40,122 bases of DNA from Deltaproteobacteria bacterium (GTDB taxonomy: Bacteria > Desulfobacterota > Binatia > UBA1149 > JAJCZL01), in contig JAJCZL010000044.1 of assembly GCA_029262415.1 (NCBI GenBank), positions 1 to 40,122 on the forward strand. The letters are read 5' to 3'. Positions 1 to 40,122 of the stretch are shown here, in pieces. Made by a program: the position numbers and the translations under genes. The first letter of the stretch is position 1. Each line of letters begins with the position of its first letter. The notes beneath the pieces are model-generated. The model saw nothing but the letters and a program-made list of their open reading frames with translations. It ran no database searches and was not told the DNA's origin.

Positions 1-1
1 C

Positions 2-487
2 GGCCTAAGCGGAGGGACGGCCTTCAGCGGGTGCGCGATCGCCAACTACCAGTGCAAGGCCGGACGTATGCACGTAAAGAACACGACGGTTCTTGGAGGG
101 GAGTGCGGGATCTTTTCCGTAAACTCGTTAAAGCTCAAGAATTCTGAGGTTCGTGGGAGTTCGGGAATCGGCGTCGAAGTCGACCAGTGTTTCATCCAAT
201 CGCCGCTGGTGATCTCGGACACGGTGATCGCCGACCACGCCGGTCGAGGAGCTTTGGCGAGAACCGGGATGCTCGTGACTCGCTCCGAGATTACGGAAAA
301 TCTCGGCGGCGGAATCGAAGACTTAGGAAATTTCAAGCCGAGCAAAGTGACGGTCGTACGCGGCCTCGTGGACCGAAACGGACCGTTCGGGGTCCGGGCG
401 ACGAACGATCCCGAGATGAAACCGACCGCGCTACATTCCGTGCGGAATGTGGATAACTCGGCGCAAAGTACACCGGCGGCACGATGA
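2..487 (+). pseudogene. 3-prime part of a parallel beta-helix (exported-type) protein, truncated by an IS5-family end
   Basis: The reading frame is open from base 2, so the true start lies outside the window. About 137 visible residues show the irregular short-strand pattern of a right-handed beta-helix: repeated turns of the type IGVEVDQC, VIADHAGRG, ITENLGGGI and LVDRNGPFGV, with the Asn and Gly expected at turns. From base 414 the sequence becomes a copy of the IS5-family end also found at 17321-17430, so the last 24 or so residues and the TGA stop are borrowed from the insertion. The native C-terminus is therefore missing. The gene at 34686 is another beta-helix protein and may be a paralogue. 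Substrate and function are unknown; such folds occur in surface proteins and polysaccharide-active enzymes, but no catalytic signature is visible. Confidence 0.6.
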
Positions 488-523
488 TCGGTCCGCTCAG
501 TCACTTGTGCAGAGCTTCCCTAG
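414..523 (-). mobile_element. 110-bp end fragment of an IS5-family element (inverted copy of 17321-17430)
   Basis: This stretch matches the reverse complement of 17321-17430 over 110 bases with about five mismatches and no gaps. It contains the palindrome at 433-450 (one arm-centre change from the perfect form), the terminal inverted repeat sequence cttgtgcagagcttcc at 504-519 and the adjoining CTAG at 520-523. Only one end of the element is present: the inner side at 414 joins the beta-helix gene directly, so the rest was deleted. Orientation is given relative to the 17-kb copy. Confidence 0.8.
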
Positions 524-652
524 CACCCAGGCCTTGGCCAACACAACGTTGTCACTTCCTTCTGAGGCGGTCCTCAGTGCGATCAGATCGTCACGGCGCA
601 GCTGTTGGGCGGTCAGGTCGACCGTAGGGTCATCAGCCGTCTTGTAGCGCAT
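497..652 (-). pseudogene. Small ORF overlapping the GNAT gene end, cut by the IS5 fragment
   Basis: An ATG at 652-650 lies inside the last codons of the acetyltransferase gene and opens a 51-codon frame. The first 43 or so residues (beginning MRYKTADDPTVDLTAQQLRR and rich in Asp, Arg, Leu and Ala, probably helical) are native. The last residues and the TGA are encoded by the IS5-family end that starts at the CTAG at 520-523. A start overlapping an upstream stop is typical of translational coupling, so this looks like the 5-prime part of a gene once co-transcribed with the acetyltransferase. I do not recognise the family. It could also be a chance frame. Confidence 0.35.
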
Positions 653-1184
653 AGGACATGTACTTTACGGAGAACGGCAGATGTGGAAACCGTTTGGTCT
701 CACCGTCTGTGAAGCCAAGCTTGCGGTACCAACGCTGGAGTTCGGTGTGTTCGCCGATGACCCCGATGCTGATGGTTTGTATTGAGGTAGACCGGGCGTG
801 CTGAATGACGTGCTGTACGAGGCGGGCACCGGCACCGCGGTTTCGATGTCTCGGAAGAACTGAAAGACGGTTCAAGTACGCGCGCTCGGCACTCGGGTTT
901 TCGTAGGCGACGCAGCCGATCGGGACGGCGTTTTCTTCAATGACGAAATACTTCTCGCCGCGGGCAAGGTCGGCCTCGACCCAACCTTCTGTACAGAACG
1001 ACGGGTGCTTCGGGCAGTTCTCAGCATTCAGACCAAACCTCACTGCGACGTCTTTGTTCGATTCGCTGACAAGCATTGCGATCGTTTCTGGATCTTCGGC
1101 GGTTGATTCTCGGATTTTCACTACAGTGCGCTCATGAGACCGGCGCGCCGCATGCACGGCGCATTTGCCCGGCGCATTGTTCAC
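633..1184 (-). CDS. GNAT-family N-acetyltransferase
   Basis: The protein has the Gcn5-related acetyltransferase fold and is predicted to transfer an acetyl group from acetyl-CoA to an unidentified amine substrate. Motif A is visible as LNRLSVLPRHRNRGAGARLV, containing the R-x-x-G-x-G/A acetyl-CoA pyrophosphate loop, and motif B follows as GVIGEHTELQRWYRKLGF with the characteristic Tyr and LGF. The longest frame gives 183 residues. The first 21 (MNNAPGKCAV and following) do not fit the family, and a GTG at 1121-1119 giving VKIRESTAED matches the usual N-terminus better (about 163 residues). Neither start has a clear ribosome-binding site. The gene is followed by a small overlapping ORF broken by an IS5 fragment. 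Confidence 0.85.
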   Translation of the reverse strand: MNNAPGKCAVHAARRSHERTVVKIRESTAEDPETIAMLVSESNKDVAVRFGLNAENCPKHPSFCTEGWVEADLARGEKYFVIEENAVPIGCVAYENPSAERAYLNRLSVLPRHRNRGAGARLVQHVIQHARSTSIQTISIGVIGEHTELQRWYRKLGFTDGETKRFPHLPFSVKYMSYALQDG

Positions 1185-1248
1185 TTAGCTAACGGCCACG
1201 GCTAGGCTCGCGGCGCAACCCAGCACCCACGACGAACAGGAGAACTAG

Positions 1249-2049
1249 ATGCCGTATGAAACCATCACAGTTGAAACGCAAGGCCCTGTAGCGCTGTTCA
1301 CGCTCAACCGTCCGGAAAAGCTCAACGCTTGGACACCGAAGATGAGTGAAGAGCTGGCGCACGCGATGGAGTCGGCCAACGAGAACGCCGCGGTGGGCGC
1401 TGTGGTCATGACCGGAGCAGGGCGGGGCTTCTGTGCCGGCGCGGACATGGAGGCCACGTTTAAGACGCGTATCGACGGCGGGGATCCCGGCGAGAACACC
1501 GCGGACGGGCAGGGTGGTATGCCCGCGGGCCTGGATTGGGTAGATCTTTGCCGTCGTTCCAAACCGCTGGTGGCTGCGGTCAACGGCGCCGCGGTGGGCA
1601 TCGGCCTCACGCAGATCCTACCCTTCGACGTCATCGTTGCGTCGGAGAAGGCGAAGTTCGGCATGGGTTTCATCAAGATGGGCTTGGTACCGGAGTTGGC
1701 AAGCACGCACCTGCTCGTGCAGCGAATGGGTTTCGGCCGCGCCTCCGAGATGGCGCTCAGCGGTCGCCTCTACAGCGGACGCGAAGCCGGGGAGACAGGC
1801 TTGGCCGACCACGTTACCGAGCCCGACGCTCTGATCGGCAAAGCGATGGAGATAGCCGAGTCGTTTGCCGCGAACCCGGACCGGCAACTGCGCATGACCA
1901 AAGCGTTGCTTACCCGCAACGGCGCACCGGTCGATCTTCGCGACGTTCAGCAATCCGAGACTGAACTGCTGCGCGAGTGTTGGAAATCTCCGGAGCACGC
2001 CGAGGCCGTCAATGCGTTTATCGAGAAGCGGCCGGTGAAGTTTCGCTAA
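1249..2049 (+). CDS. Enoyl-CoA hydratase/isomerase (crotonase superfamily)
   Basis: A 266-residue crotonase-fold enzyme, predicted to act on acyl-CoA thioesters in the cytoplasm. The CoA-binding and oxyanion-hole segments are clear: GAGRGFCAGADME near residue 60 and VNGAAVGIGL near residue 110. The glutamate corresponding to the second catalytic Glu of hydratases is present in GLVPELAS. The first one (the PE(I/L) position in FGxPE) is replaced by Phe in FGMGFIKMG. A single-glutamate arrangement is the pattern of delta3,delta2-enoyl-CoA isomerases, so an isomerase role is at least as likely as hydration. The ATG is preceded by AGGAGA at good spacing. It is transcribed alone on this strand. Confidence 0.9.
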   Translation: MPYETITVETQGPVALFTLNRPEKLNAWTPKMSEELAHAMESANENAAVGAVVMTGAGRGFCAGADMEATFKTRIDGGDPGENTADGQGGMPAGLDWVDLCRRSKPLVAAVNGAAVGIGLTQILPFDVIVASEKAKFGMGFIKMGLVPELASTHLLVQRMGFGRASEMALSGRLYSGREAGETGLADHVTEPDALIGKAMEIAESFAANPDRQLRMTKALLTRNGAPVDLRDVQQSETELLRECWKSPEHAEAVNAFIEKRPVKFR

Positions 2050-2070
2050 ATCCAAGACGATAGGAGTACC

Positions 2071-2118
2071 ATGCCAACGCTCAAGCTCTGTTCTTTGATT
2101 TCGCTCCCCAAGGATTAA
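2071..2118 (+). other. Orphan 15-codon ORF with a good ribosome-binding site
   Basis: Right after the crotonase gene, GATAGGAGTACC precedes an ATG that opens a 15-codon frame (MPTLKLCSLISLPKD) ending in TAA. That TAA shares its bases with the stop of the convergent gene at 2115. The site has the layout of a real translation start, so it may be the stump of a former downstream gene or a tiny peptide. No family is recognisable. Confidence 0.3.
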
Positions 2119-3230
2119 CTCGTAACCTGTTTCCAGTCGCCCCTGCGAACGCGCGGGTCGGAGGCGTGCTCGATGAAGTACCTGACCATGACGTCTAGAT
2201 AAGACGTCACCGGCGGGCAGGCGATGCCGTGCTTGGCAAGCGCGGGTTCGACGTGGGTTCTGTCGTATTCGACTCGGTAAAACGAGTGCTCGAAGGCTTG
2301 CGGCGGCACGCCGGTGATCTTCTCGAACATCGGCAGGCGGCCCGCCCGGCGCATCATCCACGGCGGTAGCTTGAGCGAAGGTTTGCGCCTACCCATCGCA
2401 GAGCACGCGAGATCGAAGAACTCGAGGTAACTGAGCGGGGCAGGGTCGACCAGGTGGTAGACGCGTCCGACCGAAGCTTCGTCCTCGAAGAGATGGTAGA
2501 CGGCGTCGGTAATGAAGTCGACGGGCGCGAATTGGAACTCAGTGTCGCCGGTATCCGGTATCACGGCGTGCATGTTGCGCGCGATCATTGTCAGGGCGTA
2601 GTAAGGTCCGTCGATCTTCTCGATCGCGCCGGTTCGCGAGTGCCCAACGACCGTGGCCGGTCTGAAGATGACGGTCGGAATTCGCTCGCGCCGCTCGCGC
2701 ACCAGCCGCTCGGCCAGGTACTTGGTCTCTTCGTAGTAGTTTTTGAACCGTTGGCCGACGTCGAGGTCGTCCTCGCGAAAAAGTCCCGTATGAGTTCCCA
2801 CGACGGCGACTGTGCTGATATACGCAAGGCGCCGGAGCGCGGGTAGCCCGTCGATAAAATCGAGAAGGTTGCGTGTGCCATCGACGTTAACCCGCATCGA
2901 AACGTCTCGCGGCGCCCCCAGACTGTAAAGCGCGGCGAGATGGATGGCGTGAGTGACGCGGTCGCGTATTTCTTCACGCAACTTCGGATCGATGCCGAGC
3001 CCGGGCACGGAAATGTCGCCCGACAGCACGGTGATGCGCGCGCGCGTTGCCGGATCGTCAATCGTCGCGTCAAGGTAGGATTCCAGGCGTTCTTTGAAGC
3101 GACCGTTCTCAAGCAGGTAAATCTTGCAGTCCTGCTTCTCGAGGTAGTGCGCGAGGATGTAGCGGCCGATGAAACCTCCGGCGCCGGTGCAAAAAAGCGT
3201 TTTGCTTTCGCTCGGTGGTGTCATATCCAC
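2115..3230 (-). CDS. NAD(P)-dependent extended SDR, thioester-reductase / fatty acyl-CoA reductase-like
   Basis: An extended short-chain dehydrogenase of up to 371 residues. The Rossmann motif TGAGGFIGRYIL sits at the N-terminus, the NAD-binding-4 type HLAALYSLG follows near residue 130, and the catalytic Tyr and Lys are in YYEETKYLAERL. The RPATVVGHSRTG segment and the C-terminal helical half resemble the male-sterility/thioester reductase branch, which reduces acyl thioesters to aldehydes. An exact substrate cannot be assigned. The longest start is GTG at 3230-3228 (V-D-M-T). The ATG two codons later (3224) is equally possible, and a GGGTGG stretch lies just upstream. It is convergent with the crotonase gene and divergent from the cupin/cyclase gene. 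Confidence 0.85.
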   Translation of the reverse strand: MDMTPPSESKTLFCTGAGGFIGRYILAHYLEKQDCKIYLLENGRFKERLESYLDATIDDPATRARITVLSGDISVPGLGIDPKLREEIRDRVTHAIHLAALYSLGAPRDVSMRVNVDGTRNLLDFIDGLPALRRLAYISTVAVVGTHTGLFREDDLDVGQRFKNYYEETKYLAERLVRERRERIPTVIFRPATVVGHSRTGAIEKIDGPYYALTMIARNMHAVIPDTGDTEFQFAPVDFITDAVYHLFEDEASVGRVYHLVDPAPLSYLEFFDLACSAMGRRKPSLKLPPWMMRRAGRLPMFEKITGVPPQAFEHSFYRVEYDRTHVEPALAKHGIACPPVTSYLDVMVRYFIEHASDPRVRRGDWKQVTS

Positions 3231-3364
3231 CCGGGCAATCTATAGCTGCTCGGCTCGATACGCGAGTTCAAAGAAGCCGCGGAAGAACCGCTCACCTAGA
3301 TGAGGGTCGTATCGTGCGCGATCCGGCGTTTGCTAGGACTGCCGTACACGAGCAACATCCGTGG

Positions 3365-4234
3365 ATGCCGCGGCTACAAAGAAAGGGGTTCCAGACCCCG
3401 GATCAGGTGCGCCGCTTTCCCAACGGACGCATGGACATCGTTTCGCTCGATGAGACCCAGATCGGCCGATTCGTGTTTCAACCCGGATGGTGCTGGTCGA
3501 AAGATGTAGCGCCGATCGTCGGGACCCATTCTTGCCATCATCGCCACGTCGGTTACACGATCTCGGGAACCCTTGAGGTTCGAATGGACGACGGCACCGA
3601 GATGGTCATCGGCGCCGGCGACGCCTACGAAATCCCGCCGGGTCACGACGCCTGGGTGATCGGAGATGAGCCCTGGGATTCCGTCGAATTCACCAGCGCA
3701 CACGCGTTTGCGAAGACCCACGAGGAACTCGGCGAGCGCGTGCTCGCTACGATCTTCTTCTCCGACATCGTTGATTCCACGGCAATGCTCGAACGGCTTG
3801 GCGACGCGGCTTGGAGCGAGCTGCTCCAGCGGCACAACCAGCGCTGCCGAGTGGTCATCGATCGTTACCGTGGACGCGAAATGACCACTCTCGGCGATGG
3901 ATTTCTTGCTGTCTTTGACGGAGCTGCGCGGGCGGTACTTGCCGCGGGAGAACTCGACGCGGTAGTTGCCGACCTCGGGCTGCGCGTTCGCGTTGGTATC
4001 CACACCGGAGAGATCGAGTTCAGCGGCGGCCAAGCGCGCGGTCTGGCCGTACACACGGCTTCACGGATTTGTGCCCTTGCCGATGAAGGCGAGGTGCTGG
4101 TGTCGGGAACGACTTGCGGCTTGCTGGACGGCGCAGGCCTCGCGTTCGACCCGAGGGGAGAACACAACCTCAAGGGTATTAGCGGCCCGCGCCCGTTGTT
4201 CGCACTCAAAAGCCGGCGAGCTGCCGATCGGTAG
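3365..4234 (+). CDS. Cupin domain fused to a class III adenylate/guanylate cyclase-like domain
   Basis: A 289-residue, two-domain protein. Residues 10 to 110 or so form a small cupin barrel, with HSCHHRHVGYTISGTLEV supplying His ligands and GDAYEIPPGHDAWV a second conserved His. Residues 120 to 285 form a class III nucleotide cyclase domain. The first metal Asp is in FFSDIVDST, the second is in TLGDGFLAVFD, and the transition-state Arg is in VHTASRI. The usual Lys that selects adenine before GDG is Thr, and the Asn of the N-x-x-x-R motif is His, so activity and product are uncertain. I chose the ATG at 3365 because the longer frame (from 3215) overlaps the divergent SDR start and has no domain-like sequence. 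The cupin probably senses a small ligand. Confidence 0.85.
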   Translation: MPRLQRKGFQTPDQVRRFPNGRMDIVSLDETQIGRFVFQPGWCWSKDVAPIVGTHSCHHRHVGYTISGTLEVRMDDGTEMVIGAGDAYEIPPGHDAWVIGDEPWDSVEFTSAHAFAKTHEELGERVLATIFFSDIVDSTAMLERLGDAAWSELLQRHNQRCRVVIDRYRGREMTTLGDGFLAVFDGAARAVLAAGELDAVVADLGLRVRVGIHTGEIEFSGGQARGLAVHTASRICALADEGEVLVSGTTCGLLDGAGLAFDPRGEHNLKGISGPRPLFALKSRRAADR

Positions 4235-4643
4235 ATGATCGACATTTCGCTCCCACCTGGGAAACCAGCCGTCCTTCCAGCACCTCGCGGATGACGTGGA
4301 CGACCGCTTCCGTCTCGAAGGGTTTTGACATGAACAGGTCGGCGCCGACTTCCAAAGCCTTGTGTTCGGCGGATTCATTGCCCATGGCCGTGGCGATGAT
4401 GATGAAAATGCCGGCGAGTTCTTCGTGGCCGCGAATCCTCTCGCAGACCTCGTAACCGTCCATTCGGGGCATCATGAGATCGAGAAGTACGACTTTGGGC
4501 TTGACCGCACAGACTTTCTCGAGCCCGTCGACACCGTCAATCGCCGTTGCGACATCGAAACCCTCATCTTCGAGGATGAACGCAACCGCTTCTCGAAGGT
4601 TGGGCTCATCGTCGACGACGACGATGCGGTTTTGAAGCTCCAT
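4206..4643 (-). CDS. Single-domain response regulator (CheY-like receiver)
   Basis: A 145-residue stand-alone receiver domain. The acidic pair is Asp11-Asp12 (VVVDDEP), the phosphoacceptor is Asp55 (LLDLMMPRMDG), the switch Thr is Thr85 (IIATAMG) and the conserved Lys is Lys107 (MSKPF). There is no output domain, so it should pass phosphate or bind a partner in a two-component pathway. No histidine kinase is encoded nearby. The C-terminal 28 codons run into and overlap the 3-prime end of the convergent cyclase gene. It lies 214 bases downstream of the GMC oxidoreductase gene on the same strand. Confidence 0.92.
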   Translation of the reverse strand: MELQNRIVVVDDEPNLREAVAFILEDEGFDVATAIDGVDGLEKVCAVKPKVVLLDLMMPRMDGYEVCERIRGHEELAGIFIIIATAMGNESAEHKALEVGADLFMSKPFETEAVVHVIREVLEGRLVSQVGAKCRSSTDRQLAGF

Positions 4644-4857
4644 GTTTGCCGTGCGCCTTCACCAACGATTTCCCTTCTGTGTGCCCCGGATTCATTCATC
4701 GCGGGTCGCCGGACCGGCGAGTCAGAGTCGTTGGTTTGGGTATATAGTGCCATAGCGAGTGTGGGTGGCACCGCAAAAACGTGCGCGTTGAGCGGCCTAT
4801 CGCAACCCCGGACACGCATGGGAGGGGACGATATCGGGGTTTTTCGCTTGGTTTGCT

Positions 4858-6459
4858 TCAAGCACCGAGCCGCATCAGATCCGCGCATTTCTCGCCGATC
4901 ATGATCACGGGAGCATGGATGTTGTTGCTGGTAACCCGTGGCATCACTGAAGCATCGGCGATCCTCAATCCGTCGATACCCTTGACGCGAAGCTGTGCAT
5001 CGACGACTGCCAGCGGATCGCTGTCGGAACCCATTTTGCAGGTGCCACACACGTGGTACTCGGTGTCGGCATGCTCGCGCAAGGCTTCTTCGATTTGCCG
5101 GGGATCGTCGCGGTCGTATGCGATCAGCATCTCGCCGCGATACGGATCGAACGCCTCGGCGTTCATGATGTCGAGTGCGATCTGTGTGCCCTTTATCAGG
5201 GTTTCCATGTCGTATGGGTGACTGAAGTAGCGGGGATCGATCAACGGCATGACCCGCGTGTCGGGACTGGCAAGGCGAACCTCGCCGGTGCTCTGTGGTC
5301 TGGCCAACAATAGATGCGCGGAATAGCCGTGACCGAGGTGATTCTTACGCGCGTGATCATCGGCAATGCCGATGATCAGTTCCATCTCCATGTCGGAGAC
5401 CTCGACATCGGGACGCGTGCGATAGTAGACGCCGGATTCGGCGGCGCAGCTGGTGATCATCCCGGTGCGGCGGCGTTGCCAATCCCACATTGCTTTGGCC
5501 ATGCGCGCGACGCCGACCGGCGAGATGCCGAAGGTGTCGTAGTTGCGCGGTGAGCGGTAGATCAGCAGTGCCGAGATGTGGTCCTGCAAGTTCTGACCGA
5601 CGCCCGGCGCATCGAGCAACGGCGAAATGCCCAGTGTCTGCAGATGGGCGCCCGGACCGATGCCGGAGGCCATCAGGATCTGCGGCGAGCCGAAGGCACC
5701 GCCCGACAGCACAACCTCGCGTCGCGCGCGTACGCGCCTGGTCTGTCCGTCCTGGTAATACTCGGCGCCGCTCGCACGGCGCCGCTCGAAGAGTAGCCTG
5801 GCCGTATGGGCGCCGGTCAACACCTTGAGATTCGAACGGCCGAGATTAGGGTGGATGAACGCCGCCGCCGTGCTGTGCCGCTCGCCATTCTTTTGCGTCA
5901 CCTGCACGTTGTAGCAGCCGTAATGCTCCGCGCCGTTGAAGTCTGGATTGAACGGAATGCCGAGCGACTGACAGGCTTCTAGAAAAACCTCGTTGAGCGG
6001 GCTGGGGCTGCGCAAGCCGGCGACGTTGAGCGGTCCGTCGACACCGTGGAATGGAGAATCACGATGGACCTCGTTGTTCTCCGACTTCTTGAAATAGGGG
6101 AGTACCTCTCGATAACTCCAGCCGGGATTGCCCAGCGCGGCCCAATTATCGTAATCCGAACGGTGGCCGCGCGCATAAATCATCGCGTTGATTGTGCTCG
6201 AGCCGCCCAGCGCTTTGCCGCGCGGCTGGAAGCCGCGACGCCCGTTGAATCCGCTCTGGGGCACCGTCTGATAGTGCCAACTGTTGATCCCGCGCGGCAC
6301 CGCGGCGGTAAAGCCCAGCGGCGCGCGAATCAGCACACCCTTGCCGTCGCCACCTGCTTCCAGCAGACAAACGCTGGTCGACGGGTCCTCAGTTAGGCGG
6401 CTAGCCACAACGCAGCCGGCTGAACCGCCTCCGATAACTACGTAATCGAATTCTTCCAT
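4858..6459 (-). CDS. GMC-family FAD-dependent oxidoreductase (choline/alcohol dehydrogenase-like)
   Basis: A 533-residue glucose-methanol-choline family flavoprotein that probably oxidises an alcohol to an aldehyde. The N-terminal FAD-binding beta-alpha-beta motif is YVVIGGGSAGCVVASRL, followed by the glutamate of LLEAG. The first GMC signature (GKALGGSSTINAMIYARG) and the second (SGGAFGSPQILMASGIGP) are both intact. The C-terminal catalytic His is in EYHVCGTCKMG and the His/Asn region is in VTSNNIHAPVIMIGE. I chose ATG at 6459 because the family normally begins a few residues before the FAD motif; a longer frame from 6501 adds 14 unlike residues. It diverges from the LolA-like operon, with 131 bases between the two starts. 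Alkane- or sterol-derived alcohols are possible substrates but unproven. Confidence 0.93.
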   Translation of the reverse strand: MEEFDYVVIGGGSAGCVVASRLTEDPSTSVCLLEAGGDGKGVLIRAPLGFTAAVPRGINSWHYQTVPQSGFNGRRGFQPRGKALGGSSTINAMIYARGHRSDYDNWAALGNPGWSYREVLPYFKKSENNEVHRDSPFHGVDGPLNVAGLRSPSPLNEVFLEACQSLGIPFNPDFNGAEHYGCYNVQVTQKNGERHSTAAAFIHPNLGRSNLKVLTGAHTARLLFERRRASGAEYYQDGQTRRVRARREVVLSGGAFGSPQILMASGIGPGAHLQTLGISPLLDAPGVGQNLQDHISALLIYRSPRNYDTFGISPVGVARMAKAMWDWQRRRTGMITSCAAESGVYYRTRPDVEVSDMEMELIIGIADDHARKNHLGHGYSAHLLLARPQSTGEVRLASPDTRVMPLIDPRYFSHPYDMETLIKGTQIALDIMNAEAFDPYRGEMLIAYDRDDPRQIEEALREHADTEYHVCGTCKMGSDSDPLAVVDAQLRVKGIDGLRIADASVMPRVTSNNIHAPVIMIGEKCADLMRLGA

Positions 6460-6590
6460 TGACTGTTGTCTACTCGCTATTCTTTGGCCATACCATCCCA
6501 CTGTTGTTGTGTCAGGCCGAATCCTATTACCGTCGGCAGCCGCCCCACCGATTCGATTCTAGTGAACATATCGCCCATACTCCGACGCAA

Positions 6591-7460
6591 ATGGTGGATC
6601 GTGATACTAGTGGGGGCCCGCTGAAAAGCCCTATCTGCAGCAACCGTAATCCTCACCCGGTTCGCGCTTTCACTGCGGCATTGCTGCTGCTGTCTACCTC
6701 GGTCCCGATCAGCAGTTTCGCATTTGGCGACGCGAAACCGACACCGCCGCGCGTGATCACGACCGCCGCCGAATCCGCGACGGACATCGTTCGTAAATCC
6801 GACCGGCAACAGCGGGGAGACTCGAGCTACGTCGAGATGACCATGACCATCACGCGACCCGCTTGGACGCGCACGATGAGCATGAAGTCGTGGACCAAAG
6901 GCGACGACTACGCTCTGGTTCTCATAACCGCGCCGGCCCGCGACAAGGGTTCGAGTTCGCTCAAGCGAAAGCGGGAGATGTGGAACTGGATCCCGAGCAT
7001 CGAGAGAGTGATCAAAATAGCTCCGTCGATGCTCGGGCAATCGTGGATGGGGTCGGATTTCACGAACGACGATCTCATCAACCAGTCGTCTATCGTCGTC
7101 GACTATACCCACCGGCTTGTGCGTGAAGATGAGGTGGACGACGCCCCGGCATGGGTCATCGAGGCGACGCCGAAAGCGGATGCGCCCGTTGTGTGGAGCA
7201 AGGTCGTTTTGTGGATCGGAAAGGCTCACTACAACCAGCGGCGCGTCCAGTTCTATGACGACTTCGGTGATCTTATCAGTGAACTCACCACCTTCGATGT
7301 CGGCGAACTCGGAGACCGCATCCTGCCGCGCCGCCTGGAGATGCGGCCTGCGGACGAAGAGGGTCGAAAGACCGAACTCATCTACCGCAAAGCTGAGTTT
7401 GATTTCGACGTCGCGGCTGAGTTCTTTTCTCAGGCCAGCATGAAAGAGCTGCGCGAATGA
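6591..7460 (+). CDS. LolA-like outer-membrane lipoprotein-sorting family protein (PF17131 type)
   Basis: A 289-residue exported protein, first gene of a five-gene operon. After a long N-region comes the hydrophobic signal segment AFTAALLLLSTSVPISSFAF. The mature part carries the hallmark MWNWIPSIERVIKIAPSMLG followed at once by QSWMGSDFTNDDL, typical of the LolA-like periplasmic family that shuttles lipids or hydrophobic molecules between membranes. I chose ATG at 6591 since the frame upstream (to 6459) overlaps the divergent promoter region and is unlike coding sequence. The stop overlaps the start of the next gene by four bases (ATGA), so translation is coupled. In related genomes this family often accompanies MMPL/RND pumps; here the partner is an ABC system. 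Confidence 0.9.
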   Translation: MVDRDTSGGPLKSPICSNRNPHPVRAFTAALLLLSTSVPISSFAFGDAKPTPPRVITTAAESATDIVRKSDRQQRGDSSYVEMTMTITRPAWTRTMSMKSWTKGDDYALVLITAPARDKGSSSLKRKREMWNWIPSIERVIKIAPSMLGQSWMGSDFTNDDLINQSSIVVDYTHRLVREDEVDDAPAWVIEATPKADAPVVWSKVVLWIGKAHYNQRRVQFYDDFGDLISELTTFDVGELGDRILPRRLEMRPADEEGRKTELIYRKAEFDFDVAAEFFSQASMKELRE

Positions 7461-8758
7461 GAGCGCGCTTCGCCGTTTCATTGGCCTGGCGCAACGTGTG
7501 GCGGCAGAAACGGCGTACGTTCATCACTGCTGGCAGCGTTGCCACCGCCATGCTCTTGAGCCTCTTCATGCGCTCGATGCAGGAAGGCTCCTACGCCAAC
7601 AACCTCGACAACGCGACGCGTTTCTATTCGGGATACCTGCAACTCCAACATCCGGAGTTTTCCGAAAGCGGCTCGATCGACAAACTACTGCCGTCCGACG
7701 ATGCGTTTCTCCGACGGGTGCAGTCAATCGACGGCTTGACCACAGCCGTTCCGCGCCTCGAATCTTTCGGACTCGGCGCCGCAGGCTCCAAATCGAAAGG
7801 TGTGATTGTGATGGGGGTTGCGCCCGAAGCCGAGGACGCCTACTCCGGGCTCGCGGCCAGAGTGAGGCACGGGCGCTACTTTGCGCAAGGAGATGAGAAC
7901 GCGGCACTCGTGGGAGGACGGCTCGCAAAATACCTGGAGATCGAGCCCGGCGATGAGCTGGTTCTGTATGGCCAGGGCTACCACGGGGCGACGGCTGCCG
8001 GTCTCTTTCAGGTCGCCGGTATTATCGACTACCCGAATCAAGCCCTCGATTCCCGGATCGTCTATCTACCTTTGGCGGCCGCTCAGCGACTGTATGCAAC
8101 CGGCGAACGAGTCAGCGCGTGGGTGCTGCACGGCGAGAACGTACGCGGCATCCCGGCCCTCGAAGCTGCAGCCCGTGCGACCATGGACGGCATCGGCCCA
8201 ACGAACGCAGGCAGCCCGACCGATATCGAGTCCCCGCTCGAGACCGCCGGTACGACAAACACTAGAATCCGCGTGCGCAACTGGGCGGAGATCTCGCCCG
8301 AACTAGAGCAGCAGATCACGCTCGACCGTGTAAGCGGACAGTTTCTCGTCCTGATTCTGTACGGCATCGTTGGATTCGGCGTTTTTGCGACGATCGCGAT
8401 GATGACGCTGGAACGTCGGCGCGAGTTCGGTGTCATGCTTGCAACGGGAATGCCGCGGCTCCGACTCATACAGCTGGTGCTGTTCGAGTCGGTCTGTCTC
8501 GCGGCCACGGGAATCGCACTCGGCTTGGTGATCACGATGCCGGTGCTGTTGTGGTTTTACCGTCATCCCATCCCGCTGAGTGGAGAGATCGCGGCTGCCA
8601 CCGAAGCCATGGGCTTTGAGCCGATCATTCCTTTTTCGTTGGCACCTGAAATTTTTCTTGAGCAGGTGCAGATCCTTGTCGTCATCTTTGCGGCCTGCTC
8701 CACCTACCCGATGTTTCGTATTTGGCGGCTCAAGGCAGCAGCCGCACTCAAGGGCTGA
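7457..8758 (+). CDS. ABC transporter permease, FtsX/MacB/LolCE type (first of a pair)
   Basis: A 433-residue inner-membrane permease with the four-helix MacB topology. One helix lies near residues 20-42. A large periplasmic domain (roughly 50-290) carries the MacB-PCD style AVPRLESFGLG and GRYFAQGDENAALVGGRLA segments. Three more helices follow, near 295-320, 335-368 and 395-420. The cytoplasmic ERRREFGVMLATGMPRLRLI loop is the coupling motif of the FtsX fold. The ATG overlaps the previous stop (ATGA), and the next permease starts four bases after its TGA. Together with the second permease and the ATPase it should form a mechanotransmission-type ABC machine rather than a classical channel. 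Confidence 0.93.
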   Translation: MRARFAVSLAWRNVWRQKRRTFITAGSVATAMLLSLFMRSMQEGSYANNLDNATRFYSGYLQLQHPEFSESGSIDKLLPSDDAFLRRVQSIDGLTTAVPRLESFGLGAAGSKSKGVIVMGVAPEAEDAYSGLAARVRHGRYFAQGDENAALVGGRLAKYLEIEPGDELVLYGQGYHGATAAGLFQVAGIIDYPNQALDSRIVYLPLAAAQRLYATGERVSAWVLHGENVRGIPALEAAARATMDGIGPTNAGSPTDIESPLETAGTTNTRIRVRNWAEISPELEQQITLDRVSGQFLVLILYGIVGFGVFATIAMMTLERRREFGVMLATGMPRLRLIQLVLFESVCLAATGIALGLVITMPVLLWFYRHPIPLSGEIAAATEAMGFEPIIPFSLAPEIFLEQVQILVVIFAACSTYPMFRIWRLKAAAALKG

Positions 8759-8762
8759 GGTT

Positions 8763-9980
8763 GTGATCGTTCGGCTCGCATGGCGCAACGTTTGGCGTAA
8801 CCCGCTTCGTAGCGGAATCATGATCGCCTCGATGGTCTTCGGATTGCTCGGTTGTCTTTTCATGGTCGGCTTCGTCGAAGGATTCACGGCGAGCATGCTC
8901 GAGAACGCGATTCGCGATCAGACGGCACATCTACAGATCCATCACCCCGACTTTCTTCTCAACGAAGACCTTGCCGCATGGATCCCTGACGCTGAAGAAC
9001 TGGCCGAAAAGATCCGGCGCACCGACGGCGTGCAGGGGGTGGCCGTTCGCCAAGTTGTAGACGGGATGATGGCTTCTGCGGCAAGCTCGCGCGGAGTTCG
9101 TATCAACGGTGTCGATGCGGAGCATGAGGCGCTTGTCACCGGTGTTGCTGATCGTATCGTCGAAGGCGGCGGCCTGACCGACGATGCGCGGCGGCCCATC
9201 CTTATAAGCCGGCGCAGTGCGCGCAGGCTCAACCTTCGCGTCGGCTCCAAACTCGTCGCGACTTTCAGCGACCTGCACGGCGAGGTCACCGGGGCGGCCT
9301 TTCGCATCAGCGGACTTTTCGAAACACCGGCGAGCGGTTTCGACGAAACCAATCTTTTCGTCAGACGCAACGATCTCGCCGACCTGACGCAACTCACGCA
9401 AGCGAACGAGATCGTAATTCGTCTTCGCGACGGGTCGCAGCTCGACGCTATCAGCCCGCGAGTTCGCGAGTTGATCGGTGGAGGAGCCGTGTTGCGCGAC
9501 TGGGGAGAGATCCAACCGGTGCTCAAAGCCATGCTCGGGAGCATGGCTACGTCGAACCGTATCCTCATCTCGATTTTCGTTCTCGCTCTAGGCTTCGGTA
9601 TCGTCAACGCGATGCTGATGTCGGTCTTCGAACGGACCCGCGAGTTCGGTGTCTTGCGCGCGGTCGGCATGACACGACCGCGCGTGCTCGCACTTATCGT
9701 CCTCGAGTCGACGTTTTTGGGCGGCATCGGTGGAGGTCTCGGCGTACTCGTCTCCGCGGCGGCGGTCGCCGTTGTGGGCCGGCTCGGTCTACCGCTCGGT
9801 GCCATGGCCGAAGGGCTCGGTTCGTTCGGCGCCGATGCGGTCCTTTACCCTTCGGTGCCCGCGGCGACGTATGCGATGGTGCTCGCCTTGGTAGGCGTGA
9901 TCAGCGTTTTCGCCGCGCTGTATCCCGCCCGTCACACCCTGAAGAAGCGCACAAGCGAGATGCTTGCGGAGAGACACTAA
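8763..9980 (+). CDS. ABC transporter permease, FtsX/MacB/LolCE type (second of a pair)
   Basis: A 405-residue permease homologous to the preceding gene. It shares the opening RLAWRNVWRNPLRSG (compare SLAWRNVWRQKRRTF in the first) and the coupling loop ERTREFGVLRAVGMTRPRVL. Predicted helices are SGIMIASMVFGLLGCLF near the N-terminus and three at the C-terminus, around a periplasmic domain of some 230 residues. The start is a GTG four bases downstream of the previous TGA; the long frame that begins at 8580 lies inside the previous gene and is not credible. Two different permeases imply a heterodimer, as in LolCE, rather than the MacB homodimer. Confidence 0.92.
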   Translation: MIVRLAWRNVWRNPLRSGIMIASMVFGLLGCLFMVGFVEGFTASMLENAIRDQTAHLQIHHPDFLLNEDLAAWIPDAEELAEKIRRTDGVQGVAVRQVVDGMMASAASSRGVRINGVDAEHEALVTGVADRIVEGGGLTDDARRPILISRRSARRLNLRVGSKLVATFSDLHGEVTGAAFRISGLFETPASGFDETNLFVRRNDLADLTQLTQANEIVIRLRDGSQLDAISPRVRELIGGGAVLRDWGEIQPVLKAMLGSMATSNRILISIFVLALGFGIVNAMLMSVFERTREFGVLRAVGMTRPRVLALIVLESTFLGGIGGGLGVLVSAAAVAVVGRLGLPLGAMAEGLGSFGADAVLYPSVPAATYAMVLALVGVISVFAALYPARHTLKKRTSEMLAERH

Positions 9981-10664
9981 GTGGCTATCGTTCTGCACGA
10001 CCTCACCAAGATCTACAACCAGGACACGGATTTCCCGATCACGGCTGTAGACGCCGTCTCGCTGACGATCGGCGCGGGCGACTTCGTCGCGGTAATGGGG
10101 CCGTCGGGTTCCGGAAAGACCACATTGCTCAACATGATGGGCGGAATCGATCGACCCACCTCCGGTTCCGTCTCGATCGACGAAGTCGACATCACCGGGC
10201 TCGCCGACAAAGACCTGGTTGCGTTTCGTCGCGACAATATCGGCTTCATCTTTCAGGATTTCAGTTTGCTACCGGTGCTGACCGCCGAAGAGAACGTCGA
10301 GTTCGTGATGCAGCTGCAAGGTCACAGTGCGTCGGAGTGCGCCAGGCGAGCGCAAGAGCTTTTGCGCGAAGTAGGTCTCGAAGATCGTATGGACACCGTT
10401 CCCGCAAAACTTTCCGGCGGCCAGCAGCAGCGCGTGGCCGTCGCCCGTGCTCTGGCCCCGCGACCGAAGTTCGTCTTGGCCGATGAACCGACGGCGAACC
10501 TCGATGCCGAAACCACACACGGGCTTCTCGATCTGATGCAACGCATGAACGAGAACAAGGGGATCACCTTCATCTTCTCGACGCACGATCCGCGTGTGAT
10601 CGCGCGTGCAAGGCGTGTCATCGTCTTCGAGGATGGGCATGTAACGGAGGATCGTAGGCAGTGA
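9981..10664 (+). CDS. ABC transporter ATP-binding protein, LolD/MacB type
   Basis: A 227-residue nucleotide-binding subunit with every motif intact: Walker A GPSGSGKTT, Q-loop FIFQDFSLLP, signature LSGGQQQRVAVARAL, Walker B FVLADEPTANLD and switch His in STHDP. It energises the two permeases encoded directly upstream. The GTG start abuts the upstream TAA without a spacer, and its TGA overlaps the GTG of the next gene, so the operon is fully coupled. Its length and the TANLD sequence place it in the LolD/MacB/FtsE subfamily, whose members move or extract substrates at the periplasmic face. Confidence 0.96.
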   Translation: MAIVLHDLTKIYNQDTDFPITAVDAVSLTIGAGDFVAVMGPSGSGKTTLLNMMGGIDRPTSGSVSIDEVDITGLADKDLVAFRRDNIGFIFQDFSLLPVLTAEENVEFVMQLQGHSASECARRAQELLREVGLEDRMDTVPAKLSGGQQQRVAVARALAPRPKFVLADEPTANLDAETTHGLLDLMQRMNENKGITFIFSTHDPRVIARARRVIVFEDGHVTEDRRQ

Positions 10665-11866
10665 GCCGATGCGCGGGCTTGGCCTCGGCTGTGAGCGTGA
10701 CGATGCTTACCTTAGGGCTCGGTCTTTGTTTCGCAGCAGAAGCGTACGCGCAAGTGCCCGGCCTGCGTCCTGAGAGTCCACTGAGCTTCGGTGGCTACGT
10801 TCGCTACCTTACCATCGTGAACTTCTCCGATCACGGCGATACGCTCGTCGATCATCTCATCCATCAGCGGTTCGACTTCGAGTATCGCGCCGGCGACGAG
10901 TTGGCTTTCAACGCCGGGCTCAGGACGCGCCTATTCGTCGGCGATAGCGTCGGTACTCCCGGCTACGAGAATTCGCTCACCACCGACCCCGGTTTTCTCA
11001 ATCTGAGTTGGAACTGGGTCGACGATGACAACACGCTTGCAAACAGCACTTTCGATCGTCTCTTCGTGGATTGGAAGCCCGACGCCTGGCAACTGCGTGC
11101 CGGACGCCAGCGGATCGGCTGGGGAATGACGACGCTTTGGAACCCCAACGATCTGTTCAACGTCTATACGAGCTTCGATGTCGAGTATGATGAGAGGCCC
11201 GGAACCGATGCTGTTCTGCTTGGCCGTGACCTTGGCTTCGCGTCCAGAGTCGAGACCGTATGGGGGCTCGGCGACAACTGGGACGAAACCACTCTTACCG
11301 TGCGCTATCAGGGGAACGAGGCGGGGTTCGATTGGCAGCTCATCGGAGGCAAGAACCGTGTCGATGCAGTGGCCGGTGGCGGTTTGGCGGGTAGCTTTGC
11401 GGGCGCCGGGCTACGCTCGGAGATAACACACTTCGAACCGATGCAGGACAAGCTGGGAGAGGTCGAACAGAAGAGCACGACGGTTGCCACGGTCGAGACC
11501 GACTACTCTCTGAGCGGACGGAGGAACCCCACCTGGAGAATCGCATTGCTGTATGTCAGCTCACCGCAAGCCCCGGCTGGCGCTGCTCAGTTTGTTCGCG
11601 GCCAACTCACCGCGAAGACCATCAGCTTTGCCGAGTACACAAGTTATGCCGACCTGTCCTTCGACATCACGCCGTTGAGCCGGCAGACATTCGGGGCCGG
11701 CTTCTACGACGACGGCTCCTGGTTCGTCACCGGCAGCAATCGCATCTCACTCTCCGACGATTGGGATCTGTTGCTTGTCTGGCAACACTTCAACGGCAGT
11801 AACGACAGCCTGTTCGGGGCCAACCCCGCGCATCTGATCTTCGCTCATCTCGGCTGGAACTTCTGA
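10661..11866 (+). CDS. Outer-membrane beta-barrel protein (DUF1302-like)
   Basis: A 401-residue exported protein, last gene of the Lol/MacB-like operon. The N-terminus is a signal peptide, with hydrophobic LASAVSVTMLTLGLGLCFAA and a cleavage site after EAYA. The mature protein is made of alternating strand-like segments rich in aromatic residues and ends in HLGWNF, where the terminal Phe is the usual beta-barrel assembly signal. LRAGRQRIGWGMTTLWNPND matches the R-x-G-R-Q-x-x-x-W-G pattern of DUF1302-type barrels. The GTG start overlaps the ATPase stop (GTGA). The protein would provide the outer-membrane end of the pathway, either as receptor or as portal for the carried lipid or hydrocarbon. 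Confidence 0.82.
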   Translation: MSRCAGLASAVSVTMLTLGLGLCFAAEAYAQVPGLRPESPLSFGGYVRYLTIVNFSDHGDTLVDHLIHQRFDFEYRAGDELAFNAGLRTRLFVGDSVGTPGYENSLTTDPGFLNLSWNWVDDDNTLANSTFDRLFVDWKPDAWQLRAGRQRIGWGMTTLWNPNDLFNVYTSFDVEYDERPGTDAVLLGRDLGFASRVETVWGLGDNWDETTLTVRYQGNEAGFDWQLIGGKNRVDAVAGGGLAGSFAGAGLRSEITHFEPMQDKLGEVEQKSTTVATVETDYSLSGRRNPTWRIALLYVSSPQAPAGAAQFVRGQLTAKTISFAEYTSYADLSFDITPLSRQTFGAGFYDDGSWFVTGSNRISLSDDWDLLLVWQHFNGSNDSLFGANPAHLIFAHLGWNF

Positions 11867-11926
11867 GGCACGTTTAATTTGGCCGGATGGGTTGACAGAA
11901 AGCGGCATCCGTCGACAATCCGCTTC

Positions 11927-13684
11927 ATGGAAGCTTCCACCATCACCGGTGGCGATCTCATCGCCCGCATGCTCGCTGCGGAAGGCGTAGAGATCGTCTT
12001 CGGGATCATCGACGGCTCGTACTTCGGTTTGTACTCGAGTCTCGGCAAGCACGGTATCCGTCTGATTACTCCGCGGCACGAGACCACTGCCGTCCACATG
12101 GCCGGCGCCTACGCGCGGATGACCGGCAAGATCGGCGTATGTATCGCGAGCAACGGCCCCGGAGTAGCCAACGCTCTGCCCGGAATTGCCGTCGAGAATG
12201 GAGAGGGCAACCGCGTGTTGCTGATCTCGAGTTGGCGTCGAACCGGAATCGTCGGCCCCGACCGCGGCGGTACCTACCAGTACTTCGACCAAGTCGGAGT
12301 GACCCGGCCGATGACCAAGTGGTCGGGTGCTGCGAGTTCTTTCGAACGCATCCCACTCGCTCTCAGGCGTGCGTTCCGGGTGTCTTTCCACGGCCGTCCC
12401 GGGGTTGTGCACCTCACCGTTCCCGAAGACCTTCTAAACGGCAGCTGCGAAGGTTCCGCCCCCGTGCTGGAACCGCGCCAGTATCGGCGTACCGAGCCGC
12501 TCGCACCGGAGCCCGAACAGGTGCGCAGTTCGGCGGAAATTCTCCTCAACGCCGAACTCCCTCTCATCCAAGTCGGAAGCGGAGTCATTCACGCGGGCGC
12601 ATCGGCTTTGGTCGAAGAGCTTGCGCGCATCCTTTGTGCTCCGGTGACCACGAGTTGGGGCGGACGTACTGCCCTGGACGACCGCTTCCGCAATACCGTT
12701 CCGCTGCTGCCGCCGCTGGTCAACCAGGTTCGCACCGAAGCCGACGTGGTGCTCGCGCTGGGAACCCGCTTCGGCGAAACCGATTGGTGGGGCAAGCCGC
12801 CCTATTGGCGCAGAGCAGCCGAGCAGCGCATGATCCAAGTCGACATCGACGAAGAGATTTTCGGTGTCAACAAGTCGGTAGAACTCGCCGTTCTTGCCGA
12901 TGCGAAACTGTATCTGGAAGCTCTGCTGCGCGAACTCAAAGGCCAAGCGCCGCCGGCTAACCTTGCCCATAGGGAGGCGCGACTCGAAGAGTTCGCCGAT
13001 ACCAAGGATGCCCTGCGCGGGTTTTTGCAGACCATGCCGTCTGCGCGTGATCACCAGCCCATGCATTCGGCTTACGTACCGATGGTCTGCCGCGAGGTGT
13101 TCGACGACAACGCCGTCCTGGTGATCGACGGCGGCAACACTGCGGTATGGAGTAACCTGTTTCATGAGAACCGGGTACCGGGATCGACGCTGAGCACTTT
13201 TAAGTTCGGCATGCTCGGTGCCGGTCTCGGCCAAGCTCTTGGTGCCAAAGCGGCTCGTCCTGAATGCCAGGTCTACTGCATCATCGGCGACGGCGCGATG
13301 GGGTTCCATCCCCAGGAAATCGAAACCGCGGTGCGTGCCGATCTGCCGGTGGTTTTTCTGGTGTTGTGCGACCGCCAATGGGGGATGGTCAAGTTCGGTC
13401 AGAGCATGGCCCTGAATCCACAAGCGATGACGGCCAACCGCTCGCTGCCGGCCGAAGAAACCCTCAACGCCGACTTCTGCGAGATCCGTTTCGACGAAGT
13501 CGCGCGCGCGATGGGCGCCCATGGCGAGCGTGTCGCCGCCGTTGCCGAGCTTTCGCCCGCCATCGAGCGCTGCCTGCAGAGCGGACGCTGTTCGGTGATT
13601 CATGTCGATGTCGATCCCGTCGAACACATGTGGGCGCCGGGCCTCGACGTATTCAAAGCCATGCACATGGAGCCGCAGGAGTAG
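11927..13684 (+). CDS. Thiamine diphosphate-dependent enzyme (acetolactate synthase-like)
   Basis: A 585-residue ThDP enzyme with the three-domain layout of the acetolactate synthase/benzoylformate decarboxylase superfamily. The activating Glu is in PRHETTAVHMAGAYAR near residue 50, and GPGVANALPG follows. The ThDP-Mg motif begins GDGAMGFHPQEIETA near residue 453 and ends at VLCDRQWGM, where the usual Asn-Asn is Cys-Asp; Asp can still bind the metal. I chose ATG at 11927 (MEASTITGGDLIARML), as the family starts just before TGGDL; the longer frame begins with TTG. The next gene starts eight bases after the stop. Substrate is unknown: acyloin formation or 2-keto acid decarboxylation are both possible, and a true biosynthetic acetolactate synthase is unlikely because no small subunit is near. 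Confidence 0.88.
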   Translation: MEASTITGGDLIARMLAAEGVEIVFGIIDGSYFGLYSSLGKHGIRLITPRHETTAVHMAGAYARMTGKIGVCIASNGPGVANALPGIAVENGEGNRVLLISSWRRTGIVGPDRGGTYQYFDQVGVTRPMTKWSGAASSFERIPLALRRAFRVSFHGRPGVVHLTVPEDLLNGSCEGSAPVLEPRQYRRTEPLAPEPEQVRSSAEILLNAELPLIQVGSGVIHAGASALVEELARILCAPVTTSWGGRTALDDRFRNTVPLLPPLVNQVRTEADVVLALGTRFGETDWWGKPPYWRRAAEQRMIQVDIDEEIFGVNKSVELAVLADAKLYLEALLRELKGQAPPANLAHREARLEEFADTKDALRGFLQTMPSARDHQPMHSAYVPMVCREVFDDNAVLVIDGGNTAVWSNLFHENRVPGSTLSTFKFGMLGAGLGQALGAKAARPECQVYCIIGDGAMGFHPQEIETAVRADLPVVFLVLCDRQWGMVKFGQSMALNPQAMTANRSLPAEETLNADFCEIRFDEVARAMGAHGERVAAVAELSPAIERCLQSGRCSVIHVDVDPVEHMWAPGLDVFKAMHMEPQE

Positions 13685-13692
13685 ACCACATC

Positions 13693-14685
13693 GTGGAGCC
13701 CCGCCCTTTGCCGCCGGCCCGTTCGGTGCTCATCACCGGTGCCGGCGGTCTGATCGGCGGCAGGGTGCTTGAGCGCCTTGCGGCCGATCCGGGTGAGATC
13801 CAGCGCGTCGTCGCCCTCGATCTGCGTGCGCCGTCTCCTGGTCGAACACTGACGGGAATCGAGTACGCCACCGCAGACATACGTGACAAAACGATAGAGG
13901 AACTCCTTCGTCGTCACCAGGTTGACACCGTGGTCCATCTCGCAGCCGTCGTCACTCCCGGCAAGGACAGCTCGCGTGAACTTGAGTATTCGATCGACGT
14001 GCTCGGCACCGAGAACATGCTCGACTGTTCGATCCGCGCGGGTGTTCGGCAGTTCGTCTATACCAGCAGCGGCGCCGCCTACGGTTACCATGCCGACAAC
14101 CCCGCGTTGCTGCGCGAAACCGACACGTTGCGTGGAAACCAAGAGTTCGCCTATTCCGACCACAAACGGCTGGTCGAGGAGATGCTCGCCGCATACCGGC
14201 ACAACCATCCCGAACTGACACAGTTGATCTTTCGTCCAGGGACGATCCTCGGCCGCGATGTTGCCAATCAGATTACCGCCATTTTCGAGCGTCCGCTGGT
14301 TGTCGGCGTACGCGGCAGCGAGTCGCCTTTCGTGTTTATTTGGGACGAAGACGTCGCCCGCTGCATTGTCAAAGGTGTGCGCGAACGTCGCAGCGGGATC
14401 TACAACCTGGCCGGCGATGGTAGCGTTTCTTTGCTCGAAATTGCCCGTGCGGTCGGCAAGCCATACTTGCCCTTACCGGTTTGGGTGCTGCGAACAATTC
14501 TGCGTGTATTGAAGGCGTCAGGGCTCACGACCACCGGTCCCGAGCAGGTCAACTTCTTGCGTTACCGGCCGGTGCTCGACAACGCACGGCTGAAATCCGA
14601 GTTTGGCTTTGTTCCCTCCTACAGCAGTCGCGAATGCTTCGAATACTACCAGGCACTTCGTTTTCCTGAGCAAGCCGGTACATGA
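13693..14685 (+). CDS. NAD-dependent epimerase/dehydratase family protein (extended SDR)
   Basis: A 330-residue extended SDR. The nucleotide motif is SVLITGAGGLIGGRVLERLA at the N-terminus, the second Rossmann landmark is VVHLAAVV, and the catalytic triad appears as YTSSGAAYG (Ser/Thr) with YSDHK (Tyr and Lys). Substrates of this fold are nucleotide sugars, sterols or acyl derivatives. The GTG start at 13693 lies eight bases after the ThDP gene stop; the longer frame upstream is a shadow of that gene. Its TGA overlaps the ATG of the following SDR, so the three genes form a unit. A hydrophobic C-terminal patch (LPLPVWVLRTILRVLKASG) suggests membrane association. Confidence 0.88.
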   Translation: MEPRPLPPARSVLITGAGGLIGGRVLERLAADPGEIQRVVALDLRAPSPGRTLTGIEYATADIRDKTIEELLRRHQVDTVVHLAAVVTPGKDSSRELEYSIDVLGTENMLDCSIRAGVRQFVYTSSGAAYGYHADNPALLRETDTLRGNQEFAYSDHKRLVEEMLAAYRHNHPELTQLIFRPGTILGRDVANQITAIFERPLVVGVRGSESPFVFIWDEDVARCIVKGVRERRSGIYNLAGDGSVSLLEIARAVGKPYLPLPVWVLRTILRVLKASGLTTTGPEQVNFLRYRPVLDNARLKSEFGFVPSYSSRECFEYYQALRFPEQAGT

Positions 14686-15491
14686 AAAACAAAACCGTAG
14701 TTATCACCGGCGCCGCCGGCGGTATCGGCCGAGCCCTTGCCCATAGCTTCGCACGCCGGGGTGCTCGAGTAGCGTTGCTCGACCGTGACGCCGCCGGCGC
14801 GCAGGCGGTGGCCGCTGCCCTGGCCGATGCACGGGGAAAGACGGGCGGAAATTCTCTTGCGCTGGGCTGCGATGTGACTGCGCCGGCCGAGTGTCAGAGT
14901 GCGATCGACGCAGTAAGCGATCGATGGGGAGGCGTGGACGTGCTCGTCAACAACGCCGGCATTACTCAACTCGGCCTTTTTCGCGATACCCGCATCGAGG
15001 TCATCCGCAGCGTGATGGAAGTGAACTTCTTTGGTGCCGTTAACTGTACCAAGGCTGCGCTGCCCTCGCTGCTTGAACGCAAGGGACAGATCGTGGTGAT
15101 CTCGAGCGTTGCGGGTTTCGCGCCGTTGGCGTCGCGGAGCGGGTACGCTGCCAGCAAACACGCGCTGCACGGCTTTTTCGATTCTCTGCGTGCTGAACAC
15201 ACGCGCGACGGATTGCGGATTCTGCTGGTCTGTCCGTCTTTCGTGGACACGGCCATCGGCGAACACGCTCTCGGCGGCGACGGTCGCCGGGCCCCGCAGG
15301 GAGCCAGAACCGGGGTAGGGGCGGCTGCCGATCCGAAAGACGTGGCCGAAGCTGTTGTACGTGCTGCGCAAGCCGATAGGCGGCTGTTGCTGGTGCCGCG
15401 GCAGGCGAGGCTTTCCTTTTTGGTCTCGCGCCTTGCGCCGCGGCTATACCAACGACTGATGATCCGGCGCACACTGGGAACCAGCGGCTAA
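14682..15491 (+). CDS. Classical short-chain dehydrogenase/reductase (SDR)
   Basis: A 269-residue classical SDR oxidoreductase. The cofactor motif TGAAGGIGRA, the structural NNAG, and the catalytic Ser, Tyr and Lys (VISSVAGFAPLA and SGYAASK) are all present. The Asp after the second strand (ALLDRD) favours NAD(H). The C-terminus, RLSFLVSRLAPRLYQRLMIRR, is an amphipathic tail like that of membrane-associated lipid SDRs. The ATG overlaps the epimerase stop (ATGA). The likely role is oxidation or reduction of a hydrophobic alcohol or ketone produced by its two upstream partners. Confidence 0.92.
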   Translation: MKNKTVVITGAAGGIGRALAHSFARRGARVALLDRDAAGAQAVAAALADARGKTGGNSLALGCDVTAPAECQSAIDAVSDRWGGVDVLVNNAGITQLGLFRDTRIEVIRSVMEVNFFGAVNCTKAALPSLLERKGQIVVISSVAGFAPLASRSGYAASKHALHGFFDSLRAEHTRDGLRILLVCPSFVDTAIGEHALGGDGRRAPQGARTGVGAAADPKDVAEAVVRAAQADRRLLLVPRQARLSFLVSRLAPRLYQRLMIRRTLGTSG

Positions 15492-15597
15492 TCGGCCCTG
15501 AGATTTCGTGTCCGCAGGGGCTGCCGTGCGGGCGGCGGTGTGAACTTCGGCAGTACGGGGTTTCGCGGCGCAAGGACTGTGCTATGACTCGCTTAGG

Positions 15598-16101
15598 ATG
15601 GCACGCGCGAATCAAGTAAACCCAGTCGTCGGAACGCTCGTGTTGGCGCTGGCATGCGTACTCGCCGCTGGTTGCGCAACCCAGCCGGGACTCCAAAGGA
15701 GTCATCTCGGCCGCAACTTCTCGATACTGAGCATGTTTAACACCGAGGCCGAGAAGAGCGTCTATTCGGTCGACGACGCGCAGGTGACGCTTTCGGTCCG
15801 TTACGGATTCCACGCCGAAGAGAGTCCTGCCAGCTTACACGTCGAGTGGATCGGCCCTGACGGCCATCTGCACCCCGGCCAACCGATCGAGCAGGTCGCC
15901 GGCACCGACATGATCCGTACGGCACTACAGATCCGCGGCGGGCCTGGTGCGCGTACGCCCGGCAAGTGGAGCGTACGGCTATACAAACTCGGTGAGCAGA
16001 TTCTAGAGCGCAAGTTCGACATCGTTTTACAAGCCGGAGCCGACAACGTCGGCGCTGACTATCGGCTGCCCGGCGACGAGATGCGCCGCGAAAATTGGTG
16101 A
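15598..16101 (+). CDS. Putative lipoprotein of unknown function
   Basis: A 167-residue protein with a lipoprotein signal peptide: hydrophobic VVGTLVLALACVL, then LAAGC with the lipidated Cys at position 26. The mature region is short, strand-rich and polar (VTLSVRYGFH, SLHVEWIGPDGHL, GKWSVRLYKLG), as in an immunoglobulin-like sandwich domain. I do not recognise a named family. GG at TAGG sits just before the ATG. Its TGA lies within the start of the metallopeptidase gene (GTGA), so the two are translationally coupled and probably work together at the cell envelope. Confidence 0.8.
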   Translation: MARANQVNPVVGTLVLALACVLAAGCATQPGLQRSHLGRNFSILSMFNTEAEKSVYSVDDAQVTLSVRYGFHAEESPASLHVEWIGPDGHLHPGQPIEQVAGTDMIRTALQIRGGPGARTPGKWSVRLYKLGEQILERKFDIVLQAGADNVGADYRLPGDEMRRENW

Positions 16102-17324
16102 AGGAGTTCGTAGCCGCGGCGCTGCTCGCAGGTCTCTTGATCGCTGTTTCGGCGCCCACCACCGCTGCGGCCGGGCAAAGCGACGCGAAGGCCTATCAGA
16201 TCCGATACCAGTGGAACTTCGTACCCGCCGACGACCGTGTCGATGTGACGATCACGCTCGGGAAAGGAGCCGAACGTCTACACGAGGCAAGGTTCTCCAT
16301 CGATCCCGAGCGTCACACCGGCTTCAAGGGCGACGGCAAGATTGAAGCCGAAGGAGGCTACCTCACCTGGGTGCCGCCGGCCGAGGGTGGCAGTCTCGCA
16401 TTCTCAACGCCGATCAATCACCAGAAAAAATCGGGAAGCTTCGACGCGCGCATGACTGAGCGTTGGGCGGTCTTTCGCGGCGACGACTTGGTACCGCCCG
16501 CGCGGGTCAAGATCGCGGCGGGGGCCGAGGCGACGGCATCGCTCGAGGTCAAGGTACCGAAAGGCTGGTCGTTCCGTGCCCCTTATGTGGAGGTCGAGCC
16601 CGGTGTTTTTCGGATTGAACACCAGGGCCGGAGCTTCGATCGGCCCACCGGTTGGTTTGTCGCCGGCGAGCTCGGTGCGCGTCGAGAGATGATCGACGGT
16701 GTCGATGTGCTGGTTGCAGGTCCGATCGATCAGGGCGTGCGGCGCATGGATTTACTCGCGTTTCTACGCTGGAACCTTCCTGAGGTTCGCAAGGTGTTCC
16801 GGGCGATGCCGCGCACTCTCTTGGTGGTGACGGCTGGAGACCGGATGTGGCGTGGCGGACTCTCAGGGCCGGGCTCACTGTTCATTCACGCGAGGCTTCC
16901 GCTGATCAGCGAGAACGGGACCAGCACGCTGCTGCACGAGGTTATTCACACAGCTTCGAGTCTGCACGGTGACGATTGGATCGTCGAAGGACTCGCCGAA
17001 TACTACTCCGTCGAACTGATGCGCCGCAGTGGGACGCTGAGCAACCAGCGATCCGTCACTGTTGTGGAGCGCTTGCAGAAGTGGGGGAAAGAGGCGGAGT
17101 CGCTTGATGCCCGCCGGTCCACCGGTGCGACGACCGCTCGTTCGGTCGCTATTTTCGCTCAACTCGACAAAGAGATTCGCGCGGCTAGCGAGGAAGCCAA
17201 GACCATCGACGACGTGGTCGCGCGCCTTGAGCAGGGCGCTCGGTACATCAATCTGGCGGCATTGCGCGAGGCTACGCAGGGAGTTGCAGGCAAGCCCTCG
17301 AAGACACTCGCCGAGTTGCCCTAG
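16098..17324 (+). CDS. Exported gluzincin-type zinc metallopeptidase (M61-like)
   Basis: A 408-residue exported protein. A signal peptide (FVAAALLAGLLIAVSAPTTAAA) precedes a beta-rich N-terminal half. The catalytic core near residue 280 is LLHEVIHTASSLHGDDWIVE, giving HExxH with the third ligand in VEGLAEYYS some 18 residues on, which is the gluzincin arrangement seen in M1/M61 enzymes. I prefer the GTG at 16098, overlapping the lipoprotein stop; a TTG one codon earlier is possible. The TAG stop lies in the CTAG at the edge of the IS5-family remnant, so the insertion landed on the stop codon and left the reading frame intact. Substrate unknown. Confidence 0.85.
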   Translation: MKEFVAAALLAGLLIAVSAPTTAAAGQSDAKAYQIRYQWNFVPADDRVDVTITLGKGAERLHEARFSIDPERHTGFKGDGKIEAEGGYLTWVPPAEGGSLAFSTPINHQKKSGSFDARMTERWAVFRGDDLVPPARVKIAAGAEATASLEVKVPKGWSFRAPYVEVEPGVFRIEHQGRSFDRPTGWFVAGELGARREMIDGVDVLVAGPIDQGVRRMDLLAFLRWNLPEVRKVFRAMPRTLLVVTAGDRMWRGGLSGPGSLFIHARLPLISENGTSTLLHEVIHTASSLHGDDWIVEGLAEYYSVELMRRSGTLSNQRSVTVVERLQKWGKEAESLDARRSTGATTARSVAIFAQLDKEIRAASEEAKTIDDVVARLEQGARYINLAALREATQGVAGKPSKTLAELP

Positions 17325-17393
17325 GGAATCTCTGCACAAGTGACTGAGCGGACCGATCATCGTGCCGCCGGTGTACTTTGCGCCGAGTTATGC

Positions 17394-17411
17394 ACATTCC
17401 GCGCGGAATGT
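17394..17411. repeat. 18-bp perfect palindrome ACATTCCGCGCGGAATGT (copy 2 of 3)
   Basis: A perfect 18-base palindrome inside the IS5-family remnant. A near-perfect copy lies at 433-450 in the other IS5 fragment, and a perfect copy at 39260-39277 next to the HNH endonuclease gene. In the orientation of this copy each is followed by TAG and a CG-rich stretch. Confidence 0.9.
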
Positions 17412-17438
17412 AGCGCGGGCGGTTTCAGCTCGCGGAAG

Positions 17439-17627
17439 CTAGCCGGCCGGCGCTACCCGGCCTTTGCAGTCCGTCCCCACGTGCAGCTTCATGCCGAAAT
17501 ACCAGGCTTTGCCCTTCATCGCCTGCTTCATCTCGGGATCGCGCGCTTTGGCCGCGTTCTTTGTCGAACTCGGCGCCGCGATGATCGTCGCCTCTACGAT
17601 CGTCCCCGGCTTACGTACTGATCTCAT
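17439..17627 (-). pseudogene. IS5-family transposase fragment
   Basis: The frame from the ATG at 17627 gives MRSVRKPG, then [20 protein letters not shown] and RDPEMKQ, ending [15 protein letters not shown] before a stop. TIV(D/E)[12 protein letters not shown] and the WYFGMK-H-G-D block are the first catalytic Asp segment and the second DDE Asp segment of IS5-type transposases. The N-terminal DNA-binding region before KPGTIVEA and everything after the second Asp block are deleted, so it cannot be active. Confidence 0.85.
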
Positions 17628-17890
17628 TTTGAAAGACTTGTGCCGAGCTTCCCTAGCGCCCGACACCGCCCAGGCCGACACCGCCGAATCCGATCAATCG
17701 GCCTATGTAAAGAGGGGGTTCAATGTTTCCCTATTTCGCCCTTGACGCTACATTCAAGTTTCACGGCACGGGGTACCCGCTACCTGCCATGCTAAGTGAC
17801 CGGACGGTCGTTCTCGGTGTGGCCGCCGTGCCGCACCGTTTGGTTGGTACGCCGGCCGTTGTAGTGATTGGAGGGGGGTTGGTAACGAAG

Positions 17891-18454
17891 ATGTTAGGTA
17901 GAAAGAGGATGATCGCGTTGGCCGCCTTGGCGTTGTCGGTCGCGATGCCGGCAGCGCCGCTCGCGTCGGTGACGGAGACCGTCGCGCCGCTGGAGGCGCT
18001 CGGCAGATTGCTGAGCAGTGACGAAGGATTGCCGGCTCTGATCGGCGGTTGTAGCAGTGCATTTGTGACTGAGACGCTGCAAGAGAGGCGCACTTCGATC
18101 GCGGAATTCGCATCGCTCGATGCCGCGCGCGGCGCAGCCCTCAGCGATACGGCGATGGTACGCAGCGCCTTGAACGCTTCATGGCCCGCTGCACCGTTCA
18201 GTCCCGGACTGCGCACGGCGCGAGCGCGGGTGAATCTCTACGAGCAAGCTGTTAACGACGCCGGCAGCCCGCAAGAGGTTGCCGACGCGTTCGCCGACTT
18301 TGTTCAGTTGGCGAAGGTCGATGACGACGTCGCGGTTCACGTCGGGACCAAGTCGGTGGGATGCACGTACTCGACCGGAGAGACGATTGCGATTGTTCTA
18401 GGACTCGTTCTCGGGGTCATTCCCGGTCTCATCCTGATCGCGTTGTTGTGCTGA
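17891..18454 (+). CDS. Hypothetical exported or tail-anchored protein
   Basis: A 187-residue protein that I do not recognise. The N-terminus (MIALAALALSVAMPAAPLAS after MLGRKR) looks like a signal peptide. The last 24 residues (ETIAIVLGLVLGVIPGLILI and on to a final Cys) form a single hydrophobic helix, so the protein would be held in a membrane by its tail with a mostly helical soluble part outside. I chose ATG at 17891, preceded by GGAGGGGGG at 17870, instead of the frame opening at 17723, whose first 56 residues are not protein-like and start 66 bases after the IS remnant. It is convergent with recQ, with only 21 bases between stops. Confidence 0.65.
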   Translation: MLGRKRMIALAALALSVAMPAAPLASVTETVAPLEALGRLLSSDEGLPALIGGCSSAFVTETLQERRTSIAEFASLDAARGAALSDTAMVRSALNASWPAAPFSPGLRTARARVNLYEQAVNDAGSPQEVADAFADFVQLAKVDDDVAVHVGTKSVGCTYSTGETIAIVLGLVLGVIPGLILIALLC

Positions 18455-18475
18455 TGGGCTGGGCCAGGCGCGCGC

Positions 18476-20374
18476 TCAGCCGGTATCTGCGACGATTTTA
18501 AGGAAACCGTCTCCGTACTTCGCGGCTTTCGCGGGTCCGATCCCGTGTGCCAGTTCCAATTCTCCGCGGGTGCGCGGCTTGAGCATCGCGATATCGCGCA
18601 ATGCACGGTCGCTGGCGACCACGTAGGGCGGAATGTGGTTGGCGCTCGCCAGCGCGAGGCGATGACGCCGAAGCGCCTCGAACAGAGCGCGCCCGGCATC
18701 GTCGAGTTCTTCAATCGCCGACTCTGCGCGTGAGCGCCTACGACGGGATCCGCTGTCTGTTATCGATCCTTTGCTACGCGTGGTGTGGACTCGGGGCAGC
18801 AGCAGGCGCGCGGGGCGTTCGGCTTTCATCACCGCCGCTCCGACCTCGGTCAGCACCGCGACAGGCCGATCGCCACCGTGAAAATCGACCCAGCCTGCGG
18901 TTACGCATCGGCGCAACAAACGGGTAAGCCACTCGTCGCTACGGTCTGACAAAATCCCGTAGGTACTGGTCTGGTTGAGTCCCGCCAAATCGAGTCGCGG
19001 GTCGGGCGCGCCACGTAGTAGTTTCGCTGCGGCGGTCAGACCAAAGCGTCCGTGCACCCGCGCGACGCCGCTGAGCGCCTTGCGCACGAGCAGCGCGACT
19101 TCTTCGGCGTCTTCCTCTTCTCCGTCGTCAAGTCGCACGCAGTTGTCGCAACGACCGCAACCGGCGAGCGTTTCCTTTTCGTCGCTGAAATAGCGGAGAA
19201 TCGCATCGTGGCGGCAGCTCCCTCCTTCGGCCCAGCGCATGAGTTCGAGGAAAAGATTCCAGCGGTGGGTCACGGCTTCGGGGTCAGGTGGGCCGTTGCC
19301 CGAATCGGACTCGATCAGATACCTACGGGTAGCCATGTCGCCCGGGGATATCGCGAGCAACCCGACCGCGTCAGCTCCGTCGCGACCGGCACGTCCGACT
19401 TCTTGATAGTAGGCTTCGATCGATCCGGGCGGCGCAAGGTGGGCGACGAGCCGGACATCGTGTCGATCTATGCCCATGCCGAAGGCGTTGGTTGCGACGA
19501 CCACTTCTGTCTTTCCGTCTATAAAAAGACGCTGTTCGCGGTCGCGTTCGGCACCGCCCAGGCCTGCATGATAAGCGACCGCACGCCAACCGGATTCGGC
19601 TAAACGCTGGGCTTCTTCTTCGGCAAGACGTCTGGTGGGTGAGTAAATGATCGCGGTGCCGGCCCCCGCACCGGGCTTGCTCAGGCACTCGGCGAGCGTG
19701 CTGTCGACAAGGTTCTCTCGCTCCCGCCGCGTACGAACTTCGGTCGCGCGCAACGCGAGGTTCGGTCGCGCGAATCCGTGTACGAGCTGTGGGGTAGACG
19801 GGTCGAGACCGAGTCTCTCGACGATCTCGTCGCGCACCACCGGAGTTGCGGTGGCCGTGCAGGCGAGGATGCGTGGATTGTCCAGCAGAGCGATCACTGA
19901 GCCGATCTGCATGTACTCCGGACGGAAGTCGTGACCCCATTCGCTGATACAGTGGGCTTCGTCGATCGCGATCAGCGGGCACTCGAGGTCGCGCAGCAAG
20001 CCGCGAAACCCGTCGTAGGTGAGACGTTCGGGGGCGACGTAAACAAGCTTGAAACGTCCCTGTGCGATCGCTCGCATGCGTTCTCGCAACTGGTCGGCCG
20101 CGAGGGTCGCTGCCAGGTAGGTCGCCTCTATGCCGCGCGCGTGCAAGGCCGCGACCTGATCGAGCATCAGAGAAACAAGGGGGGATACCACCAGTGTGGT
20201 CCCTGGTAGCAACAGGGCCGGAAGTTGGTAGGTGAGGCTCTTGCCACCGCCGGTCGGCGCGACCAGCAGCATCTTACGCTGCTCGAGCAGTGTTTCGATG
20301 GCCTGTTGTTGTCCCGGGCGGAAACTTTGGTGCCCGAGCTGTGCGAGCGCCGCCGAGATCTCTTTGTCCGACAC
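18476..20374 (-). CDS. recQ: ATP-dependent DNA helicase RecQ
   Basis: A 632-residue superfamily 2 helicase that unwinds DNA 3-prime to 5-prime during recombination and repair. Domain order is helicase (APTGGGKS Walker A near 42-46, IDEAHCISEWGHDFRPEY near 136-153, motif III ACTATATP, motif VI YYQEVGRAGRDG), then zinc-binding (CRHDAILRYF and CGRCDNC), RQC winged helix, and a C-terminal HRDC domain (ALRRHRLALASANHIPPYVV). A GTG at 20374 with GGAGGA seven bases upstream is the better start; the longest frame begins seven codons earlier and would place that Shine-Dalgarno sequence inside the gene. It diverges from the methyltransferase gene, with 81 bases between starts. Confidence 0.95.
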   Translation of the reverse strand: MSDKEISAALAQLGHQSFRPGQQQAIETLLEQRKMLLVAPTGGGKSLTYQLPALLLPGTTLVVSPLVSLMLDQVAALHARGIEATYLAATLAADQLRERMRAIAQGRFKLVYVAPERLTYDGFRGLLRDLECPLIAIDEAHCISEWGHDFRPEYMQIGSVIALLDNPRILACTATATPVVRDEIVERLGLDPSTPQLVHGFARPNLALRATEVRTRRERENLVDSTLAECLSKPGAGAGTAIIYSPTRRLAEEEAQRLAESGWRAVAYHAGLGGAERDREQRLFIDGKTEVVVATNAFGMGIDRHDVRLVAHLAPPGSIEAYYQEVGRAGRDGADAVGLLAISPGDMATRRYLIESDSGNGPPDPEAVTHRWNLFLELMRWAEGGSCRHDAILRYFSDEKETLAGCGRCDNCVRLDDGEEEDAEEVALLVRKALSGVARVHGRFGLTAAAKLLRGAPDPRLDLAGLNQTSTYGILSDRSDEWLTRLLRRCVTAGWVDFHGGDRPVAVLTEVGAAVMKAERPARLLLPRVHTTRSKGSITDSGSRRRRSRAESAIEELDDAGRALFEALRRHRLALASANHIPPYVVASDRALRDIAMLKPRTRGELELAHGIGPAKAAKYGDGFLKIVADTG

Positions 20375-20455
20375 AGCTCTCTCCTCCGCAACCACCAGCG
20401 GAGGCTACGCAAAGATGGCTGACATCGCCACCTGCGGTGGTATGGGTTAGGACGG

Positions 20456-21616
20456 ATGGGAATGTCGACACAAGAAAGGCCGCCGTCCGGGCCCCCTCGC
20501 AAAGAAGACCGGCAGTACTTCGCAACGGCGGCCAAGGGCACCGAGGGTGCGTTGCGCGACGAGCTGCGTGAGTTGCGCATGCCCAAGGTGCGTGCGGCAC
20601 GCGGAGGGGTAGGCTTTGCCGGAGGTCCTGAACACGCCATGCGTGCGTGTCTGCGCAGCCGCATCGCGCTGCGGGTGCTTGAGAGCGTTGCGTCGTTTCG
20701 AGCCGCTAGTTCCGATTCGTTATATGAAGGGACCGCAGCGGTGGATTGGCGCCGATGGATTGACCATACGGGTACCGTAGCTGTGAGCGCCACAGAGAAG
20801 GACTCGGTGTTCGGACATACGGGATTCATCGCCCAACGAATCAAAGACGCAGTCGTCGATCGATTGCGCCGCGAGACCGGCGACAGACCCGACGTGGATC
20901 GTACTGATCCCGACCTTCACATCGTCGCGCGTATCGTCAACGACAGCGTCGAGTTGTTCGTTGATTTTGCGGGCGAGCCGCTCTCACGTCGTGGATATCG
21001 CACTGAAGCCGGCGAGGCACCGGTGCGTGAAACACTGGCTGCGGCGATTCTTCGCCTCAGCGGCTTTACGCCGGGGAGACCGGTCGTCGATCCCATGTGC
21101 GGCTCCGGCACGTTCCCGATCGAAGCTGCTATGTGGGCTGAGGGGGTACCGGCGGGTGGCCGCAAAAGTTTTGGCTTCCAGCGCTGGCAGGGGTTCGATA
21201 GCCACGCGCGTGCGCTTTGGCAGACCGAATGCGAGCGGGCGCAGCAGTTCGCGAACCCGGTGCCAACCAGTGTGCGCGGCAGCGATCGCGACGGTGAGAT
21301 GATCCGCATTGCGCGCGCGAACGCAGAACGGGCAGGCGTCGCGCCGGAGTTTACGGCGCGGGCTCTGGCGGATCTGGATAGGCCGGAACCAGAGACCCTT
21401 TTTGTGTTGAATCCGCCCTACGGTAAACGGATCGCACAAGACCAGCGCGCGTACGCCGATCTCGCGCGTTTTCTTGATCGTGCCGCAGGTTACACAGTCG
21501 CGGTGCTCAGCGCCGACCTGTGGTTACCGCGGGTACTTTCGTGCCGCGCGGATAGCGAACACACGCTCTTTAATGGAGACGTTGAGTGTCGTCTTTACCG
21601 GTGGAATCCCTCGTGA
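20456..21616 (+). CDS. THUMP-domain class I rRNA (guanine-N2) methyltransferase, RlmL-type
   Basis: A 386-residue RNA methyltransferase. The N-terminal 160 residues form a THUMP RNA-binding domain (YFATAAKGTEGALRDEL at the start, then FVDFAGEPLSRRGYR). The catalytic domain has the SAM site DPMCGSGTFPIEAA near residue 212 and the NPPYGKRI motif near 318, which marks N2-methylation of guanine in 23S rRNA. The E. coli RlmL counterpart has an extra C-terminal RlmK domain for a second modification; that part is absent here, as in many bacteria. Two possible ATGs lie two codons apart (20456 and 20462). Confidence 0.93.
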   Translation: MGMSTQERPPSGPPRKEDRQYFATAAKGTEGALRDELRELRMPKVRAARGGVGFAGGPEHAMRACLRSRIALRVLESVASFRAASSDSLYEGTAAVDWRRWIDHTGTVAVSATEKDSVFGHTGFIAQRIKDAVVDRLRRETGDRPDVDRTDPDLHIVARIVNDSVELFVDFAGEPLSRRGYRTEAGEAPVRETLAAAILRLSGFTPGRPVVDPMCGSGTFPIEAAMWAEGVPAGGRKSFGFQRWQGFDSHARALWQTECERAQQFANPVPTSVRGSDRDGEMIRIARANAERAGVAPEFTARALADLDRPEPETLFVLNPPYGKRIAQDQRAYADLARFLDRAAGYTVAVLSADLWLPRVLSCRADSEHTLFNGDVECRLYRWNPS

Positions 21617-21791
21617 GCCGCATACGCGCGGCGACCGGATCCTGAAGCGGACTGCTCCTCGCGCCGGCGACTTCTTCGGGTGTGAAGGCTTGGTCGTCGG
21701 CGGGCGCCGATGCTGATCGGGTCGAGAACCTGACCGCAGCCCAGTTGAGCAGCGCTGTCGCCGGGAGACTTCAGCGACAAGCCGGGCTAAG

Positions 21792-24686
21792 ATGCTCGGC
21801 TTGTCAGCTAGAGCATCAAGAGCAAAGGCGGCGCTGCCCGGGCAGCGCTGGATGAGTGAGGCCGAGCCCGAGCTCGGTTTGGGCACCGTCGTCACCGCAG
21901 ACGGGCGCAGTGTCGTGGTGCAGTTCCGGACTTCGCGCCAAACACGGCAATACGCGGTCGGTTCGGCACCGCTGCGGCGTATTCGGTTCCAGGCCGGCGA
22001 TGTTGTTGAGAATAAAGACGGCAAGCGCTCCGCGGTGCTTGCCGTACGTGACGAAGACGGCCTGCTCGTCTACGCATGCGAGGACGGCGAAGTCGCCGAG
22101 CAAGACATCTCCGACCGGATTGCGCTGAGTGGCGCTCGTGAGCGTATGTTTGCCGGGCGCATCGATGCTCCGGAGAAGTTCGCACTGCGCGCCGAGACGC
22201 TAGCGCAGCTGCACGGGGTTCGCAGCTCTCCGGTACAGGGTTTTTGCGGTGCGCGCGTCGAGTTGCTCCCTCATCAGTTCTACATCGCAGGCGAGGTTGC
22301 GTCGCGGCGGCCGCCGCGGGTGTTGCTCGCCGACGAGACCGGGCTGGGCAAGACCATCGAGGCGTGTTTAGCGGTCAATCGTTTGCTCGCGACCGGACGC
22401 GCCGAGCGCGTTCTTATTGTGGTGCCCGACTCACTCGTGCATCAGTGGCTTTCGGAGCTGATGCGCCGCTTCCAGTTGCGTTTTGCGTTGCTCGACGAAG
22501 CGCGTTGCGTGGCTCTCCAAGAAGGTGGTTCCGACAATCCGTTTCTAGCCGAACAACTGGTTCTCTGCGCTCTCGGCACGCTGACGCGCGACGAGATTCG
22601 TGCCGCACAAGCTGCTGACGCCGGTTGGGACATACTGGTGGTCGACGAAGCACATCACCTGGTTTGGCATCCGACAGGGCCGAGCGTCGCGTATTCGACG
22701 ATCGAAGATATAGCCGAGTGCTCGCGGGGCTTGTTGTTGCTGAGTGCCACCCCCGAGCAGCTGGGCGAGGAGAGCCATTTCGCGCGCCTTCGTCTGCTCG
22801 ATTCGGTCCGCTACGGCGACTTCGAGGATTGGCGAGACGAAGCGAACGGCTACCGCGAGGTTGCAGTCGTCGGTACACGGCTCGCTGCGCTTACACCCGG
22901 TTCGCTGCCCGACGAAGCCGACCTTAGCGCTCTCTCAGAGGCTTTGGGTCTCGAGCCCAACGAACTGAAACGACGCCTGGCGACGGCTGAGGGGATCGCC
23001 GTCTCGACGGACGCCCTGCTCGACCGCCACGGGCCGGGCCGCGTGATGTTTCGCAACACGCGCGCGGTAGTCAGTGGATTTCCCGAACGCGCGGTGCATC
23101 TCGTCGAGTTAGGACCGGGCGAAGCTTCAGCTACCGCCGAATCGCGGGCCGCCGCTAAGAAAGGCCGCAGGGGCGCTGAGGCGGTATCTCCCAATGACCC
23201 GCGCGTGGTCTGGCTCGCTGAGCGATTGCGTACGGTACGCGACGACAAGCACCTGGTGATCTGCGCATCCGAAGACGAAGCCATTGGGTTGCGGGCTGCG
23301 CTGCAATCGCACATGAATATCGACATCGCGTTGTTTCACGAGGGCCTCAGCCTGGTGCAGCGCGACCGTAACGCCGCGTGGTTTGCCGATCGTTCGGGTG
23401 CTCGCGTGCTGATTTGCTCCGAGATCGGCAGCGAGGGGCGCAACTTTCAGCACGCTCAGCATCTGGTGATGTTCGGCCTCCCACTCTCACCCGATCTGGT
23501 CGAACAGCGCATAGGGCGTCTGGATAGGATCGGTCAACGTGGGACGGTTCACGTTCACGTTCCTTACGTACGCGGTACCGGACAAGAGGTTTTCGCGCGT
23601 TGGCACCACGAGGGTGTCGGTTCACTGAGCGCACCGACGCTGATCTCGGCAGGGTTGCTCGAGCGGCACGGTGAAACTGTGGTGTCGGTCGGCGAAGCGC
23701 CTTTCGACGCAGCCGTCCTCGAACGCTTGATCGCGGAGACTAAGGAGACCGCGCAGTATCTCGTCAGCCAGGTCGAGGAGGGCCGCGACCGACTGCTGGA
23801 GATGTCGTCCCTGCGTCCACATATCGCCGCCGGTCTGATCGAGGCGGTAGCCTTGCGCGACGATGATCCGGGGCTCGAAGACTACTTCGTGCGGCTGCTC
23901 GAGCACTTTCAGGTCTATGTGGAAGACGCAGGTACCGATTGCTTGTTGCTCAACCCGCACGCATCGGGTGCCGGCGTACTCCCGGGACTGACATCCGGTG
24001 AGCGCGTTGCGACGCTTGATCGTCACACTGCGTTGGTACGTGAAGACCTCGAGTTCGTTACTTGGGACTATCCGTTGCTTGGCGATGCCATGGAGTATCT
24101 CATGGCGTCGGAGGCCGGCAACGCCTCGTTTGTGCTTTGTCCGGCCGAAGTGTCGGCGCCGCGTTTAGAACTCGAGGCTATCTACGTCCTCGAAACCGTA
24201 TCACCGCCGAGTATGCACGCCGCTCGGTTTTTGGCGCCGACGCCCATCCGTGTTGTCACGGATCAAGCGCTCGTGGATGTCACGTCTTCCGACCTGGACG
24301 ATTTCGAGCCAGGCGAGGCCGAATGGATTCACGATAACTTGGGTGTGCTGCGTCCGCTGTTCGAAAAGATGGCAGCGCGTTTGGACGAGCTGGCCGAGCA
24401 GCGCGCCCTGGTGTTACGCGAGCAGGCCACGGCAAGCGGTCGGGATACACTGACGGCCGAACTGGAACGCATCGAGGCGTTGGCGGCCGTCAATGCCTCC
24501 GTGCGTGACGAAGAGGTCGCCGCGGTCCGCGACGAACTCGAAGGGCTTACCAAGTACTTGCGCAAGGCGAGGCTGCGTTTGGACGGCTACCGCTTGATCT
24601 GGCGCGGTCCGGTACGCAATGGGCGTCCGGCGGCGGGATCGGGCCGCTCGAAACCGAAGAAGCCTGCGGGGTTGCGCCGCCGCTGA
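21792..24686 (+). CDS. rapA: RapA-type SWI2/SNF2 ATPase, RNA polymerase-associated
   Basis: A 964-residue protein collinear with RapA, which recycles RNA polymerase during transcription. The N-terminal Tudor-like module begins PGQRWMSEAEPELGLGTVV, very close to the RapA family opening. The SNF2 motor has LLADETGLGKTIEACLAVN (near 178), VVDEAHHLVW (near 283), LLLLSATPEQLGEESHFARL and the C-terminal helicase lobe with SEIGSEGRNFQ and VEQRIGRLDRIGQ. The usual Val in DEVGLGKT is Thr. Only 14 extra residues precede the family start. The 175 bases upstream hold no feature I can support. The gene reads in the same direction as the methyltransferase and thiolase genes. Confidence 0.93.
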   Translation: MLGLSARASRAKAALPGQRWMSEAEPELGLGTVVTADGRSVVVQFRTSRQTRQYAVGSAPLRRIRFQAGDVVENKDGKRSAVLAVRDEDGLLVYACEDGEVAEQDISDRIALSGARERMFAGRIDAPEKFALRAETLAQLHGVRSSPVQGFCGARVELLPHQFYIAGEVASRRPPRVLLADETGLGKTIEACLAVNRLLATGRAERVLIVVPDSLVHQWLSELMRRFQLRFALLDEARCVALQEGGSDNPFLAEQLVLCALGTLTRDEIRAAQAADAGWDILVVDEAHHLVWHPTGPSVAYSTIEDIAECSRGLLLLSATPEQLGEESHFARLRLLDSVRYGDFEDWRDEANGYREVAVVGTRLAALTPGSLPDEADLSALSEALGLEPNELKRRLATAEGIAVSTDALLDRHGPGRVMFRNTRAVVSGFPERAVHLVELGPGEASATAESRAAAKKGRRGAEAVSPNDPRVVWLAERLRTVRDDKHLVICASEDEAIGLRAALQSHMNIDIALFHEGLSLVQRDRNAAWFADRSGARVLICSEIGSEGRNFQHAQHLVMFGLPLSPDLVEQRIGRLDRIGQRGTVHVHVPYVRGTGQEVFARWHHEGVGSLSAPTLISAGLLERHGETVVSVGEAPFDAAVLERLIAETKETAQYLVSQVEEGRDRLLEMSSLRPHIAAGLIEAVALRDDDPGLEDYFVRLLEHFQVYVEDAGTDCLLLNPHASGAGVLPGLTSGERVATLDRHTALVREDLEFVTWDYPLLGDAMEYLMASEAGNASFVLCPAEVSAPRLELEAIYVLETVSPPSMHAARFLAPTPIRVVTDQALVDVTSSDLDDFEPGEAEWIHDNLGVLRPLFEKMAARLDELAEQRALVLREQATASGRDTLTAELERIEALAAVNASVRDEEVAAVRDELEGLTKYLRKARLRLDGYRLIWRGPVRNGRPAAGSGRSKPKKPAGLRRR

Positions 24687-24721
24687 CACGGATGCGCCGC
24701 CGGGGTAGCATTGAAGTCACC

Positions 24722-25924
24722 ATGGGAAATGCTGAATCATCCAACCTTGACCCGGTCGTAATCGTCGGTGCGGTGCGGACGCCGATCGGCGGTTTCCAGG
24801 GCGAACTGTCTGCTATGTCGGCTACGCAACTCGGGTCGGCCGCGATCCGCTCGGCACTCGCGTGCGCCGGACTCGACGCATCCGATGTGGATCAAGTGCT
24901 GATGGGTTGCGTGTTGTCGGCCGGACTCGGACAGGCACCCGCGCGCCAGGCGGCGATTGGCGCCGGGCTCGGTCACCGGGTGCCATGCACCACGGTGAGC
25001 AAGGTTTGCGGTTCGGGGATGCAGGCCGCTATCTTGGCCAACGATACCATTAAGGCGGGGAGCGCACGTGTGATCGTCGCCGGAGGTATGGAGAGCATGA
25101 CCAATGCGCCGCATTTGCTTCCGGCCGGTCGTGGCGGCCAACGGCTCGGGCACGGAGTGACCAAAGACCACATGTTCCTCGACGGACTCGAAGACGCCTA
25201 CGAGCCGGGGCGGCTAATGGGCAGCTTTGCAGAGGAAACCGCGAAAGCCTACGGATTCTCGCGTGAACAGCAAGACACGTTTGCGATTGCATCGCTTGAG
25301 CGAGCACGCAAAGCGGCGCAAGACGGTGCGTTCGACGATGAGATCGTTGCGGTCGATGTGCCAGGCCGGCATGGAGTGACCAGGGTGTCGCGTGACGAAC
25401 AGCCGGCAAAAGCGAAACCGGAGAAGATCCCTACACTCAAGCCCGCGTTTGCCAAAGACGGAACTGTCACTGCAGCCAACGCCAGTTCGATATCCGACGG
25501 CGCGGCTGCTCTCGTGCTGATGCGTGCGTCCGATGCTGCGCGCCTTAGCTTGCGCCCGCTTGCCGTCATTCGCGGGCACTCGGTTCACGCGCAAGAGCCC
25601 GCGTGGTTTACCACCGCACCGGTCGCGGCCATTGGTAAACTCCTGGATTCGGTTGGATGGTCGGTGTCGCAGGTTGATCTGTTCGAGATCAACGAGGCGT
25701 TTGCCGTGGTGACGCTGGCCGCGATGCGTGATCTCGAACTTGCGCATGAGAAAGTGAACGTCCACGGCGGTGCGTGCGCCCTCGGCCATCCGATTGGGGC
25801 GTCCGGCGCGCGGATCTTGGTAACCTTGCTTGCAGCGCTCCGTCGACACGGCGGGACGCGGGGAGTGGCTTCACTCTGTATCGGAGGAGGGGAGGCTACC
25901 GCCCTCGCCGTCGAGCTCCTCTGA
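24722..25924 (+). CDS. Acetyl-CoA acetyltransferase (thiolase)
   Basis: A 400-residue thiolase that condenses or cleaves acyl-CoA by the acetyl-enzyme mechanism. The nucleophilic Cys is in VSKVCGSGMQA (near residue 96), the general-base His in ALGHPIGASGAR, and the second catalytic Cys in SLCIGGGEA. NEAFAVVTLAA and VHGGACALG complete the active site. I prefer ATG at 24722 (MGNAESSNLDPVVIVG); an earlier ATG at 24692 adds ten basic residues without family support. Likely roles are acetoacetyl-CoA formation for isoprenoid or storage-polymer synthesis, or fatty acid oxidation. The 3-prime end overlaps the convergent small membrane-protein gene by 54 bases. Confidence 0.95.
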   Translation: MGNAESSNLDPVVIVGAVRTPIGGFQGELSAMSATQLGSAAIRSALACAGLDASDVDQVLMGCVLSAGLGQAPARQAAIGAGLGHRVPCTTVSKVCGSGMQAAILANDTIKAGSARVIVAGGMESMTNAPHLLPAGRGGQRLGHGVTKDHMFLDGLEDAYEPGRLMGSFAEETAKAYGFSREQQDTFAIASLERARKAAQDGAFDDEIVAVDVPGRHGVTRVSRDEQPAKAKPEKIPTLKPAFAKDGTVTAANASSISDGAAALVLMRASDAARLSLRPLAVIRGHSVHAQEPAWFTTAPVAAIGKLLDSVGWSVSQVDLFEINEAFAVVTLAAMRDLELAHEKVNVHGGACALGHPIGASGARILVTLLAALRRHGGTRGVASLCIGGGEATALAVELL

Positions 25925-26185
25925 CTCGGCCGCGGGTTTGTGAGCTTCCGTGGTCTTACGCGTTCGCCGACCCCTTAGCCTGGTGGTTCTGCGTGGTCGT
26001 GTGGCTTTGGCCGCGGTTTCAGATGGGTCGGGCGCGCCCGAGGCTGACGGGGGCGTGTGTGGCCCGGAAGCCGCCCGCAACTCGTTTCCGCGCGATGCCG
26101 CGCCGCGTGCGACCCAACCTGCGATGAACCCGGTGACAGCGGCGAGAGACAAGCAGCCGAGGATCTGTCCGATCAGATACCCCAC
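25871..26185 (-). CDS. Small membrane protein coupled to the BON-OmpA gene (ArfB/ArfC-like position)
   Basis: A 104-residue protein with one N-terminal hydrophobic helix (YLIGQILGCLSLAAVTGFIAGWVA) and a long basic, Ser/Pro/Thr-rich tail (RPRRTTRLRGRRTRKTT). The GTG start shares one base with the TAG stop of the upstream BON-OmpA gene, which argues for a coupled, real gene despite the 54-base overlap with the convergent thiolase gene. In mycobacteria the BON-OmpA gene arfA is followed by small membrane-protein genes arfB and arfC that are needed for its function. Position and type match here, but I see no sequence proof of homology. Confidence 0.6.
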   Translation of the reverse strand: MGYLIGQILGCLSLAAVTGFIAGWVARGAASRGNELRAASGPHTPPSASGAPDPSETAAKATRPRRTTRLRGRRTRKTTEAHKPAAESEELDGEGGSLPSSDTE

Positions 26186-27246
26186 TAACGATCCCCTCGA
26201 ACGGTGACTTCAATGCGGCGGTTCTTTGCGCGCCCTTCCGGCGTAATGTTGCTCACCAGCGGACGATCCTCTCCGTAACCTACCGCGGAAAGTCGGTCGC
26301 CGTCTACGCCCTTGCTGCGCAAATATTCGGCAACTGCGGCCGCGCGGTTTTGGCTGAGTTGTCGGTTCATCTCCTCGTCGCCGGTTGCATCAGTGTGTCC
26401 GCCGACCTCGATCTTGGCACCGCCGCAACGCTTTGCGATCGCCGCGATCCCATCGAGCATGGGGTAGCTGGACACGCTGATTGCGGCGCTGCCGCTCTCG
26501 AAGCGGACTTTCTGGGCGACAAGCGCTTGATTGAGTTGCTGCTGACACGACGCACCCGACACCTTAAAGTCGAACGCAGCGTTGTAACCGGCCGGCATTG
26601 CCCGCAAGACAACCGAGCGTGCCTGCTGCGCGGCTTCCGGCGAGCGGGCGATACCGTTGAAGTAAACCTTCTTGTTCACCGTCTCGACGTTTGCTTCGGA
26701 CAGACCTGCCAACGCTGCGGCCACAGACATCCACACCGATGACCACTCCTCGCCGGCTAGGTTTGCAACTTCGAGGGAGTCGGAAATGCCGTCCGCCCGT
26801 ACCACGGTGCCGAGCTTTTCGAGGAATGCCTCGCGCGCGGCCTGGTCGGGCACCCGGCCGCTTAAGAACACGCCGTCTTCGTTCATCGTCAGCGCGGTGT
26901 CGAGGGCCCCGACTGTCGTCATCATACGGCGCCGGGCTGCACGCGCAGCGTTGTCGACCGCATCGGCGTTGACGGTGAGTTGGTTGTCGATGCTACGCAC
27001 CCCGGTGGTTTCGCGCGCGACCGAAGCCGCCCGTGCGCGCGCTGCTTGGTCAGGGGCGACGCCGGTGAGTGTCAAATCGCGGCCGTCGGCGCTGAGCGAT
27101 ACGAAGCCGAGCCCGTGGCCTCTTAACGCTTCAGCCGTTCGCAAGGCAACATCGTTCTGGATCTCGGTTGTGTGGTGGCTGACGCAGTAGACGAAGAGCA
27201 GGCCCAAAACCAGGGCCGCAATCAGGATGATCCAGAGGCGTTTCAT
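26185..27246 (-). CDS. BON-repeat and OmpA-domain envelope protein (ArfA/OmpATb-like)
   Basis: A 353-residue protein. A single N-terminal helix (LWIILIAALVLGLLFVYCVS) is followed by three BON-like repeats (SLSADGRDLTLTGVAPDQAA, DGVFLSGRVPDQAAREAFL and KVYFNGIARSPEAAQQ, roughly 45-225). An OmpA-type peptidoglycan-binding domain occupies 235-350, with VRFESGSAAIS, EVGGHTDATGDEEMNRQLSQ, YLRSKGV and NRRIEVTV. The Asp and Arg that grip diaminopimelate are present. N-anchor plus BON plus OmpA is the architecture of mycobacterial OmpATb. ATG at 27246 opens the gene, and an AT-rich stretch with a 12-base palindrome lies 140-200 bases upstream. Confidence 0.9.
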   Translation of the reverse strand: MKRLWIILIAALVLGLLFVYCVSHHTTEIQNDVALRTAEALRGHGLGFVSLSADGRDLTLTGVAPDQAARARAASVARETTGVRSIDNQLTVNADAVDNAARAARRRMMTTVGALDTALTMNEDGVFLSGRVPDQAAREAFLEKLGTVVRADGISDSLEVANLAGEEWSSVWMSVAAALAGLSEANVETVNKKVYFNGIARSPEAAQQARSVVLRAMPAGYNAAFDFKVSGASCQQQLNQALVAQKVRFESGSAAISVSSYPMLDGIAAIAKRCGGAKIEVGGHTDATGDEEMNRQLSQNRAAAVAEYLRSKGVDGDRLSAVGYGEDRPLVSNITPEGRAKNRRIEVTVRGDR

Positions 27247-27387
27247 TCCGGCGCTTGCAGGGAAGTACCGGCAAAGTCTCGACTATGCAATGCGGCTTTG
27301 TTCTTCGCGACGCGCGCCACGTTGTGGATTGGTGAGCGGAGGTCGAGTAGACGGCGGCGCTCCGGCCGATGCCCTGATGGTTTCATG

Positions 27388-27440
27388 TGTAACGTTACAA
27401 AAATAACGTAAACGTCCTAATTATAACGAAAAATATTACA
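27388..27440. promoter_or_regulatory. AT-rich divergent promoter region with TGTAACGTTACA palindrome
   Basis: The 431-base gap between the BON-OmpA gene and the von Willebrand gene contains one strongly AT-rich stretch in a GC-rich background. It starts with the perfect palindrome TGTAACGTTACA (27388-27399), followed by related AACG motifs, TATAAC at 27422 and TATTAC near 27433. It probably carries promoters for both directions and a regulator site; no exact minus-35 can be assigned. Confidence 0.35.
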
Positions 27441-27578
27441 TCTTCTTGTTGGCAGTCTGGGCGCGAGTCAATAATCATCGGCGATCGACAAGTGTAACGC
27501 ACACCAAGCCGGTCCGAACTGCTTCGATTCAAACCGGTCTGGTTTCGGCGGGCTGCCACACGCCGTCCCATCTGCGGA

Positions 27579-27655
27579 CAGCGCAAAAAAAGGCGGTTCT
27601 GCCAAGGGCGCACGGGTGCGTCTTGCCGACGCGGAGTCGGCCGAACCGAGCGCTG
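27579..27655 (+). promoter_or_regulatory. Candidate structured RNA leader (three-way junction) before the von Willebrand gene
   Basis: Four perfect or near-perfect six-pair helices nest within 77 bases. P1 pairs 27579-27584 with 27650-27655, and P2 pairs 27594-27599 with 27643-27648. Inside P2 are hairpin P3 (27607-27612 with 27617-27622, one G-U, loop CGGG) and hairpin P4 (27625-27630 with 27636-27641, loop GCGGA). An A-rich 5-prime bulge (27585-27593) faces a single base. The structure ends 22 bases before the ATG, just ahead of the AGGA ribosome-binding site. It does not match any riboswitch consensus I know, and GC-rich DNA folds easily, so confidence is low. Confidence 0.3.
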
Positions 27656-27677
27656 GGACGAGAACAGGACAAAAAAA

Positions 27678-28904
27678 ATGAAACGCAATAACTCGGCTTC
27701 GGCACATGAAAACGGGAGCGCGTTGCTGCTGGCTGCATTCTCGGTCGTGGTGATGTTGTTGATGGTAGGGCTGACCGTCGACCTTGGTGGTGCCTACGTC
27801 ACCCATGCGCGGTTGTCCAAGGCCGTAGATGCCGGTGCTTTGGCGGGTGTTCGCCACATCCAGCTGACTGATGCCCAGGTGCACCAAAACGTTCTCAAGA
27901 TGGTGAATGCGAACTACCGAGGTCGCGTTCCTGCGACCTTTGACGTGCAGATCACCAGGCCGTCGGCCGACGCGACCCGCGTGACCGTCGCCGCCACTAC
28001 CAAGGCTCCGACATTTTTTGCCAAGCTGATTGGTCAATCGAATGTGAACGTGGCGGCGGTGGCAGCTGCGACTCGGTATCCGCTCGACTTGAGCTTCGCG
28101 CTCGATGTTTCCGGCTCGCTTCAGCAACAAGGCGTATTCGGTGATATGCAGGACGCGTCGTCGAATTTCCTTGATTACTTCGACGACGACACCGACCAAC
28201 TCGGCCTTGTGATCTACTCGACGTCGGCCGAGGAGAAAATGAGCATCCGCAAGAACTTCAAGTTCCAAGGAAAGTCCGAGATCGCGGCATTGAGGCCGCT
28301 TAGCTGGACCAATACCGAAGAGGCGTTACGCCTGGCCAAGGTGCAACTCGACACTGCACCACAACGCCCGGATGCGACAAAGATCGTTGTCCTGTTTACC
28401 GATGGGCGCCCGACCGCTTTCCGTGACAGCTTCGAGATGGCGGGTCCTCCGAGTGAGGAGCCTGCCCAGTTTGACGGTGTCGTGGCAGGCGTTTCAGATT
28501 TCGGCGGTCTGTATCAATGGCAAGACGGCCGCCGGGTCGGGTCGTTCCTCGGCGGTCTCCCGGTTCTGGGTAGTGGCCGTTCACCCGAGCCGCAGGTGCT
28601 TCCCGGCCCGGCGGCTGTGAACGGTGCCAACATTCGCGCACTCGGTATCGCGCAGTCAGAGGCCTGGGCCGATCAGCTGCGTGCGGCCGGATACACGGTC
28701 TACGCTATCGCCTTGGGCAATCCCATGGCATCGGACCCGCTCGCGCAACCGGATCTACCGTTCTTGCAGCGACTCGCCAACGCCGGCGGCATTTCTGATC
28801 CCTTACAACCACGCGGTGAAATGCTGTTTGCCCCGAACGCGGCGGCTCTCGAACAGACTTTTGTGAAGCTCGCTGACCGGATTCTCCTGCGCCTGACCCA
28901 ATAA
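27678..28904 (+). CDS. TadG-like pilus-type membrane protein with von Willebrand A domain
   Basis: A 408-residue protein. The N-terminus NGSALLLAAFSVVVMLLMVG followed by LTVDLGGAYVTHARLSKAVD is the prepilin-like helix and turn of TadE/TadG proteins (Flp pilus-assembly family), with the basic stretch and Gly before the helix. Residues 140-400 form a von Willebrand A domain whose metal-site motif is DVSGS (DxSxS), with FTDGRPT as the later Asp loop. It is predicted to be anchored in the inner membrane and exported, binding a protein partner. ATG has AGGA at 8 bases. No other tad genes are in the window, so it may act alone, and an intrinsic terminator follows at 28929. Confidence 0.85.
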   Translation: MKRNNSASAHENGSALLLAAFSVVVMLLMVGLTVDLGGAYVTHARLSKAVDAGALAGVRHIQLTDAQVHQNVLKMVNANYRGRVPATFDVQITRPSADATRVTVAATTKAPTFFAKLIGQSNVNVAAVAAATRYPLDLSFALDVSGSLQQQGVFGDMQDASSNFLDYFDDDTDQLGLVIYSTSAEEKMSIRKNFKFQGKSEIAALRPLSWTNTEEALRLAKVQLDTAPQRPDATKIVVLFTDGRPTAFRDSFEMAGPPSEEPAQFDGVVAGVSDFGGLYQWQDGRRVGSFLGGLPVLGSGRSPEPQVLPGPAAVNGANIRALGIAQSEAWADQLRAAGYTVYAIALGNPMASDPLAQPDLPFLQRLANAGGISDPLQPRGEMLFAPNAAALEQTFVKLADRILLRLTQ

Positions 28905-28928
28905 GCGGCAGTGAGATTCGCAAAATGG

Positions 28929-28963
28929 AGGCCCGGGTGCGCGTTGCGTATCCGGGCCTTTTT
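28929..28963 (+). terminator. Intrinsic terminator after the von Willebrand gene
   Basis: The eight-pair stem aggcccgg/ccgggcct (28929-28936 with 28952-28959) is followed by TTTTT up to 28963, 25 bases after the stop codon. Confidence 0.88.
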
Positions 28964-29029
28964 GCGTGCGGTGCCGCTGCGCCGCGCCCGGCGACAGGTC
29001 CCCCCTATGGGGTTCTGTTGCCGCGAACA

Positions 29030-29056
29030 TGGACAGACTAAGCCCAGCCATATAAA
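29030..29056 (+). promoter_or_regulatory. Candidate sigma-70-type promoter of the first FG-GAP gene
   Basis: TGGACA at 29030 and TATAAA at 29051, 15 bases apart, lie 67 bases before the start codon in the only AT-rich patch of this gap. The spacing is slightly short of the ideal 17. Confidence 0.35.
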
Positions 29057-29122
29057 TTCGTCGGGTTCGCGCGGCACCATTCGGGGGCAACCGTGGTGGG
29101 CGCTAACGCAGAGGGAGAACCG

Positions 29123-31297
29123 ATGGCGATGAGATCTCTAAGCGACATTCGCTCACGCGCAGGAGTTCTGACAGCGTTCGCGGTCCTGGTCTGGATCTTC
29201 CCGGCGGGCGTCGATAGCGCAATCGGCGCGCCGAGTGCCGGCACCGTGCTTTCCGCTCAAAAGACCACCGAGGGGCTCAACGGCATGGTTGGTGCACTGG
29301 GAGACTTCGACTTCTTTGGAGCCGACGTGGCGTTTATCGGCGACATCGACGGTGTCGGACCCAGCGTCGGTGCAATTGCTGTAGGGGCGAGGGGCAATGA
29401 TGAAGCACCGGGCAACGACCAGGGGGCAGTCTGGATTCTGTTCCTAGATGCCGGTGGGGCGGTGATTGACGAACAACAGATCAACGCGGTCAACGGCGGC
29501 CTCACGGGCCCCTTGGACACCGACGATTTCTTTGGCTCCGGGATAGCAGGACTCGGCGACCCGGACAGCGACGGCCTTTTGTCGATCGCCGTCGGTGCAA
29601 GCGGAGATGACGACAACTACGGAAGCGGCGGTAACCACGGTGCGGTTTACATACTCGAACTCAACACCGACGGTACGGTGGCCACAGAGCGTAAAATCTC
29701 GGCAGCCGATCCAACTCTCACCGGCCCCCTTACGTCGACCGGTGGATTCGGCGAAGGGCTTGCGTTTTTGGGTGACCAGGACGGTGACGGCATCGGAGAT
29801 ATCGCTGTTGGTGCGAGCAAGGACGATGACGGCGGTGTCGGTGCCGGCGCTGATCGTGGAGCGGTTTGGATCATCTCGCTCGCTGCCGATGGCAGCGTCC
29901 TTGCCGATCAAAAGATTTCAGATGTGACTGGTGGCCTGACGGCTTCGCTGGCTGACGGCGATGGGTTCGGCAGCTCGGTGACCGCGCTCGGCGATCTCAA
30001 TGGCGACGGTTTCGGCGATATCGCGGTTGGAGCCGTCGGCGACAACGACGGCGGTGGCACCGGCAACCAGGGCGCTGTGCACGTGTTGTTCCTGAACTCT
30101 GCGGGCACGGTCGTGGGCGAACAAAAGATCAGTGCTAGCGCCGGCGGCTTCGCCGGAACGCTTGATGTAAACGACTTTTTTGGAGCCGGTGTTGCGGCTG
30201 TAGGTGATCTAGACGGAGACCTCATCAACGACCTGGCGGTCGGCGCACGGGGTGACGACGACGGCGCCGCCGAGACCGGCGCGGTGTGGGTTCTCTTCTT
30301 AGACACGGACGGAACCGTCCTTGCACACCAGAAAATTAGTCTGCTCGACGGAAACATGCCGGCAGGCGAACCCAAGAGCGCCAGCGGGTTCGGGGCCGGA
30401 GTAGGTGCATTCGGCGACTTTGACGGCGATGGGATCTTCGATTTACTCGTCGGCGCCGACTTCGATAACACCGCCGGTGCGGGTACCGGTGCGCTCCACC
30501 GACTCAATCTGGACGGCGTACCGATCGTCTGCGGCGACTCGCTGATCGGGTTTGGCGAAGACTGCGACGACGGTAACATCTCGTCCGGCGATTGCTGCGA
30601 TGACGGCTGTGTATTCGAGACGGTGGGCAGCTCGTGTAGCGACGGCGACGTGTGCAACGGCGGTGAGTTGTGCGACGGCGCCGGCACCTGCGACGGGGGT
30701 ACGCCGCTTGACTGCGACGACAGCGAGATATGCACGGCCGATACCTGTGATCCGGTCGGCGGTTGCACGAACGGCCCCGCGGCAGGCTGCTTAGTTGCCG
30801 CCAAGGCTTCGTTCCAAATCAGCGACAAGGCCGACGACTCGAAGGACAAGCTAAAGTGGAAGTGGGTGAAGGGTGACGCCTTCGCGCAGTTCGACTTGGG
30901 CGACCCGACGGCTACGACGAGTTACCGCTTGTGTATCTTCGACCAGGTTGCCGGCGTTGCGCAGTTCGCGGGCAAGCTGGAGATCGCTGCTCCGAACGGA
31001 GCCTGGCTCGACAAGGCTCCGAGAGGTTGGCTCTACAAGGACAAAAGCCGCGCGATTGACGGTGTAGACAAGATCAAGTTGAAGCCTGGTGATTCCGGCA
31101 AGACGCAGGCGCAACTATCCGCGAAGGGTGCGATTCTCGGCGCGGTCCTCCCGGGTCCGGTGGGCGCACAGTACTTCTTCCAGGACACCGACGTCGTGGT
31201 TCAACTTGTTAACGATCCTGAAGGGCAGTGTTGGGAGACTACGTTGGCTGTGGCGACCAAGAACCTGGACGATAGATATAAAGCGAAAGCGCCTTAG
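29123..31297 (+). CDS. Exported FG-GAP propeller protein with Cys-rich region and WKW-type C-terminal module (paralogue 1)
   Basis: A 724-residue exported protein. The signal peptide (VLTAFAVLVWIFPAGVDSAIGA) precedes six FG-GAP/integrin-alpha-like repeats of about 65-70 residues, each with an FG motif, a calcium loop such as GDQDGDGIGDIAVGAS, and a strand reading GAVW(I/V)LFL. A Cys-rich stretch follows (CDDGNISSGDCCDDGC, then CDDSEICTADTCDPVGGC) with about 20 Cys that probably form disulfides. The last 150 residues make a module beginning LKWKWVKG and containing DLGDPTATTSYRLCIFDQ and GWLYKDK, shared with the next gene. ATG at 29123 has AGGGAGA upstream. Likely a surface adhesion or matrix protein; ligand unknown. 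Confidence 0.88.
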   Translation: MAMRSLSDIRSRAGVLTAFAVLVWIFPAGVDSAIGAPSAGTVLSAQKTTEGLNGMVGALGDFDFFGADVAFIGDIDGVGPSVGAIAVGARGNDEAPGNDQGAVWILFLDAGGAVIDEQQINAVNGGLTGPLDTDDFFGSGIAGLGDPDSDGLLSIAVGASGDDDNYGSGGNHGAVYILELNTDGTVATERKISAADPTLTGPLTSTGGFGEGLAFLGDQDGDGIGDIAVGASKDDDGGVGAGADRGAVWIISLAADGSVLADQKISDVTGGLTASLADGDGFGSSVTALGDLNGDGFGDIAVGAVGDNDGGGTGNQGAVHVLFLNSAGTVVGEQKISASAGGFAGTLDVNDFFGAGVAAVGDLDGDLINDLAVGARGDDDGAAETGAVWVLFLDTDGTVLAHQKISLLDGNMPAGEPKSASGFGAGVGAFGDFDGDGIFDLLVGADFDNTAGAGTGALHRLNLDGVPIVCGDSLIGFGEDCDDGNISSGDCCDDGCVFETVGSSCSDGDVCNGGELCDGAGTCDGGTPLDCDDSEICTADTCDPVGGCTNGPAAGCLVAAKASFQISDKADDSKDKLKWKWVKGDAFAQFDLGDPTATTSYRLCIFDQVAGVAQFAGKLEIAAPNGAWLDKAPRGWLYKDKSRAIDGVDKIKLKPGDSGKTQAQLSAKGAILGAVLPGPVGAQYFFQDTDVVVQLVNDPEGQCWETTLAVATKNLDDRYKAKAP

Positions 31298-31445
31298 CCG
31301 CGCAAGGGTGGATGCGTGGGTTCGTGCACGCACGGAGCAGCTTTGCTGATGAGCACGGCACGTGCGCTCTCGCACAAAGCTGTGGTATGCTGCGCGGATC
31401 AGGCGTGGGTAGGTCAGTTGGGTGGAAACAAATGGAGGAGTTCTT

Positions 31446-33728
31446 ATGAGTTCGAGTTTAGCGTTTATGTTGCGTCAGCAGCGGCTACTTGTCGCTGCTC
31501 TCATTGTGGGTTTCGCGGTCAGCGCGCCCAACAACGCTTTTGCACAACCGGGCACGGTGCTTGGCGAGCAGAAAATCAGCCAAACCACTGGCGGTTTTAC
31601 CGGTCCGCTTAATAACTTCGACTTCTTCGGGAGCAGTATCACTTCTCTCGGCGATCTCGATGGTGCCGGCCCGAGCGCGACTGCCGTCGCCGTTGGCGCA
31701 CCGTTGGATGACGACGGAGCCGCGTCTGCAGGCGCCGTTTGGGTCTTGTTCTTGGACGCCGGCGGCAGCGTCCTTTCGGAATCGAAGATCAGCGCGACGG
31801 CGGGCGGTTTCACCGGGCTGCTCGATGCGAACGATAACTTCGGTTCCTCGCTAGCGGGTCTTGGCGATATCAACGGCGATGGTACGGTCGAACTAGCCGT
31901 GGGATCTCCGCGCGATGATGACAGTCTGCCTCCGAACACCGCCGGCGGCGACCGCGGGGCGGTTTACATTCTGTCGCTTACGCCTACAGGTGCGGTCGCG
32001 TCGCATGTGAAGATCAGTGCTTCGGTGGGCGACTTCGGGGGTGTGCTCGACTCCCTCGATAGGTTTGGAAGCGCGGTAGGAGCCGCAGGTGATATCGACG
32101 GTGACGGCCGGGTAGATCTCGTTGTCGGTGCCGAATTGGACGATGACGGCGGCACCGGCCGCGGTGCGGCCTGGGTACTGTTTCTCGACACCGATGGGAT
32201 CGTACTTTCCGAGCAGAAGATCAGCGGCCTCGACGGTGGATTCACAGGTGTTCTCGACGACAATGACGGCTTCGGTTCCGCCGTAGTCGGGATTGGCGAT
32301 CTTGACGGCAACGGTACGCCTGACCTCGCCGTCGCCGCGCGCAACGACGACGACGGTAGCGATGCGCTTGCGAACTTTGGTGCTGTGTGGATCCTGTTCC
32401 TGAACGGCGACGGCACCGTCGCTACGCATCAGAAGATCAGCAATACCGACGGTGCCTTTACCGGCATTCTCGATCGGGGCGATACCCTCGGCTACTCGCT
32501 GGTGGCGATCGGAGACATCGATGGCGATGCCGTCACTGAACTGGCGGTCGGGACGGCAAACGATGACGACGGGGGTACCGACACCGGCGCGGTATGGATC
32601 CTGTTCATGAACACCGATGGGACCGTGGCGCTGAACCGCAAGATCAGTGCCCTCGACGGTGGTTTCCTCGGGCCTCTCGGTACCAGTGATAACTTTGGTT
32701 CCGGTGTCGCCGCGCTCGGCGACATCGACGGCGACGGCGTGAACGATCTCGGCGTCGGCGCGCGCTTTAACGATGACGGAGGCTCGACGAGGGGGGCGGC
32801 TTGGATCCTGTTGCTGGATGGCGCAGTCAGCACTTGCGGCAACGGCATCGTCGAAGGCGCCGAAGACTGCGACGACGGCAACACCGAAGATGCCGATTGT
32901 TGCAGTTCGGTCTGCCGCTTCGAGGGAGCGGGCACCCGTTGTCTCGATAACGACTTGTGCAACGGCACCGAAGTCTGCGACGGCGCGGGCACCTGCCTTG
33001 CCGGACCGGTGCTTAACTGCAACGACAGTAACCTCTGTACAGACGACGGTTGCGACGCCCTTAGCGGGTGTATCAACGCCGCGAATACCGCTCCGTGTAG
33101 TGACAGCAATCTGTGCACCACCGGTGATCAGTGCGTTAACGGTGTGTGCGCCGGCCAGGCACCGCTTAATTGCGATGACGGTAGTCTGTGCACGTTCGAC
33201 ACCTGCGACGACGCTCTCGGGTGTCTGAACGAGCCCGCACTGCGAAATCTGTGCCGCGTCTCGGAAAAAGGAAAGCTCAAGATCGAGATCGAGACGCTTG
33301 ACCCCGATGAGACCGAACTCGAGTGGAAGTGGCAGAAGGGTGCATTGGTCGAACTGCAGGATCTTGGCGATCCGACCGCCGACACCGACTACACGCTCTG
33401 TATCTTCGACCAAGACAACGGAACGGTGACTCTAGCGACGGAGTTGACGGTGCCCGCCAACGGGGCATGGAGAGACAAGGGCTCGAAGGGTTGGGACTAC
33501 AAAGACCACGGCACCTTCGACGGTGTCCGCAAGCTAAAAGTCCGCACAGGGGCCGACGGCAAAGCGCGCGTCGACCTGAAGGCTGAGGGCCTCAACCTTC
33601 CGATGCCGAGCGAGGTTGCGCCCGGGCAGTTCTTCGTTGAAGACCCGAGCGTGATCGTTCAAATGATCAACAGCGTCGGGACCTGCTGGGAATCCGAAGT
33701 GAATCCCAAAGTTGAGTTCGATGACTGA
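31446..33728 (+). CDS. Exported FG-GAP propeller protein with Cys-rich region and WKW-type C-terminal module (paralogue 2)
   Basis: A 760-residue paralogue of the upstream protein, lying 148 bases after it in the same direction. The signal peptide is LLVAALIVGFAVSAPNNAFA. Six FG-GAP repeats follow with the same FTGxLDxxDxFGS opening and calcium loops such as GDIDGDGRVDLVVGAE. The Cys-rich region is longer than in paralogue 1, with an extra CSDSNLCTTGDQCVNGVCAG unit. The C-terminal module starts LEWKWQKG and includes DLGDPTADTDYTLCIFDQ and GWDYKDH, ending near CWESEV. GGAGGAG five bases before the ATG at 31446 fixes the start. A very strong terminator follows at 33781. The pair looks like a tandem duplication kept under selection. 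Confidence 0.9.
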   Translation: MSSSLAFMLRQQRLLVAALIVGFAVSAPNNAFAQPGTVLGEQKISQTTGGFTGPLNNFDFFGSSITSLGDLDGAGPSATAVAVGAPLDDDGAASAGAVWVLFLDAGGSVLSESKISATAGGFTGLLDANDNFGSSLAGLGDINGDGTVELAVGSPRDDDSLPPNTAGGDRGAVYILSLTPTGAVASHVKISASVGDFGGVLDSLDRFGSAVGAAGDIDGDGRVDLVVGAELDDDGGTGRGAAWVLFLDTDGIVLSEQKISGLDGGFTGVLDDNDGFGSAVVGIGDLDGNGTPDLAVAARNDDDGSDALANFGAVWILFLNGDGTVATHQKISNTDGAFTGILDRGDTLGYSLVAIGDIDGDAVTELAVGTANDDDGGTDTGAVWILFMNTDGTVALNRKISALDGGFLGPLGTSDNFGSGVAALGDIDGDGVNDLGVGARFNDDGGSTRGAAWILLLDGAVSTCGNGIVEGAEDCDDGNTEDADCCSSVCRFEGAGTRCLDNDLCNGTEVCDGAGTCLAGPVLNCNDSNLCTDDGCDALSGCINAANTAPCSDSNLCTTGDQCVNGVCAGQAPLNCDDGSLCTFDTCDDALGCLNEPALRNLCRVSEKGKLKIEIETLDPDETELEWKWQKGALVELQDLGDPTADTDYTLCIFDQDNGTVTLATELTVPANGAWRDKGSKGWDYKDHGTFDGVRKLKVRTGADGKARVDLKAEGLNLPMPSEVAPGQFFVEDPSVIVQMINSVGTCWESEVNPKVEFDD

Positions 33729-33780
33729 GCGGTGCCAGCGCTCGTGTGAGATGAGCGTCGGCGGTTAGGGTCGACCGAGG

Positions 33781-33815
33781 GGGCCGTACGGCGAACACGC
33801 CGTACGGCCCTTTTT
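33781..33815 (+). terminator. Strong intrinsic terminator after paralogue 2
   Basis: A perfect 13-pair stem, gggccgtacggcg with cgccgtacggccc (33781-33793 with 33798-33810), has the tetraloop AACA and is followed by TTTTT. It is the strongest terminator in the window. Confidence 0.95.
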
Positions 33816-33856
33816 CGTTTGGCGGGTCCTGCGCAACCTGTTCGCCCCACAACTAA

Positions 33857-33890
33857 CGAAAAGCCTGCCGCTCGGAGGAGCGGCAGGCTT
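33857..33890 (-). terminator. Intrinsic terminator of the gene at 33926 (minus strand)
   Basis: A 13-pair stem (33861-33873 with 33878-33890, loop GGAG) lies 36 bases beyond the stop of the minus-strand gene. Read on that strand it runs into TTTT. The plus-strand side has only a broken T stretch, so it serves mainly the minus-strand gene. Confidence 0.85.
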
Positions 33891-33925
33891 CTTGCGGCCT
33901 CTGGGAGGAGAGAGCGTGTGGGTTC

Positions 33926-34381
33926 TCAGGCGGCAGGGAGGGCCTGCTGCCGATCGACGTCTGCGTCCGAGGGCGCTTGAACGTCGAGGCCCTGCTCACC
34001 GTCGATTTGCAGTTCGGCATGCGGCAGTACGGATACGATACGCGCCTTGCGATGTTCGCGTCTGACCCGGTTGGCCGAGAAACGCGCCAACCCGCGCCTT
34101 ACATAGGTGGGGTCGATACTGAGTACGTCACATATGTTCTCATACGAGTACGCCCACTCGCGTTCGTCTGAGAAGATCCATTTTCTGGCCTCGTCAAACT
34201 CAAAACGCCCACGTGGGTTTTTGGCAAGCGCGAACTTCTGGTAACACTCGACCGCGTCCTCGAGTACGGCAAGCATCAGCCGCCGCTCGGCGCCCAGCGC
34301 CTCGTTTTGCGCGAATGCTCCAAAGAACTGATCGGGCAGGACGGAATCGGGTTCGAATAGGGAGTGTGCTTCAGTGGCCAT
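33926..34381 (-). CDS. Conserved hypothetical protein of deltaproteobacterial type, possible helix-turn-helix
   Basis: A 151-residue soluble, charged and mostly helical protein. RRLMLAVLEDAVECYQKFAL followed by WIFSDEREWAYSYENICDVL and SIDPTYVRRGL resembles a small family I recall from many deltaproteobacterial genomes, where it has no assigned function. The segment ENICDVLSIDPTYVRRGLARF has the spacing of a helix-turn-helix, so a DNA-binding role is possible but inferred. The ATG at 34381 has AGGTG five bases upstream, and an inverted repeat (34449-34463) lies in its AT-rich upstream region. It sits alone between two secretome units and has its own terminator. Confidence 0.75.
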   Translation of the reverse strand: MATEAHSLFEPDSVLPDQFFGAFAQNEALGAERRLMLAVLEDAVECYQKFALAKNPRGRFEFDEARKWIFSDEREWAYSYENICDVLSIDPTYVRRGLARFSANRVRREHRKARIVSVLPHAELQIDGEQGLDVQAPSDADVDRQQALPAA

Positions 34382-34448
34382 GTTTCACCTTGTTGTATTC
34401 AGACGGGGCTGAGGCCGGAATATCGCATGAAAATCACTACGTTTACAT

Positions 34449-34463
34449 ATTAGATATACTAAT
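34449..34463. promoter_or_regulatory. Inverted repeat ATTAG-N5-CTAAT in the AT-rich promoter of the gene at 33926
   Basis: Five-base arms ATTAG and CTAAT flank ATATA in a distinctly AT-rich patch 68 bases upstream of the minus-strand ATG. The patch also offers TATA-like minus-10 sequences. It could be an operator, perhaps autoregulatory, since the gene product may bind DNA. Confidence 0.3.
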
Positions 34464-34582
34464 TCGAATCCGGGCGACACTTTCGTGTACTCCGGATTGC
34501 GCTGTGACGCGGCAAGCGCTCAAATAGCCATCGATTATCAGTTCACGGGGCTTTTCGCCGGAGTTTTGTCCCTCGCAAGGGC

Positions 34583-34612
34583 TTGACCCGAAGCCGTTCT
34601 CGTTACTACGCT
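34583..34612 (+). promoter_or_regulatory. Candidate promoter of the beta-helix/dockerin pair
   Basis: TTGACC at 34583 and TACGCT at 34607, 18 bases apart, lie about 75 bases before the start at 34686. The minus-35 is good; the minus-10 is weak, as is common in GC-rich genomes. Confidence 0.3.
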
Positions 34613-34685
34613 AGTCCGGTTGAAACCTACAAAAACAGTGCTTTTGAGCTTCGCCGACCCCACTGGGGGGCACGATGAGGAACCC

Positions 34686-35447
34686 ATGACTCCAACCCAA
34701 GTATGTTTTTCTGCGTTAGGCCGCTCCATGTGGGCTGTGCTGATTGTCACGTCCTTCGTGGCTTTTTCCTCCAGCGCGGGTGCGGCCGGCGGCTGCGGCG
34801 ACGACATTAACGGCGCTCGCGTAGCCTGTTCGTGCGGCGACGCAGTTGTCTCCGACGTGCGCCTGAGGCCGGGGGATCCGGTCGTGCTCGGGCGCTGCAA
34901 AGGAGACGGCTTGATCCTGCGCGCGCGGCCCGGAGGCGAATCGCTGCGGCTCGATTTGGCTGGACTCTCGCTGGTCGGTGAGGGCCGCGGCACTGGAATC
35001 CGTGTCCTCAACGGCGGCAAAGGCGGCGCCGTCATTGTCGGGGGCAAGCCCGGCGAGGTCGCCGAGATCGCCGGATTCACTACCGGAATCAAGGCTCACG
35101 GCTCCGAACGAATCAAGGAAGTTAGCCGCGTTGTTCTTAAGGCCAACAAACGCGATGGACTGCGCGTCTACGGAAGCCCTGGTGCGATCATCAGTGATAT
35201 CACCACGACCAGTAACGGCCGCGACGGTATGCGGGTACGAAGCCACGGCGCACAGATCCATTCCGTCGACGCGCGCGGCAACGCCAAAGCCGGTGTCAAC
35301 GTTAGTGGTGAAAACGCAAGAGTCCAGGCTTCGGTTGCTGACAACAAAGGTAGCGGAATTCTTGCCCGTGGGCGCGGGCACGATCTCTCAGGTATCGAAC
35401 TTGGTGAAGGTCAGAAAGCCGACGTTACTGTGAGGCCGGCCAAGTGA
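34686..35447 (+). CDS. Exported parallel beta-helix repeat protein
   Basis: A 253-residue exported protein. After a signal peptide (SMWAVLIVTSFVAFSSSAGA) the mature protein begins GGCGDDINGARVACSCGDAV, with a Cys cluster. It then shows repeated beta-helix turns such as GTGIRVLNGGKGGAVIVGG, KANKRDGLRVYGSPGAIISD and GRDGMRVRSHGAQIHSVDAR, about 22-24 residues apart. ATG at 34686 is chosen because the upstream frame (from 34620) has no start context and the signal peptide fits. The stop overlaps the GTG of the next gene, so the two are co-translated. Its fold resembles the truncated gene at the left window edge. Confidence 0.78.
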   Translation: MTPTQVCFSALGRSMWAVLIVTSFVAFSSSAGAAGGCGDDINGARVACSCGDAVVSDVRLRPGDPVVLGRCKGDGLILRARPGGESLRLDLAGLSLVGEGRGTGIRVLNGGKGGAVIVGGKPGEVAEIAGFTTGIKAHGSERIKEVSRVVLKANKRDGLRVYGSPGAIISDITTTSNGRDGMRVRSHGAQIHSVDARGNAKAGVNVSGENARVQASVADNKGSGILARGRGHDLSGIELGEGQKADVTVRPAK

Positions 35448-37807
35448 AAAAGATCCCAACTCTTCTTATCCTATCCTTTTGTTTGCTTTTGACGTTCTCG
35501 AGCCGCGCGTCGGCCGTAGTAATCATCGCCAATACCGCCGATGACGTTTGCGCGCCAACTGCCGATCCGTGTCAGATCGTGGACGAGGTGCAGGTTCAGG
35601 ACTTCGCCACGCTTGATTTTGGTACGCGCGAGATCCTGCTTACCGGCGGCGGGCAGTTGAACTTTGGTTTCGCGCAGGCTGACCTGCTTGCCGGCAACAT
35701 CACGCTTAGCCCGTCTAACGGCGCCGCGATCAACCTGAAGGACAGTTTTTTCGGCGACACGGTTGGCGGTTTTGTCGCCATCGTCGCACGACGGGCCTGT
35801 TCCGGTGACGCCGCGCGGCCATGTACCTCGGATTTCGAATGCGCGGCGCTGGGTGTCGGCGCCTGTAGCGCAGGTCCGGCCGGCACCTTTACCCTGAACG
35901 GACGGCTTGCCGGCAACGCCAACGAACCGGGTTCCATCACGATATTTTCGACCGGTACCCTTACCATAGCCGGCAACATCAACATATCCGGAGACACCCC
36001 TGACTCCGATGGCGGCATCGTCGAGCTCGACTCGTCTCAGGGCAGTGTGCTGCTGAACAATCCCATCACCGCGACTTCGGGCACCCAAAGTACTGGCGGC
36101 GAGGTCATCATCGCGGCGGCTCTCGACATCACCACCAACGCGGTCATCGACGTGAGCTCCCCGGGCGGTGATTCAGAAGGAGGTGTAATCGAGTTCGACG
36201 CCGGCCGCGATCTGCATGTGAACGACGACCTGTTGGCCAATGGTGGCGCCGACTTCGGCGGCAGTATCCTTGGGGGCGCCGGCCGCGACCTCCTGATTCA
36301 AGGGGGTACCAGTTCGAACGCCCAGCGCATTGAGGTCGACGGTGGCAGCAACTCGTTCAACGAAGCCGGCGATGCGGGCGACATTGAATTCAGTGCGTTG
36401 AACGATATTGTTATCGGACCCAACGCGCGACTGGATGGGAGGGGTGCCGCTCCTGATGGCGATGGGTCGTTCGGTTTGACGCTGGACGCATCGCGCGATG
36501 TGATCATCAGCGGCCGTCTTGACGCGAGGGCGGTCGGGGGCGACGGCTTCGGCGGAAACATAGACGTCGCGGCGAGCGGAGCTATCTCGGTCACGCCGTC
36601 CGGCCTTCTCGATGCGCGCGGTGGTTCGGGCGGCGCCGGGATTATCGATCTCACCAGTGGTGGGCCGATGAACTTTCAAGGCACAATCAGCGGCACCGCG
36701 AACAACCAGGGCGACGGGGCCTTCGTCAGTTTAGATTCGTCCGCCGAGGCGCGTATTAGCGGGGCCATCGATGTTTCCGGCACTCCAACGTCTACCAAGA
36801 ACGGAGAGATCGCTGTAACGGCGTGTCAGGTCGTCATAGCGACGGGCGGGAGTCTTGTCGCCAACGGCGGCCGCGGCGAGAACATCCTTACGGGTAGGGA
36901 ACGAATCACGGTTGAGGCCGGAGCCACGCTAAATGCTTTGGGCGGCATCGGCTCGGTCAACACCATCCGCTACCGTGATCCCAACAAGCCGCCGACGCTG
37001 CTCGGCACCATTTCTCCGGCGCCATCATTGAGCCTGGCGATACTGATTGGTTGCCCGGTGTGTGGAAACGGAGAGGTAGAGCAAACCGAATCCTGCGACG
37101 ATGGCAACCTTGTCAACGGTGACCAGTGCTCTGCGGAGTGCCAAGATGAAGGCTGCGTTGCCGAGACCCCGGGATTTCCCGGAGTCTCCCTTTGTAATGA
37201 CGGCGTAGGCTGTACGCTTGATACCTGTAACGCCGCGACGCATAGCTGCGAACACGTTTTCAGTTGCGACGACGGCATCGCCTGTACCAATGACCTGTGC
37301 GTCGGGGAGCAGTGCCAGAATACGCCCGACGACTCGCTGTGCAGCGACGGTAATGTCTGCACCGACGATATCTGTTCGGGCACCACCGGCTGTCAGTTCG
37401 TTTCGGTTCCGGGTCCCTGTGATGACGGTGAGTCGTGCACGATCAACGACCAGTGTTCCGGCGGCTTTTGCAGTGGGGATGCGCAGAATTGCATGATCTG
37501 CGGCGACGGCGTCCTGGATAACGGTGAACTGTGTGACCACAACGGCAACAATGGCGTGACTGGTGACAATTGCGGTACCGACTGCACGTTCAGCACTTGC
37601 GGGGATCCCAATGGAACCGCCATCGTCACGGCTTCGGACGCATTGTTTATTCTTCAGGCTGCAGTTGGTGCCGCCAGCTGTGACGTATGCCTGTGTGATG
37701 TTTTGCAGTCCGGCGGTGCCGCTATTACGGCCAGCGACGCGGCGGCCGCACTGCGGTTCTCGGTCGGTGTGCCGATCACGCTGAACTGTCCGCCCTGCCA
37801 GCCCTAG
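35444..37807 (+). CDS. Large exported beta-strand repeat protein with Cys-rich region and C-terminal dockerin-like repeats
   Basis: A 787-residue exported protein. The signal peptide (IPTLLILSFCLLLTFSSRASA) is followed by some 500 residues of repeating short strands, such as GSITIFSTGTLTIAGNINIS and GRDVIISGRLDARAVGGDGF, a filamentous-haemagglutinin/beta-helix pattern. From about residue 525 a Cys-rich region begins (CGNGEVEQTESCDDGN, then repeated CxDG-x-x-CTxDxC units). The C-terminus has two dockerin-like segments, GTAIVTASDALFILQAAVG and AAITASDAAAALRFSVG, each an EF-hand-like loop plus helix. The GTG start overlaps the previous TGA. The dockerin-like end may dock this protein onto a cohesin-bearing partner not found in this window. 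Confidence 0.83.
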   Translation: MKKIPTLLILSFCLLLTFSSRASAVVIIANTADDVCAPTADPCQIVDEVQVQDFATLDFGTREILLTGGGQLNFGFAQADLLAGNITLSPSNGAAINLKDSFFGDTVGGFVAIVARRACSGDAARPCTSDFECAALGVGACSAGPAGTFTLNGRLAGNANEPGSITIFSTGTLTIAGNINISGDTPDSDGGIVELDSSQGSVLLNNPITATSGTQSTGGEVIIAAALDITTNAVIDVSSPGGDSEGGVIEFDAGRDLHVNDDLLANGGADFGGSILGGAGRDLLIQGGTSSNAQRIEVDGGSNSFNEAGDAGDIEFSALNDIVIGPNARLDGRGAAPDGDGSFGLTLDASRDVIISGRLDARAVGGDGFGGNIDVAASGAISVTPSGLLDARGGSGGAGIIDLTSGGPMNFQGTISGTANNQGDGAFVSLDSSAEARISGAIDVSGTPTSTKNGEIAVTACQVVIATGGSLVANGGRGENILTGRERITVEAGATLNALGGIGSVNTIRYRDPNKPPTLLGTISPAPSLSLAILIGCPVCGNGEVEQTESCDDGNLVNGDQCSAECQDEGCVAETPGFPGVSLCNDGVGCTLDTCNAATHSCEHVFSCDDGIACTNDLCVGEQCQNTPDDSLCSDGNVCTDDICSGTTGCQFVSVPGPCDDGESCTINDQCSGGFCSGDAQNCMICGDGVLDNGELCDHNGNNGVTGDNCGTDCTFSTCGDPNGTAIVTASDALFILQAAVGAASCDVCLCDVLQSGGAAITASDAAAALRFSVGVPITLNCPPCQP

Positions 37808-37916
37808 CGGCGGCAACGGAGCAGCCTAGCCGTGTCGGGTAAGGACACCCCCGCGGGCGGCGCATGATGACTTCCCGGAAGGGACGGGTTAATCTCGTCG
37901 CTTCCGGTGTAATCTG

Positions 37917-38177
37917 TTGCCGCGCGCTTGGGGATACATTCTTGTTCTTGCTGCCGCTCTGATCGGCCTTGGTTCCTTGCTCATACCTTTGCCCGAGACC
38001 GTCGAAGTGGCGCGGATAGAAGAGCCGTCCACGGGCGGACAGCCTTTGCGGCGCTCGGTGGAGCGCCGCAAGGCGGATACTACAAGGGCTAAGCCGTCTG
38101 CGCGTACTTCCACGAAGCCGCTTCCGCATCCGCTCCCACGCCAGAACAGTGTTGTCCAGCGCAACATGGCGCGCTGA
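37917..38177 (+). CDS. Putative small membrane protein
   Basis: An 86-codon frame from TTG in the 442-base gap between the dockerin-like gene and tadA. The N-terminus has one clear hydrophobic helix (GYILVLAAALIGLGSLLIPL) and the rest is polar and basic, so an inner-membrane protein with a cytoplasmic or periplasmic tail is plausible. The start is weak and no family is recognisable. A hairpin with an 11-pair perfect stem extended by two more pairs (38044-38073) lies in the middle of the frame. The gap holds nothing else I can support. Confidence 0.4.
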   Translation: MPRAWGYILVLAAALIGLGSLLIPLPETVEVARIEEPSTGGQPLRRSVERRKADTTRAKPSARTSTKPLPHPLPRQNSVVQRNMAR

Positions 38178-38249
38178 GCCCTCGTTGTGGGTTATGCCGT
38201 ACCCCGTTCTCCCGGCCGTGGGCTAGGCGTGGACTAGTAGGATAGCGGC

Positions 38250-38705
38250 GTGGACGAAGCGTGGATGAAGATTGCCCTAGATGAGGCGCGCGCGGCTGCG
38301 GCCGAGGGAGAAGTGCCCGTAGGTGCCGTCCTGGTACGCGATGGGGCCGAGGTAGCCCGTGGTCACAACCGTACCATCGCAGCCGTAGACCCTAGTTCCC
38401 ACGCAGAAATCGAGACCCTCAGACTTGCCTCGGTGCGCCTTGGCAACCACCGCACCGGAGGTGTCCTGTACGTGACACTCGAGCCCTGTCTGATGTGTAT
38501 GGGGGCTCTCGTCCAAGCGCGTGTGGAACTGTTGGTCTATGGAGCCGACGACCCGAAAGCGGGCGCGGCGGCATCCCTTTTCCGAATAGCAGAGGATGTG
38601 CGGCTAAATCACCGGTTTGCGGTCAGGGGTGGGGTGGCGGCCGAGGAGTGTTCGGCGCTTCTCAGCGGGTTCTTCCAAGCAAGACGCGATTGTCGATCGC
38701 ACTAG
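38250..38705 (+). CDS. tadA: tRNA-specific adenosine deaminase (tadA)
   Basis: A 151-residue zinc deaminase that converts the wobble adenosine of tRNA-Arg(ACG) to inosine. The active site is complete: His51 and Glu53 in SSHAEIETLRLA, Cys80 and Cys83 in PCLMCMGA. GHNRTIAAVDP and GADDPKAGAAASLF are the usual TadA landmarks. The GTG start lies after TAGGATAGC. The length is normal for the family. A 9-pair GC hairpin (38776-38796) lies between this gene and the tRNA, without a T run. Confidence 0.95.
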   Translation: MDEAWMKIALDEARAAAAEGEVPVGAVLVRDGAEVARGHNRTIAAVDPSSHAEIETLRLASVRLGNHRTGGVLYVTLEPCLMCMGALVQARVELLVYGADDPKAGAAASLFRIAEDVRLNHRFAVRGGVAAEECSALLSGFFQARRDCRSH

Positions 38706-38809
38706 TGCGAACCGTTTATCCGTCCTCGGCTGCTTGCGTCCCACGCCGGTGGCAGATTAAATCCCCGCTCTGATCCGGCCGCCGCTGCGGCGGCCGCGGA
38801 AGTGCGTGC

Positions 38810-38900
<91 letters not shown>

Positions 38901-38950
38901 CCCGCCGCGCGTTGCGTTTCAATAGCGCATGGAATTGCTCGCCACGTCCG

Positions 38951-38990
38951 GCCGGTTCGCTAAGTATCTAGCCGGTTCACTAAGTATCTA
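38951..38990 (+). repeat. Two tandem 20-bp direct repeats downstream of tRNA-Ser
   Basis: GCCGGTTCGCTAAGTATCTA at 38951 is followed directly by the same unit with a single G to A change at 38971. The site is 51 bases past the tRNA, a usual place for integrative-element junctions. Confidence 0.85.
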
Positions 38991-38997
38991 AGGGTGG

Positions 38998-39033
38998 CCC
39001 CGCCCGTTTGTGGCTATTCGGGCCGGGGTTTTT
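38998..39033 (+). terminator. Intrinsic terminator downstream of tRNA-Ser
   Basis: CCCCG plus CCCG (38998-39006) pair with CGGG plus CGGGG (39019-39028) with a single bulged C at 39023. The stem is followed by TTTTT to 39033. Confidence 0.85.
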
Positions 39034-39075
39034 CTCCACACTCTTGGTTGCTACCCTGCGATTCTAAACGCGGTG

Positions 39076-39243
39076 TTAAGAAGGAAAGCCGAGCAAGCGG
39101 CGCTGATCAGCCCACGAATGATCAGCCCACCAAGGCGGTAAATTACCGAGCCGCTTCAGGCGAAATACGCTGAGGTGGGCAGGATGTCGTGCGGCGAGAA
39201 TCGCCTCGACGATGTCCGGCTTTGACACCCATAACCACGCCGC
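39076..39243 (-). pseudogene. C-terminal fragment of a recombinase/transposon-associated protein
   Basis: A minus-strand frame between two stops reads SKPDIVEAILAARHPAHLSV, then FRLKRLGNLPPWWADHSWAD and QRRLLGF. The pattern PDIVEAIL-(A/D)-GRxP-x-x-L-(S/T)-x-x-RL followed by (W)-x-x-QRRxLGF is the C-terminus of small helix-turn-helix proteins carried next to site-specific recombinases in many proteobacterial mobile elements. The N-terminal part is missing; an in-frame stop lies just before. A 15-base tandem duplication has doubled the WAD block. It lies in the 410-base gap between the tRNA and the HNH gene. Confidence 0.6.
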
Positions 39244-39259
39244 TCAAGGAGACCGTCGA

Positions 39260-39277
39260 ACATTCCGCGCGGAATGT
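39260..39277. repeat. 18-bp perfect palindrome ACATTCCGCGCGGAATGT (copy 3 of 3)
   Basis: The third copy of the palindrome seen in both IS5-family remnants lies here, 33 bases beyond the HNH endonuclease stop codon and adjoining a duplicated copy of that gene's last 35 bases. Confidence 0.9.
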
Positions 39278-39350
39278 AGACCCGCGCCGTGACGCTTGCT
39301 CAACATGAACTAATCTAGACCCGCGCCGTGGCGTTTGCCCAGCATAAACT
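39277..39350. repeat. 35-bp duplication of the HNH gene 3-prime end
   Basis: Bases 39277-39311 and 39316-39350 match at 30 of 35 positions in the same orientation. The second block encodes the last HNH residues (LGKRHGAGL) and the first is a degenerate copy beyond the stop that runs into the palindrome. Confidence 0.8.
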
Positions 39351-40122
39351 TTAGTCCGAAGTCCAGGTCTGCCTGGTACTGATTGTGGGCGCGGCAACGT
39401 AGCGCGATATTGCCTGCCTCGTGGCGGCCGCCTTTGCCGTAGGGGATCTCGTGATGGTACTCGATACAGCTCGTCGCCCGGCAGCGCCGTCCCTGTTGAT
39501 CGACAAACGTGCAACGGCCGACGTCGCGTTTCCATACTTGGCGCCGGATCGCGGCGGGAATCGCGCGTGTTCGCTTGGTGCTCGGCCGGCCGCCGGCCCG
39601 CGCCACTCCGGTGACGGCCGCACTGGCTTGCGCCGCCCTAGTGACGGCCGCTCTGGTGAGCGCACCTCCGGTGACCGCCGCCCTGGTGACGGAACCCTTG
39701 GTGACCGCCGCCTTCTTCTTCAGCGTATCGTCGAGAAGCAACTCGATCGCGCGGCTGACGATCATCGCAGGGTCTGCGCTCGGCAATCGGTGGCTTAGCA
39801 AATCCTGTAACGAACGCAGCTGATCGTGAGTGCGCTGGTCGACGGTGATCTCGATCTTGAAACGTCGCGAGGCGAGCGCGGCGATCTGCCGATGTTTGGC
39901 GGCGGGCTTGCCCGCACCGGCCGCGGCCGGCACGCCGTTCGGCACGCCTCGCTCGTTGGGATCACGTTGCCCGTTTGGACCGCATTGTTCGGTGGGACCG
40001 CGAGCCTCTCGCGCGCTGGTTGTCAGCGTCTCCGCAGCCGCAACGCCTCTGGTCAGTCTCGGCAGCGCGCGCACGCGTGAGGGCACATCAGCTCGCGGAG
40101 CCAACTCGGCCAGCAAAACATC
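39310..40122 (-). CDS. HNH endonuclease family protein (5-prime end outside the window)
   Basis: The frame stays open to the right edge of the window; the last 270 residues are visible. LLAELAPRADVPSRVRALP and FKIEITVDQRTHDQLRSLQD, then LLSHRLPSADPAMIVSRAIE, are the middle domain of an HNH family common in deltaproteobacterial genomes. Next comes an unusual 10-residue repeat region (four units of the AAVTxxxxTR type, 39606-39720). The nuclease domain follows: IPAAIRRQVWKRDVGRCTFV, then SCIEYHHEIPYGKGG, with the second metal ligands in GNIALRCRAHN, giving the H-N-H triad. Such proteins cut DNA or act in mobile elements; a homing role is possible but unproven. A GPNGQRDPNERGVPNG repeat also lies upstream. 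Confidence 0.85.
   Translation of the reverse strand, partial: DVLLAELAPRADVPSRVRALPRLTRGVAAAETLTTSAREARGPTEQCGPNGQRDPNERGVPNGVPAAAGAGKPAAKHRQIAALASRRFKIEITVDQRTHDQLRSLQDLLSHRLPSADPAMIVSRAIELLLDDTLKKKAAVTKGSVTRAAVTGGALTRAAVTRAAQASAAVTGVARAGGRPSTKRTRAIPAAIRRQVWKRDVGRCTFVDQQGRRCRATSCIEYHHEIPYGKGGRHEAGNIALRCRAHNQYQADLDFGLKFMLGKRHGAGLD
39606..39720 (-). repeat. 30-bp minisatellite inside the HNH gene
   Basis: Four 30-base units start at 39606, 39636, 39666 and 39696, each containing ggtgac(g/c)gccgc or a close variant. They encode a 10-residue Ala/Val/Thr repeat between the middle domain and the HNH domain, so copy-number change keeps the frame. Confidence 0.8.

Follow-up and report, generated by a model that had tools for sequence, protein, structure and literature searches.

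Two neighbouring genes in a genome of the Binatia encode FG-GAP repeat proteins with similar C-terminal ends, and the question raised by this locus is what kind of domain these ends represent and what it might do for the proteins that carry it. The DNA analysed, here called the window, is a contig of 40,122 nucleotides (JAJCZL010000044.1, our C44), one of 83 contigs in a host genome of 3.91 million bases. The relevant features are:

29093-31297, forward strand: open reading frame of protein 1 (734 residues), with a signal-peptide-like N-terminus, FG-GAP repeats, a Cys-rich linker and the C-terminal domain
30518-30778, forward strand: Cys-rich linker of protein 1, its left edge set by hand and its right edge taken from the alignment
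30779-31294, forward strand: C-terminal domain, copy 1 (172 residues; profile match 4.0e-62)
31422-33728, forward strand: open reading frame of protein 2 (768 residues), with a signal-peptide-like N-terminus, FG-GAP repeats, a DUF4215/myxo_disulf_rpt linker and the C-terminal domain
33243-33725, forward strand: C-terminal domain, copy 2 (161 residues; profile match 2.4e-54, covering positions 3-156 of 169)

Pfam searches recovered the FG-GAP repeats in protein 1 (PF01839, 2.4e-13) and in protein 2 (5.9e-27), and the N-termini of both pass a crude signal-peptide rule. Protein 2 additionally matches DUF4215 with 27.2 bits (Pfam) and the NCBIfam model TIGR02232 at 2.8e-08, and the linker of protein 1 approaches the latter model at 0.00042, with 20.1 bits being just below the cut-off of 20.8. 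Directly upstream of both genes (27678-28904, forward strand) lies a gene for a TadE/G-like protein with a VWA domain.

The common C-terminal module is real: a search of the host genome with copy 1 recovers copy 2 at E 6.7e-31, and the two represent one domain of about 165-170 residues (169 profile positions) that share 42.8% identity over 159 aligned residues. All the motifs that had been read from the letters, namely LxWKWxKG, DLGDPTAxTxYxLCIFDQ, NGAWxDK, GWxYKD, DGVxKxK and CWE, are visible in their alignment. The start first assigned to it, 30851, is about 24 residues too late; the domain begins at 30779, its start having been set with reference to a near-invariant cysteine at residue 4. 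Copy 1 runs up to the stop codon of protein 1, and copy 2 lacks the last 12 or so profile positions, which form an FKAK-type end strand. The claim that the module stays similar even where the remainder has diverged does not apply to the FG-GAP pair, in which the FG-GAP part (48.8% identity) and the Cys-rich linker (51.2%) are both slightly better conserved than the domain, but it does apply to copies joined to other passenger families. Recent import of the domain from an AT-rich source is not supported: GC at third codon positions is 0.727 and 0.745 in the two domains, higher than in their passengers (0.689 and 0.687).

Sequence searches of Pfam, NCBIfam and the PDB with the domain recovered no family. 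We searched Pfam and NCBIfam at E <= 0.1 with the 52 members of an alignment (A1) from which the partial copies at L008, L042 and L045:3-458 were excluded and in which the tails of L024 and L033 were trimmed, and obtained single-member weak matches to unrelated families. These were set aside: in Pfam, SAVED (0.0025), Invasin_D3 (0.026) and three others, each with one of the 52 members; in NCBIfam, an SCO7460 lipoprotein model (0.03) and the type II secretion protein XpsN (0.091), again with one member each; and among PDB sequences, two chains at E 0.17 and 0.76. Among the titles listed for open-licence literature on Binatota (also with type II secretion), Binatia, Desulfobacterota and protein sorting, none concerned such a domain. 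In line with the original prediction, these searches do not support a known domain; the family is undescribed and absent from the Pfam and NCBIfam versions searched.

The suspicion that similar ends occur on many exported proteins of related bacteria was borne out. A single-sequence search found 16 copies in the host genome, and a 52-sequence profile gave 16 matches there at E 1.1e-30 or better along with two marginal ones; a further host locus (L042, 6058-6618) encodes a copy without about the N-terminal third, possibly reflecting a frameshift, a deletion or an assembly error. In a search of the host and 38 relatives the domain was found in 28 of the 39 genomes; the 12 relatives that belong to the host's order all have it. 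The highest number of matches in a single genome was 48, and the 28 carriers together gave 479. Across the class it is present in 52 of 148 genomes; in this survey at most 23 candidates were scored per genome, such that a copy count of 23 is to be read as at least 23. A sample of the phylum contained six genomes with the domain out of 297, all six within the window's class. We also ran two short patterns against one genome from each of 84,980 species, a procedure that sees close pattern matches only and may miss carriers elsewhere; it returned 68 stretches, 18 of which, in 13 genomes, encode a relative. Judged by identical match coordinates, 11 of the 13 belong to the window's class, one of these 11 being a Candidatus Binatia record from the window's own family; another (R1_Bin_MAXBIN) agrees with a class genome in size, copy number and best E, and the Myxococcota record agrees with none of the genomes listed. 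By record title these 18 loci belong to Deltaproteobacteria (8), Candidatus Binatia (5), Proteobacteria (2) and, with one each, Polyangiaceae UTPRO1, Myxococcota and an unspecified "bacterium", and the carrier records with names are all metagenome-assembled genomes. UTPRO1 is used as an order name within Binatota in PMC8262859. In the phylum of the Myxococcota-titled record, 4 of 188 genomes, that record included, have the domain, which is thus not confined to one lineage. A run of the profile on the open reading frames of 203 sequences gave 210 domain matches at i-E <= 1e-4 (loci overlap and repeats are included) as against none for the same frames reversed, and the matches are therefore not due to chance.

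The domain lies almost always at the end of its protein. Of the 108 distinct copies from the longer stretches, 98 stop no more than 6 residues short of the C-terminus; for 7 the distance is 7-30 residues, and 3 lie deeper. Over all loci, the stop codon is in view for 144 distinct copies, of which 130 lie within 6 residues of the end, with 8 intermediate and 6 more than 30 residues inside. Strict C-terminality thus fails in a minority, and a free end cannot be a general requirement; in two of these six copies the domain precedes a Thr/Pro-rich linker and a further region. No protein has more than one copy (108 of 108 with one). The crude signal-peptide rule is positive for 96 of the 101 carriers with their start in view and for 5 of 91 random internal starts, and it is a weak test since it is also positive for 126 of 274 (46%) long open reading frames that lack the domain at these loci, a set that includes some exported, membrane-bound or spurious frames.

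The regions that precede the domain are diverse. We scanned 10 of the 14 host open reading frames outside the window, of which 3 have no Pfam family at E <= 0.001, and the passengers in the host genome include FG-GAP propellers, cytochrome c, beta-helix, BNR and SBBP propeller proteins and an astacin protease with a MAM domain. In other genomes, 65 of the 85 full open reading frames, taken shortest first (L175 being one codon short), contain 43 Pfam families at E <= 1e-5, some of them overlapping; among the 25 of these that were listed are the peptidase families S8, M36 and trypsin, GH5 cellulase, beta-helix, CBM96, BNR, sugar dehydrogenase and penicillin amidase, most of the listed families being found in one to five proteins each. 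This anatomy bears on an alternative in which the domain would be an ordinary extracellular module that attaches to a glycan or mineral or serves as a cap for its passenger, has no sorting role and was spread by domain shuffling within one lineage. Ig-like beta-sandwiches, to which the predicted fold may belong, are common binding modules, a few copies are internal, and the families of some carriers (cellulase, CBM96) act on glycans. The almost invariable terminal position, the limit to one copy in each of 108 proteins and passengers without an evident common substrate speak against it, and we regard such a role as unlikely.

The window also contains a different kind of ending. An exported-looking Cys-rich DUF4215-like protein of 787 residues (35444-37807, forward strand), which lacks the domain, closes with a duplicated motif that we take to be dockerin-like; Pfam detects no dockerin in this protein at E <= 0.001. 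Five further open reading frames of the loci contain the motif, in some cases away from the end, and one of these (L140) also has the domain. In this lineage the dockerin-like repeats resemble the domain in that comparable Cys-rich exported proteins may end in them instead, but they consist of a short duplicated motif unrelated to it in sequence. Just upstream is a basic (pI 9.47) beta-helix-like open reading frame (34620-35447, forward strand).

Within the 52 members C52, G95 and C151 are invariant, and C4, P43, D55, W76, Y86, D88 and Q142 are near-invariant. In 85 of 88 copies examined there is an extra cysteine no more than 14 residues upstream of C4, which makes a disulphide between C4 and this cysteine plausible; a second one between C52 and C151 is likewise plausible. 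In the 98 of 108 copies that were compared for charge, the domain is more basic than its passenger in every case, with a median pI of 9.05 against 4.14 and a median lysine content of 8.7% against 1.05%, and in none of the 98 is the passenger net positive. The pooled ratio Lys/(Lys+Arg) is 0.68 for the domains, 0.23 for the passengers and 0.20 for five other genes of the window, and in 7 of the 98 the lysine share of the domain is not above that of the passenger. A single invariant lysine for covalent attachment is not supported, as all 14 columns that are at least 60% basic mix lysine and arginine, the best having 34 lysines and 13 arginines among the 52 members.

A contrast of this kind might suggest that the basic domains bind the acidic passengers of other proteins and thereby build an extracellular matrix by charge pairing. 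The higher pI of the domain in all 98 comparisons and the complete lack of net positive passengers speak for such an arrangement. Against it, 19 of the 98 domains have a net charge of zero or below, and copy 2 is itself acidic (pI 4.53); further, exported-looking proteins without the domain exist and passenger acidity may be general to exported proteins, since the 35444-37807 protein has a pI of 4.05. All of these points also weigh against retention by charge. We regard assembly of a matrix in this manner as very unlikely.

Fold prediction, which had been proposed as a check, produced a confident all-beta model: for copy 1 with a 23-sequence alignment AlphaFold2 reached a pLDDT of 94.4 and a pTM of 0.89, with two short helices besides the strands and with the last predicted strand extending to residue 171 of 172. 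Foldseek gave no match to the PDB at E <= 0.001, the best being at E 3.7e-3, and its best matches were CTLA-4 and other Ig V-type domains with TM scores of about 0.3. In a VIA comparison with the PDB the top rows were MtrC, an archaeal flagellin, CTLA-4 and FlaF with Z of 4.3-4.9 (maximum 4.9), which may reflect nothing beyond a common strand arrangement, and a library of viral structures provided weak matches. With low confidence, the model may be assigned to the Ig-like beta-sandwiches; it may also represent a distinct sandwich.

Among known systems, the C-terminal domains (CTDs) of the type IX secretion system (T9SS) of Bacteroidota are one of the closest. According to PMC4804311, these are C-terminal Ig-like beta-sandwiches on diverse exported proteins of one lineage; our domain shares the position and the diversity of carriers, and weak structural matches hint at an Ig-like fold. 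The CTD fragment described there (RgpB S664-K736) has 73 residues, less than half the length of the approximately 170-residue domain. The domain also differs in its conserved cysteines, in its lack of a family match and in that its carriers show no SprA match. Pfam and NCBIfam include models of the T9SS CTD. None of the 52 members matches a C-terminal signal family in either collection, T9SS CTD structures are not among the PDB structural matches listed, which says nothing against a relationship, and SprA (TIGR04189) has no match over the cut-off in any of the 148 genomes, the 52 carriers included, with none of 14 control genomes positive and hence no positive control; sub-threshold weak matches are found in no carrier and in 6 other genomes. 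Membership of the domain in the T9SS is not supported, in line with the original prediction that this is no type IX tail. The broader variant, a cleaved C-terminal Ig-like domain read by some translocon novel to date, would account for the position, a broadly similar kind of fold, the signal-peptide-like N-termini, the diverse cargo and the many copies per genome; set against the missing family and SprA matches and the more than twofold greater length, we consider it highly improbable.

The other well-known C-terminal features differ more in form. PEP-CTERM is a multi-copy C-terminal feature of exported proteins and resembles the domain in this respect, but the domain lacks its short motif and helix, and the exosortase (PF09721) was not found in 24 of the 52 carriers. 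With beta strands predicted to the very C-terminus, and without a short motif, helix and basic tail, the ends described here are not PEP-CTERM tails, as had been stated. Upstream of MYXO-CTERM, proteins often carry acidic Cys-rich repeats, TIGR02232 among them. The MYXO-CTERM/myxosortase system of Myxococcota is similar in that a C-terminal feature is carried by dozens of proteins per genome, and its clients are reported as dependent on type II secretion (T2SS), both in PMC11980579; the present domain differs in being predicted as globular beta, without a transmembrane helix or Arg cluster. The MYXO-CTERM model TIGR03901 matches none of the 52 members and nothing in the host genome, and MYXO-CTERM occurs in 14 of the 148 class genomes (13 carriers and one other) and in none of the 13 genomes of the window's order, including the host. 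By analogy, the closest functional counterparts would be the T9SS CTD, in position and kind of fold, and MYXO-CTERM, with its T2SS-dependent clients.

Is there, then, a transporter or partner gene that accompanies the domain? We compared the 52 carriers with the 96 class genomes without it; the p-values ignore kinship and the patterns follow families. GspG is present in 51 of 52 carriers, the miss (G099) being 85% complete, and in 82 of 96 others, and GspC in 39 of 52 and 48 of 96, respectively. Because GspG is also frequent in genomes that lack the domain, the T2SS does not explain it. Exosortase PF09721 is more frequent in carriers (28 of 52 against 14 of 96; p 9e-7, kinship ignored) and was rejected as a dedicated partner, not being found in 9 of 10 genomes of families f3 and f4, one of which has 48 copies of the domain. 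Several short exosortase-like open reading frames (about 160-260 residues) per genome were observed in many members of families f10, f13, f15 and f16, the same families as those with the MYXO-CTERM matches, and these may form a separate sorting system. Genes beside those for the domain were no more informative: an all-against-all comparison of 585 open reading frames (at least 100 residues) of 99 loci, judged by eye, showed no recurrent obvious partner, the recurring neighbours being mostly housekeeping-enzyme-like or other exported-looking proteins. The suggested co-occurrence with a specific transporter was thus not found, with SprA giving no match over the cut-off, exosortase not found in many carriers and T2SS being common without the domain.

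The T2SS data do raise the alternative that the domain is an export signal rather than an anchor, being recognized by a T2SS, perhaps the second one of these genomes. On contig C56 of the host genome, two GspG matches and a GspC match, together with the order of the genes and the pseudopilin sequences at protein N-termini, point to two distinct T2SS-like gene clusters (L199 and L200), with the names given by eye; one of the clusters adjoins a glycosyltransferase-like gene. Two or more GspG matches are found in 38 of 52 carriers and in 16 of the 96 other genomes (Fisher p 1.4e-11, kinship ignored), but this association follows family lines and may be explained by kinship alone. The remaining 14 carriers have one or no GspG, among them G018 and G102, which are 98% and 99% complete and have 8 and 10 copies of the domain. 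Further, a single domain common to its clients is not usual for a T2SS, and we hold the export-signal explanation, too, to be unlikely. A more elaborate version, in which these bacteria would possess an outer-membrane sorting pathway of their own with the folded, Cys-bearing, lysine-rich Ig-like domain as the address label for the second T2SS, in a role like that of the T9SS CTD or MYXO-CTERM, is quite unlikely.

We infer from the anatomy that surface sorting or assembly, as first suggested, is the best class of explanation. Within it we tentatively favour, at somewhat less than an even chance, a common, lineage-enriched C-terminal module for surface targeting and retention on exported proteins that are probable T2SS clients. 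On this proposal passenger and domain would cross the inner membrane together by Sec and fold in the periplasm, where disulphides would form in the Cys-rich linker and the domain. The folded protein would then cross the outer membrane, most likely via type II secretion. Once outside, the acidic passenger would be kept at the cell surface or matrix, both anionic, by its basic C-terminal domain, such that correct localisation would depend on the domain. If it is indeed a sorting or retention module, one profile could list a large part of the proteins that these bacteria place on their surface or secrete, including proteases, glycosidases, propeller and beta-helix proteins and cytochromes, and the way in which a lineage without detectable SprA labels its surface proteins could be studied in a laboratory host.
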